Assembly (NCBI GenBank): GCA_016931495.1
Contig: JAFGER010000021.1
Location: forward strand, 1-43,630
Length of the DNA: 43,630 nucleotides
Origin: Chlorobiaceae bacterium
Lineage (GTDB): Bacteria > Bacteroidota > Chlorobiia > Chlorobiales > Chlorobiaceae
Direction: 5' to 3'
Both the position numbers and the translations under genes were made by a program. Every line of letters starts with the position of its first letter. Within the stretch, counting starts at the first letter, position 1. This document shows, in pieces, positions 1-43,630 of this stretch. The notes beneath the pieces were generated by a model. The model saw only the letters and a list, made by a program, of their open reading frames with translations, had not been told where the DNA came from and searched no databases.

Positions 1-130
1 CCTCACGTACTCCGTGTACGCTCCGGTTTCTGCGCTCCAGCCGCCTTGCACTCGGGCCGCTCATGACACTTTTTAGAGGTGCCCTTAAGGCGCTTGTCTG
101 AAAAAGAATTATGGTTATTATCCGATTCTT

Positions 131-140
131 CGTATATTCG
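131..140 (+). promoter_or_regulatory. Candidate -10 promoter box of tRNA-Pro
   Basis: The decamer CGTATATTCG contains TATATT at 133-138, so a transcript would begin about ten bases before the tRNA. The identical decamer occurs just before the radical SAM gene at 2518. No good -35 hexamer is visible at the usual spacing. The promoter role is inferred from position and recurrence. Confidence 0.4.
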
Positions 141-150
141 TGTCCTTTAT

Positions 151-224
<74 letters not shown>

Positions 225-288
225 CAAGTTTTTCCCTCCTGCATCATCCGGATGAGTTCCTTTCTCAACAGCAACCGGAAATCAAGTT

Positions 289-765
289 ATGGATTTTGAA
301 TGCCAGTTCGTCTGCGAGCTGAAAGAGCTTGCGTCTGTTCCCGCACTTGTCATTCGCGAGCACGCCGCCGTGAGCGAAATCGGATCGCTGTTTGACGCCG
401 GTTTCCGTGAAATCAGCCGGGTGCTCGAAGGTCAGGGCAGGCAACCGGCGCCCCCGTCGTTCGCGCGGTTTTATGCTTTGAACGACGGCATGCTCGATGT
501 CGAATTCGGCTATCCCGTCGATGCGGAAGTCCGCGGCAGCGGCAGGGCGGTAATCGCTTCGACGCCCTCCGGCAAGGCGGCAAGCTGCCTTTATATCGGC
601 CCTTATGCCGAAATCGAACCGGCCTACACGGCGCTCATGAAGTGGATTGAGGAGAACGGCTTGGTGATGAACGGCGAGGCCTACGAGCTTTATCTGGACG
701 ATCCGTTCGCAACGCTTCCCGATCAGCTCAGGACGCAGATTCATCTTCTGCTGCGCGACGATTGA
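289..765 (+). CDS. GyrI-like / AraC-effector-binding domain protein
   Basis: This 158-residue protein looks like a stand-alone GyrI-like small-molecule-binding domain, the fold used as the effector domain of AraC- and MerR-type regulators. Seen directly: the N-terminal pattern CELKELASVPALVIREHA, a central segment ending FARFYAL, and a C-terminal YIGPYAEIEPAYTALMKWIEENG followed by an EAYELYLDDP segment; the G-PY...Y..L..WI...G pattern is typical of the family. There is no DNA-binding helix-turn-helix, signal peptide or membrane segment, so it is probably a soluble ligand-binding protein. It lies 71 bases upstream of the CrtD-like gene on the same strand and may be co-transcribed with it. The ATG at 289 has only a weak ribosome-binding site. 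The ligand is unknown. Confidence 0.75.
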   Translation: MDFECQFVCELKELASVPALVIREHAAVSEIGSLFDAGFREISRVLEGQGRQPAPPSFARFYALNDGMLDVEFGYPVDAEVRGSGRAVIASTPSGKAASCLYIGPYAEIEPAYTALMKWIEENGLVMNGEAYELYLDDPFATLPDQLRTQIHLLLRDD

Positions 766-836
766 CGGGAATTGTCTTCCTGTTCCGGCGATTATGAAGG
801 GAGAAGTTTCTTTTACCCTTTAGCCGGTTTGTTGTC

Positions 837-2315
837 ATGGATCTGCCTGAGCTGCACTGCATCGTCATTGGCGCCGGAATCGGCGGGCTTGCCGCCGGAG
901 CGCTGCTTGCCCGCCAAGGCGTGCAGGTGGTGGTGCTCGAAGCGCAGAGCTACCCCGGCGGCTGTGCGGCTACATTCAGCTCCGGCGGCTACCGCTTCGA
1001 TGCGGGCGCGACGGTCGGTTGCGGCTTTCACCCCGGCGGGCCGCTCGACAAGCTTGGCCGCGAACTCGGCATCGACTGGCCGGTGCGCCGTGAGCCGCTC
1101 GCATGGCAGTACCGCCACCGCGACCTTCGCCTCGATCTTGCATCCTCCCGCGAGAACATCATCGCCCGCTTTCCCCGTTCGCAAGCTTTCTGGGACGAAC
1201 AGTCGCGCCTTGCCCGCATCCTCTGGAGTTTCTCTGCCGGGGCGCTGCCGTGGCCCATCTCCGGCGGTCGCGATCTTCTTGGCATCGCCGGCAAGGCGCT
1301 CGCTTCGCTGCCGGATTCCGTCCGTCTCCTGCCTTTCGCGGGGCGCACCGCATTGGAGTGGCTTCGTCACCACCGGCTTCACGACGATCCTGATTTCGTG
1401 CGCTTCATCGACGCCCAGCTTCTGATTTCCGCCCAGACCACCTCGCGCCACGCCAACGCGCTCAACGCCGCGATTGCGCTCGACCTGCCGGTTGCGGGCA
1501 CCTGGCGCGTCGATGGCGGCATCGGCGCGGTGGCGCGGCGGCTCGCGGAGTCCATCGAGCGTGACGGCGGCGCGGTGCTGTACGGCAAAAAGGTGACGCG
1601 GCTCGACAGCATCAGGCGCGAAGTTCTTGGCGTCGAAACCAGCGATGGCGACGCGCTGGCCGCTGACGCCATCATCGCCAATCTCACGCCCGAGTCCTTC
1701 GCGCTGCTCGACGACTTCCGTCCGGCGGACGAGCCGGACGCGCCGCCCGCTTCCGGCTGGAGCGCCTTCATGCTCTATCTCGGCGTCGATGCGTCGTTCT
1801 TCGACCGTGCCGGAGCCGATCATCTGCAAATCGTCGCGCCGACGGGCGAGCTTGGCGAGTGCCGGAGCCTGTTCGTCTCGGCCTCACCGGTGGGTGACGC
1901 CGGACGAGCGCCCGATGGTCAACGTGCGGTCACCGTTTCGACCCACACAAAACCCGAGCGCTGGTTCAAAGCGTTGCAGCAGGGTCGCGCGGCTTACGAA
2001 GCGCTGAAGCAGGAGTACACCGACCGAACGCTCGCGCTGCTCCGCGAGCAGCTCCCGGAGTTCGACGGCGCGATCCGCTCGGTGACTGCCGCCACGCCGC
2101 ATTCGTGGGAGCAGTGGACGGGGCGGCATCGCGGACTGGTGGGTGGTTATGCACAGACCTCGCTCTTCGGCGTTCGGGGGCCAGCCACGAAATACAAGAA
2201 TCTCTTTCTCACCGGAGACTCGATCTTTCCCGGCCAGTCGCTGCCGGGCGTCGTCACCGGCGCGCGCCGGACGGTGGAGCTGGTGCTGCGGCGAGCGAAA
2301 AAGCTAAGGTGGTGA
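837..2315 (+). CDS. CrtD/CrtI-family FAD-dependent carotenoid desaturase-like oxidoreductase
   Basis: This 492-residue flavoenzyme has the N-terminal dinucleotide-binding motif GAGIGGLAAGALLARQG (about residues 11-27). The family block PGGCAATFSSGGYRFDAGAT follows at about 41-60. The C-terminal FAD-contacting segment of phytoene desaturase and carotenoid isomerase relatives, FLTGDSIFPGQSLPGVVTGA, lies near the end. The middle (FWDEQSRLARILWSF and DAQLLISAQTTS) resembles cyanobacterial CrtD, the C-3',4' carotenoid desaturase, more than CrtI or CrtH as I remember them. It probably acts on carotenoids at the membrane, but the exact reaction (desaturation, isomerisation or saturation) cannot be read from sequence, and no other carotenoid gene is nearby. 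Length is normal for the family. The start lacks a clear Shine-Dalgarno sequence. Confidence 0.75.
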   Translation: MDLPELHCIVIGAGIGGLAAGALLARQGVQVVVLEAQSYPGGCAATFSSGGYRFDAGATVGCGFHPGGPLDKLGRELGIDWPVRREPLAWQYRHRDLRLDLASSRENIIARFPRSQAFWDEQSRLARILWSFSAGALPWPISGGRDLLGIAGKALASLPDSVRLLPFAGRTALEWLRHHRLHDDPDFVRFIDAQLLISAQTTSRHANALNAAIALDLPVAGTWRVDGGIGAVARRLAESIERDGGAVLYGKKVTRLDSIRREVLGVETSDGDALAADAIIANLTPESFALLDDFRPADEPDAPPASGWSAFMLYLGVDASFFDRAGADHLQIVAPTGELGECRSLFVSASPVGDAGRAPDGQRAVTVSTHTKPERWFKALQQGRAAYEALKQEYTDRTLALLREQLPEFDGAIRSVTAATPHSWEQWTGRHRGLVGGYAQTSLFGVRGPATKYKNLFLTGDSIFPGQSLPGVVTGARRTVELVLRRAKKLRW

Positions 2316-2329
2316 AGGGGCGGAGTTCA

Positions 2330-2486
2330 GGGCAACCGCAAGGGTTGCCCCTACAGAAACCGTCTGAAAACCGATAGGTTCTCTCTCCCTTTGTAGGGGC
2401 AGGCCTCGCGCCTGCCCGGATTCCAGTCAATTATCTAAACTCGTACGCACCGACGAATCAGGGCGACCAGTCGGGACGCCCCTACA
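2330..2486. repeat. Cluster of three short palindromic intergenic repeats
   Basis: The 202-bp gap between the CrtD-like and radical SAM genes holds three hairpin units. GGGCAACC (2330-2337) pairs with GGTTGCCC (2343-2350). GGGCAGGC (2397-2404) pairs with GCCTGCCC (2410-2417). A weaker one, GGGCG...CGCCC, spans 2461-2481. Each is flanked on one side by TAGGGGC or GCCCCTA. Units of the same design occur at 18348-18373 and 24922-24947, so this is a dispersed REP-like family and not gene-specific regulation. A terminator role for the upstream gene is possible, but no U-tract follows. Confidence 0.8.
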
Positions 2487-2503
2487 CTTTTTCGACGCCT
2501 CCT

Positions 2504-2513
2504 CGTATATTCG
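2504..2513 (+). promoter_or_regulatory. Candidate promoter box with little or no 5' leader
   Basis: The decamer CGTATATTCG is identical to the one before tRNA-Pro. Its TATATT (2506-2511) ends only six bases before the ATG at 2518, and no Shine-Dalgarno sequence fits in between. If this is the -10 element, the mRNA starts at or next to the initiation codon and is leaderless. This is inferred from sequence only. Confidence 0.35.
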
Positions 2514-2517
2514 TTCT

Positions 2518-3768
2518 ATGGAGCTTCAGGAAAAAATCACCATCCTTTCGGGGGCGGCGCGCTACGATGCCTCGTGCGCTTCGAGCGGCAGCAACCGCGA
2601 GGGTTCGGCGGGCGGCACGGGTAACACCTCGCAGGGGGGGATCTGTCACTCGTGGGCGGATGATGGCCGCTGCATTTCACTCCTGAAAATCCTGCTCTCC
2701 AATGACTGCCGCTACGACTGCGCCTACTGCGTGAACCGCTCTTCAAACCCGGTGCCGCGGGCGTCCTTCACCGCGCGGGAGGTGGTCGATCTCACGATGG
2801 AGTTCTACCGGCGCAACTACATCGAGGGCCTGTTCCTCAGCTCGGCGGTCAACGTGAGTCCCGACCACACGATGGAAGAGATGGTGCGCGTGGCGGAGAT
2901 GCTGCGCAACGAAGAGCGTTTCGGCGGGTACATCCATCTGAAAATCATCCCCGGCAGTAGCCCGGAACTCGTTCGCCGCGCCGGACTTGCCGCCGACCGC
3001 ATCAGCGTCAACATCGAGCTGCCCTCCAGCGAGTCGCTGCAACGGCTCGCGCCGCAGAAGAAGAAGGAGGCGATTCTCGCTCCGATGAAGCTGATCGGTG
3101 CGGAGGCGGGTGTGAGCCTCGTCGAGCGGCGCAAGAGCCGCAAGGCTCCGCGCTTCGCCCCCGCCGGGCAGAGCACACAGATGATTATCGGCGCGAGTCC
3201 CGAAACCGACCTGCAAATCCTCCAGCTCTCGCAGGGGCTGTACCGCAAGATGAACCTCAAGCGCGTCTATTACTCCGCATTTGTCCCGGTCAACGAAGAC
3301 AACCGTCTGCCGGTGCTCTCGGCGCCGCCGCTCCTGCGCGAGCATCGGCTCTACCAGGCTGACTGGCTGTTGCGCTTCTACGGCTTTTCGCCGGAGGAGA
3401 TTCTCTCCGACGACGCGCCCAACCTCGACGAGTCGTTCGACCCCAAAACCGCCTGGGCGCTGCGCCATCCCGAATTTTTTCCGGTCGAAATCAACCGCGC
3501 CGACTACGCCGCCCTGCTGCGCGTGCCCGGCATCGGCGTCGTCTCCGCCAAGCGCATCATCGCCGCGCGGCGCTTCGCGCCCGTCACGCACGAGGGGATG
3601 AAAAAGATCGGCGTGGTGATGAAGCGCGCCAAATATTTCATCACCTGCTCGGGCCGCCCGTTCGACAAAATCGACCAGCAACCCGCCCGCCTCCGCCAAC
3701 GCCTCCTCCTCGGCGAAGGCAGCGAGCCGAAACAACCAAGGCAACTCGTGTTGCCGGGACTTGGGTGA
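2518..3768 (+). CDS. Putative DNA modification/repair radical SAM protein (rSAM_link_UDG type) with C-terminal helix-hairpin-helix
   Basis: This 416-residue protein has the radical SAM cluster motif C64-x3-C68-x2-C71 (CRYDCAYC), so it should bind a 4Fe-4S cluster and cleave S-adenosylmethionine. The glycine/serine-rich N-terminus (GAARYDASCASSGSNREG) and the C-terminal helix-hairpin-helix segment (RVPGIGVVSAKRIIAARRF) match the family annotated as putative DNA modification/repair radical SAM protein. That family is defined by genomic linkage to a DUF4130 protein, often fused to uracil-DNA glycosylase. Here the DUF4130 partner is the next gene, 155 bases downstream. Substrate and reaction are unknown; the HhH domain suggests DNA binding. 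The ATG has a promoter-like TATATT six bases upstream and no ribosome-binding site. Confidence 0.85.
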   Translation: MELQEKITILSGAARYDASCASSGSNREGSAGGTGNTSQGGICHSWADDGRCISLLKILLSNDCRYDCAYCVNRSSNPVPRASFTAREVVDLTMEFYRRNYIEGLFLSSAVNVSPDHTMEEMVRVAEMLRNEERFGGYIHLKIIPGSSPELVRRAGLAADRISVNIELPSSESLQRLAPQKKKEAILAPMKLIGAEAGVSLVERRKSRKAPRFAPAGQSTQMIIGASPETDLQILQLSQGLYRKMNLKRVYYSAFVPVNEDNRLPVLSAPPLLREHRLYQADWLLRFYGFSPEEILSDDAPNLDESFDPKTAWALRHPEFFPVEINRADYAALLRVPGIGVVSAKRIIAARRFAPVTHEGMKKIGVVMKRAKYFITCSGRPFDKIDQQPARLRQRLLLGEGSEPKQPRQLVLPGLG

Positions 3769-3771
3769 ACT

Positions 3772-3907
3772 GTGGACGAGGTGGACTTTGTGGACGAAGT
3801 GGACAGGAAAGGAAAAAAGATTCCACCGTTATGTGCCCAGCGTCACGCAGCACAATCTTCTCCCATTTGTCGTATTAGTCCTATTAGTCCCATAAGTCCT
3901 ATTCTTT
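3772..3907. repeat. Two 9-bp-period intergenic minisatellites
   Basis: Between the radical SAM and DUF4130 genes are two arrays with the same 9-bp period. The first is four copies of GTGGACNNN at 3772-3807 (variable parts GAG, TTT, GAA, AGG). The second is four degenerate copies of roughly NTATTAGTC at 3872-3907. Related two- to four-copy arrays lie at 9958-10030. They show no start codon or ribosome-binding site and no function can be assigned. Confidence 0.75.
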
Positions 3908-3923
3908 CAAGCGAGCCACTGCC

Positions 3924-4661
3924 ATGAACCACTATCTCTACGACGGAACGCCCGAAGGCCTCGTTTCAGCAATCGCCGCGATTCTCGACAGCGGCGACGA
4001 TCCCGAAGCGGCGCACCTCGCCGTCCGGCAGGACACGCTGTTCGAGGAGGGGCTGTTTCTTCGCACCGATTCCGCCGCCGCCGAAGCCCTCTTCGCGCGG
4101 CTCCGGGAGCGAGCGCCCGACGCGGTGCAGACGCTCTGGTACTTCACGATGGCCGAAACCAGCGAGCTGGAGACGAGCCTCTTGCGCTACATCGCGCTCG
4201 CTTTCGAGCACGGCGACCGGGTCAACGGCTACCTCACTCACGGCGACGTCAAGGCGGTCGTCGCCACTGCTCGCAAGGCCGGGCGCGAGCTGCACCGCAT
4301 GAAAGGCCTCTTGCGCTTCGAGCAGCTCCGCGACGGCACCTGGCTGGCCCGGATGGAGCCCGACCACAATGTCATCCAGCCTCTCGCCCGCCACTTCAGC
4401 CGCCGCCTGCGCGCGCAGGAGTGGTTCATCTACGACGCCCGTCGCCACAGCGCCGCCCACTGGGACGGCCACGCGCTCAGCTTCGGTACCCTCGAACAGT
4501 TCAGCCGCCCCGAACTTTCCCCGGAGGAGCAGGAAGTGCAGCAGCTCTGGCAAACCTTCTTCAAAACCATCGCCATCCCCGAACGCAAAAACCCCCGCCT
4601 CCAGCAATCCAACATGCCTGCGAAGTACTGGAAATATCTGACTGAAAAGCAGGGGGAGTGA
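3924..4661 (+). CDS. DUF4130 protein, probable DNA metabolism protein linked to radical SAM
   Basis: This 245-residue protein matches the DUF4130 family as remembered: N-terminal YDGTPEGLVSAIAAI, a central DVKAVVATARKAGRELHRMKG segment, LLRFEQLRDGTWLARMEPDHNV, and the C-terminal WQTFFKTIAIPERKNPRLQQ followed by MPAKYWKYL. In many bacteria this domain is fused to a uracil-DNA glycosylase and sits beside a radical SAM gene. Here it stands alone beside that gene, while a separate iron-sulfur uracil-DNA glycosylase is encoded about 30 kb away (34122-34751). Role inferred: DNA base repair or modification together with the upstream radical SAM protein. It is soluble and lacks a signal peptide. The ATG at 3924 has a weak upstream purine stretch. 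Confidence 0.85.
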   Translation: MNHYLYDGTPEGLVSAIAAILDSGDDPEAAHLAVRQDTLFEEGLFLRTDSAAAEALFARLRERAPDAVQTLWYFTMAETSELETSLLRYIALAFEHGDRVNGYLTHGDVKAVVATARKAGRELHRMKGLLRFEQLRDGTWLARMEPDHNVIQPLARHFSRRLRAQEWFIYDARRHSAAHWDGHALSFGTLEQFSRPELSPEEQEVQQLWQTFFKTIAIPERKNPRLQQSNMPAKYWKYLTEKQGE

Positions 4662-4753
4662 AAGGGGAAAGGACGTATCCAGGTTGTTGGGGTGTTCACT
4701 ATCAAGTATATTGGGATTAGCAATTTTCCTAATGAACAGCGAAAAGAACCACA

Positions 4754-5818
4754 GTGATAAGAAAGGCAGCAATCAGGAATCTTACCGTATTTGCGGAGGC
4801 TGAACTTGAATTTGGCAATCATCTTAATGTGATTATCGGCGAGAACGGTACTGGTAAAACTCATCTGCTGAAATTGCTGTACTCGATTTTAGCTGTGGGT
4901 TTTGATGCGAAGAAAAAGTCACACTCACCGCTTCCTACAAAGTCGATGTATCAGCTTCTGCTTGCTGAAAAGTTGGTGAATGTATTCAAAGCTGAATCTC
5001 TTGGAAGAATTGTCAGGAGAAAGCAGGGGCGTGAACGGTGTGATATACAGCTTGATTTTTTGAATTCCACTTTCGATATAGCATTCGATTTTGCTACGCA
5101 AAGCAAGTCTGAAGTGAATATTGAAAAGATTCCTGAACAATGGTCCGATATAGCCCCTGCGTATTTACCTACAAGAGAGCTTATGACGATTTATCCGAAT
5201 TTCGTCGCTGTTTATGAAGGGCACTACCTTGAATTTGAAGAGACCTGGAGAGATACTTGCTTATTACTTGGCGGATTATTGCAAAAGGGGCCAAAAGAAA
5301 AGAAGATTCGCGAATTACTTGTTCCTCTCGAAGAGGCGATGGATGGCCAGATCGAGCTGGATAAAAATGGACGTTTTTATCTGAAAAACAGTAGTGGCAG
5401 AATAGAGATGCCTTTGGTCGCTGAAGGCTACAGGAAGCTCGGAATGCTTGCCAGATTGATAGCTACAGGAGCGCTTCTTGAAAAAGGTTATCTGTTTTGG
5501 GATGAACCTGAGGCGAATCTCAACCCGCGTATCATCAAAAAGGTTGCTAAAAGTATTCTCGATTTGAGCGTTTCAGGCATTCAGGTATTTATTGCAACAC
5601 ACAGCTTGTTTCTTCTTCGTGAACTGGAGATTTTGTTGTCAGGTGATTCGTATCGAAATATTGACGCTCGGTTCTTCGGTCTGCACGGCTCTTCGGATGG
5701 AGTCAAGGTTATGCAGGGGGTTTCAGTCGATGAGATTGGTGATATAGCTTCTCTTGATGAATCATTGGCTCAGTCTGACAGATTTCTTGGGATCGGAGGG
5801 GATGATGATTCAGTGTAA
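4754..5818 (+). CDS. AAA/ABC-type ATPase (OLD/AAA_21-like), putative defence protein
   Basis: This 354-residue ATPase begins like SMC/Rad50/RecF proteins ([15 protein letters not shown]). The Walker A motif GENGTGKT is at 29-36 and Walker [13 protein letters not shown] starts near 247 (D250, E251). A histidine switch lies in FIATHS (H283). [12 protein letters not shown] may act as the signature region. There is no coiled-coil hinge and no TOPRIM domain, unlike OLD nucleases. The start is GTG at 4754. The gene is clearly AT-richer than the flanking genes and overlaps the next one, so the two form a translationally coupled unit, probably acquired horizontally. Comparable ATPase-plus-effector pairs are common in phage defence. 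The system type is not recognised and the defence role is an inference. Confidence 0.75.
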
Positions 5819-6311
5819 AGTGGATGGATTGATCTTTAGTTTTCCTGAGAATTGGAAAATAGCCAAATATGATGATTGGGCTTTTTATCGCAATCAGTTT
5901 TCGAGAATGTGGAATGAGATAAAGGCCGTCGATATGATTGCGCTTGATCTTTCGTCAACCTTCTGGCTTATCGAGGTCAAGGATTATCGAGTACATCGAA
6001 GAACAAAGCCAACCTGTCTGCCAAATGAAGTTGCTGGGAAAGTATTTGATACTTTGGCTGCAATGCTTCCAGCCAAGATCAATGCTTCAAATGTAGAAGA
6101 GAAGCAAATGGCCTCAGATATTAGCAGTACGCAAAAAATTCGAGTCGTTTTGCATCTGGAACAACCGCCTCAGAATTCCAAGCTGTTTCGACGAGCAATC
6201 GATCCGGCTGACGTTCAACAAAAGATACGAAAACTGATTCATCCCGTCGATGCTCACCCGAAGGTCGTCGAGAAAAGTGAGATGAGGAATTTAGAGTGGA
6301 GTGTCAGGTAA
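5802..6311 (+). CDS. Unknown protein with EVK nuclease-like motif, partner of ATPase
   Basis: This 169-residue protein is not recognised. The segment [20 protein letters not shown] has an acidic residue (D44 or D49) followed by E58-V-K60 at the end of a hydrophobic strand, the arrangement seen in PD-(D/E)xK nucleases, so a nuclease role is possible. The start is set by a strong ribosome-binding site, GGAGGG at 5795-5800, just before ATG codons at 5802 and 5805. It lies inside the 3' end of the ATPase gene (overlap 17 bases), so translation is coupled. It shares the low GC of the ATPase. There is no signal peptide or membrane helix. Read together: the ATPase would sense or load and this protein would act as effector. 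Confidence 0.6.
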
Positions 6312-6314
6312 TCC

Positions 6315-6326
6315 GATAACGTTATC
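6315..6326. repeat. 12-bp perfect palindrome at island edge (copy 1)
   Basis: GATAACGTTATC is its own reverse complement and lies four bases after the stop codon of the EVK-motif gene. The same 12-mer, also followed by CA, recurs at 42358-42369 beside the AT-rich glycosyltransferase gene. Two exact copies in 43.6 kb is unlikely by chance. A protein-binding or recombination site is possible, but nothing here proves it. Confidence 0.6.
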
Positions 6327-6373
6327 CAATTGACAGATTACCGCCGAGTCCTGACATCCTTCAAATCCCCCCC

Positions 6374-7219
6374 TCACTGCACAATCGTCGGATACAATTT
6401 CGATGTCACGACGATCAGCGCAACAAGCATTCCGGTTAACATCAGAAAATCAATCCCGATGCCGAAGGTGCTCGTGCCGCCGACGACCATCAACGCGCGG
6501 AGGAGGTCAACCTGATAGGAGAGCGGGTTGATGTGGGCGACGATTTTGAGCCAGGTGGGCATGATGGAGATCGGGTAGATGGCGTTGCTGGCGAAGAAGA
6601 GGGGCATGGTCATGACCTGGCCGATGCCCATGAAGCGTTCGCGTGATCGCACCAGGCAGGCGATCATGAGCGAGAAGGTGGAGAAGAGCGCTGCGCCGAG
6701 CACGATGGCGACGAGCACGCCGCCGAGCGCCAGCGGTGACCAGTTCAGATCGACGCCTGCGACGAGCGCCATCAGATAGACAATGGCCGCCTGCGCTATC
6801 GCGCGCATTCCCGCCGAGACCGCCTTGCCGAACACGAGCGCGCTGCGCGGGGCGGGGCTGGCGAGCAGCTTTTGCAAAATGCCGAGGTCTTTTTCCCAGA
6901 TGACGTTGATGCCGTAGAAGATCGCGATGAAGAGCACGCTTTGCGCGAGGATACCCGGCGCGAGGAAGCTGAAGTAGTCGAGGTTGCCGGTGGGGATGGC
7001 GCGCATCCGCCCGAACACCTGGCCGAAGACCAGCAGCCAGAGCGCGGGCTGGATCGAGCGGCTCAGGATTTCCGACGGGTCGCGGCGCAGCTTGGCCAGC
7101 TCGGTGGCGACGATGGCCGCAGTGTCGCGCAGGAAGCCGGCGGGGTCAAACTTGTCAGCCCAGCCGTTTGGCCGTCCGGCGGGCGCGGTTGATGTCGCGG
7201 AAGTTTGGCTTGCTGTCAC
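6374..7219 (-). CDS. ABC-2 type transporter permease (DrrB-like)
   Basis: This membrane component of an ABC exporter has about six hydrophobic segments. The typical ABC-2 features are LARDxxEIL-like RRDPSEILSRSIQPALWLLVF, FLAPGILAQSVLF, LLASPAPRSALVFGK and the C-terminal HINPLSYQVDLLRALM. The start is placed at GTG 7219 and not at the upstream TTG, because AGGAGA lies about seven bases before it; this gives 281 residues. It overlaps the 3' end of the upstream ATPase gene by 65 bases, which implies coupled translation and a two-component exporter. The family moves drugs, lipids or polysaccharides; the substrate here is unknown. Confidence 0.85.
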   Translation of the reverse strand: MTASQTSATSTAPAGRPNGWADKFDPAGFLRDTAAIVATELAKLRRDPSEILSRSIQPALWLLVFGQVFGRMRAIPTGNLDYFSFLAPGILAQSVLFIAIFYGINVIWEKDLGILQKLLASPAPRSALVFGKAVSAGMRAIAQAAIVYLMALVAGVDLNWSPLALGGVLVAIVLGAALFSTFSLMIACLVRSRERFMGIGQVMTMPLFFASNAIYPISIMPTWLKIVAHINPLSYQVDLLRALMVVGGTSTFGIGIDFLMLTGMLVALIVVTSKLYPTIVQ

Positions 7220-7964
7220 TGAACTCTCCTGCAAAGTGAATGAAAACCTGGTTCATCGATCCGGTTCCGGCGCGGCGCTTCAGCTCCTCTGCCGACCCCT
7301 CGGCGGCGATGACTCCCTCCTTCATGATGGCGATCCGGTCGCACAATTCTTCGGCCTCCTCCATGTCGTGCGTGGTGAGCAGAATCGTGGTGCCGAAGGT
7401 TTCGAGCAGCTCCTTCAGCCGCTTCCAGACCTGGAGGCGGGCGGCGGGGTCGAGGCCGATGGTCGGCTCGTCGAGAAAGAGCACCTCTGGGCGGTGGAGC
7501 ATCGAGAGGGCGATTTCGAGCCGCCGGATCATGCCGCCGGAGTAGGTGCGTACCAGCTTGTCGCGCGCCTCGGTGAGGCCCATGAAGGCGAGCGCTTCGT
7601 CGATCCGCTGCTTGCGCTCGTTTCGCGGCACGCCGTAGATGCGGGCGAAGAGCAAGAGGTTCTCGAAGCCGGTCAGCGCCCCGTCCGCCGAGATCATCTG
7701 CGACACGTAGCCGATGCGCTTGCGCACGCCGATGCTGTCGCCGAGAATGCTGTGCCCGGCCACGGTCGCCACGCCGCTCGACGGCGGCAGCATGGTGGTG
7801 AGCATCTTGATGGTCGTCGTCTTGCCCGCCCCGTTCGGCCCCAGCAGCCCGAAAATCTCGCCAGACCGCACCGTCATGTTCAGCTCCTTCACGGCGACAA
7901 GCGAGCCGAACGAGCGGGTGAGCCGGTCGGTCTGGATGGCGATGTCGGTCGTCGGTTGCGGCAT
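7155..7964 (-). CDS. ABC transporter ATP-binding protein (DrrA-like)
   Basis: This is the nucleotide-binding subunit paired with the adjacent ABC-2 permease. Walker A GPNGAGKT, signature YSGGMIRRLEIA, Walker B VLFLDEPTIGLDP and the H-loop TTHDMEEAEELCDR are all present and in order. The DrrA-type hallmark of one ABC domain plus a short tail is met at 269 residues. The ATG at 7964 (MPQPTTD) is chosen because it sits just before the conserved domain. A GTG at 8027 would add 21 residues, and neither start has a clear ribosome-binding site. It is cytoplasmic and energises export of an unknown substrate. Confidence 0.85.
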   Translation of the reverse strand: MPQPTTDIAIQTDRLTRSFGSLVAVKELNMTVRSGEIFGLLGPNGAGKTTTIKMLTTMLPPSSGVATVAGHSILGDSIGVRKRIGYVSQMISADGALTGFENLLLFARIYGVPRNERKQRIDEALAFMGLTEARDKLVRTYSGGMIRRLEIALSMLHRPEVLFLDEPTIGLDPAARLQVWKRLKELLETFGTTILLTTHDMEEAEELCDRIAIMKEGVIAAEGSAEELKRRAGTGSMNQVFIHFAGEFSDSKPNFRDINRARRTAKRLG

Positions 7965-8108
7965 TGTCGTGGTGGTCGAGGGCTGTTCCGGTTTGAATTG
8001 AAGGTAAGGTTCGGCGACGCTTTGCACAACTGCCGATTCGTTCGGTGGATCGGAATTTTTCGGTGATTACTTTGGTGGCAATAATTTACAAAAGTCACCA
8101 GAAGAAGA

Positions 8109-8175
8109 AATTGGGCTAAAGCCCTGATTTATTATACGTTATCCATATACCCCGGACTGAAGTCCGGGGCAATTG
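8109..8175 (+). repeat. Two-hairpin composite repeat (BIME-like), copy 1
   Basis: AATT, then palindrome GGGCTAAAGCCC (8113-8124), a 25-bp spacer, then stem CCCCGGACT (8150-8158) with AGTCCGGGG (8161-8169), then CAATTG. The same two hairpins, with the same AATT/CAATT ends and similar spacing, occur in inverted orientation at 21830-21894. The conserved unit of about 65 bp with inverted terminal AATTG suggests a mobilised REP doublet. It occupies most of the 289-bp gap between the ABC ATPase and glpK genes. Confidence 0.8.
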
Positions 8176-8253
8176 TTTGAGATTTATAATCGCAGGAGTA
8201 ATAATCGGTATCTTCTTTTTCAACAGCACCTTGAACCTTTCCTCGCAAATCCT

Positions 8254-9705
8254 ATGGCCATTCTTTCCATCGACCAGGGCACGACCGGCACCACCTGCAT
8301 GATCTACGACCGGACGGGCGCAGTGCTCGCCCGCGCGTACCGCGAGCTGACGCAATTCTATCCGCAGGCGGGGTGGGTGGAGCACGATCCGGAGGAAATT
8401 TGGCGGACGGTGGTCGAGTGCGTGGCCGAGGTGCGGGGCGCGTGCTCCGAGCCGGTCGAGGCGGTTGGCATTACCAACCAGCGCGAGACCACCGTGGTGT
8501 GGGATCGGCGGAGCGGAGAGCCGGTGCACCGCGCGATTGTCTGGCAGTGCCGCCGGACAGCGGAGTTGTGCAATCGCTATCGAGGCGAGGCGGCGGCGAT
8601 TCGCGCGAAGACCGGGCTGCCGGTCGATGCGTACTTCAGCGCCACGAAGATTCGCTGGATTCTCGATGCGCATCCGGAGGCTGATACGTCCAACTTGCTC
8701 TTCGGCACCATCGATACGTGGCTCGTCTGGAAGCTGACGGGCGGCGAGGTTCACGCGACTGATTTGACGAATGCCTCGCGGACGTTGCTCTTCGACATCC
8801 ACGAGCGGCGCTGGTCATCCGATCTTTGTGAATTGTTCGGCGTGCCGATGTCGATGCTGCCGGAAGCTCGTCCGTCGATGGGCGGGTTCGGCGCGGTGCG
8901 GGCGATTCCGGAGCTTGATGGCACACCGATTGCGGGCGTGGCGGGCGATCAGCAGGCAGCGCTTTTTGGGCAGTGCTGCTTTGATGCGGGGTCGGTCAAG
9001 AACACCTACGGCACCGGCTGTTTCATGGTGATGAACACCGGAGACAAGTGCGTGTGTTCGAGTCACGGCCTGTTGACGACCCTCGCGCTCGATGGCGCTG
9101 GCCGGAGCTGCTACGCGGTGGAGGGGTCGGTGTTTATCGGTGGCGCGGTGATGCAGTGGCTGCGCGACGGCTTGCAGCTCATCCGGAGCGCCGCCGAGTC
9201 CGAAGCTATCGCCCGCTCGGTCGAATCTAATGGCGGGGTTTACGTCGTGCCTGCATTTGTCGGCCTCGGCGCGCCGCACTGGAACATGGAGGCGCGGGGC
9301 ACGATCACCGGGTTGACTCGCGGCTCGTCGCGGGCGCACATCGTTCGGGCGGCGCTGGAGTCGATCGCCTACCAGTCGCACGACGTGTTCCGCGCGATGG
9401 TGGCCGACACCGGCATCGCGCCGCAAGCGCTGACCGTCGATGGCGGCGCGGTGAGCAACGAGTTCCTGATGCAGTTTCAGGCCGACCTGCTCGGCGTGCC
9501 GGTGCACCGCCCGCGCAACATCGAATCGACTGCGCTCGGCGCGGCCTGCCTCGCGGGCCTCGAAGCCGGAGTGTGGAGTTCCGCCGACGAACTGCGCGCG
9601 CTCAATGGCGTCGAGCGGGTCTTCACTCCCGCGATGCCGGAGGCTGAACGAGCATCGCTGCTGGCGGGGTGGCAAAAGGCGCTGCGGCAGACGCTTGCAT
9701 CGTAA
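8254..9705 (+). CDS. glpK: Glycerol kinase
   Basis: This FGGY-family kinase phosphorylates glycerol to sn-glycerol 3-phosphate in the cytoplasm. Seen: N-terminal phosphate-binding loop SIDQGTTGTT, VEHDPEEIW, VGITNQRETTVVWDR, TNASRTLLFDI, the adenosine-motif segment VAGDQQAALFGQ, NTYGTGCFMVMNTG, and the C-terminal LTVDGGAVSNEFLMQFQADLLGVPV. These are near-identical to canonical GlpK motifs. The ATG at 8254 gives 483 residues, close to the usual length of about 495; an upstream ATG at 8173 would add 27 unconserved residues and run into the repeat at 8109-8175. No glycerol facilitator or dehydrogenase gene is nearby, so it may serve glycerolipid turnover. Confidence 0.93.
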   Translation: MAILSIDQGTTGTTCMIYDRTGAVLARAYRELTQFYPQAGWVEHDPEEIWRTVVECVAEVRGACSEPVEAVGITNQRETTVVWDRRSGEPVHRAIVWQCRRTAELCNRYRGEAAAIRAKTGLPVDAYFSATKIRWILDAHPEADTSNLLFGTIDTWLVWKLTGGEVHATDLTNASRTLLFDIHERRWSSDLCELFGVPMSMLPEARPSMGGFGAVRAIPELDGTPIAGVAGDQQAALFGQCCFDAGSVKNTYGTGCFMVMNTGDKCVCSSHGLLTTLALDGAGRSCYAVEGSVFIGGAVMQWLRDGLQLIRSAAESEAIARSVESNGGVYVVPAFVGLGAPHWNMEARGTITGLTRGSSRAHIVRAALESIAYQSHDVFRAMVADTGIAPQALTVDGGAVSNEFLMQFQADLLGVPVHRPRNIESTALGAACLAGLEAGVWSSADELRALNGVERVFTPAMPEAERASLLAGWQKALRQTLAS

Positions 9706-9724
9706 ACCATTCAATTCAAAGAAG

Positions 9725-9937
9725 ATGACCCACAACGACCATTCCCCCGAAGGTGCGCCGAAAACCGTCGTTTGCCCGATGTGCGGCGAGCAATTCACCT
9801 GCGGCATGTCCACCTCATGCTGGTGCGCCACGCGCGTCGTGCCCGATTCGGTGCGCCGCCACCTCGCCGAGCGCTACGAAACCTGCGTGTGCAGCACCTG
9901 CCTCGACCGGCTCATCGCCGAGGCGAAGGGGGAGTGA
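9725..9937 (+). CDS. Cysteine-rich CWC domain protein
   Basis: This 70-residue protein has eight cysteines (17, 20, 26, 32, 34, 54, 56, 59) in the pattern CPMCGEQFTC...CWC...CVCSTCL. That is the cysteine-rich CWC family signature; such proteins probably bind zinc or another metal. Function is unknown in the family. It starts 19 bases after glpK, probably on the same transcript. A 110-residue reading from 9605 would overlap glpK and is not supported. Confidence 0.8.
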   Translation: MTHNDHSPEGAPKTVVCPMCGEQFTCGMSTSCWCATRVVPDSVRRHLAERYETCVCSTCLDRLIAEAKGE

Positions 9938-9957
9938 GGCTGGCGTGGCTTGGGCAG

Positions 9958-10030
9958 GTGGACGACGTGGACAGGGTGTACTTAATAGAAAAAACTTTGA
10001 AGTCCTTGTTGTCCTTGAAGTCTTTTCGTC
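9958..10030. repeat. 9-bp-period minisatellites
   Basis: Two arrays repeat the design seen at 3772-3907: GTGGACGAC GTGGACAGG GTGTACTTA at 9958-9984, and about four copies of roughly GTCCTTGNN around 9999-10030. The second array reaches the 3' end of the brnA coding region. No coding or RNA function can be supported. Confidence 0.65.
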
Positions 10031-10032
10031 CT

Positions 10033-10263
10033 TTACGCACGCTCTTTTTGCAGGCGTTCGGCGAGCCACACTTTGATGATCGACTGGCGCGAAACGCCAA
10101 GCCGTTTGGCCTCCTTGTCGAGCGAGTCGATCATCCAGACCGGAAAATCGACATTTACCCGTTTCTGACGCTGGTTGACTCGCACCGCTTTTTCAAGGTC
10201 GAGATCGAGGGTGACGTCCTTTTCACCCGCGTCGAATTTCTGATCAAATTCTTGTGCTTTCAT
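10033..10263 (-). CDS. brnA: BrnA-type antitoxin (ribbon-helix-helix)
   Basis: This 76-residue protein is encoded downstream of and overlapping brnT by 20 bases, the usual toxin-first order of BrnTA modules. The C-terminal half (KRVNVDFPVWMIDSLDKEAKRLGVSRQSIIKVWLAERL) is a CopG/MetJ-like ribbon-helix-helix: one DNA-binding strand and two helices. The N-terminal acidic half should wrap and neutralise the toxin. The family also represses its own promoter, so autoregulation is likely. Confidence 0.85.
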   Translation of the reverse strand: MKAQEFDQKFDAGEKDVTLDLDLEKAVRVNQRQKRVNVDFPVWMIDSLDKEAKRLGVSRQSIIKVWLAERLQKERA

Positions 10264-10513
10264 AGAGCTGAATCTCCTCGCGGCGCGATCGCCGGACTGA
10301 AATGATGCGAATGCCGTGATTTCTGTAGGTGAAAATGGCTGACCAGTGCTTTTCCTGAATTTTACCGATTACCATGAAACGAGGCTCGTCAAGGGTTCTG
10401 ACTGGAAGCTGAATGAGATCGTCGTCCAGCCACAATTTCTGAGCCTCGATAAAATCGATACCGTGCTTCTGCTTGTTAGTTCTGCTTTTTTCCGGATCGA
10501 AATCAAAGACCAT
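10244..10513 (-). CDS. brnT: BrnT-type ribonuclease toxin
   Basis: This 89-residue protein matches BrnT, a RelE-fold ribonuclease toxin that blocks translation by cutting RNA. Family marks: FDFDPEKSRTNKQKHGIDF at the N-terminus, the PRFMVIGKI strand and the C-terminal RIISVRRSRREEIQLYE, which carries the basic and acidic residues of the active region. Start at ATG 10513. The AT-rich region just upstream (10514-10575) contains TATATAAAA on the transcribed strand and is the likely autoregulated promoter. Its length is standard and no lesion is visible. Confidence 0.88.
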   Translation of the reverse strand: MVFDFDPEKSRTNKQKHGIDFIEAQKLWLDDDLIQLPVRTLDEPRFMVIGKIQEKHWSAIFTYRNHGIRIISVRRSRREEIQLYESTRI

Positions 10514-10589
10514 GGTGTTGGAATCGTGCTATTGATATGCCTTTTATATACCAAAATTCAGCGATAATTGTTTCTCTGTTTTTGCCCCC

Positions 10590-11420
10590 TCACCCTTTTC
10601 CCGACTCCACCACCATGCCTGCGTAACCCGCCTCTACCGGGTAGGGCAGCTCTTCGGCGAAGCGTTCGGCGGCCACTTGCCCTGTGCAGTGGCACGGAAT
10701 CAGGCGGCCTATGTCGCGCTTTTTGAGCGCTTCGACGGTGCGAGACAGCCGCTCTTCGCTTGCGGCGGACAGATGCATCCCGCCGATGAGCCGGGTGATT
10801 CGCTTCGGGCCGGTCAGGCTCTCGATGTAATCCAAAGTGTTCACGATGCCGGAGTGGCAGCATCCGGCGAGCACGGTCAGGCCTTCCGGCTCCTCGATCC
10901 AGAGTGACAGATCGTCCTCGATGGGGTCGGGAGTGTTCCCGTTCGGATCGAAGAAGAACGGGCCGCCGGTGTCTTCGAAGCTTGTCTGGCGCGGGACCGG
11001 GCCGGTCAGGAAGACGCCGTCGGTCAGGCGGGTCGGTTCGCTTACCCATACGATCCGCTCTTTCGGCAGTTTGTCAATCGCCTGCTTCGCCTCGTCCGGC
11101 ATGTCGATCGGCTTGGGCTTGCCGTTGCGTATGCTGTAGCGCTCGACGAGAGCCGCCGGGTGGAGGTAAATCGTTGCCTTGTCGGCGATTCGGAGCACTT
11201 CGGCGAGGTTGCCGGTGTGGTCGTAGTGGCCGTGGCTGAGCACGATGGCGTCGATGCCTGAAAGGTCGATGCCGAGCGCGCGGCAGTTGGCGTCGAGGGC
11301 TTCGAGCTGGCCGGTGTCGAACAGGATTTGCCTGTCGGCGGTTTCAATCAGTACCGCGAAGCCGTGTTCGCAGGCGAGTCCAGGCGCTGCGTGGTTGTCG
11401 GTGAGGATGGTGAGTTTCAT
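10590..11420 (-). CDS. Metallo-beta-lactamase-fold hydrolase (MptE/aminobenzene-phosphate synthase-like family)
   Basis: The protein has the metal-binding motif HGHYDH (in IDAIVLSHGHYDHTGN) and further ligand candidates in GCCHSGIVNTLDYI and IPCHCTGQ. This arrangement fits the MBL-fold group annotated as 7,8-dihydropterin-6-methyl-4-(beta-D-ribofuranosyl)-aminobenzene-5'-phosphate synthase; actual substrates in bacteria are generally unknown. The start is put at MKLTILTDNHAAPG (11420), which begins the conserved domain. In-frame ATG 11444 and the upstream 11507 start are alternatives. It is transcribed divergently from the cytochrome c gene. Confidence 0.8.
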   Translation of the reverse strand: MKLTILTDNHAAPGLACEHGFAVLIETADRQILFDTGQLEALDANCRALGIDLSGIDAIVLSHGHYDHTGNLAEVLRIADKATIYLHPAALVERYSIRNGKPKPIDMPDEAKQAIDKLPKERIVWVSEPTRLTDGVFLTGPVPRQTSFEDTGGPFFFDPNGNTPDPIEDDLSLWIEEPEGLTVLAGCCHSGIVNTLDYIESLTGPKRITRLIGGMHLSAASEERLSRTVEALKKRDIGRLIPCHCTGQVAAERFAEELPYPVEAGYAGMVVESGKG

Positions 11421-11582
11421 GCTTTCACTTGTTGTCGTTGCCATGTCTTTTTTTGACAAGGTAACGCTCTGATGAAAATAGTGTCGAATCGGGCGCACGG
11501 TTTTCATTCCGTCGCGGTTGTTTCATATACTTCAGAAGCGAAATGTTTTTTTCTCAACCATAATCTTCAAGGAGCGCGCGAT

Positions 11583-11897
11583 ATGTTACAGTCAGTGAAG
11601 ACGGTGATGGTTGCCGCTCTCTGGGCCGGGCTGAGCCTGAGCGCTTATGCGGCGGAGAGGCCCTCCGCGGCGCTTGGCGAGAAGCTGTTCAACGATCCGA
11701 AGCTTGGCGGCGCAACCGGCACCAAGAGCTGCGGCAGTTGCCATCAGGACGGCGCGGGTATCGAGTTTTCTTACAAGAAGCCCAATCTTCCGCAGATCAT
11801 CAACATGTGCATCACTCGCGGGCTGGGCGGCGCTCCCCTGGCGGAGGACTCGGTCGAGATGAAGTCGCTGATCCTGTACCATCAGTCGTTAAGATAG
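11583..11897 (+). CDS. Small periplasmic class I c-type cytochrome
   Basis: This 104-residue precursor has a signal peptide (about residues 1-23, hydrophobic core VMVAALWAGLSLSAYA, cleavage near AYAA-ER) and one haem-binding motif C50-G-S-C53-H54. A C-terminal methionine (M93 in SVEMKSL, or M75) could be the axial ligand. The mature protein, about 80 residues, is a single-haem electron carrier exported to the periplasm. The start is fixed by AAGGAG (11569-11574) eight bases before the ATG. The stop lies ten bases before the convergent end of the B12 radical SAM gene, with no terminator between them, so antisense read-through is possible. Electron partners are unknown. Confidence 0.88.
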   Translation: MLQSVKTVMVAALWAGLSLSAYAAERPSAALGEKLFNDPKLGGATGTKSCGSCHQDGAGIEFSYKKPNLPQIINMCITRGLGGAPLAEDSVEMKSLILYHQSLR

Positions 11898-11906
11898 TTG
11901 CCTCGC

Positions 11907-13733
11907 TTATACAATCCGGGCGATGCCTCTCACGTAGAGATTGAGTACGAACTCTTTTGTCGCGCTGCCCGGATTCGCCTCCACTTCTTTCGTGATCTCC
12001 CGGAGCGTGACGCCATCGCCGTTGAGCAGCGTGACGATCCGGGACTGCCGGCCGTCGAGCTGGAACGTTTCGTTGTGGTCTTGCAGGACGAGTCCGTTGT
12101 CCGGAACTGACCGATGCAGCGCAACGTGCGGCGAGAGGGTGAAGCGGTGCTTTTCCGGGTCGATGAGCGGCGCGATGGCGTCGGCTTGCCGCTGGTACTG
12201 CTCGTTGCGCAAATGCCACGGGCGCGGGTTTTTTGAAAATCCGGAGAGCAGGTAGGCGTTCCACTCCAGTTGCTCGGGATCGTCGCCGGATCGCCACCGT
12301 TTGGCCAGCCGTGCGGCCTCTTTGCCGAGCTGCGTCCACGGCGCGTCGATTGGCTCGATGCGGATGCCGTAGCGGTCGGGGTGCATGAAGATGGCCGAGG
12401 CGGGTTCGAGCCTGAAGCGGTTGCCGAGGCTTCGGCGGGGCAGGTGCGTCGCGGGCAGGTTGTCGCCCGCAAGCTCCCGGTCGATCTGCCGGAAAAAGCG
12501 GATCGTGTCGAGCGCGTCGGCGGTCTGTTCGCCCGGAAAGTTGATGATGGTGGAGACGTGGATCGACAGCCCATTGCGGGTCGCCGCGACGATGTTCTCG
12601 CGCGCGAGGTCGAGATCGAGCTTTTTGTTCATCCTCCCGAGCACGGTTTCGGATGCGCTTTCGAGGCCGAACGTTACCCTTGTGAATCCCGCTTTTGCCA
12701 TCTTTCCTGCAAGCTCCGGGCGGAGGTGCTTCAGGTCGCAGAAGGCGAAGGTGAAGAGCGGTTGCAAATCGCTCGACAGAATCAGGTCGCAGAACTCCGA
12801 CAGCCACTCCTCGCTGAAGTTGATGAGGCTGTCGCAAATGTAGAAGAGGCTGATGCCGAAGCGTTGTTTGTACGCGGCGAGCCGTTGGAGGGCGTCTTGC
12901 GGGGTGATGTGACGGAAGCGCTTCCATATCTGCTTTTCCGAACAATAGATACAGCCGTTGACGCAGCCGCGCGAAAAAGAGACCGGAATCCCCTCGAAGC
13001 GCCGCCGCAGGTAGGCGTCGAAGGGCATGTTCGCGAACGGAAAGCCGCTGAAATCAGGCATCGGGAACTCCTCCGGTTTCAGCCACTCCCGGCGCGGCTC
13101 GTAGCGGAACTCGCCATCGACGAGCTGCGCCGCGCCCGCCACCAGTCCGCCATTTCCGCGGATCAGCTCCCGCGCCGTCAGCTCCCCCTCTCCCACGATG
13201 ACCTTGTCGGCCAGGGCGTTACCGAGCAGGAACCGCTGCACCTCTTCCGGAAACACCGCCGGGCCGCCGAACACGATCATCGCCTTCGAGCGTTCGCGCA
13301 ATTTGCGGGCGGCGAGCATCGAAACCCAGAGATTGCTGATGTAGGTGGAGAGCCAGATTTGCTCCGGCTCCGCTGCGATCAGCCGCGTGACCGCGCGTTC
13401 GAGAAAGAGGTCAAGCTTGTCGAAAAGCTGTTCAAGTCCATCCGCTTCAAACCGCTTGCGCGCCTCTCCGGGCGGGGTGAAGAGCGCCGCGAGGGTGAGG
13501 TCGGGGCGGTAGCCGATAAAGTTGATCATCCGCTCGTCGAGCGCCGCGCCGGGGCTGGCTCCGAGGCGATGGAGCTGGTAGTAGAGCGCCGTGTCTTCGA
13601 TGCTGAGCAACAGGTCGAAGTCGAACGCCTGACTTTCGACGCCCTCGCCGTCCAAAACGCTTTTCAGACAGGCCAGACCGAGCGGGAGCGTTTTGTCCGA
13701 AAAGCAGGGGAAAATGCTGAGCGCGATGGTCAT
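11907..13733 (-). CDS. B12-binding radical SAM enzyme with C-terminal PqqD-like domain (RiPP maturase)
   Basis: This 608-residue protein has three parts. Residues 1-190 resemble a cobalamin-binding domain (PLGLACLKSVLDGEGVESQAFD, WLSTYISNLW, IVFGGPAVF, VIVGEGE). Residues about 248-450 form a radical SAM domain with C257-x3-C261-x2-C264 (SRGCVNGCIYC) and a GLESASETVL segment. Residues about 530-608 (NETFQLDGRQSRIVTLLNGDG, VTLREITKEVE, FVLNLYVRGIARIV) look like a PqqD-type RiPP recognition element. It is the last gene of the operon and overlaps the YcaO gene by ATGA. Cobalamin radical SAM enzymes often methylate unactivated carbons, and a C- or P-methylation or ring-forming role on the precursor is inferred. 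The presence of PqqD-like binding is inference from pattern. Confidence 0.82.
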   Translation of the reverse strand: MTIALSIFPCFSDKTLPLGLACLKSVLDGEGVESQAFDFDLLLSIEDTALYYQLHRLGASPGAALDERMINFIGYRPDLTLAALFTPPGEARKRFEADGLEQLFDKLDLFLERAVTRLIAAEPEQIWLSTYISNLWVSMLAARKLRERSKAMIVFGGPAVFPEEVQRFLLGNALADKVIVGEGELTARELIRGNGGLVAGAAQLVDGEFRYEPRREWLKPEEFPMPDFSGFPFANMPFDAYLRRRFEGIPVSFSRGCVNGCIYCSEKQIWKRFRHITPQDALQRLAAYKQRFGISLFYICDSLINFSEEWLSEFCDLILSSDLQPLFTFAFCDLKHLRPELAGKMAKAGFTRVTFGLESASETVLGRMNKKLDLDLARENIVAATRNGLSIHVSTIINFPGEQTADALDTIRFFRQIDRELAGDNLPATHLPRRSLGNRFRLEPASAIFMHPDRYGIRIEPIDAPWTQLGKEAARLAKRWRSGDDPEQLEWNAYLLSGFSKNPRPWHLRNEQYQRQADAIAPLIDPEKHRFTLSPHVALHRSVPDNGLVLQDHNETFQLDGRQSRIVTLLNGDGVTLREITKEVEANPGSATKEFVLNLYVRGIARIV

Positions 13734-15541
13734 GGCTCGTGCCGGTTGCCAGTTGGGAAAAGTGTGGTCAGGCGGCGCTGGTCGGGCAGATTGGCGATCT
13801 GGCGCTTTTGAAGCCGCCTCGCCGTTTCGACAGTTTTCAGGAAATGGCAGCCGTCGCAGGCCGATTCATCCTCGGGAAGTTCGGTTTCACGCAGCGTCTC
13901 TTTGATGAATTCCGACGGCGCTTGCCTGCACCGGGCGGCCAGATCGACCACGCTGTCCGGGTAGAGCCGCCGCATTTGCGAGTCGATTTCCGCCGCATCG
14001 CAGCCTTCGTCCGAAAGCTGCTTGCCGTCCCCGACGCACCTGTCGAGCAGCGAAGCGTCACGCGGCGTTTCGTCGCCGAAAAGCCGCGCGAGTGCGGCGA
14101 GCAGCGCTGCTTCACGCCGCCGTGCGCTGCCGGGAAGGTTCGGGCACGCGAAGCCGGTCAGCACTCTGACGGGCGCGGGCAGGGCGATCCGTTTCAGGTT
14201 CCGTTCAAGCTCCATGATTCGTCGCAACCGTGTCATCTCCACGTCTCCGGAGCTTTGCAGGCGTTCGCTTTCCGCTCGAAGCTCAAGCAGCATGGCAAGT
14301 TCATTGCGGCCCGTGGCGTAGTTCACCTCGCTCAGGCCGGGCGCGTAGCAATAGACCGACGGGATGCCGAGCCACGAAACGTCACGAATGCAGAGCGCGT
14401 CCGTCCAGCTTGCGAAGCGTTCGAGCAGGGTTTCGACCGGACGGGCGGCCAGCTTGTCGCTCCAGATTTCCGGGAGCCGCTCCGGCGCTGGCTTGTGACT
14501 GGCGAAGAGCGATTTCGGCCACAAGCCGGTGCTCGACGCTTTGGCTGCGTAGTAGTTGGCGAAGCGCAGGCGGTGGCGTTCGTCGTCGGTCACTTCCGCG
14601 AACGGATCGTCAAGGCCGGAGAGCGGCAGGCCGTGGAAGTCGTCGCAACCGTCGAACAGCTCTTTCATTGCTCCGATGACCGCTTCCGCCAGCGTCGCGG
14701 CGGCCCCGAGGTTTGCGTTGTAGCGCTGCTGCTGGCGGTCGATGAGCAGCACGGCCACGACCGGAAATCCCGCGCCGAGCGAGCCGTCGAACAGGGTAAC
14801 GCTCGCGCCGCGCTCTTCGATAGCCTCGATGATCCGCGCGGCTTCAGTGTTCCGCAACAGCTCGCGGGGGATGAGCGGCAGCGGCGGCTCATCCAGAAAA
14901 ATCCGGTGAAAGAGGTGCCGCTCGCAGATTTCGAGCAGCGCTTTGGTGATGGCCTGTTCGAGCGTCCTTCCCGCCGCGCAGCCCGTGCTTCCGCTCGTAA
15001 AGAGCATCCGTTCGACCGGGCAGTGGCGAACTTTGCCGTCGAACGCCGAGTAAAAGGGTACGCACAGAAGTGCTTCGTCATCGACCGCACCGCTCGCGGG
15101 TATCTCGGCGCGCGGCATGAGATCGTTGTTTCCCGCCGAAGCGAACTGCTTTGCCTCGATCCATGCTTCATCCGGTGCGATGAAAAAATCCAAGGCTCCA
15201 CCCTGCTGGTCGAGGCGCTGGCGGCAGCGCTCCGGCAGGCGTTCGTAGCCGCTTTCCGAAGCGCAGGCGTGGCGGTAGCCGGAGATGAGGAAGTTGTTCT
15301 GGAGCCGCTCGAACAGCTCGCCGTACGCGCTCAAAAGCGAGGCTTCGGCGGTGATGCCTTGCCCGGAAACCAGCGGCGGCGAGTCATCATCCGGCGTTCC
15401 GCCCGCGAAAAGCATGGTGGTGAAAAACGGCAGTTCGCTGCCCTGCCGCGTCTGTTCGCAAACCTTCAGGCCTGTTGCGCGCAAGGCGGCTCGCATCTGC
15501 TCAAGCTCGCTCTTCATGGCGTGTCGATCCTGCTCAGCCAT
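13730..15541 (-). CDS. YcaO-domain peptide-modifying protein
   Basis: This 603-residue protein has the ATP-site blocks of YcaO cyclodehydratases: SAYGELFER (71-79), the GCAAGRTLEQAITKALLE segment leading to E204-ICER (187-208), and NLGAAATLAEAVIGAMKEL (277-295). YcaO enzymes activate a backbone amide with ATP to make azolines, thioamides or amidines. There is no ThiF/E1-like or TfuA partner in the window, and the C-terminus (TGNRHEP) lacks the PxPxP tail of azoline-forming members. The C-terminal half also carries a CDGC pair (562-565). It overlaps both neighbours (8 bases with the SPASM gene, 4 with the B12 gene), so all three enzymes should be made together. The likely substrate is the Cys-containing repeat peptide upstream. 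An alternative start is M9 (15517). Confidence 0.85.
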   Translation of the reverse strand: MAEQDRHAMKSELEQMRAALRATGLKVCEQTRQGSELPFFTTMLFAGGTPDDDSPPLVSGQGITAEASLLSAYGELFERLQNNFLISGYRHACASESGYERLPERCRQRLDQQGGALDFFIAPDEAWIEAKQFASAGNNDLMPRAEIPASGAVDDEALLCVPFYSAFDGKVRHCPVERMLFTSGSTGCAAGRTLEQAITKALLEICERHLFHRIFLDEPPLPLIPRELLRNTEAARIIEAIEERGASVTLFDGSLGAGFPVVAVLLIDRQQQRYNANLGAAATLAEAVIGAMKELFDGCDDFHGLPLSGLDDPFAEVTDDERHRLRFANYYAAKASSTGLWPKSLFASHKPAPERLPEIWSDKLAARPVETLLERFASWTDALCIRDVSWLGIPSVYCYAPGLSEVNYATGRNELAMLLELRAESERLQSSGDVEMTRLRRIMELERNLKRIALPAPVRVLTGFACPNLPGSARRREAALLAALARLFGDETPRDASLLDRCVGDGKQLSDEGCDAAEIDSQMRRLYPDSVVDLAARCRQAPSEFIKETLRETELPEDESACDGCHFLKTVETARRLQKRQIANLPDQRRLTTLFPTGNRHEP

Positions 15542-16808
15542 TCGTGAAATAGCCGGTGACGGCCTGCATGTTTTCGTGCATCAGCTCGAACAGGCCCACC
15601 ATCAACTGTCGCCGGTACGCGCAGAATCGTTTCGCGAGCGGCAGGTAGCAGGCTTCGGGCTGGCCGTGGCGGTAGCCGGGGATCACGGCGGGGCAGAACG
15701 AGAGGCAGATCGAGCTGACCGGGCAGCCGGCGCAGAAGCCGTAGCGCTCCTTCGAGCGTTGCTTGACCTCGTCGTCCCGCTGATCTTTCAGGTGTGCGCA
15801 CCACTGCGCCGAGCCGTTGCAATCGATGCTTTTGTAGCGCTCATTGCTGCCGCACGAGGGCGTCCTGATGCAGCCGTCGTTGTAATCCCCCGGCATGAAC
15901 ATCTTGCCGAGCAAGGTTTTGAGCATCTGCTCGTGAATCCTCTCGCCAGTTGTCTGACGGCGGAGCAGCTCCCGCATCAGTTCGAGCTGCCGGTCGGCCA
16001 GCTTGCCGTAGTAAGCCGAGAACTCCTCGCTGCTCTCGGCTCCGCAATCGGCGAACTCCAGCGGCTTGAGATAGAAGGAGTTCAGGCCGAGTTCCTCGCG
16101 GTTGAAGCGGAACAGCTCCATCAGCTCGCCTGGCTCGCCGATGACCGACAGCACCCCGCAACGCACGCCGCCCCGCCGCAACCGTTCGAGGTTGGCCGTG
16201 ATGGCGGTAAAGCTCCCCTCGCCATTTTTGAACGGGCGCATCAGGTCGTGCCGGTTCGCCGGGCCGTCGATGGTGACGCCGACCGTGACATCGTAGCGTT
16301 GCAGCGTCGCGAGAATCTGGTCGTTGAGCAGAGTCCCGTTGGACTGGAGGGCGAACGAAAAGTCGATCTCCGGAAAATCGCCGGTCAAGAAGGCGCAGAT
16401 GCGTTCGATCTGGCGGTGCATCAGCAGCGGCTCGCCGCCCTGAAAGGTGATCCGCACCTGCCGTTTGCCCTCGATCAGCTCGGTGAGCGTCTCGCAGATT
16501 TTTGTGACATCGGTGCCGCGCGCCCCGGAAATCTGCGTCAGCTCGGCGTACTTGCAATAGATGCAGCCCAGATTGCAGCGGTCGGTGATGAAGATCACCA
16601 CCTCCAGATAGCTATCGTCCGGCGCAGGCGGTTCCGGGGCGGCGCGTTCCGGAAACCGGGCCGCGATCCCGGCTTTCAGCTCTCCGGAGACGGGGCCGTC
16701 GAACAGTTGCCATTGGCCGCAACGGTTGTCGAGCGCGACAAGAAATTTGCCGCTCGCGGGGTGAAGAAAAGTCACGGGGCCGTCCTGTTCGATGCGGAAG
16801 GTGAGCAT
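15534..16808 (-). CDS. Radical SAM/SPASM peptide maturase
   Basis: This 424-residue protein has the cluster motif C78-NLG-C82-IY-C85, the FQGGEPLLMH motif (122-131) and QSNGTLLND. A Cys-rich C-terminal SPASM region follows, with C313, C319, C330, C337, C359, C362, C368, C372 and C387, enough for two auxiliary 4Fe-4S clusters as in anSME, PqqE and sactisynthases. It is also related to sulfatase-maturase-type enzymes, but the adjacent precursor and YcaO gene argue for RiPP chemistry such as Cys-to-carbon or carbon-carbon crosslinks. The start at ATG 16808 excludes an unconserved TTG extension to 16913 that would run through the hairpin. I recall a TIGRFAM pair CbpA/CbpB linked to a B12 radical SAM gene; membership cannot be checked here. 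Confidence 0.85.
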   Translation of the reverse strand: MLTFRIEQDGPVTFLHPASGKFLVALDNRCGQWQLFDGPVSGELKAGIAARFPERAAPEPPAPDDSYLEVVIFITDRCNLGCIYCKYAELTQISGARGTDVTKICETLTELIEGKRQVRITFQGGEPLLMHRQIERICAFLTGDFPEIDFSFALQSNGTLLNDQILATLQRYDVTVGVTIDGPANRHDLMRPFKNGEGSFTAITANLERLRRGGVRCGVLSVIGEPGELMELFRFNREELGLNSFYLKPLEFADCGAESSEEFSAYYGKLADRQLELMRELLRRQTTGERIHEQMLKTLLGKMFMPGDYNDGCIRTPSCGSNERYKSIDCNGSAQWCAHLKDQRDDEVKQRSKERYGFCAGCPVSSICLSFCPAVIPGYRHGQPEACYLPLAKRFCAYRRQLMVGLFELMHENMQAVTGYFTNG

Positions 16809-16878
16809 TGCGGGTACGGATTCGTCTGGCAGATCGGGATGCGATTGAAGGAGCGTTCTTGCCGTGCGCGGCAGATCG

Positions 16879-16913
16879 TTGCGGCGGGGGCGCTGGATGG
16901 CTCCCCGCCGCAA
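16879..16913 (-). terminator. Strong hairpin between RiPP precursor and enzyme genes (attenuator or mRNA stabiliser)
   Basis: A perfect 11-bp GC-rich stem: TTGCGGCGGGG (16879-16889, plus strand) is the reverse complement of 16903-16913, with a 13-base loop. It begins 13 bases after the precursor stop codon. No U-tract follows on the transcribed minus strand, so it is not a classic terminator. It could cause partial termination or protect the 3' end of a short precursor mRNA, giving more precursor than enzyme. This role is inferred. Confidence 0.65.
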
Positions 16914-16925
16914 GGATTGCAGGAG

Positions 16926-17150
16926 TTACTTCGCGTCTCCTTCTTCCGGCTCGGGTACCCAAGTATCGCAATGCATCGAGATTTTACCTGTGCGTTTCGA
17001 TGGTTCGTCTGGCGTCCAGGTGTCGCAGTGCATGGAGATTTTGCCTGTTCGTGATGATGGTTTGTCGGGATCCCAGGTGTCGCAATGCATTGAAATTTTG
17101 CCGGGGGTCAGCGTCAGTGTGCCGCTGTCAAAGACTGGTGAGGTGTTCAT
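16926..17150 (-). CDS. RiPP precursor peptide with three GKISMHCDTW repeats
   Basis: This 74-residue peptide has a short leader (1-16, MNTSPVFDSGTLTLTP) followed by three units of 19 residues with the identical core GKISMHCDTW at 17-26, 36-45 and 55-64. The spacers are DPDKPSSRT and TPDEPSKRT, and the tail is VPEPEEGDAK. The Arg-Thr/Gly-Lys junctions are possible cleavage points, so one precursor could yield three modified peptides. Over the 30-bp cores, copies 2 and 3 differ from copy 1 at three and five bases, all synonymous, which shows the peptide is conserved as protein. Each core has one Cys, and there are no other Cys residues. It is the first gene of the operon, with an AT-rich upstream region. 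Its own function (toxin, signal or cofactor precursor) is unknown. Confidence 0.88.
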   Translation of the reverse strand: MNTSPVFDSGTLTLTPGKISMHCDTWDPDKPSSRTGKISMHCDTWTPDEPSKRTGKISMHCDTWVPEPEEGDAK

Positions 17151-17483
17151 GATCTTTCAGTTTTATATGAGAAAAAAAGAAAATAACGATCACTAACTTT
17201 TAAATATATAAAAACATAGTTGTGGCGAAAACCTGTTCGATCAGAAGTGAGGTGGTTCTGCAGTTTTTGACGGTGACTATTGCGAGAAAACATAAAATTC
17301 AAAAATACAAAAGCTGGTTCCGGATTTCAGGACGTTCCGATCAAACGCAGTGATCGCTCCGGCGGGCGGGGCCGCGAGGGTTCGGCGTTGCCTGAAATTG
17401 AGCAGGAATGAATACATTGTTCCAACCAGGCAGCCCGGTGTGCAATCAGGCAGCCGTTACGGAAATTTCTGAATACCATCGTT
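17151..17483. other. Intergenic region with probable divergent promoters
   Basis: This 333-bp gap separates the RiPP precursor (minus) from the SDR gene (plus). The 100 bases next to the precursor are very AT-rich (runs such as TTTTAAATATATAAAA at about 17199-17214), which is promoter-like, but no single -10/-35 pair stands out. The rest turns GC-rich. No ORF, RNA gene or riboswitch could be recognised. Confidence 0.5.
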
Positions 17484-18323
17484 ATGTTTGAAAAACAACG
17501 CATCAGCATTCTCGGTTGCGGCTGGCTCGGGTTGCCGCTCGGACGTTTTCTGGCGGGCGAAGGCTTCGCCGTCAAAGGCTCCACGACGAGCGAAACGAAG
17601 CTTGTGCGACTCAAGGAGGCAGGGATCGAGCCGTTCCGGATCGTCCTCGCCGACTCCATCGAAGGCGATATCGCCGCCTTCCTCGACAGCGACATTCTGG
17701 TGCTCGACATTCCGCCGGGGCGCGGCGATGAGGTGGTCGAGCATCACGTCGGCCAGATTTCTCTGCTGATCGACGCCCTTGCCGATTCTCCGGTCAGGCA
17801 GGTGCTGTTCGTCAGCTCGACTTCGGTCTATCCCGCCGCCGGGCGCGAGGTGGTCGAGGCGGATGCCGAGGATCCCGAGGCTGCCGATTCGCTGGCGGGC
17901 CGCGCCCTGCTTTACGCCGAGGAGATGCTGCGCTCGGAGTCCTCCTTCAGCACCACGGTGCTGCGCTTCGGCGGGCTGATCGGCCCCCGGCGCAATCCGG
18001 CGGAGTTCATGCAGCGCATGACGGAGATCGCCAACCCCGGCCATCCGGTGAACTTCATCCATCTCGACGACTGCATCGGCATCATCGCCTCCGTCATCCG
18101 GCAGGGCGAGTGGGGCGAGGTGTTCAACGCCTGCGCGCCGCTCCATCCGACGCGGGGCGAAATCTACAAGGCTGCCGCCGAGAGCCACGGACTCGCCGCA
18201 CTGCCGGAGGAGCCGTGCAGCAGCAGCCACTTCAAGATCGTCAACAGCGACAAGCTCGTCCAGAAACTGGGGTACACCTTCCTGCACCCCGACCCGCTCG
18301 CGATGGCGCGGGGAGGCAATTGA
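17484..18323 (+). CDS. NAD(P)-binding SDR-type oxidoreductase/epimerase (YeeZ-like)
   Basis: This 279-residue protein opens with a Rossmann motif of the YeeZ type, ISILGCGWLGLPLGRFLAGEG (about 7-27). A conserved LVLDIPPG strand follows, then LFVSSTSVYPAAG with a serine-rich catalytic region, LRFGGLIGPRRNP and VNFIHLDDCIG. This fits extended short-chain dehydrogenases/nucleoside-diphosphate-sugar epimerases. The classic YxxxK dyad is reduced to Y-A-E-E, so catalysis may differ from true epimerases. Substrate unknown. It is soluble. It is transcribed away from the RiPP operon and ends at a palindromic repeat. No clear ribosome-binding site precedes the ATG. Confidence 0.75.
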   Translation: MFEKQRISILGCGWLGLPLGRFLAGEGFAVKGSTTSETKLVRLKEAGIEPFRIVLADSIEGDIAAFLDSDILVLDIPPGRGDEVVEHHVGQISLLIDALADSPVRQVLFVSSTSVYPAAGREVVEADAEDPEAADSLAGRALLYAEEMLRSESSFSTTVLRFGGLIGPRRNPAEFMQRMTEIANPGHPVNFIHLDDCIGIIASVIRQGEWGEVFNACAPLHPTRGEIYKAAAESHGLAALPEEPCSSSHFKIVNSDKLVQKLGYTFLHPDPLAMARGGN

Positions 18324-18347
18324 GAATGATGCATTGAGCATGGAACT

Positions 18348-18373
18348 GTAGGGGCAGACCTGTGTGTCTGCCC
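18348..18373. repeat. Palindromic repeat unit (GGGCAGAC type)
   Basis: TGTAGGGGCAGAC...GTCTGCCC: stem GGGCAGAC (18352-18359) with GTCTGCCC (18366-18373) and a six-base loop. The same stem occurs in inverted orientation at 24922-24943 and a close variant at 2397-2417. It sits between two convergent genes (SDR and the hypothetical gene). Confidence 0.8.
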
Positions 18374-18400
18374 TGCCCCCGAGCTGGCTTGTCATCGCCC

Positions 18401-18871
18401 TTACAGAATGAATTCGAGGTCGTAGCCGTCATCGGCGGCGGTGGCGGCGAAGTCGCGGAGTGTGCGGAGGAAATCCAGCGTCTTTGCCGGATCGATCTCG
18501 CGCCAGTAAGCGATGCGTTCCGGATCGTCCTGCCAGCCGAGCACGATCCGTTCGGGACTTTTTCCGGCGATGGTTTCGATGCAGTTATCGATAAGAGTCA
18601 GCATTGCCGCGATGTTGGCCGATGCGAGAAACGCTTCGTCCCAGCTATCCAGCCCGTTTTTCGATTCCGAGATGAATGGCAGCGCGTTGAGTGCCTCGAT
18701 CACGCCGAAGTGGAACAGGGCGGCGTAGTCGTGCGCGTTGATTTCCATCGAGTCATAAATTTTGTACTCGCTGTCCGAAAGCTTCACGGTGCCGATCTGT
18801 CCGGCGCGGTAGATCGGCAGTTCACGGTGCAGCGGGTTCCGGTCGTCGAGGAGAATGTGGGTGACGGTCAT
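18401..18871 (-). CDS. Hypothetical protein
   Basis: This 156-residue acidic protein is not recognised. It has no signal peptide, membrane helix or cysteine-rich motif (one Cys). Predicted features are mostly helical (AALFHFGVIEALNAL, AMLTLIDNCIETIAG, TLDFLRTLRDFAATA). Codon use and GC match neighbouring chromosomal genes, and the antisense frames have no better candidate, so it is probably real. It is divergent from clpC, sharing the 196-bp region that holds the clpC promoter. Start at ATG 18871 without a visible ribosome-binding site. Confidence 0.65.
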   Translation of the reverse strand: MTVTHILLDDRNPLHRELPIYRAGQIGTVKLSDSEYKIYDSMEINAHDYAALFHFGVIEALNALPFISESKNGLDSWDEAFLASANIAAMLTLIDNCIETIAGKSPERIVLGWQDDPERIAYWREIDPAKTLDFLRTLRDFAATAADDGYDLEFIL

Positions 18872-18928
18872 GGCGCAAGGAGTGGGGCTGAAACGTTTAA
18901 TTTATCGCTACTGTTTTTTCTGAATGAA

Positions 18929-18957
18929 TTGATTTGAAACGGCGTCTGACTTATAAT
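18929..18957 (+). promoter_or_regulatory. Candidate sigma70-type promoter of clpC
   Basis: TTGATT (18929-18934), a 17-base spacer and a perfect TATAAT (18952-18957) lie about 110 bases before the clpC start. This would give a 5' leader near 100 bases. No CIRCE or CtsR-like inverted repeat is visible in the gap. It is predicted from sequence only. Confidence 0.5.
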
Positions 18958-19067
18958 AATAATTCCGGATGTGGCAGTGAAGCGTTTGCAGGAACGGGCC
19001 CCGGTCACTGAAGATAGACAAAGCATCACAAGGAACTTCCCGTCAATTTTACCGATACAGGAACAGA

Positions 19068-21620
<2,553 letters not shown>

Positions 21621-21643
21621 CGTCGCGAACGTGAAGTTATTTT

Positions 21644-21685
21644 AAAAAGCACCCCTGAGACAATCATTTCAGGGGTGCTTTTTTT
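21644..21685 (+). terminator. Rho-independent terminator of clpC
   Basis: The perfect stem GCACCCCTGA (21649-21658) with TCAGGGGTGC (21669-21678) is flanked by AAAAA before and TTTTTTT after. It is a textbook intrinsic terminator 24 bases after the clpC stop. Confidence 0.95.
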
Positions 21686-21829
21686 GTTGGCGGCGACTTT
21701 GATTTACCTTCCGGCTATTGCATGATCACGACAAGTCGAAATCGGGATTGTTATCGGCTTCGATTTCGATGGCGATTTCGAGAAGATTCACGAGGCTGTC
21801 TTCTTACTCCGGAAATTACAGCTCTTGAA

Positions 21830-21894
21830 CAATTGCCCCGGACTTTAGTCCGGGGTCTTTGGAACAAACACAAAATCAGGGCTTTAGCCCAATT
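21830..21894 (-). repeat. Two-hairpin composite repeat (BIME-like), copy 2, inverted
   Basis: CAATTG, CCCCGGACTTTAGTCCGGGG (21836-21855), a spacer, GGGCTTTAGCCC (21879-21890), AATT. This is the reverse orientation of the element at 8109-8175, with the same hairpins, order and ends but a different spacer sequence. Two further palindromes follow it: CCCCGGCTT/AAGCCGGGG (21919-21938) and GAGGGTT/AACCCTC (21969-21984). The 395-bp gap between clpC and trpB2 is therefore mostly repeats; no gene is seen in it. Confidence 0.8.
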
Positions 21895-21918
21895 ACTTCA
21901 TGTGGCGGCTCCACCTCA

Positions 21919-21984
21919 CCCCGGCTTGAAAGCCGGGGCAACATGAATGCAAGAGGTTGGAATGTCCAGAGGGTTCAAACCCTC
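21919..21984. repeat. Two further palindromic units
   Basis: CCCCGGCTT (21919-21927) pairs with AAGCCGGGG (21930-21938). GAGGGTT (21969-21975) pairs with AACCCTC (21978-21984). They lie 31 bases before the trpB2 stop (minus strand) and could end its transcript, but neither is followed by a U-tract. Confidence 0.6.
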
Positions 21985-22015
21985 CTGAGTGCAAGATCGG
22001 TTTCTGCGTTCGTTC

Positions 22016-23389
22016 TCACGCCCCCGGCACCTTCGGATGCCCTTCCAGCGAGGCCAGCGAGCGTTGCAGCATCTCCTCGGGCAGCGGGTAGTCGCTGATT
22101 TTGCCCGACATGTAGGCGTCGTAGCCCTGCAAGTCCATGAGGCCGTGGCCCGACCAGTTCATCAGGATCACCTTCTCCTTGCCCTCCTCTTTGGCCTGCC
22201 TGGCCTCGCGGATGGTCTGCGCGATGGCGTGCGAGGTCTCCGGCGCAGGGATGAAGCCTTCGGTGTGGGCGAAGAGCAGCGCCGCTTCGTAGCACTCGGT
22301 CTGCGGCAGCGCGGTGGCCTCGATCAGCCCGTGCTGCTTGACGTGGCTCACCAGCGGGGCCATGCCGTGGTAGCGCAGACCGCCCGCGTGGATGGCCGGG
22401 GGAATGAAGGTGTGGCCCAGGCTGTGCATCGGCAAGAGAGGCGTCATTCTGGCAACATCACCGGAGTCATACACGTAAGGCGCACGGGTCAGCGTCGGGC
22501 AAGCCTCAGGCTCCGTGCCGATGACCCGCACCTCTTTTCCGTGAATCTTGTCGTACAGGAACGGGAAGCTGATGCCCGCGAAGTTCGAGCCGCCGCCCGC
22601 GCAGCCGATCACGATGTCCGGGTAGCGCCCGATCTTGTCGAACTGCTTTTTGGCTTCGAGTCCGATGATGGTCTGGTGCAGCATTACGTGGTTCAGCACG
22701 CTGCCGAGGGCGTAGCGGGTGTCGTCGCGTTCGACGGCCTGCTCGATCGCCTCGCTGATGGCGATGCCGAGGCTGCCGGGCGTGTCGGGATCCTCTTCGA
22801 GAATCTTGCGCCCGACTGCCGTCAGCGGGCTCGGACTCGGGATGCACTCCGCGCCCCAGGTTTTCATCATGATCTTGCGGAACGGCTTCTGGTCGAAGCT
22901 GATGCGCACCATGAACACCTTGCACTCGATGCCGATCAGCTTGCAGCTCATAGCCAGCGCGCTGCCCCACTGCCCCGCGCCGGTTTCGGTGGTGAGGTAC
23001 TTGATGCCGAACTCCCGGTTGTACCACGCCTGCGCGATGGCCGTGTTGGGCTTGTGGCTTCCGGCGGGTGAGACCCCTTCGTTCTTGTAGTAAATTTTGG
23101 CCGGGGTGCCGAGCGCCGCTTCGAGCCGCCGCGCGCGGTAGAGCGGCGAAGGCCGCCACAGCTTGAGGATGCCGAGAATCTCCTCTGGAATATCGATCCA
23201 GCGCTCGGTGCTTACCTCCTGCTCGATCAGGTTCATCGGAAACACCTTGGCCAGCGCATCCGGCCCGATCGGATTGCCATCCAGCCCCACCGGCGGCGGC
23301 ATGGGTGAAGGCAGGTCAGCCTGGATGTTGTACCATTGACGGGGCATTTCGTCCTCGCTGAGGAGGATTTTGGTAGGCTCTGTACTCAT
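22016..23389 (-). CDS. trpB2: TrpB2-type tryptophan synthase beta-like PLP enzyme
   Basis: This 457-residue fold-type II PLP enzyme has PLP-lysine K113 in [13 protein letters not shown], the phosphate-binding loop [11 protein letters not shown], and the [13 protein letters not shown] segment. The length of about 455 residues, with an N-terminal extension ([19 protein letters not shown]) and GSHKxN in place of HKIN, marks the TrpB2 class. These make tryptophan from indole and serine (or phosphoserine) without needing TrpA. No trpA or other trp gene is adjacent, as is usual for TrpB2. Start at ATG 23389. The 247-bp upstream gap shows no recognisable T-box or leader peptide. Confidence 0.92.
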
Positions 23390-23636
23390 GCGTGTAATGC
23401 TTTGAAGTAAGAGAAAAGAGAGCGGCGACGGCTCTCATGGCCGGGATGTCTGGTGGCCATTCATGAAAATAGAGTGCGCGCGGGCCGATTGCAACGCGAA
23501 AAAATGGTGCGGGCGGGAATCTCTGGTTGATCCGGTATTTTTGACGAACTGTGAATGTTGATTAGATTTCAGAAGTTGACGTCTGCTTTTTTCTGGATTA
23601 GGCAGATCAGTGTAAACATTTTTATTTGGAAATAAG

Positions 23637-24536
23637 ATGTCAGAACCAGAACAGTCAGCTTTAACATTATCTAGCTTTCTGACGGGCTTTGTGACTGGAT
23701 TAGCCCCGTCAGCGATCGTCAGCTACATCGTGTATCGAATACAAAAAGGTGACTCAGAGAAGGATAAACGCGACCTTATTTTGTTGCTATACCGCATCAT
23801 GGAAGAAGGACGAGAAAGTAAAGATATATTAGACGAGATTCTCCAAAACACTCAAGGAAAAACCTCAGACGAACAACTATCCTATATATCTGATGAGTTT
23901 AATCAGCGAATATCAGAATTAGAGAGTGGTAGGGAAACCAAGGAGAAGTATGTTGAGACTGTCTTGAATTATAAGGCACTTGCAGATGCATATGCTGGGA
24001 TTTCAGCATCCATTTCTTCTTTTGATATTTTAGCTGCCGATGGAACTATTACTCTTAAACGTATCATATCATCCCACAAACAGATGTTTCCAGATGGTTA
24101 TGTTTGGGCTGGTAAGTTGAGGACACAGATGGTTGAGATTATCGGCTCATTCTCAGCGCGAGGCCGCTCGCTTAATGCAGCTCTTTCGAGCATCCAAGTT
24201 GGGGTTTCTCGTCCTGAGGATATTGAGCAAGAGTTAGGGATCATTCTTGAAGACTGGAATCATGCAGTGACAAACCAACTGAAGAAGAGAGATGATTTAG
24301 GAGTCTCTGAAGAGCTGGCTCACTTTCACCAACAATTCCTTTTAATTCATCCATTTCTTGATGGAAATGGCCGAATTGCTAGGGCAATTCTTAGAGAACA
24401 AGTAAAGTTTTTATTTGGAGTTGATAAAAGTTTTGAATTTAACAGATTGGAATATTACGAAGCACTTCACTTGGCGGATCTTCGCCAAATGAAACAGCTC
24501 GCAGAATTAATTCTAAAAGAAATAAAAAATGGTTAA
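23637..24536 (+). CDS. Membrane-anchored Fic-domain protein (putative AMPylase/NMP transferase)
   Basis: This 299-residue protein has a complete Fic active site, H238-PFLDGNGR-246, whose His deprotonates the target hydroxyl and whose GNGR loop binds ATP phosphates. A hydrophobic segment at about 11-34 (LSSFLTGFVTGLAPSAIVSYIVY) should anchor it in the membrane, with the Fic domain in the cytoplasm. Residues about 40-110 are charged and helical. No (S/T)xxxE(G/N) inhibitory helix was found, so control must be different or lie in a partner. The gene is much AT-richer than its neighbours and lies on the 3' side of tRNA-Leu, consistent with horizontal gain. Targets are unknown. Confidence 0.85.
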   Translation: MSEPEQSALTLSSFLTGFVTGLAPSAIVSYIVYRIQKGDSEKDKRDLILLLYRIMEEGRESKDILDEILQNTQGKTSDEQLSYISDEFNQRISELESGRETKEKYVETVLNYKALADAYAGISASISSFDILAADGTITLKRIISSHKQMFPDGYVWAGKLRTQMVEIIGSFSARGRSLNAALSSIQVGVSRPEDIEQELGIILEDWNHAVTNQLKKRDDLGVSEELAHFHQQFLLIHPFLDGNGRIARAILREQVKFLFGVDKSFEFNRLEYYEALHLADLRQMKQLAELILKEIKNG

Positions 24537-24747
24537 CTGATAGATATATTTATATCAATATCTAACCTTTGATGTTAGATGTCATATTTAATAATCTCTT
24601 TGTCAATAAAAAACGCCAGAAGCGACGGGGTTTTTGATGTAGCCAGTTAATAGATACCGCTATCAATCATCACTCCATCTCAATTGTGGTTGGCGGCTTC
24701 AAGGAGTTGTCGCAAGCGAATCGGTTGTGGGGAATAGTGAAGCTTTG
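24537..24747. other. Intergenic AT-rich region after the Fic gene
   Basis: This 211-bp stretch between the Fic gene and tRNA-Leu has AT-rich runs near 24540-24615. AAAAAACGCC and GGGGTTTTT (24608-24634) could form a weak terminator, but the pairing is imperfect. No ORF, integrase remnant or direct copy of the tRNA 3' end is seen. Confidence 0.4.
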
Positions 24748-24833
24748 TGCCGAAGGCGGGGATCGAACCCGCACGTCCATTGCTGAACACGGGATTTTAA
24801 GTCCCGGGCGTCTACCAATTCCGCCACTTCGGC
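24748..24833 (-). tRNA. tRNA-Leu (anticodon UAA)
   Basis: On the minus strand the acceptor stem GCCGAAG pairs with CTTCGGC, discriminator A (position 24748). The anticodon stem holds loop CTTAAAA with anticodon UAA. The long variable arm (class II) and T-loop GGTTCGATCCC confirm leucine. CCA is not encoded. At 86 bases the length is normal. Confidence 0.95.
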
Positions 24834-24921
24834 AACCTTTGTACTGTGAGGTCGGCTAATTTACTCTTTTCACGGTGATTACACAAGTTGGGAAATTTCT
24901 GATTTGTCGGGTTTCCGGGGA

Positions 24922-24947
24922 GGGCAGACACGCAGGTCTGCCCCTAC
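24922..24947. repeat. Palindromic repeat unit (GGGCAGAC type), inverted
   Basis: GGGCAGAC (24922-24929) pairs with GTCTGCCC (24936-24943), followed by CTAC. It shares its stem with the unit at 18352-18373. It is located downstream of the thiL stop, between thiL and tRNA-Leu, and may also act as a transcript end. Confidence 0.75.
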
Positions 24948-24982
24948 GGGATGGCAAATGATCTGTGCTTGCCCTCTCGTCC

Positions 24983-26053
24983 TCACTCCGCGAAGTGGTC
25001 GTACCCCCGTTTCATATCCGTCATATCAATCGTCATGCCGAAGATGTCAGTGAGCATCATGCCCGCTTCCTGCTCGGTGATTTCGCCGATGATGGTGATG
25101 TCGCGGTGCGCGGCGATGAGGTCATAGTGCGATTTCGGGAGCGTGAAGAGGAGCTGGTAGTCTTCGCCGCCGGTGAGGGCCCAGTCGAAGACGTCTTGCT
25201 GGAACTCTTCGGCCACGGTTCGCGCTTCGGGCAGCACGGGCAGCTTGCTTTCGTCGATGTGCGCCCCGACGCCGGAGCGGCGGCAGAGGTGGCCGAGGTC
25301 GGAGACCAGGCCGTCCGAAATATCGATCATCGCGGTCGGCACGATGCCCTCCTCGCTGAAAAAGTCGATGATGTCGATCCGCGCTTCGGGCAAAAGGTGG
25401 CTGCGGATCGCTTCGGCGTACTCCTGCAACTCGGCCATCACCTCCTTGTTGTACGGCTCGTTGTTGCGCATCTGCTCGATCATTGTCGCCTTTTCGCGCT
25501 GCAACAGATGCAGCCCGGCGGTCGATCCGCCAAGCGTGCCGGTGACGCAGATGAGGTCGCCCGGTGTGGCGCCCTTGCGCAACGTGAGTAGTTCCGGCGT
25601 TGTCGTTCCGGTCATCGAAACCGAGATGAACAGCCCTGACGCCGAAGACGAGGTGTCGCCGCCCGCGATGGCGAGGCCGTACACTGAGGCGGCGTGCTCG
25701 ATGCCCCGGTACAGCTCTTCGACCATTTCGACCGGCATTTTGGGCGGCACGGCGATCGAGATCACCGCGTAGTCCGGCAGGGCGTTCATGGCGCAAATGT
25801 CCGAGACGTTGACGCTGATCGCCTTGCTGCCGAGGTGGTGCAGCGGCGTGGTCAACAGGTCGAAGTGCACGTGCTCGGCGAGCAGGTCGGTCGTGACCAC
25901 CTGCACCTCCGACTCGCCGAGCTGCCAGACCGCGCAGTCGTCGCCGATTCCTTCGAGCAGCTCCGGGCGCTGCCGGGCGGAGGGCGCGGTAATCCTGGAA
26001 AGTCGCTCGATCAGGCCGAATTCGCCGATCTCGGAAATAGGTTTGAATGCCAT
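24983..26053 (-). CDS. thiL: Thiamine-monophosphate kinase
   Basis: This 356-residue protein is ThiL, which phosphorylates thiamine monophosphate to the active cofactor thiamine diphosphate. It belongs to the PurM-like ATPase superfamily. Seen: GIGDDCAVW (metal and ATP-phosphate site), TTDLLAEHVHFDL, VNVSDICAMNA, GGDTSSS, IDISDGLVSDLGHL and WALTGGEDYQLLFTL. All are hallmark ThiL blocks in order. It starts at ATG 26053 and is divergent from ftsY with 78 bp between. No TPP riboswitch was found upstream. Confidence 0.93.
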   Translation of the reverse strand: MAFKPISEIGEFGLIERLSRITAPSARQRPELLEGIGDDCAVWQLGESEVQVVTTDLLAEHVHFDLLTTPLHHLGSKAISVNVSDICAMNALPDYAVISIAVPPKMPVEMVEELYRGIEHAASVYGLAIAGGDTSSSASGLFISVSMTGTTTPELLTLRKGATPGDLICVTGTLGGSTAGLHLLQREKATMIEQMRNNEPYNKEVMAELQEYAEAIRSHLLPEARIDIIDFFSEEGIVPTAMIDISDGLVSDLGHLCRRSGVGAHIDESKLPVLPEARTVAEEFQQDVFDWALTGGEDYQLLFTLPKSHYDLIAAHRDITIIGEITEQEAGMMLTDIFGMTIDMTDMKRGYDHFAE

Positions 26054-26060
26054 ATATTTG
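26053..26060 (+). promoter_or_regulatory. TATATTTG box upstream of ftsY
   Basis: TATATTTG lies 72 bases before the ftsY ATG and overlaps the thiL start codon on the opposite strand. It resembles the TATATTCG boxes at 133 and 2506 and the TAnnTTTG -7 element known from the related Bacteroidetes. Use as the ftsY promoter is an inference. Confidence 0.3.
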
Positions 26061-26131
26061 CGTACATTGAGTTTCAGCCGGAATCCGTTCCGATCCCTTC
26101 GTCCGTAAACATAGCCAATTTCTCATTTTCC

Positions 26132-27094
26132 ATGGGCTTTTTTGACAAGTTAGGGCTGTCGCGCCTCAAGGAGGGGCTTACCAAAACCCGCGACACGCTT
26201 TGCGACAAACTTGCGTTCGTCTCCAAAGGCAAAACCGAGGTGGACGACGAGTTCCTCGAAGAGCTGGAAAACGTTCTCGTTGCCGCCGACGTGGGCGTCG
26301 AAACCACGCTCGACATTGTCGATGCGGTCACCGAGCGCTCCAAGGGCAAAATCTACCGTTCGGAGGAGGAGCTGAACGAAATGGTGATGGGCGAGATTCG
26401 CAACCTGCTTGTCGAGTCGGGGCACGAACATCCGGTCGATTTCGACGCGCCGCTGCCGGCCCGGCCCTACGTCATCATGATCGTTGGCGTGAACGGCGCG
26501 GGCAAGACCACCAGCGTCGCCAAGCTGGCGCATAACTACGACAAGGCGGGCAAAAAGGTGGTGATCGCCGCCGCCGACACCTTCCGCGCCGCCGCCTACG
26601 AGCAGCTCAAAATCTGGGCCGACCGCGCCGGAGTGCCGATCATCGGTCAGGGGCAGGGTGCCGATCCCGCCTCGGTGGTGTTCGACTCGGTCAGCTCGGC
26701 GGTCTCCAAAGGCACTGACGTGGTGCTGGTCGATACGGCGGGGCGCCTGCACAACAAGAGCCACCTGATGGAGGAGCTGGCCAAAATCATGCGCGTGGCC
26801 AAAAAGAAGATTCCCGAAGCGCCGCACGAAGTGCTGCTCGTGCTCGACGGCACCACCGGCCAGAACGCCGTGCAGCAGGCCCGCGAGTTCACGAAGTTCG
26901 TCAACGTCACCGGCCTCGTCATGACCAAGCTCGACGGCACCTCGAAAGGCGGTATCGTGCTCTCGATCTCCCGCGAGCTGAACCTGCCGGTCAAATACAT
27001 CGGCGTCGGCGAAAAGATCGACGACTTGCAGCTCTTCGACCGCAAGAGCTTCGTGGAGGCGCTGCTCGAAAAGGAGAACAAAGCAGAGGAGTGA
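26132..27094 (+). CDS. ftsY: Signal recognition particle receptor FtsY
   Basis: This 320-residue SRP-GTPase docks the SRP-ribosome complex at the inner membrane. It has a short N-terminal part starting MGFFDKLGLSRLKEGL, an N domain (FLEELENVLVAADVGVETTL) and a G domain with G1 GVNGAGKT (119-126). The insertion-box region AADTFRAAAYEQL, DTAGR (201-205), TKLDG (265-269) and GVGEKIDDLQLF complete it. The long acidic A domain of E. coli FtsY is missing, as in many phyla. The ATG at 26132 fits the conserved N-terminus; in-frame sequence further upstream belongs to the thiL region and is not coding. No Shine-Dalgarno is seen. A hairpin terminator follows at once. Confidence 0.94.
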   Translation: MGFFDKLGLSRLKEGLTKTRDTLCDKLAFVSKGKTEVDDEFLEELENVLVAADVGVETTLDIVDAVTERSKGKIYRSEEELNEMVMGEIRNLLVESGHEHPVDFDAPLPARPYVIMIVGVNGAGKTTSVAKLAHNYDKAGKKVVIAAADTFRAAAYEQLKIWADRAGVPIIGQGQGADPASVVFDSVSSAVSKGTDVVLVDTAGRLHNKSHLMEELAKIMRVAKKKIPEAPHEVLLVLDGTTGQNAVQQAREFTKFVNVTGLVMTKLDGTSKGGIVLSISRELNLPVKYIGVGEKIDDLQLFDRKSFVEALLEKENKAEE

Positions 27095-27099
27095 GGGGG

Positions 27100-27150
27100 A
27101 AATCAGACCGATCTGTCCGATCATACGGATCAGACGGATCGGTCTGATTT
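27100..27150. terminator. Bidirectional hairpin terminator between ftsY and the DUF123 gene
   Basis: AAATCAGACCGATC (27100-27113) is the perfect reverse complement of 27137-27150, and inner bases (TGTCCG with CGGA) extend the stem. A T-run follows on both strands. It starts six bases after the ftsY stop, and its right arm lies inside the last codons of the convergent gene. Confidence 0.88.
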
Positions 27151-27723
27151 TTCCTGCGCCAGCTTCGCCCACGCCGCTTTCAGCGCCGCTGCCACCGCGG
27201 CTGCATTGCTGACCTTGAACAGGTGCGTGCCCGAGGCGGCGTCCTGCGCGCCGAGGCGGTCGGCGACAGGGGCGGTTTCCGGCATCGCAGCGAGCAGTTC
27301 GGCGAGCTGCGGCTCCCTCCTCGACGGGCCGGGGAAGATGAAAAGGTGATCGAGTTCGGCTTCTTCGCAGTCGAGCAAAAAGTCGATGTGCCAGTGGAGT
27401 TTTTTCTCGCTTCGAACGGCGGGCGGTCGGTAGCCCCACGAGACGAACAGCTCCGACAGCTCCGTGCGGATGGCATGCGCAGGCTTTCCGCCGCTTCTCG
27501 AAGCGTGGCGGAGCAGGCGGGAAGCCAGCGGAAAGCCGCCTTTCCGGCCGCCGAGCGCCGAGCCGACGTAAAGATAGCGACCCGCCGGAAGATCGATCGG
27601 CTGGCCGTTCCGGAATTTTCCGAACGAGACGCAAGCCGCTCTCCGGAGCCGGATCGAGAGGATGTAGCTGCCCTGACGGTCAGGGTATCCAAAAATGGTG
27701 AACGGCATAGGCGGGAATTGCAT
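27130..27723 (-). CDS. DUF123 GIY-YIG-like nuclease family protein
   Basis: This 197-residue protein carries the DUF123 hallmark features: GSYILSIRL near the N-terminus, LPAGRYLYVGSALGG, FPLASRLLRHASR and the conserved HWHIDFLL. DUF123 is a divergent GIY-YIG endonuclease group often fused to endonuclease III and probably acts in DNA repair. Here it stands alone. The final codons (KSDRSV) are encoded within the right arm of the ftsY terminator hairpin, so the C-terminus may have been recruited from it. It is divergent from pcm. M6 (27708) is an alternative start. Confidence 0.85.
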   Translation of the reverse strand: MQFPPMPFTIFGYPDRQGSYILSIRLRRAACVSFGKFRNGQPIDLPAGRYLYVGSALGGRKGGFPLASRLLRHASRSGGKPAHAIRTELSELFVSWGYRPPAVRSEKKLHWHIDFLLDCEEAELDHLFIFPGPSRREPQLAELLAAMPETAPVADRLGAQDAASGTHLFKVSNAAAVAAALKAAWAKLAQEKSDRSV

Positions 27724-27836
27724 AATTTGTCGTGAGGTGTAATATTAGCCAATCTGTTGTAAAGATGCGGCAGTTCATCATCTGGCTCGCCAGTTAAAAT
27801 GCGAGGCGTGATGCCGGTAACGGAACAGGGGGGAGG

Positions 27837-28502
27837 ATGGAACAGGAAAACGGCATGGCTAGTGAGCGCCGGGAGATGGTCAGCCAGCTCATGCACTATG
27901 GCATCGTGAATTCAAGGGTGCTCGGAGCGTTTCTGACGGTTGAGCGCCACCGGTTCGTCGATGGCGGAAGCCGGATGTTCGCCTACAGCGACAGCGCCTT
28001 GCCCATCGGCTATGGCCAGACTATTTCGCAGCCCTACACGGTGGCGTACATGATGGAGCTGCTCGTCGATCGCTGCCCCGCCGGAAAGGTGCTTGAAATC
28101 GGCACCGGATCGGGCTACCAGGCGGCGATTCTCAACACGCTCGGCTACCGGGTTTTTACCATCGAGCGCGTTGCCGGATTGTACGAACTGGCCGCATCGC
28201 GTTTCAAAAAAATGGGCATTCCGGTGCAAAGCCGCCTCGGCGACGGCACGCTTGGCTGGCCGGAGGAAGCGCCGTTCGATGCGATTATCGTGACCGCCGC
28301 CGCGCCTTCCGAGCCTCGCACGCTGATGGAGCAGCTTGCCGATGGCGGGGTGCTGATTCTGCCGCTCGGCGATATCGCCTCACAGCAGATGACCGTTATC
28401 CGGCGAAAGGGAGAGCGGTTCGAGCATGAACGGTTCGACCACTTTGCCTTCGTGCCACTCATTGGCCGTGAAGGGTGGCGCGACCCGGATGAAGCATCAT
28501 GA
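27837..28502 (+). CDS. pcm: Protein-L-isoaspartate O-methyltransferase
   Basis: This 221-residue SAM-dependent enzyme methylates abnormal L-isoaspartyl residues so that damaged proteins can be repaired. Seen: ALPIGYGQTISQPYTVAYM (substrate region), motif I VLEIGTGSGYQAAIL, VFTIERVAGLYELA, GDGTLGW, FDAIIVTAAAP and ILPLG. The full PCMT set is present. The purine-rich GGGGGGAGG directly abuts the ATG at 27837. ATG 27855, preceded by AGGAAAA, is also possible and would remove six residues. It is followed 36 bases later by the PpiD-like gene, so both may form a protein-quality operon. Confidence 0.93.
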   Translation: MEQENGMASERREMVSQLMHYGIVNSRVLGAFLTVERHRFVDGGSRMFAYSDSALPIGYGQTISQPYTVAYMMELLVDRCPAGKVLEIGTGSGYQAAILNTLGYRVFTIERVAGLYELAASRFKKMGIPVQSRLGDGTLGWPEEAPFDAIIVTAAAPSEPRTLMEQLADGGVLILPLGDIASQQMTVIRRKGERFEHERFDHFAFVPLIGREGWRDPDEAS

Positions 28503-28538
28503 AGTAATTGGTTCACTAATACGTAAAAAAGCGCAGTT

Positions 28539-30644
28539 ATGGCATTAATGGGCAAGTTGAGAGATAAAACGCACATCGTGCTTTATATTCTCGTGGCCGC
28601 ATTCGTGGGTCTTATCATTTTCGAATGGGGCATGAATTTCACCGGGCCGACGCAGAAGCGCGGGGGCAATGTCGGAGCGGTTAACGGCCAGCCGATTTCC
28701 GCCGGGCAGTACGAACAGATGTACAGCCTGGTGAGTGAAAGCTTCCGGCAACGCAACCCCGGCGTTGAAATCACCTCCCGGATCGATGCGGAATTGCGGG
28801 AGCAGGCATGGAATATGGCGGTCGATCAGGCCCTGCTTGACCAGCTTTTCAAGCAATACGGCGTTCAGGTCAGCGACGAAGAGGTGCTGGCGGCGGTGAA
28901 CAGCGACACCAATCCGCCGACGATCATCCGCCAGAACTTTACCAATCCCGAGACCGGCAAGATCGACCGCGAGCTGCTTGAAAAAGCGCGGAAGGATCCG
29001 CAGGCAAAGGAGTTCTGGGGTCGCGCCGAGGAGATGGTCACGCGAGAGCTGAAGATCGACAAGCTGCTCATGGCGCTGCAGACGATGGCCATCGTCACCG
29101 ATCCTGAAGTGACCGAACTGGTGGAGCGGCAGTTCACCACCTTTTCGGGCTCGTTCATTCCGGTGCCGTTCTCTTACGCTGGCCCGGAGTCGAAATTCCC
29201 TGTGAAGGATGAGGAGATCACGGCCTGGTACGAAGCTCGCAAGGCGCAGTTCCGTCAGCCTCCGGTACGCAACGCCGAGTTTGTCGTTTTCCCGCTGACC
29301 CCCTCTTCCGGGGACAGCCTGCGCGTCAGGAAGGAGATCGACGCGCTGGTTTCCCAGTTCGCTTCGGCTGCCGATGATGCCGAGTTTGTCAAAATCCAGA
29401 GTGATCTTCCCGAGTCGGTCAATGTGACCCGCACACGAGCCGATTTTTCCCTGGCCGCCGGAGAGGAGATTTTCCGCCCGACCACTCTTGCGCCTGGCAA
29501 GATTGTGGGCCCTGTGGCCGATCAGGGCTACTATCGTCTGCTCAAAATCCAGAGCGTCGCCACCGGTGAGCCAATGGCCAGCGCCTCGCACATCCTGCTC
29601 AGCGTCAATCCCGTCGACAGGGCCGATGTCGAGCGCGGCGCGGCGCTTGCCCGCAAGATTCTCGGCGAGTTGCAGGGTGGCGCCTCATTTGCCTCGCTTG
29701 CCGCCAAATATTCACAGGATCGGGGCAATGCCCGCACTGGCGGCTCGCTCGGGTGGTTTACCCGGGAGCGCATGGTGCCCGAGTTTTCGCAGGTGGTGTT
29801 CGGTGCGCGTCCCGGCCAGATCGTCGGGCCGGTGCTGACCCGGTTCGGATTGCATATCATCAGAATCGACGGCTTCGATAACCGCCAGATCGTCTGTTCG
29901 GAGGTTGCCCGGCAGATCAAGCCGTCAAGCCTGACTTCGGAATCGATCAAGCGCAAGGCGATGCTTTTCCAGGCGGATGCCAGCGCGAAGGGTTTCGGCG
30001 AAACGGCAAAACTCCAGAAGCTCGACGTGGTGAAAACCGGTGACTTTACGCGCCAGAGCCTCGTTGCGCAGCTCGGGCTGGATGAAGCGGTCGCCAGCTT
30101 CGCGTTCGGCTCGAAAGAGGGCGCGGTTTCCGAGGTCATAACCACCGAAAGCGGATTTGTGGTCATGAAGCTTCTGTCTGTCAACGATACCGGTTACCGC
30201 AAGCTCGATGACGCGCTCAAGGCGATGATCAGGGCCGAGCTGGTGAAGCAGAAGCAGGGCGTGGCGCTGAAAGCCAAACTTGCCGAACTGTCGAAGGCGA
30301 GCGGCGGATCGCTCGATGCCATCGTGGCAAAAGATCCCTCCCTGCGCAAAGTCACCTCCAGCCTCATTCGCTGGCGCGACGGCAGCATCGAAGGCTACGG
30401 CGTCGATCGCCGGCTTGTGGAGGCCATGGCGGGCATGAAGCTCAACCGGATTTCGGTTCCTGTGCAGACCTCGAATGGCTATGCGCTGGTCGTGCTCGAT
30501 GCTCGCCAGCTCGAAGCCGGCGTGGATGCAGAGGCCGAGAAAAAACGTGTGCTGCCCCAGCTCAGGAAAGTCAAGCAGGAGCAGTTTTTCACCGCATACT
30601 TTGAAGCTGCGCGCCGGAACGCCAAAATCGAGGATAACCGCTAA
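28539..30644 (+). CDS. PpiD/SurA-like periplasmic peptidyl-prolyl isomerase
   Basis: This 701-residue protein has one N-terminal membrane anchor (about 12-32, IVLYILVAAFVGLIIFEW) followed by a SurA_N-like chaperone region (QPISAGQYEQMYSLV through LLDQLFKQYG). A parvulin domain lies at about 346-444 (ASHILLSVNP, FASLAAKYSQD, GGSLGWFTRERMVPEF, GPVLTRFGLHIIRIDG). A long C-terminal part may include a second, degenerate parvulin-like fold. This order matches PpiD, an inner-membrane foldase that helps outer-membrane and periplasmic proteins near the Sec translocon. The ATG at 28539 follows pcm by 36 bases. A strong hairpin terminator follows. Confidence 0.9.
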   Translation: MALMGKLRDKTHIVLYILVAAFVGLIIFEWGMNFTGPTQKRGGNVGAVNGQPISAGQYEQMYSLVSESFRQRNPGVEITSRIDAELREQAWNMAVDQALLDQLFKQYGVQVSDEEVLAAVNSDTNPPTIIRQNFTNPETGKIDRELLEKARKDPQAKEFWGRAEEMVTRELKIDKLLMALQTMAIVTDPEVTELVERQFTTFSGSFIPVPFSYAGPESKFPVKDEEITAWYEARKAQFRQPPVRNAEFVVFPLTPSSGDSLRVRKEIDALVSQFASAADDAEFVKIQSDLPESVNVTRTRADFSLAAGEEIFRPTTLAPGKIVGPVADQGYYRLLKIQSVATGEPMASASHILLSVNPVDRADVERGAALARKILGELQGGASFASLAAKYSQDRGNARTGGSLGWFTRERMVPEFSQVVFGARPGQIVGPVLTRFGLHIIRIDGFDNRQIVCSEVARQIKPSSLTSESIKRKAMLFQADASAKGFGETAKLQKLDVVKTGDFTRQSLVAQLGLDEAVASFAFGSKEGAVSEVITTESGFVVMKLLSVNDTGYRKLDDALKAMIRAELVKQKQGVALKAKLAELSKASGGSLDAIVAKDPSLRKVTSSLIRWRDGSIEGYGVDRRLVEAMAGMKLNRISVPVQTSNGYALVVLDARQLEAGVDAEAEKKRVLPQLRKVKQEQFFTAYFEAARRNAKIEDNR

Positions 30645-30669
30645 CGCAGGAAGTTCGCAAAAGCACAGC

Positions 30670-30705
30670 AACAAGCCGCCCGGATCGTCTCCGTGGCGGC
30701 TTGTT
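30670..30705. terminator. Bidirectional terminator between the ppiD-like gene and ptsI
   Basis: AACAAGCCGCC (30670-30680) pairs perfectly with GGCGGCTTGTT (30695-30705), and an inner CGGA/TCCG stem adds strength. A T-rich tract follows on the plus strand and an A/T-rich tail on the minus. It lies between two convergent stops, so it can end both transcripts. Confidence 0.88.
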
Positions 30706-30719
30706 CTGTTTGGGGGTCT

Positions 30720-32519
30720 TCAGTGCTCCTTGAGGAACACGTCGAGCCGCTCCTTGATGGCCGGGGCGCTGGAGAGTTTGAGGCACTCGGAGGCCAGCGC
30801 TTCGCACTCCGCGATGGTGTAGCTGGCCACCCGCGCCTTGAGCGCCGGAATGTCGGAACTGACCAGGCTGAACTCCCGGAGGCCGCAGCCGATGAGGAAC
30901 GGCGTGGCCAGCGGGTCGGAGCCCATGTCGCCGCAGATGGCGCACCGGCATCGGTTTTTCTGCGCCGTCGAGATGATGCGGTAGAGCTGGCGGATGATGG
31001 CCGGATGGAACTTCTCGAACAGGTCCTGCACGATGAGGTTGTTGCGGTCAACGGCCAGCGTGTACTGGGTCAGGTCGTTGGTGCCGATGCTCACGAAATC
31101 GACCATGCGGGTGATTTCGTCGATCAGCTCGACGGCCGCGGGCATTTCGATCATCGCGCCGAGGCCGGGCTTGTAGAGCGTTTCGCGCGACTCCTCGCTG
31201 ACGCGTTCGTAGTGGTGTTCGAGCCGTTGCCTGATGTGTTCAATCTCCTCGATGGACGAAATCATGGGAATCATCAGCTCGACGTTGCCGTGAACGTTGG
31301 CCCTGATGAGCGAGCGGAGCTGTGTGTCGAGAATTTCCGGCACGTCGATCAGAATCCGGACGCCGCGCCAGCCGAGGTTCGGGTTCGGCTCCTTGACCGG
31401 CGAGTAGATCAGCTTGTCGCCGCCGATGTCGAACAGCCGGATGACCAGCGGCTTCGGCGTGAGCATTTCGGCCATCGAGAGGTAGTACTCCGTCTGCAGC
31501 GCCTCCTTGGGCGGCTTGAGGTCGTCAAGAAAAAGGTTCTCCGTGCGGAACAGCCCGACCCCTTCCGAGCCGGTCGCGTCGAGATGCGTGATCTCCTCCC
31601 TGAAATCGATGTTCGAGCAGACCGTGATTCTCATGCCGCAGCGGGTGAAGGCGTGGCGATGCGCCAGCACCGAATCGTCGGCCTCCCGCCGGATTTCGGC
31701 CTCCCGTTTCCGCCGGTACTCCTCGACGGTCTTTTCTTCCGGCCTGGTGATGACGACGCCATCGTTGCCGTCAAGAATGACCGGGCTGCCCGAACCGATT
31801 TTCTGCGAGAAGTTGCCGAGGCCGGCCACCATGGGAATGTTGAGCGACTTGCAGATCAGCGCGACGTGCGAGGTCTTGCCGCCGGTGTCGGTCGCGAACC
31901 CCTTGACGTTGCTCCGGCTGAGCAGAATGATGTCCGCCGGGGAGAGGTGGTGCGAAACCACGACGCTGCCTTCGGGCACCCAGGAGTGCAGCTTGCGGAT
32001 GTGCAGGTTCCGGATGATCCGCTCCTTGATGTCGTGCAGGTCGGCGGCCCGTTCGCGGAAGATCTGGTCGTCGGAGTTGATGAAGTTGCCGAGGTACTGC
32101 TCGAACTCCTGCTCGATGACCAGGTGCGCCGGTTTCAGCTCCGTGCGGATGCGGCGCGTGATGGCGTCGATCAGCACCGGATCCCTGAGCAGCATGATCT
32201 GCGCCTGGAACAGGTCGCTGTAGAGCTTGCCGATCTTGCGCGTGGTGACCCGTTCGATCTTCTTCAGCTCCTTTTCCGAGCGGTGCAGGGCGGTCATGAA
32301 GCGCTCGACCTCCGCGTCGATGTTCTCCGGATTGAGCTCGGCGATTTCGTGCTCGACGGTCTCCTTGACGAACTCGTAGGCCTCCCCGATGGCGAACCCT
32401 TTCGAGCTGCCGATGCCGGAGTACCGGCGCTCGCGCTCTTGCGGGTCGGGGTGCCGGTCGGGGTTGGCGGTGGAGTCGGGCGAGTCGCCGGGGGATTTCG
32501 GTGCTTTTTTATAGACCAT
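30720..32519 (-). CDS. ptsI: Phosphoenolpyruvate-protein phosphotransferase (PTS enzyme I)
   Basis: This 599-residue EI takes phosphate from PEP onto its active histidine H218 (GGKTSHVALICKS) and passes it to HPr. It has the N-terminal HPr-binding helical region (ALHRSEKELKKIERVTTRKIG) and the PEP-binding TIM-barrel motifs GLFRTENLF, IRLFDIGGDK, NPNLGWRGVR, ELMIPMIS, GAMIEMPAAV, FVSIGTNDLTQYTLAVDRNN and CGDMGSDP. An extra Pro/Asp-rich N-terminal tail (1-32) is unusual. The ATG at 32519 starts 11 bases after dnaB, so they are co-transcribed. No HPr or sugar EII gene is in the window; a regulatory PTS is possible. Confidence 0.93.
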   Translation of the reverse strand: MVYKKAPKSPGDSPDSTANPDRHPDPQERERRYSGIGSSKGFAIGEAYEFVKETVEHEIAELNPENIDAEVERFMTALHRSEKELKKIERVTTRKIGKLYSDLFQAQIMLLRDPVLIDAITRRIRTELKPAHLVIEQEFEQYLGNFINSDDQIFRERAADLHDIKERIIRNLHIRKLHSWVPEGSVVVSHHLSPADIILLSRSNVKGFATDTGGKTSHVALICKSLNIPMVAGLGNFSQKIGSGSPVILDGNDGVVITRPEEKTVEEYRRKREAEIRREADDSVLAHRHAFTRCGMRITVCSNIDFREEITHLDATGSEGVGLFRTENLFLDDLKPPKEALQTEYYLSMAEMLTPKPLVIRLFDIGGDKLIYSPVKEPNPNLGWRGVRILIDVPEILDTQLRSLIRANVHGNVELMIPMISSIEEIEHIRQRLEHHYERVSEESRETLYKPGLGAMIEMPAAVELIDEITRMVDFVSIGTNDLTQYTLAVDRNNLIVQDLFEKFHPAIIRQLYRIISTAQKNRCRCAICGDMGSDPLATPFLIGCGLREFSLVSSDIPALKARVASYTIAECEALASECLKLSSAPAIKERLDVFLKEH

Positions 32520-32530
32520 GGCCGGAGAGA

Positions 32531-34078
32531 CTAAAATGGAGCAGTATCCGTGTTGTTGAGGTAGCTGTCGTCGAAAGGCGGCGGCTCGGGCAGGGCGGGC
32601 GGCTCCGGAAAGCCCGGCGCGGCGGGCCGGGGCGCATCGAACTGGCGTTGCTCCGGTTCGGAGGCCGCTGTCAGGTAGGAGTTCGCCGTGGACTGGAAGC
32701 GTCCGTAATTTTTCAGGAACAGCAGTCTGATGGTGCCGATCGGGCCGTTTCGTTGCTTGCCGATGACCACCTCGGCGATGTCTTTCGTCGATGATCCGTC
32801 CTCGAAGTTCTTGATGCCATACATCTCCGGGCGCGACAGGAACATCACCATGTCGGCGTCTTGCTCGATGGAGCCGGATTCGCGCAAGTCGCTGAGCTGC
32901 GGGCGGCGGTCGCCGGAGCGCTGTTCGACCGAGCGGTTGAGCTGCGCGAGCGCGATCACCGGAATGTTCAGCTCCTTGGCGAGCGCTTTCAGCGAGCGCG
33001 AAATCTGCGCGATCTCCTGTTCGCGGTTGGACTTGCCATCCCGCACCGGCGTGACGAGCTGGAGGTAGTCCACCACCACCATGCCGATGCCGTGCTCCTG
33101 CTTCATGCGGCGGGTCTTGGCGGCCAGCTCCATGATCGAGATGCCCGGCGTGTCGTCGATGAAGAGCTTCGCCTCGGCGAGCGCGTCCATGCTGTTGATG
33201 ATCTTGTTCATCATCTCGGGTGAAATCTGGCCGCGACGGACGAGCTGCGACTCGACGTACGCCTCGGCGCACATCAGCCTGAGCGCGAGCTGGATCTCCG
33301 CCATTTCGAGGCTGAAGAAGAGCACCGGCGTGTTGAAATTCACCGCCGCGTTTCGCGCTAAGGCCAGAGAAAAGGCGGTTTTACCGGCGGACGGACGGGC
33401 TGCGATGATGATCATGTCCGACGGCTGGAACCCGGCGGTGTATTCGTCCAGCTCCGAAAAGCCGGAGCCGATGCCGGTGACCGACGAGTGTGACGAACCG
33501 AGGTTTTCGATCATCCTCGTCGCGGTCTTGAGCAGATCCTTGATGCTGCTGGCCTTCTTCTTGATGCCCGCCTGCGAGATGTTGAAGAACTGCTGCGAGG
33601 CGTTCTCGACCAGGTCGAAGATGTCCATCGAGGTGTTGTAGGCCGCGCTTGAAATCTGCGACGAGATTGAAATCATCCGCCGGTAGAGGAATTTCTCCTT
33701 GGCAAGCCGGGCGTAGTACTCGATGTTGGCCGAGCTGATGACCTTGCCCGAAAGCTCGCCGAGGTAGGGCCGGCCTCCCACATTTTCCAGCTCGCCGATG
33801 CGCGACAGCTCCTCGCTGACCGTGATGAGGTCGATGGCCTGCCGCTTCTGGTAGAGCGAGAGCATCGCCTTGAAGATGATCTGGTGGCGCTTTTCGTAAA
33901 AGACCGACTCCCCGTTGTCGCCGAAAATCTGGATGACCTGTTCGATCGGATCGTCCTCAAGCAGAATGCAGGCCAGCACCTCCTGCTCGACCTCGATCGA
34001 GTAGGGGGGAACCCGGCTCTCCTTGCTGAAATCGATGTCGCGGCTGAGATCGATCGTTGCTTCGCGTGATGGCTTCAT
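32531..34078 (-). CDS. dnaB: Replicative DNA helicase DnaB
   Basis: This 515-residue hexameric 5'-3' helicase drives the replication fork. The N-terminal domain (PPYSIEVEQEVLACILLED) binds primase. The RecA-like C-terminal domain has Walker A ARPSAGKT (227-234), VLFFSLEMAEIQLALRLM, GIGMVVVDYLQL and LNRSVEQRSGDRRPQLSDLR, followed by GSIEQDADMVMFLSRPE. No intein interrupts it. The Pro-rich tail (about 485-515, APGFPEPPALPEPPPFDDSY) is longer than in E. coli and probably flexible. It lies between udg and ptsI on the minus strand. Confidence 0.95.
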   Translation of the reverse strand: MKPSREATIDLSRDIDFSKESRVPPYSIEVEQEVLACILLEDDPIEQVIQIFGDNGESVFYEKRHQIIFKAMLSLYQKRQAIDLITVSEELSRIGELENVGGRPYLGELSGKVISSANIEYYARLAKEKFLYRRMISISSQISSAAYNTSMDIFDLVENASQQFFNISQAGIKKKASSIKDLLKTATRMIENLGSSHSSVTGIGSGFSELDEYTAGFQPSDMIIIAARPSAGKTAFSLALARNAAVNFNTPVLFFSLEMAEIQLALRLMCAEAYVESQLVRRGQISPEMMNKIINSMDALAEAKLFIDDTPGISIMELAAKTRRMKQEHGIGMVVVDYLQLVTPVRDGKSNREQEIAQISRSLKALAKELNIPVIALAQLNRSVEQRSGDRRPQLSDLRESGSIEQDADMVMFLSRPEMYGIKNFEDGSSTKDIAEVVIGKQRNGPIGTIRLLFLKNYGRFQSTANSYLTAASEPEQRQFDAPRPAAPGFPEPPALPEPPPFDDSYLNNTDTAPF

Positions 34079-34121
34079 TTCTTTTTCAGTCCTCGTCCTT
34101 CCATGGTTTCACAGTAACGGA

Positions 34122-34751
34122 TCAGCCGTTCGGGCAGATCGTGTCGTAATGCGCCCTGAGCTGTTGCACATCCTCCCAGCAGAGGCGCTTCCAGTTCGGA
34201 TTCCTGAGCAGCGCCGCCGGATGGTAGGTGACGAAGCAGTCGAACCCGTTCCAGCGGATCAGCTTGCCGCGCATGGCGCTCATCGAGAGGGTGTTCCCGA
34301 GAATGGTGTTGGCCGCCACCCTGCCCAAAAGGAGGATGATGTCGGGCCTGATGATGTCGAGCTGCTGCATGAGCCAAGGCTTGCAGCAGTCGATTTCGTC
34401 GGCGAGCGGATTGCGGTTCTCCGGCGGGCGGCACTTGATGATGTTGCCGATGTAGACCTCCTTGCGCTCGAAGCCGATGGCGAAGAGAATCTTGTCGAGC
34501 AACTGGCCCGAGCGCCCCACGAACGGGCGGCCCTGTGCGTCCTCATCCGCTCCGGGAGCCTCACCTATAACGAAAACCCGCGCTTTGGGATTCCCTTCGC
34601 CGAACACGACGTTTTTGCGCAGCTCCGCGAGCCGGCACTTGCGGCACTCGCGGACGATCTTGCCAAGCGCGTCGAGATCGGCAGCGGGGCTCGTCTGCTG
34701 AACGGGTTGCGCCGTGGCGTTATCGAAAAGGGATGCCTGCGTCGTCGTCAT
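34122..34751 (-). CDS. udg: Uracil-DNA glycosylase, iron-sulfur family 4 type
   Basis: This 209-residue protein has motif 1 GEAPGADEDAQGRPFVGRSG (63-82), NIIKCRPPENRNP and motif 2 YHPAALLRN. The four 4Fe-4S ligands C36, C39, C107 and C123 (CRKCR, KCRPPENRNP, CCKPW) fit UDG families 4/5, which remove uracil from DNA. Motif GEAPG with the following acidic ADED resembles family 4. The start at ATG 34751 is chosen over an upstream extension into coaBC. It lies 19 bases after coaBC and 43 before dnaB. It may functionally replace the glycosylase often fused to DUF4130, which is separate in this genome. Confidence 0.92.
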   Translation of the reverse strand: MTTTQASLFDNATAQPVQQTSPAADLDALGKIVRECRKCRLAELRKNVVFGEGNPKARVFVIGEAPGADEDAQGRPFVGRSGQLLDKILFAIGFERKEVYIGNIIKCRPPENRNPLADEIDCCKPWLMQQLDIIRPDIILLLGRVAANTILGNTLSMSAMRGKLIRWNGFDCFVTYHPAALLRNPNWKRLCWEDVQQLRAHYDTICPNG

Positions 34752-34770
34752 GGTGCGTGGGTGGTTCCGG

Positions 34771-35985
34771 TTATCGTGGCGGGAGCTTTTCGATGGCGTC
34801 GAGCAGCCTTCCGGCGGCCTCCTCCTTCGAGAGCAGGGGCAGTTCGGTGATCGAGCCGTCGCGGCCGAGCAGGGTGAGCACGTTGGTATCGACCTCAAAT
34901 CCCGAACGGCTTCCGTCGTAGATGTTGAAGGCGACCAGATCGAGCTGCTTGTCCGTCAGCTTTTTCCTGGCGTACTCCAGCCCTCCGGCGGTTTCAAGCG
35001 CGAAGCCGACGGCGAGCTGGCCGGGCTTTCTGCCGGTCGAGAACTCCGCGAGGATGTCGGGATTCCTGACCAGGCGAATCACCATTGCCGCCTCGTTTTT
35101 TTTGATCTTGCCCTCGACCGGCGCTTCGGGGCGGTAGTCCGCCACCGCCGCCGCGCCGATGAACAGGTCGCATCCGTCGAAGAGCGGCCGCGCCGCCTCC
35201 AGCATTTCGGCGGCGCTCTCGACGTCGATACGCTCGACGCCCGGCGGCGTCGGCAGGGTGACCGGGCCGCTGACGAGGCGCACGGTAGCGCCGCGCCGGG
35301 CGGCGGCTGCGGCGATGGCGAAGCCCATCTTGCCGGAGGAGTAGTTCGACAGAAAGCGCACGCCGTCGATCTTTTCGCGCGTCGGTCCCGCCGTCACGAC
35401 CACCGTCCTGCCTTCGAGCGCCGCTGATTCCCTTGCGGCGAAGATCGAGCTCAGGGCCTCGAAAATGGTCTCCGGTTCGGGCATCCGGCCCAGGCCGCAC
35501 TGGCCCGAGGCGAGCGGCCCGCTTTCCGGTTCGAGCACGCGGCACCCCTGCGCTTTGAGTACCGAAAGGTTGCGCTGCACCGAGGGGGAGTCGTACATGT
35601 AGCCGTCCATGGCGGGCACGAGCAGCACCGGCTTGCCGGGACGCAGCGTGACGAACGAGAGCGAGAGCATGTTGTCGCAAAGCCCGGAGCTGAATCTGGC
35701 CAGCGTGTTGGCCGTTGCGGGCGCGACAACCAGCGCGTCGGCCCACTCACCGAGCGAGATGTGCATGGTGCGCTCGCCATCGGCATCCGCCGTGAAAATA
35801 TCGTCGAGCACCGGCATCTGCGACACGGTCGAGAGCGACAGCTCGCTGACGAATTTCAGCGCTGACTCTGTGGCCAGCACCCGCACGTTTGCGCCCGCTT
35901 TCTTCAGCAGCCTGACCAGGTGCGGCGTTTTGTAGGCGGCAATGCCGCCTGAAATGCCGAGAAGGATGTTTTTGCCGGTCAGCAC
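34771..35985 (-). CDS. coaBC: Bifunctional CoaBC (phosphopantothenoylcysteine synthetase/decarboxylase)
   Basis: This 404-residue fusion makes two steps of coenzyme A synthesis. The N-terminal CoaC half is a flavoprotein (GISGGIAAYKTPHLVRLLKK, VVAPATANTLARFSSGLCDN, VPAMDGYMYDSPSVQRNL). The C-terminal CoaB half has VTAGPTREKIDGVRFLSN, YSSGKMGFAIA and a nucleotide-binding DYRPEAPVEGKIKK segment. The order and size are canonical. The start is GTG at 35985, without a visible ribosome-binding site. It begins a minus-strand run with udg, dnaB and ptsI; 102 AT-rich bases separate it from tamB and may hold its promoter. Confidence 0.93.
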   Translation of the reverse strand: MLTGKNILLGISGGIAAYKTPHLVRLLKKAGANVRVLATESALKFVSELSLSTVSQMPVLDDIFTADADGERTMHISLGEWADALVVAPATANTLARFSSGLCDNMLSLSFVTLRPGKPVLLVPAMDGYMYDSPSVQRNLSVLKAQGCRVLEPESGPLASGQCGLGRMPEPETIFEALSSIFAARESAALEGRTVVVTAGPTREKIDGVRFLSNYSSGKMGFAIAAAAARRGATVRLVSGPVTLPTPPGVERIDVESAAEMLEAARPLFDGCDLFIGAAAVADYRPEAPVEGKIKKNEAAMVIRLVRNPDILAEFSTGRKPGQLAVGFALETAGGLEYARKKLTDKQLDLVAFNIYDGSRSGFEVDTNVLTLLGRDGSITELPLLSKEEAAGRLLDAIEKLPPR

Positions 35986-36087
35986 AATAGGCGAACAGAT
36001 AAGCGGTTATGGATCATGGCGCGGAATGTTTGGCAGCGTTCGTTAAAGGTTCAATAAATGTATAAAAAATAACGGGCATACGAACGT

Positions 36088-39000
36088 TCAGTCGTTGTTG
36101 TCTTGCGCCTTCTTTTCCTCGGGGGTTTTCTTCTTGCCGCCGAACAGCCCATTCCAGAACTGGCTCCAGGTGTGGAATTTTTTCCGGTACGAGACGCTGA
36201 CGCCCCAGTTCTCGGTGGGCTTGAGCAGGTTGGCGGACGCGGCGTCACTGCCGGTCATGCCGTAGGAGCGGAACGCCTCGACATAGACCTTCGGGTTGAC
36301 GCGGTATTCGATCTTCTGCGACGAGCCGTAGTAGTAATTCGTCGTGGCGGTGTTGCTTCTCGAAACCGGTGTGGTGCCGGTGCCGATGAAGCGCACTTTG
36401 CCCTCCGTGCCGGGCACGAGCAGCGAGACGTACAGCTCCAGATCGCTCAGCTTGCCCTCGGCGCCGGTGCCGAGGTTCACATTGAAGCTCTCCAGCCCGG
36501 CAAGGTTCTGCACGAGGCCGGAAAGCTGCGACGAAATCAGGCCGGTGCCCGCCGATACGCCCACGCTCGAGACGGGATTGTAACCGTTGACCGAGCCCTG
36601 CCGCTGCGGATTGAGGTACCACTGCCGGGTGAAGAGCATCGTGATGACGTTCAGGTCGGCGTTCGGATCGATCTGGCTGGTCTGCCTGCCGATCTTGTTG
36701 ACCGCCGACCAGGGTTGCGGATCGTCATTGAGGTAGTAGCCCATGCGCACGTCGGGCCTGTCGATGGTGCCGCTCACGGCGATGAGCAGCTTGACGTTAT
36801 CGCGTTCGCCGGTACGGGGGTCGTAGGCCGAAATCTGCTTGCTGCCGTAAATGTCGATCAGGCGTCCCTCCCTGATCTCTTCGTTGTTCCAGACGATGCG
36901 CCCGTCGTTTTCGAGGTCGAAACTGGCGTTCGAGAAGGCGTACTTGCCGCCGGTAATGCCGACCGAGCCGTACAGGTTGAAGCGCTGCCCCGATTTGTTG
37001 ACCAGCAGCGACAGGTTGTTCAGGGTTCCTTCGATACGCTCGCCCCTGATGCGGTCGAAGATCATGGTGCCTTTGAGCGGCACGCTGGCCGTGAGCCTGA
37101 GGTTCCTGATCTGGAGAATGTCAAGCAGCGTGTAGGAGAACTGCGGAGCTTGCTCCTGACTCGCTTTGGCGGCTTCGACCTTGACGGGTTGCGGACGGCG
37201 TGGCACGAAGGTGATGAACTTCTCGACGCCGATATACTTGGCGCTCTCGCCGGAGCCTTTGCGGTAAAGGCTGAAATCGACGGAGTTGAGGGTCAGCTCG
37301 CCTTCAGCCGTAGGAGCGTTCAGCTCACCGTAGAACCGGATGTTGCGGGTCGAGCCGGTGATGGTGCCGAAGCTGGTGTCATCCTTCAGGTCGGGTTTGT
37401 TGTAGAGCAGCAGCCGGTTCAGGGTTCCGGTCAGGTTGGCCGAGACCGGTTCGAGTCCTTCGAGGCCGATCATGCCGCTGATGGCGCCGCTGCCGCCCTG
37501 GCTGTCACTGATGGTCAGGCTGCCGAAATCGATTCTCGACGGCGTTCCGGTAATCCTGCCGTTGAGCTGGTAGGTGACCCTGGTTGGTTCGAGCCGGAGG
37601 GTGGTGTTCGCCAGGGTCGTGGTCAGAAAGATTTCCGGCCTGGGCATGGTTCCGGCGATGCGCAGATCGGTCGGAATGACGCCCTCGGCCTGGTCAACAA
37701 GCGGAACCAGATAGGTGATCACTTTTGCCGAAAGATCATCGGAACGGAATGAGGCCCGGATTTGCCGGTTTTCGGGAATGCGGAGCACGAATGGCGAGTA
37801 GTTCAGCACCAGCGGAATCGCGCCGGAACCTTTGATGGTATTGACCGGCACGCCTTGCGTAGCGCCTTCGGCGGGCGTCAGGCCCCGGCTTTCGAGAGAG
37901 AAGCGCAGGATGTCGCCGGAGTGGGCTGCGTTCATCTGCACCCTGCCGATCTTCAGCTCGTCCCAGGCGATGCCGTCGCCTTGCAGCTCCAGAACGCTGG
38001 TTTTGGCCCCCGGCGCGCCGCTGACCGTCAGGCGGGCATTGGCCCTGCCCTTCAGCGCCTTGAGCGCGGGATCGAGCAGCAAGAACTTTGACTCGGCAAG
38101 GTCGATATTTGACAGGGTGCAGCGGAAGGCGCCGGGCAGGCTGCTGGCGAGCAGGCCGTCAAGCTCCAGCGACTGCGCTGCCTTGGAGATGCTGACGCGG
38201 TTGAAGCGCAGGGAGTTCGGGCCGATTTCAACCGTTCCACCGGCCCGCGCCTGCCAGGCGCCCTGCGGGTTCGAGAGCCGGAAGCTGTCGATGATGACGG
38301 TGTTCAGTCTGTCGCGGCGCAGGGTATGAACGGCTGCCGTGAGCGTTTCATCGAACTGCGGGATGGAGCACGCCACCGAGGCGTCGATGCGCTGGTTGTC
38401 GAGCGAAGAGAGAAGGTTCAGATCACGGAACTCCCTGCCGATGAGGGTCATGGCCTTCGCCGAGCCGGTGAGCTTTGCCGACGCAACGCTTCCCGACGCG
38501 CACTGTACCGATGCGTTCACGGTGGTATGTTTCACCGAAAAGGTTTTGCCGCTGGAGAGGGACGGGCTCTCGATTCTGGTGTCGATGGAGAGCCGTCCGT
38601 CGCTGCCGGTTGCCTGCCCCGAAGCGCTGCCGGTGAACTGGAGCTCCCCGGTGGGCAGGAGAGGCTGGAGCGGCGAAAGGTCGCGCACGCTGGCGCGGTA
38701 GCTGAAGGCGTAAGGCGCTTTGCCCGGCGGCTGCGGAACGGGCAGGTCGATGCCGAACTCTTTTGCCACGCACGCCGCAGCGTTCTGCGCGGCATTGATC
38801 ATCTGGGCCAGCGATGCAGTGCCCTCTGCGGAGAGGTCGAACGCGCCGGTTGAAAAGCTGACCGACGAAGCGCCTGCCGACTGGGCGATGCTTGCGGTAA
38901 CGGCCTCGCCATCCCGAAAACGGTAGTTGTTGAAGGACGAAGGGCTGAAAAGCATGGTTGCCCTCAGATTCAGGGATGCCGGGTCAATCCCGCTGCCGCT

Positions 39001-40611
39001 CGCCTCGAAGGAGCCGTTCAGGTCGGTCACGAGCTTTTCCATGCCGGAAGCTCTCGACAGATCGAGCCTTCTGACGGTTCCCTCTGCCCGGTAAGAGGGG
39101 GCGGGGCTGGACAGATCGGCCGCTCCGGTCATCCGGAGCTCCTCGCCATTCTCGCCATAGAGCGTGGTTGCCAGGTCGATAATGCGGCCATTGTAATCGA
39201 GCGTGACCGAGCCCGAAGAGAGCGTCTGCTGCTGCCAGAACGCGCCGAGGATCGAGAGCTCTGCATGGATCGATCCGGAGCCGAGCCGGAAGCTGCCCTC
39301 GCCATCGAAACCGCTTTCGACGTTTTCTGCGCCGATGAACCGGTGCGGCTGGGTGTTTGCAAGGGTGAAGGAGCCTTCGGCCCTGTACTCGCCCCCGGAA
39401 GTCCGTGAGGTTTCAAACACCGCCGAGGCCTCGCCGAGGGCGGTTTCAACATCGAGTTCGGTCATCCAGCGGTCGAGCTTCCCCCTGAGCATTCCGGTGA
39501 AGCCGATGTTTCCGGCCTCACCGGCAAGCTTGCGCCAGCGCTCGTCTTCGAGCACTTCGTCGAGGAGCTTCGGCGAGATGCTCGATTTGCCGATGTTCAG
39601 CTGGAACGACAGGGCGTTGCTGTCAAGCAGATTGAGCAGCTCTCCTTCGATGGCGATGCGGCTGTCGCCGTGCTCGATGCTCGTGGGCAGAATCTTCAGG
39701 TCGCTCAGCGTGCCCTTCGCGTCACCCTTGAGGTGATACCTGCCTGCCGGAAGGGCGGAGGGCAGTTGCACGAACCGGCTCAGCTCGCCCGAATCGAGGT
39801 CGATCGATTCGATATGCACGAAGGTGGGGTGCGTTGCGATCCGCTCCTTCGACAGGCCGGAAAAGAGATCAAGCCCGTCCATCGACACCGACAGTTGCGC
39901 GCGGCTTCTGGCGGTCTGGAGATCGAGGCCGATCAGGTCGCTGCGCACCGGGGTGAAGGCAACCAGGCCTGAGCCGCTCCTGAGCTTCAGATCGCGGTCT
40001 GGCATGTCGAAGCGCATCTGTTTGATGGTGCCCATGATCTCGTATTTGGCCACGAACGCCCTCGAAACGTCGAGATGCAGGTTTTTCAGGTTCCAGACCG
40101 TTCCGTTGCGCTGCTTCCAGGAGAGCGCCGCGTTGTTCATCGTGAAATGACGGGCGCGGAATTTCTCGATGGCCAGCACTTCCGGCATTTCCGGATGTTC
40201 ACGGAGAAAGACCTTTTGCAGGTTGAGCTCTCCGTTGGCGTCTTCGATGATTTCGATCCTTGCGCCGTTGACCTCGACATTCCGGAACGAGAGCAGGGTG
40301 ATTTTCGGGCGGAGCAGCGACAGGAAGTTGAACTTCAGCCGGATGGAGTCGGCTCCTGCCGCTGGCGTTGCGGCGTTTTCCTCGTAGATGGCCGGGCCGA
40401 CCAGGGTGATCTGGTCGGGAAAGCGCACCCGGGTTTCTTTCATCTCCAGCCGTCCCCGATACTCGTTGTTGAAGAGTTCGAGCAGCTGTTTTCTGGCGAA
40501 CAGGTCAACCATGCCGCTGTTCAGCACGACCGCGGCGGCGATGATGAGCGCAATGACCAGCGCCGAGGCGATGGCCATGACGGCAAGACTGTATTTTTTA
40601 ACCTTTTCCAA
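36088..40611 (-). CDS. tamB: TamB-like translocation/assembly (AsmA-like) protein
   Basis: This 1507-residue protein has one N-terminal membrane anchor (about 9-31, [21 protein letters not shown]). A long repetitive beta-strand-rich body and a C-terminal TamB/DUF490 domain follow ([35 protein letters not shown] and the closing [20 protein letters not shown]). TamB proteins span the periplasm as a lipid-conducting groove and help build or supply the outer membrane. Its start overlaps the hldE-like stop by 14 bases, so expression is coupled to a lipopolysaccharide gene. Its length is typical. It confirms a diderm organism. Confidence 0.88.
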
Positions 40612-41101
40612 CGTTCGTTTCCGGGCAATAGAGATTGATGATCGTTTCGATGATGCCGGTGGTCGAGCGCCCTTCGAGAAGCGGCACGGTCAGGACGGCG
40701 CCGCCGTGTTCGATGACCGCCCTCGATCCGGCAATCTGTTCGACCGCCCAGTCGGCCCCCTTCACCAGCACGTCCGGCAGGAGCATCCCGATAAGCTCTT
40801 CGGGCGTATCCTCTCCGAAAAGCGTTACAGCATCGACTGCTTCGAGCGCCGAGAGCACCTCGGCCCGGTCATCCTCCCGCGCCACGGGGCGTTTCGGGCC
40901 CTTGAGCCGCCTGACCGAAGCATCGGTGTTCAGCCCGACCACCAGCCGGTCGCCAAGCTGACGGGCCGCCGTGAGGTAACGCACATGCCCGGCGTGGAGA
41001 ATGTCGAAACAGCCGTTCGTGAACACAACCTTTTCGCCTTGCGCCTGCCAGTTTTGAACCGTCAGTACGGCCTGGTCACGGGTGAGCACTTTTGGGGGCA
41101 T
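40598..41101 (-). CDS. hldE: D-glycero-beta-D-manno-heptose 1-phosphate adenylyltransferase (HldE C-terminal type)
   Basis: This 167-residue nucleotidyltransferase contains H36-A-G-H39 ([17 protein letters not shown]), [43 protein letters not shown] and the GRSTTGII end. It matches the C-terminal (RfaE domain II) half of HldE, which adenylates heptose 1-phosphate for ADP-heptose in lipopolysaccharide core synthesis. The sugar-kinase half is not in the window, so it must be a separate gene elsewhere or absent. It is the first gene of the tamB pair. It is divergent from the acyltransferase gene at 41362. Confidence 0.88.
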
Positions 41102-41154
41102 CTCTCTGTATTTCGGGTTTCGGGTCTATAGAATCTAAATACTAAATATAATCC

Positions 41155-41175
41155 GAGTCTCAAGAGAGTCTCAAG
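41155..41175. promoter_or_regulatory. Direct repeats next to a TATAAT box (candidate operator)
   Basis: GAGTCTCAAG occurs at 41155-41164 and again at 41166-41175, an 11-bp period. A perfect TATAAT lies just upstream at 41147-41152. This is in the gap between divergent hldE and the acyltransferase gene, so the repeats would sit at the transcription start of the latter. Binding of a regulator is inferred and no -35 box is clear. Confidence 0.35.
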
Positions 41176-41361
41176 GAACTTGTCGCGCGAATCGGCTTGG
41201 TTCCCGTTGGCAGGAACTTCCCGTTTTCCATCTTTGTCACGGTTTCGTACCTTCAGGGAAGTTTTTTACCTGGCGCTGGCCGTCGCTGCCCAGCCGTTTC
41301 ACCGGGACGAAAGGTTCGGTTTCAGTATGGAGATTATACATTCAAGCGAGGGGCGTTGCCG

Positions 41362-42276
41362 ATGAACTTCGACAAAAAGAAGCTCAAACGCAAGCTGAGG
41401 TCGGCATCGAACGCCGTGACCTACTGGGCGGTGAATGCACTCGGCTTTCTGGTGCGGAAGCTGACCCGCAGGCAGACGCGCCGCCTGGCCGGTTTCCTCG
41501 GCGACTTTGCGCACCGGGTGCTCGGCATCCGGCGCGAGCTGGTGCACCGGAATATCGCGTTGACCTTTCCCGAAAAATCTCCGGCTGAAATCGGCCGGAT
41601 CGCCACGGCGGTCTATCGCAACGTGGTTGCGACGCTGCTTGAAGTGCTGCGCCTGCCGCTCATCGCCAATCGCGACGATGTTGCGGCGCTGGTTGATATC
41701 AAGGGTGACGAGGCGTTCTGGGAGTGGCACCGCAGCGGAAAGACGGGCGCGGTGCTGGTGTCGGCCCATTACGGCAACTGGGAGCTGATGGCGATGGCTT
41801 TCGGGCTGCTGATCAATCCCATAACCATCATCGTCAAGCGGCTGCGGAACCCGAAGGTTGACCGCAAGATGAATGAGTACCGCACCATGCGGGGGAACAG
41901 CGTCGTTTATCCGAGGCAATCGCTCCGCGAGGGGCTGCGCCTGTTGCAGCAGGGCGGCACGCTGGCCATTCTCGGCGACCAGTCCGATCCCGACGAGGCA
42001 AATTTCGGCGAGTTTCTCGGACGGCGCGCCACCATGTTCCACGGCGCGGCGTTTTTCACACTCAGAGCTGGCGTGCCGCTCTTCATGCCCATCTGCACCA
42101 GCAATGGCGACGGGCGATACACCGTCACCGTCACCCGCATCGACACTTCCGATCTCACCTTTAACAAGGAGGACGTCGCCACGCTCGCCGCGCGCTACAC
42201 CAGAGCCATCGAAGAGCAAATCCGCCGCCACCCCGAAGAGTGGTTCTGGCTGCACGACCGCTGGAAGCGCGGGTGA
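41362..42276 (+). CDS. Lysophospholipid/lipid A-type acyltransferase (LpxL/LpxM family)
   Basis: This 304-residue membrane-associated acyltransferase has the catalytic H136-YGNW-E141 motif (VSAHYGNWELMAM), RRELVHRNIALTFPEKS near the N-terminus, LAILGDQSDPDEANFGEFLG and the closing HPEEWFWLHDRWKRG. It is the pattern of late acyltransferases that add secondary acyl chains to lipid A or act on glycolipids. The start is placed at ATG 41362, preceded by GAGGGG nine bases upstream; a longer frame from 41197 runs through the promoter-like region. A 40-bp piece of this gene (42082-42121) is repeated at 43591-43630 (39 of 40 bases identical). Confidence 0.88.
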   Translation: MNFDKKKLKRKLRSASNAVTYWAVNALGFLVRKLTRRQTRRLAGFLGDFAHRVLGIRRELVHRNIALTFPEKSPAEIGRIATAVYRNVVATLLEVLRLPLIANRDDVAALVDIKGDEAFWEWHRSGKTGAVLVSAHYGNWELMAMAFGLLINPITIIVKRLRNPKVDRKMNEYRTMRGNSVVYPRQSLREGLRLLQQGGTLAILGDQSDPDEANFGEFLGRRATMFHGAAFFTLRAGVPLFMPICTSNGDGRYTVTVTRIDTSDLTFNKEDVATLAARYTRAIEEQIRRHPEEWFWLHDRWKRG

Positions 42277-42357
42277 GGCATTCTTTTTCTGATGGATGTA
42301 GGTCTCAAGTTTCAGGATTCTGTGTTCCTGTTAGAAAAATCAGTATTATTTGTTCAT

Positions 42358-42369
42358 GATAACGTTATC
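42358..42369. repeat. 12-bp perfect palindrome at island edge (copy 2)
   Basis: GATAACGTTATC lies in the AT-rich gap between the acyltransferase and glycosyltransferase genes. It is identical to 6315-6326, including the following CA. Around it the 205-bp gap is AT-rich and otherwise shows no recognisable feature. Confidence 0.6.
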
Positions 42370-42481
42370 CAGCTCGCTTGATGAAGCAGAATCTGCTATT
42401 CTCATGTATGAGGAAATCTTGTTGCTCTGGAAACAGATGGCGTGTATTCAGTAATCTCCTGAAATCAAGGCATTGAAGACA

Positions 42482-43492
42482 ATGGTATTCAGTCAGGTAT
42501 GGTATGGTATTGCCAACAGACTATTTCACGAAAGAAGCTTCAAGCCATCACCGGATTGCCAGCCAAGGAAAAAAATTACTATAGCACTGCTTAGCTTCAA
42601 CCGGCCACGATATCTCAGCAAAGTACTTGCATCACTGATTCCGCAGTTGCAGCCGGAAGACGAAGTCTTCCTGTTTCAGGACGGAAGTTTTAATTCTGCT
42701 TCCAAACTGAAAAAAACGGACGATAAGCAAATAGATCAGTGTGTTAAAATCTTTGAGTATCTAATCGCGAGGCGTTGCAATGTCAAAGTGTTCAGATCTT
42801 CGGAAAATCTTGGAATAGCAGGCAATTACAGGGTTGCTGAAAAATATGTTTTCGAAACCCTTGACAGGAATCAGGCTTTGTTTCTCGAAGATGATCTTGT
42901 GTTGGGGCCTGATTTTCTTCATGTTACCGATAAGCTTCTCGACCTGTCAGAAAAAGAGCCAATGATTGGCTATGTATCCGCATACGGCGATTTGTGGGCA
43001 AGCAGGAGGCAGCAGCATGAGAGGAATGGTCAATTGATCCTCATGCATGAAAATTGGGGCGCAGCCCTTACGAAACGCTCATGGCTTGCTCAACAGGAGG
43101 TTCGCGAACAATACTGGTCATTGATCGAAAATGTGGATTACCGTTTTCGTGATAATGAACGAATTATCAGTTTTTACAGGGATCTTGGATTCAAATGCAG
43201 GATCACAAGCCAGGATTCGGCTCGTTGGATTGCCTGCCTTAAGGCCGGAATGGTGCGGCTGACTACATCGACATGCAATGCACGATACATCGGAAAGATC
43301 GGCGAACACTCCAGGGCCAGTTATTTTAGAAAATATCATTTTAATGATTCTGAAATTTTTGATGGTATTACTGTTATAGAAATTCCGGATAAAAGCGAAT
43401 TGGAACGATGGTATGAGAAGAGCCTTGAGGATTTCAAATGTGGATATGTGCACAGTTATCAAAAAAAATTAAACCTTGTTGAGCAAGGCTGA
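42482..43492 (+). CDS. Putative glycosyltransferase (GT-A fold, GNT-I-like)
   Basis: This 336-residue protein has a GT-A nucleotide-sugar core: KITIALLSFNRPRYLSKVLA (first strand and helix), VFLFQDGS, VKVFRSSENLGIAGNY and ALFLEDDLVLGPDFL, with an EDD acidic metal-binding motif. It resembles family 2/GNT-I-like sugar transferases acting in cell-surface glycan synthesis. Substrates are unknown. It is AT-rich compared with the acyltransferase before it and probably acquired. The ATG 42482 is preferred to TTG 42473 because AAGG lies at a usable distance. It is flanked by the acyltransferase gene and a second copy of part of it. Confidence 0.72.
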   Translation: MVFSQVWYGIANRLFHERSFKPSPDCQPRKKITIALLSFNRPRYLSKVLASLIPQLQPEDEVFLFQDGSFNSASKLKKTDDKQIDQCVKIFEYLIARRCNVKVFRSSENLGIAGNYRVAEKYVFETLDRNQALFLEDDLVLGPDFLHVTDKLLDLSEKEPMIGYVSAYGDLWASRRQQHERNGQLILMHENWGAALTKRSWLAQQEVREQYWSLIENVDYRFRDNERIISFYRDLGFKCRITSQDSARWIACLKAGMVRLTTSTCNARYIGKIGEHSRASYFRKYHFNDSEIFDGITVIEIPDKSELERWYEKSLEDFKCGYVHSYQKKLNLVEQG

Positions 43493-43590
43493 CTGCTATG
43501 CTTTATTCATTTTTTTTGGTTAAGAGAGGAGGATTGTTCTGTTTGTTTTGTTTTTCCATCTGGGTTTTGGTCAGTTGAAGTATCTTGTTG

Positions 43591-43630
43591 TTCATGCTCA
43601 TCTGCACCAGCAATGGCGACGGGCGATACA
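43591..43630 (+). pseudogene. Partial second copy of the acyltransferase gene (continues past the window)
   Basis: The last 40 bases match 42082-42121 inside the acyltransferase gene at 39 of 40 positions (TTCATGCTC versus TTCATGCCC). In the same frame a TGA stop lies about 15 bases upstream, so the copy is cut off from any full N-terminus. It looks like a truncated 3' copy, but its right end is outside the window. The preceding 98 bases are AT-rich with no other gene. Confidence 0.75.

What the first reader, a model, noticed from the sequence alone, without database searches (positions are those of the whole stretch)
11907..17150. RiPP operon: triple-repeat precursor with SPASM radical SAM, YcaO and B12 radical SAM enzymes
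Seen: a 74-residue peptide with three identical GKISMHCDTW cores, followed on the same strand by three overlapping genes with radical SAM/SPASM, YcaO and B12-radical SAM motifs. Known: each enzyme class modifies ribosomal peptides. Inference: one pathway installs a radical crosslink or thioether, an ATP-dependent backbone change and a methylation or ring at each core, giving up to three small products per precursor. I know of no characterised product with this core. A TIGRFAM CbpA/CbpB system linked to a B12 radical SAM gene may be the same family, but I cannot check.
Basis: partly seen in the sequence, partly recalled or inferred. Interest (0 to 1): 0.92.

Follow-up and report, generated by a model that had tools for sequence, protein, structure and literature searches.

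The report
Repeat-core peptide with three tailoring enzymes
A small cassette in some green sulfur bacteria appears to make a short ribosomal peptide in several copies and then alter it chemically with three different enzymes; the product has not been seen.

Summary
In detail: a 74-aa peptide with three GKISMHCDTW repeats, then a radical SAM/SPASM enzyme, a YcaO protein and a B12-type radical SAM enzyme on one strand. It is a self-contained RiPP-type cassette. The four genes, in this order, occur in 6 of 86 Chlorobiaceae genomes. In five Chlorobaculum genomes it sits between a cytochrome c and an epimerase gene; in 10 of 16 without it these lie 29-43 bp apart. The sixth, in another genus, has it elsewhere, enzymes 40-52% identical. 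All 18 core copies read SMHCDT[W/Y]xP; between the five Chlorobaculum precursors the cores show pS 0.63 and pN 0, the rest 0.43 and 0.10. No listed NCBIfam model reaches its cut-off; the CbpA/CbpB link fails. The B12 enzyme probably ends in a PqqD-like leader-binding domain. The YcaO's only PDB hit is E. coli YcaO, recently shown to make a backbone thioamide without TfuA; these six genomes lack TfuA. Proposed: crosslink, thioamide and C-methyl on each core. The chemistry is inferred, not shown.

The parts
16926..17150 (-). Precursor peptide, 74 aa: short leader (about residues 1-19, with FDSGTLTLTPG) and three cores
17073..17093 (-). Core copy 1, SMHCDTW (followed by DP)
   Evidence: residues 20-26
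17016..17036 (-). Core copy 2, SMHCDTW (followed by TP)
   Evidence: residues 39-45
16959..16979 (-). Core copy 3, SMHCDTW (followed by VP)
   Evidence: residues 58-64
15534..16808 (-). Radical SAM/SPASM peptide maturase, 424 aa from the conserved ATG; CxxxCxxC (C78, C82, C85) and seven cysteines in SPASM spacing (C319, C337, C359, C362, C368, C372, C396) invariant in six members
   Evidence: the SPASM spacing rule is recalled; C-terminal part alone has no NCBIfam hit
13730..15541 (-). YcaO protein, 603 aa; only PDB hit at E 0.001 is E. coli YcaO; E75, E78, R79, E199, E202, R203, E290 (E. coli numbers) kept in six members
11907..13733 (-). B12-type radical SAM enzyme, 608 aa, CxxxCxxC at C257, C261, C264; closest NCBIfam model TIGR03975 (RiPP C-methyltransferase), below cut-off
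11910..12152 (-). C-terminal domain (residues 528-608) of the B12 enzyme, probably PqqD-like (RRE-like), proposed leader-binding domain
   Evidence: weak by sequence

Best explanation
A self-contained RiPP cassette of green sulfur bacteria. The ribosome makes a precursor with a short leader and two to four copies of the core SMHCDT[W/Y]xP. The leader (FDSxTLTL-like) is probably held by a PqqD-like domain at the end of the B12 enzyme. The SPASM enzyme makes a radical crosslink in each core; my first guess is a His-Cys-Asp three-residue cyclophane (His C2 to Asp C-beta), with a Cys thioether as the main alternative and the aromatic W/Y as another possible ring partner. The YcaO protein, related to the TfuA-free thioamide-former of E. 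coli, replaces one backbone oxygen by sulfur, possibly using sulfide directly, in which these organisms live (recalled). The B12 enzyme adds a C-methyl group. Housekeeping proteases and exporters would finish the product, or it stays in the cell. Shown: the genes, their recurrence as a unit, selection on the core. Supported but not shown: leader domain, RiPP role. Inferred only: each reaction (crosslink about 0.6, thioamide about 0.45, C-methylation about 0.6) and every residue assignment. The confidence given is for the RiPP cassette with all three enzymes acting on the cores, not for the exact reactions.
For: Four genes in fixed order in 6 of 6 clusters found in 86 Chlorobiaceae genomes. One insertion site in 5 Chlorobaculum genomes, and the same site empty (cytochrome c and epimerase genes 29-43 bp apart, same strand) in 10 of 16 without it, so the four genes come or go together. 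18 cores; a scan allowing four mismatches finds no degenerate copy; between the five Chlorobaculum precursors the aligned cores have pN 0 and pS 0.63, the rest pN 0.10 and pS 0.43. Core number is 2, 3 or 4; the G041 precursor has a leader-like stretch before each of its two cores (by eye). SPASM enzyme: best models PapB 105 and YhhB 102 bits, matched by 6 of 6 members; best PDB relative ChlB 77.6 bits. YcaO: E. coli YcaO the only PDB hit at E 0.001; seven pocket residues kept in 6 of 6; P-x-P in the last 25 residues in 0 of 6; TfuA in 0 of 6 genomes; E. coli YcaO thioamidates uL16 Met82 with ATP, Mg and sulfide, and E. coli has no TfuA (PMC13063428: abstract, sections 28 and 30, passages). B12 enzyme: TIGR03975 best in the window member and matched by 6 of 6; Foldseek OxsB, TokK, MgmA, and, in alignments of 80 and 89 columns, PqqD 5sxy (prob 1.00, rmsd 3.1, E 0.055) and ThcOx 5lq4 (prob 0.99, rmsd 4.1, E 0.075).
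Against: No listed NCBIfam model reaches its cut-off (shown: best 25 of 69 for the SPASM enzyme, 5 of 5 for YcaO, 25 of 28 for the B12 enzyme) and the precursor matches none. B12-binding Pfam is below cut-off. Both AlphaFold models are poor (mean pLDDT 55.0 and 58.7, six sequences each), so the Foldseek results rest on weak models; residues 521-608 of the B12 enzyme are better (block means 68-89). The Foldseek table gives no aligned range, so placing the PqqD match on this domain is inferred from its length and topology. By sequence that domain gives hhalign probability 13% against two PqqD proteins, no Pfam PqqD hit and no NCBIfam hit. The YcaO differs from E. coli at 184, 187, 191, 195 and 286, though the last four vary in other Bacteroidota YcaOs too (E191 in 7 of 13, R286 in 6 of 13). 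E. coli YcaO reads folded uL16, not a short peptide. No protease, exporter or immunity gene in the cassette. No product known.
Confidence: 0.8

Rival explanations
1. RiPP cassette, but the YcaO protein makes a thiazoline at the invariant Cys, or an amidine, as in bottromycin, instead of a thioamide.
For: Every core has one Cys; bottromycin YcaO proteins act without a partner (PMC8442711 section 11); B12 radical SAM plus YcaO also meet in bottromycin clusters (recalled).
Against: No proline-rich tail, named in PMC8442711 as characteristic of azoline-forming YcaO (it is absent from 5 of 13 other Bacteroidota YcaOs too, so this is weak); no E1-like partner gene in the cassette; the nearest solved relative makes a thioamide.
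Confidence: 0.25
2. RiPP cassette in which the SPASM enzyme makes a thioether from Cys (ranthipeptide or sactipeptide type) rather than an aryl-carbon ring.
For: PapB (Cys-Asp S-C-beta links; PMC11002830 passages) is the best NCBIfam model (105 bits) and the core has Cys and Asp.
Against: Cys and Asp are neighbours, whereas PapB rings span several residues (recalled); YhhB (102 bits) and ChlB, both cyclophane formers, are as near.
Confidence: 0.3
3. The precursor is not cut into small products: it is a small protein whose modified repeats act in the cell, for example as a metal-binding or redox peptide.
For: No protease, exporter or immunity gene in a cassette that comes and goes as a unit; Met, His, Cys and Asp in each core are possible metal ligands; up to four copies per chain.
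Against: General proteases and exporters often serve RiPP pathways (recalled); copy number of 2-4 suits cutting as well.
Confidence: 0.25
4. The YcaO protein acts on a ribosomal protein (uL16 or uS12) as in E. coli and only happens to lie in the operon.
For: Its closest solved relative is E. coli YcaO.
Against: Found only with the cassette (YcaO HMM at E 1e-15: 6 of 394 Bacteroidota genomes, the same six); less acidic than E. coli YcaO (pI 5.2-5.6 against 4.4), and PMC13063428 ties the acid pI to uL16 and non-acid members to RiPP-like contexts.
Confidence: 0.04
5. Not a functional system: repeats and enzymes drift by chance.
For: Patchy distribution, 6 of 86 genomes.
Against: Core pN 0 with pS 0.63 between genomes; open enzyme frames and invariant cluster cysteines in 6 of 6.
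Confidence: 0.01

Closest known systems
Triceptide (three-residue cyclophane) pathways: YhhB, HaaB, ChlB
   Same: SPASM-type radical SAM enzyme and a small peptide with an aromatic residue and a partner at i+2 (H-C-D here); ChlB is the best PDB relative
   Different: 102 bits against a cut-off of 445 for YhhB; no YcaO or B12 enzyme is named in the triceptide passages read
Ranthipeptides: PapB/freyrasin
   Same: Radical SAM/SPASM enzyme, Cys and Asp in repeated cores; best NCBIfam model in the window member (105 bits)
   Different: Cut-off 340 not met; Cys and Asp are neighbours here; two more enzymes
E. coli YcaO (uL16 thioamidation, PMC13063428)
   Same: Only PDB hit; similar length (586 and 603 aa); no TfuA; seven pocket residues kept
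   Different: 24% identity; the E. coli enzyme acts on a folded ribosomal protein, here the gene lies beside a precursor peptide
Thiovarsolins and other YcaO-TfuA thioamidated RiPPs
   Same: Proposed thioamide; repeated cores in thiovarsolin (recalled)
   Different: No TfuA in the six genomes; two radical SAM enzymes added
Bottromycins
   Same: Partner-free YcaO plus B12 radical SAM C-methyltransferase (recalled)
   Different: Two YcaO there, one here; SPASM enzyme here; single core with follower there (recalled)
CbpA/CbpB (TIGR04163)
   Different: 71.4-71.8 bits against a cut-off of 375; the precursor matches no NCBIfam model

Membership tests
RiPP biosynthetic cluster (broad sense) | Small precursor gene with conserved core beside peptide-modifying enzymes, found together | tested here: met
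RiPP biosynthetic cluster (broad sense) | RiPP recognition element or other leader-binding domain | tested here: inconclusive
   Foldseek PqqD and ThcOx hits; hhalign 13%, no Pfam PqqD, no NCBIfam hit
RiPP biosynthetic cluster (broad sense) | Modified product observed | not testable with these tools
   needs mass spectrometry
CbpA/CbpB | SPASM enzyme above TIGR04163 cut-off | tested here: not met
   71.4-71.8 of 375 bits
PapB-type ranthipeptide | Enzyme above NF047865 cut-off | tested here: not met
   105 of 340 bits
Triceptide, YhhB type | Enzyme above NF041707 cut-off | tested here: not met
   102 of 445 bits
Triceptide (mechanistic sense) | Aromatic residue i and partner i+2 in core | tested here: met
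   H-C-D in 18 of 18, W/Y-x-P in 18 of 18; a sequence match only
RiPP B12 radical SAM C-methyltransferase TIGR03975 | Score above cut-off | tested here: not met
   87.2 of 281.85 bits
YcaO superfamily | PF02624 above gathering score | tested here: met
   138.2 bits, cut-off 25.7
E. coli YcaO (NF040716) | Score above cut-off | tested here: not met
   94.6 of 700 bits
YcaO-TfuA thioamidated RiPP | TfuA gene present | tested here: not met
   0 of 6 genomes at E 0.01
Azoline-forming YcaO (TOMM) | Proline-rich C-terminus | tested here: not met
   P-x-P in last 25 residues 0 of 6, against 8 of 13 other Bacteroidota YcaOs and 0 of 1 E. coli
Azoline-forming YcaO (TOMM) | E1-like or ocin-ThiF partner | tested here: inconclusive
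   none in the four-gene cassette; the rest of the genome was not searched for one
Bottromycin | Two YcaO proteins | tested here: not met
   one YcaO match per genome in the six
Bottromycin | Macroamidine in product | not testable with these tools
   needs the product

The most novel reading that the evidence does not exclude
A new RiPP class of green sulfur bacteria in which one heptapeptide core carries a His-Asp cyclophane, a backbone thioamide made by a TfuA-free YcaO straight from environmental sulfide, and a C-methyl group, giving a compact metal-binding or cofactor-like product in two to four copies per precursor.
Probability: 0.12. Interest if true: 0.85.

Novelty: new variant of a known kind. 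Interest (0 to 1): 0.62.

Why it matters
It joins three peptide-modifying enzyme types on one short invariant core, in phototrophs for which the four literature searches that named them together with YcaO or RiPP radical SAM terms returned 0 papers (held library only). It is a small, complete, four-gene system in which each reaction can be tested separately, and a direct test of whether TfuA-free YcaO thioamidation, reported for archaeal YcaO proteins (PMC6511847 passage) and E. coli uL16 (PMC13063428), also works on a RiPP.

Tried and rejected
CbpA/CbpB kinship: rejected on score. Precursor hit in G016: chance. Cytochrome c gene as part of the system: rejected, it stands at the same place in genomes without the cassette and has no match in the 13.7 kb around the G041 cassette. 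Plasmid or phage carriage: no plasmid record covers 80% of the SPASM enzyme and none matches the YcaO at E 1e-10; 114 viral stretches matched a pattern, none encodes a relative. Wider spread: the genome-contig scan found two Chlorobi loci (such a scan finds close relatives only); a YcaO HMM found no further member at E 1e-15 in 394 Bacteroidota genomes. Other phyla were reached only by the genome contigs, plasmid and viral scans. A dead YcaO: considered because several pocket positions differ from E. coli, rejected because they vary in other YcaOs. N-terminal RRE in the SPASM enzyme: model too poor to say. Anti-phage role: PADLOC hits only viperin models, on the shared radical SAM core. Promoter and terminator scan of 16880-17500: nothing, which matches the shuffles. 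Rfam: two tRNAs, both outside the cassette.

The codon test was redone. In one search the cores were picked by a pattern that fixes the amino acids, so its low pN (0.016, pS 0.87) is partly built in; one search aligned whole precursors between genomes, anchored cores on the HC of the first, left out G041, and gave pN 0 against 0.10 outside. Its pairs are not independent, so no P value is given. One search also corrected my count by eye of P-x-P tails in other YcaOs from 7 to 8 of 13.

Full report
Observation. Minus strand, 17150 down to 11907: a 74-aa peptide with three exact GKISMHCDTW repeats, then a radical SAM/SPASM enzyme, a YcaO protein and a B12-type radical SAM enzyme. Pfam finds Radical_SAM (59.8 bits), YcaO (138.2) and Radical_SAM (65.7) above cut-off; B12-binding is below its cut-off (26.6 of 32.1). 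The listed SPASM ORF starts at a TTG, but the start that lines up with the other members is the ATG at 16808, giving 424 aa. The enzyme ORFs overlap by 8 and 4 bases, as in translationally coupled genes (inference).

Spread. The precursor query matched 7 of 86 Chlorobiaceae genomes at E 0.01 (G000, G002, G004, G005, G015, G041 and, weakly, G016); the SPASM enzyme matched the first six and no other at E 1e-40. G016 is taken as chance: a frame with three stops. In all six the order is precursor, SPASM, YcaO, B12 enzyme. The sixth, G041, is in another genus, with 52, 40 and 51% identity in the three enzymes. A YcaO HMM found these six and no other at E 1e-15 among 394 Bacteroidota genomes. The genome-contig scan with the SPASM enzyme found two loci, both Chlorobi. 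Plasmids and viral contigs gave no close relative.

A unit that comes and goes. In the five Chlorobaculum genomes the cassette lies between a small cytochrome c gene and an epimerase gene, whose matches are 5,580-5,905 bp apart, and reads against both. Of the 16 Chlorobaculum genomes without it, 10 have both flank genes as neighbours, 29-43 bp apart, same strand and contig (one of them, G003, is 9% contaminated); in the other six the cytochrome gene was not found at E 1e-8, so they say nothing. A third neighbour, a metallo-hydrolase gene, was found in 8 of 21. The insert thus holds the four genes; no protease, exporter or immunity gene travels with it. In G041 the surroundings differ.

Selection on the core. 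The six precursors hold 3, 4, 3, 3, 3 and 2 cores, 18 in all; a scan allowing four mismatches in seven finds no degenerate copy. SMHCDT is the same in 18 of 18, the seventh residue is W in 17 and Y in 1, the eighth varies (D 7, T 6, V 4, Q 1), the ninth is P in 18. With whole precursors aligned between the five Chlorobaculum genomes, core codons have pN 0 and pS 0.63, the rest pN 0.10 and pS 0.43 (ten pairs, not independent). The residues before the core are not conserved. The G041 precursor has a leader-like hydrophobic stretch before each of its two cores (by eye).

SPASM enzyme. CxxxCxxC and seven cysteines in SPASM spacing are invariant in six members (spacing recalled). Best NCBIfam models: PapB 105 (cut-off 340), YhhB 102 (445), sulfatase maturase 90 (349), HxsB 88 (370); CbpB 72 (375). 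None of the 25 shown of 69 is met, and the C-terminal 138 residues alone hit none at E 0.01. Best PDB relatives by profile: ChlB 77.6 bits, then anaerobic sulfatase-maturating enzyme 64.8; Foldseek with a poor model (pLDDT 55.0) gives the same two groups, then CteB and TigE. PapB makes Cys-Asp thioethers and YhhB joins His or Tyr to Arg (PMC11002830, passages); ChlB is called a multiple cyclophane synthase in a reference title (PMC12636437, passages). The core offers H-C-D for a three-residue ring; W/Y-x-P is a second candidate.

YcaO. The only PDB hit at E 0.001 is E. coli YcaO (90 bits). E75, E78, R79, E199, E202, R203 and E290 are kept; S184, N187, E191, Q195 and R286 are not, but 187, 191, 195 and 286 also vary among 13 other Bacteroidota YcaOs, and 184 is Ala in 8 of those 13. 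The residue roles are recalled, apart from E202. P-x-P in the last 25 residues: 0 of 6 here, 0 of 1 E. coli, 8 of 13 others. TfuA: 0 of 6 genomes, while the control search rang in Methanosarcina. E. coli YcaO was shown in 2026 to thioamidate uL16 Met82 with ATP, Mg and sulfide; E. coli has no TfuA; the enzyme needs full-length uL16; members of its group that are not highly acidic lie in RiPP-like contexts; and the authors note that some thioamide-forming YcaOs without such helpers come from high-sulfide habitats (PMC13063428: abstract, sections 28 and 30 in full, passages of others). The present proteins have pI 5.2-5.6 against 4.4. Green sulfur bacteria live in sulfide (recalled), so a TfuA-free thioamidation is plausible; it is an inference.

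B12 enzyme. Best model TIGR03975, RiPP C-methyltransferase, 87 of 282 bits, matched by 6 of 6 members. Foldseek with a poor model (58.7) gives OxsB, TokK and MgmA. Residues 521-608 are better modelled (block means 68-89): four short strands, three helices, one strand. Foldseek alignments of 80 and 89 columns to PqqD 5sxy (prob 1.00, E 0.055) and ThcOx 5lq4 (prob 0.99, E 0.075) fit this domain, though the table gives no range. By sequence the link is weak: hhalign 13% against two PqqD proteins, no Pfam or NCBIfam hit. I take it as a probable leader-binding domain.

Judgement. RiPP-type cassette: about 0.93. With all three enzymes acting on the cores: 0.8. Each reaction as named: 0.45-0.6. It is a new variant of a known kind: RiPP pathways with radical SAM and YcaO enzymes are known; this core and these enzyme subfamilies reach no listed NCBIfam cut-off, and the searches that named green sulfur bacteria or the trio of enzymes returned 0 papers in the held library, which lacks most subscription journals. 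Of the other searches only listings and the passages cited were seen.

Noticed in passing
10033-10513 (-): BrnT-type toxin (Pfam BrnT_toxin, 86.2 bits) with a following CopG-like antitoxin slightly below its cut-off (27.1 of 28), outside the cassette.
   Followed up: no
11472-11897 (+): Small cytochrome c-like protein (Pfam CCP_MauG, 28.0 of 25.6 bits) whose gene directly precedes an epimerase gene in 10 of 16 Chlorobaculum genomes that lack the cassette; the cassette splits this pair in five genomes.
   Followed up: yes
L019 10942-11169 (-), genome G041: Two-core precursor in which a leader-like hydrophobic stretch stands before each core, unlike the single leader of the other five (by eye).
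   Followed up: partly
L018 7921-8208 (-), genome G005: Four-core precursor; its first core ends in Tyr instead of Trp, the only change in 18 cores over the first seven residues.
   Followed up: partly
2518-3768 (+): Another radical SAM protein with a helix-hairpin-helix match below cut-off (26.1 of 27), outside the cassette.
   Followed up: no
L067, L068 (genomes G024, G051): Two other Chlorobiaceae genomes carry a different YcaO (open frames of 755 and 759 aa) with a P-x-P tail and a far higher Pfam score, so a second YcaO system exists in the family.
   Followed up: no
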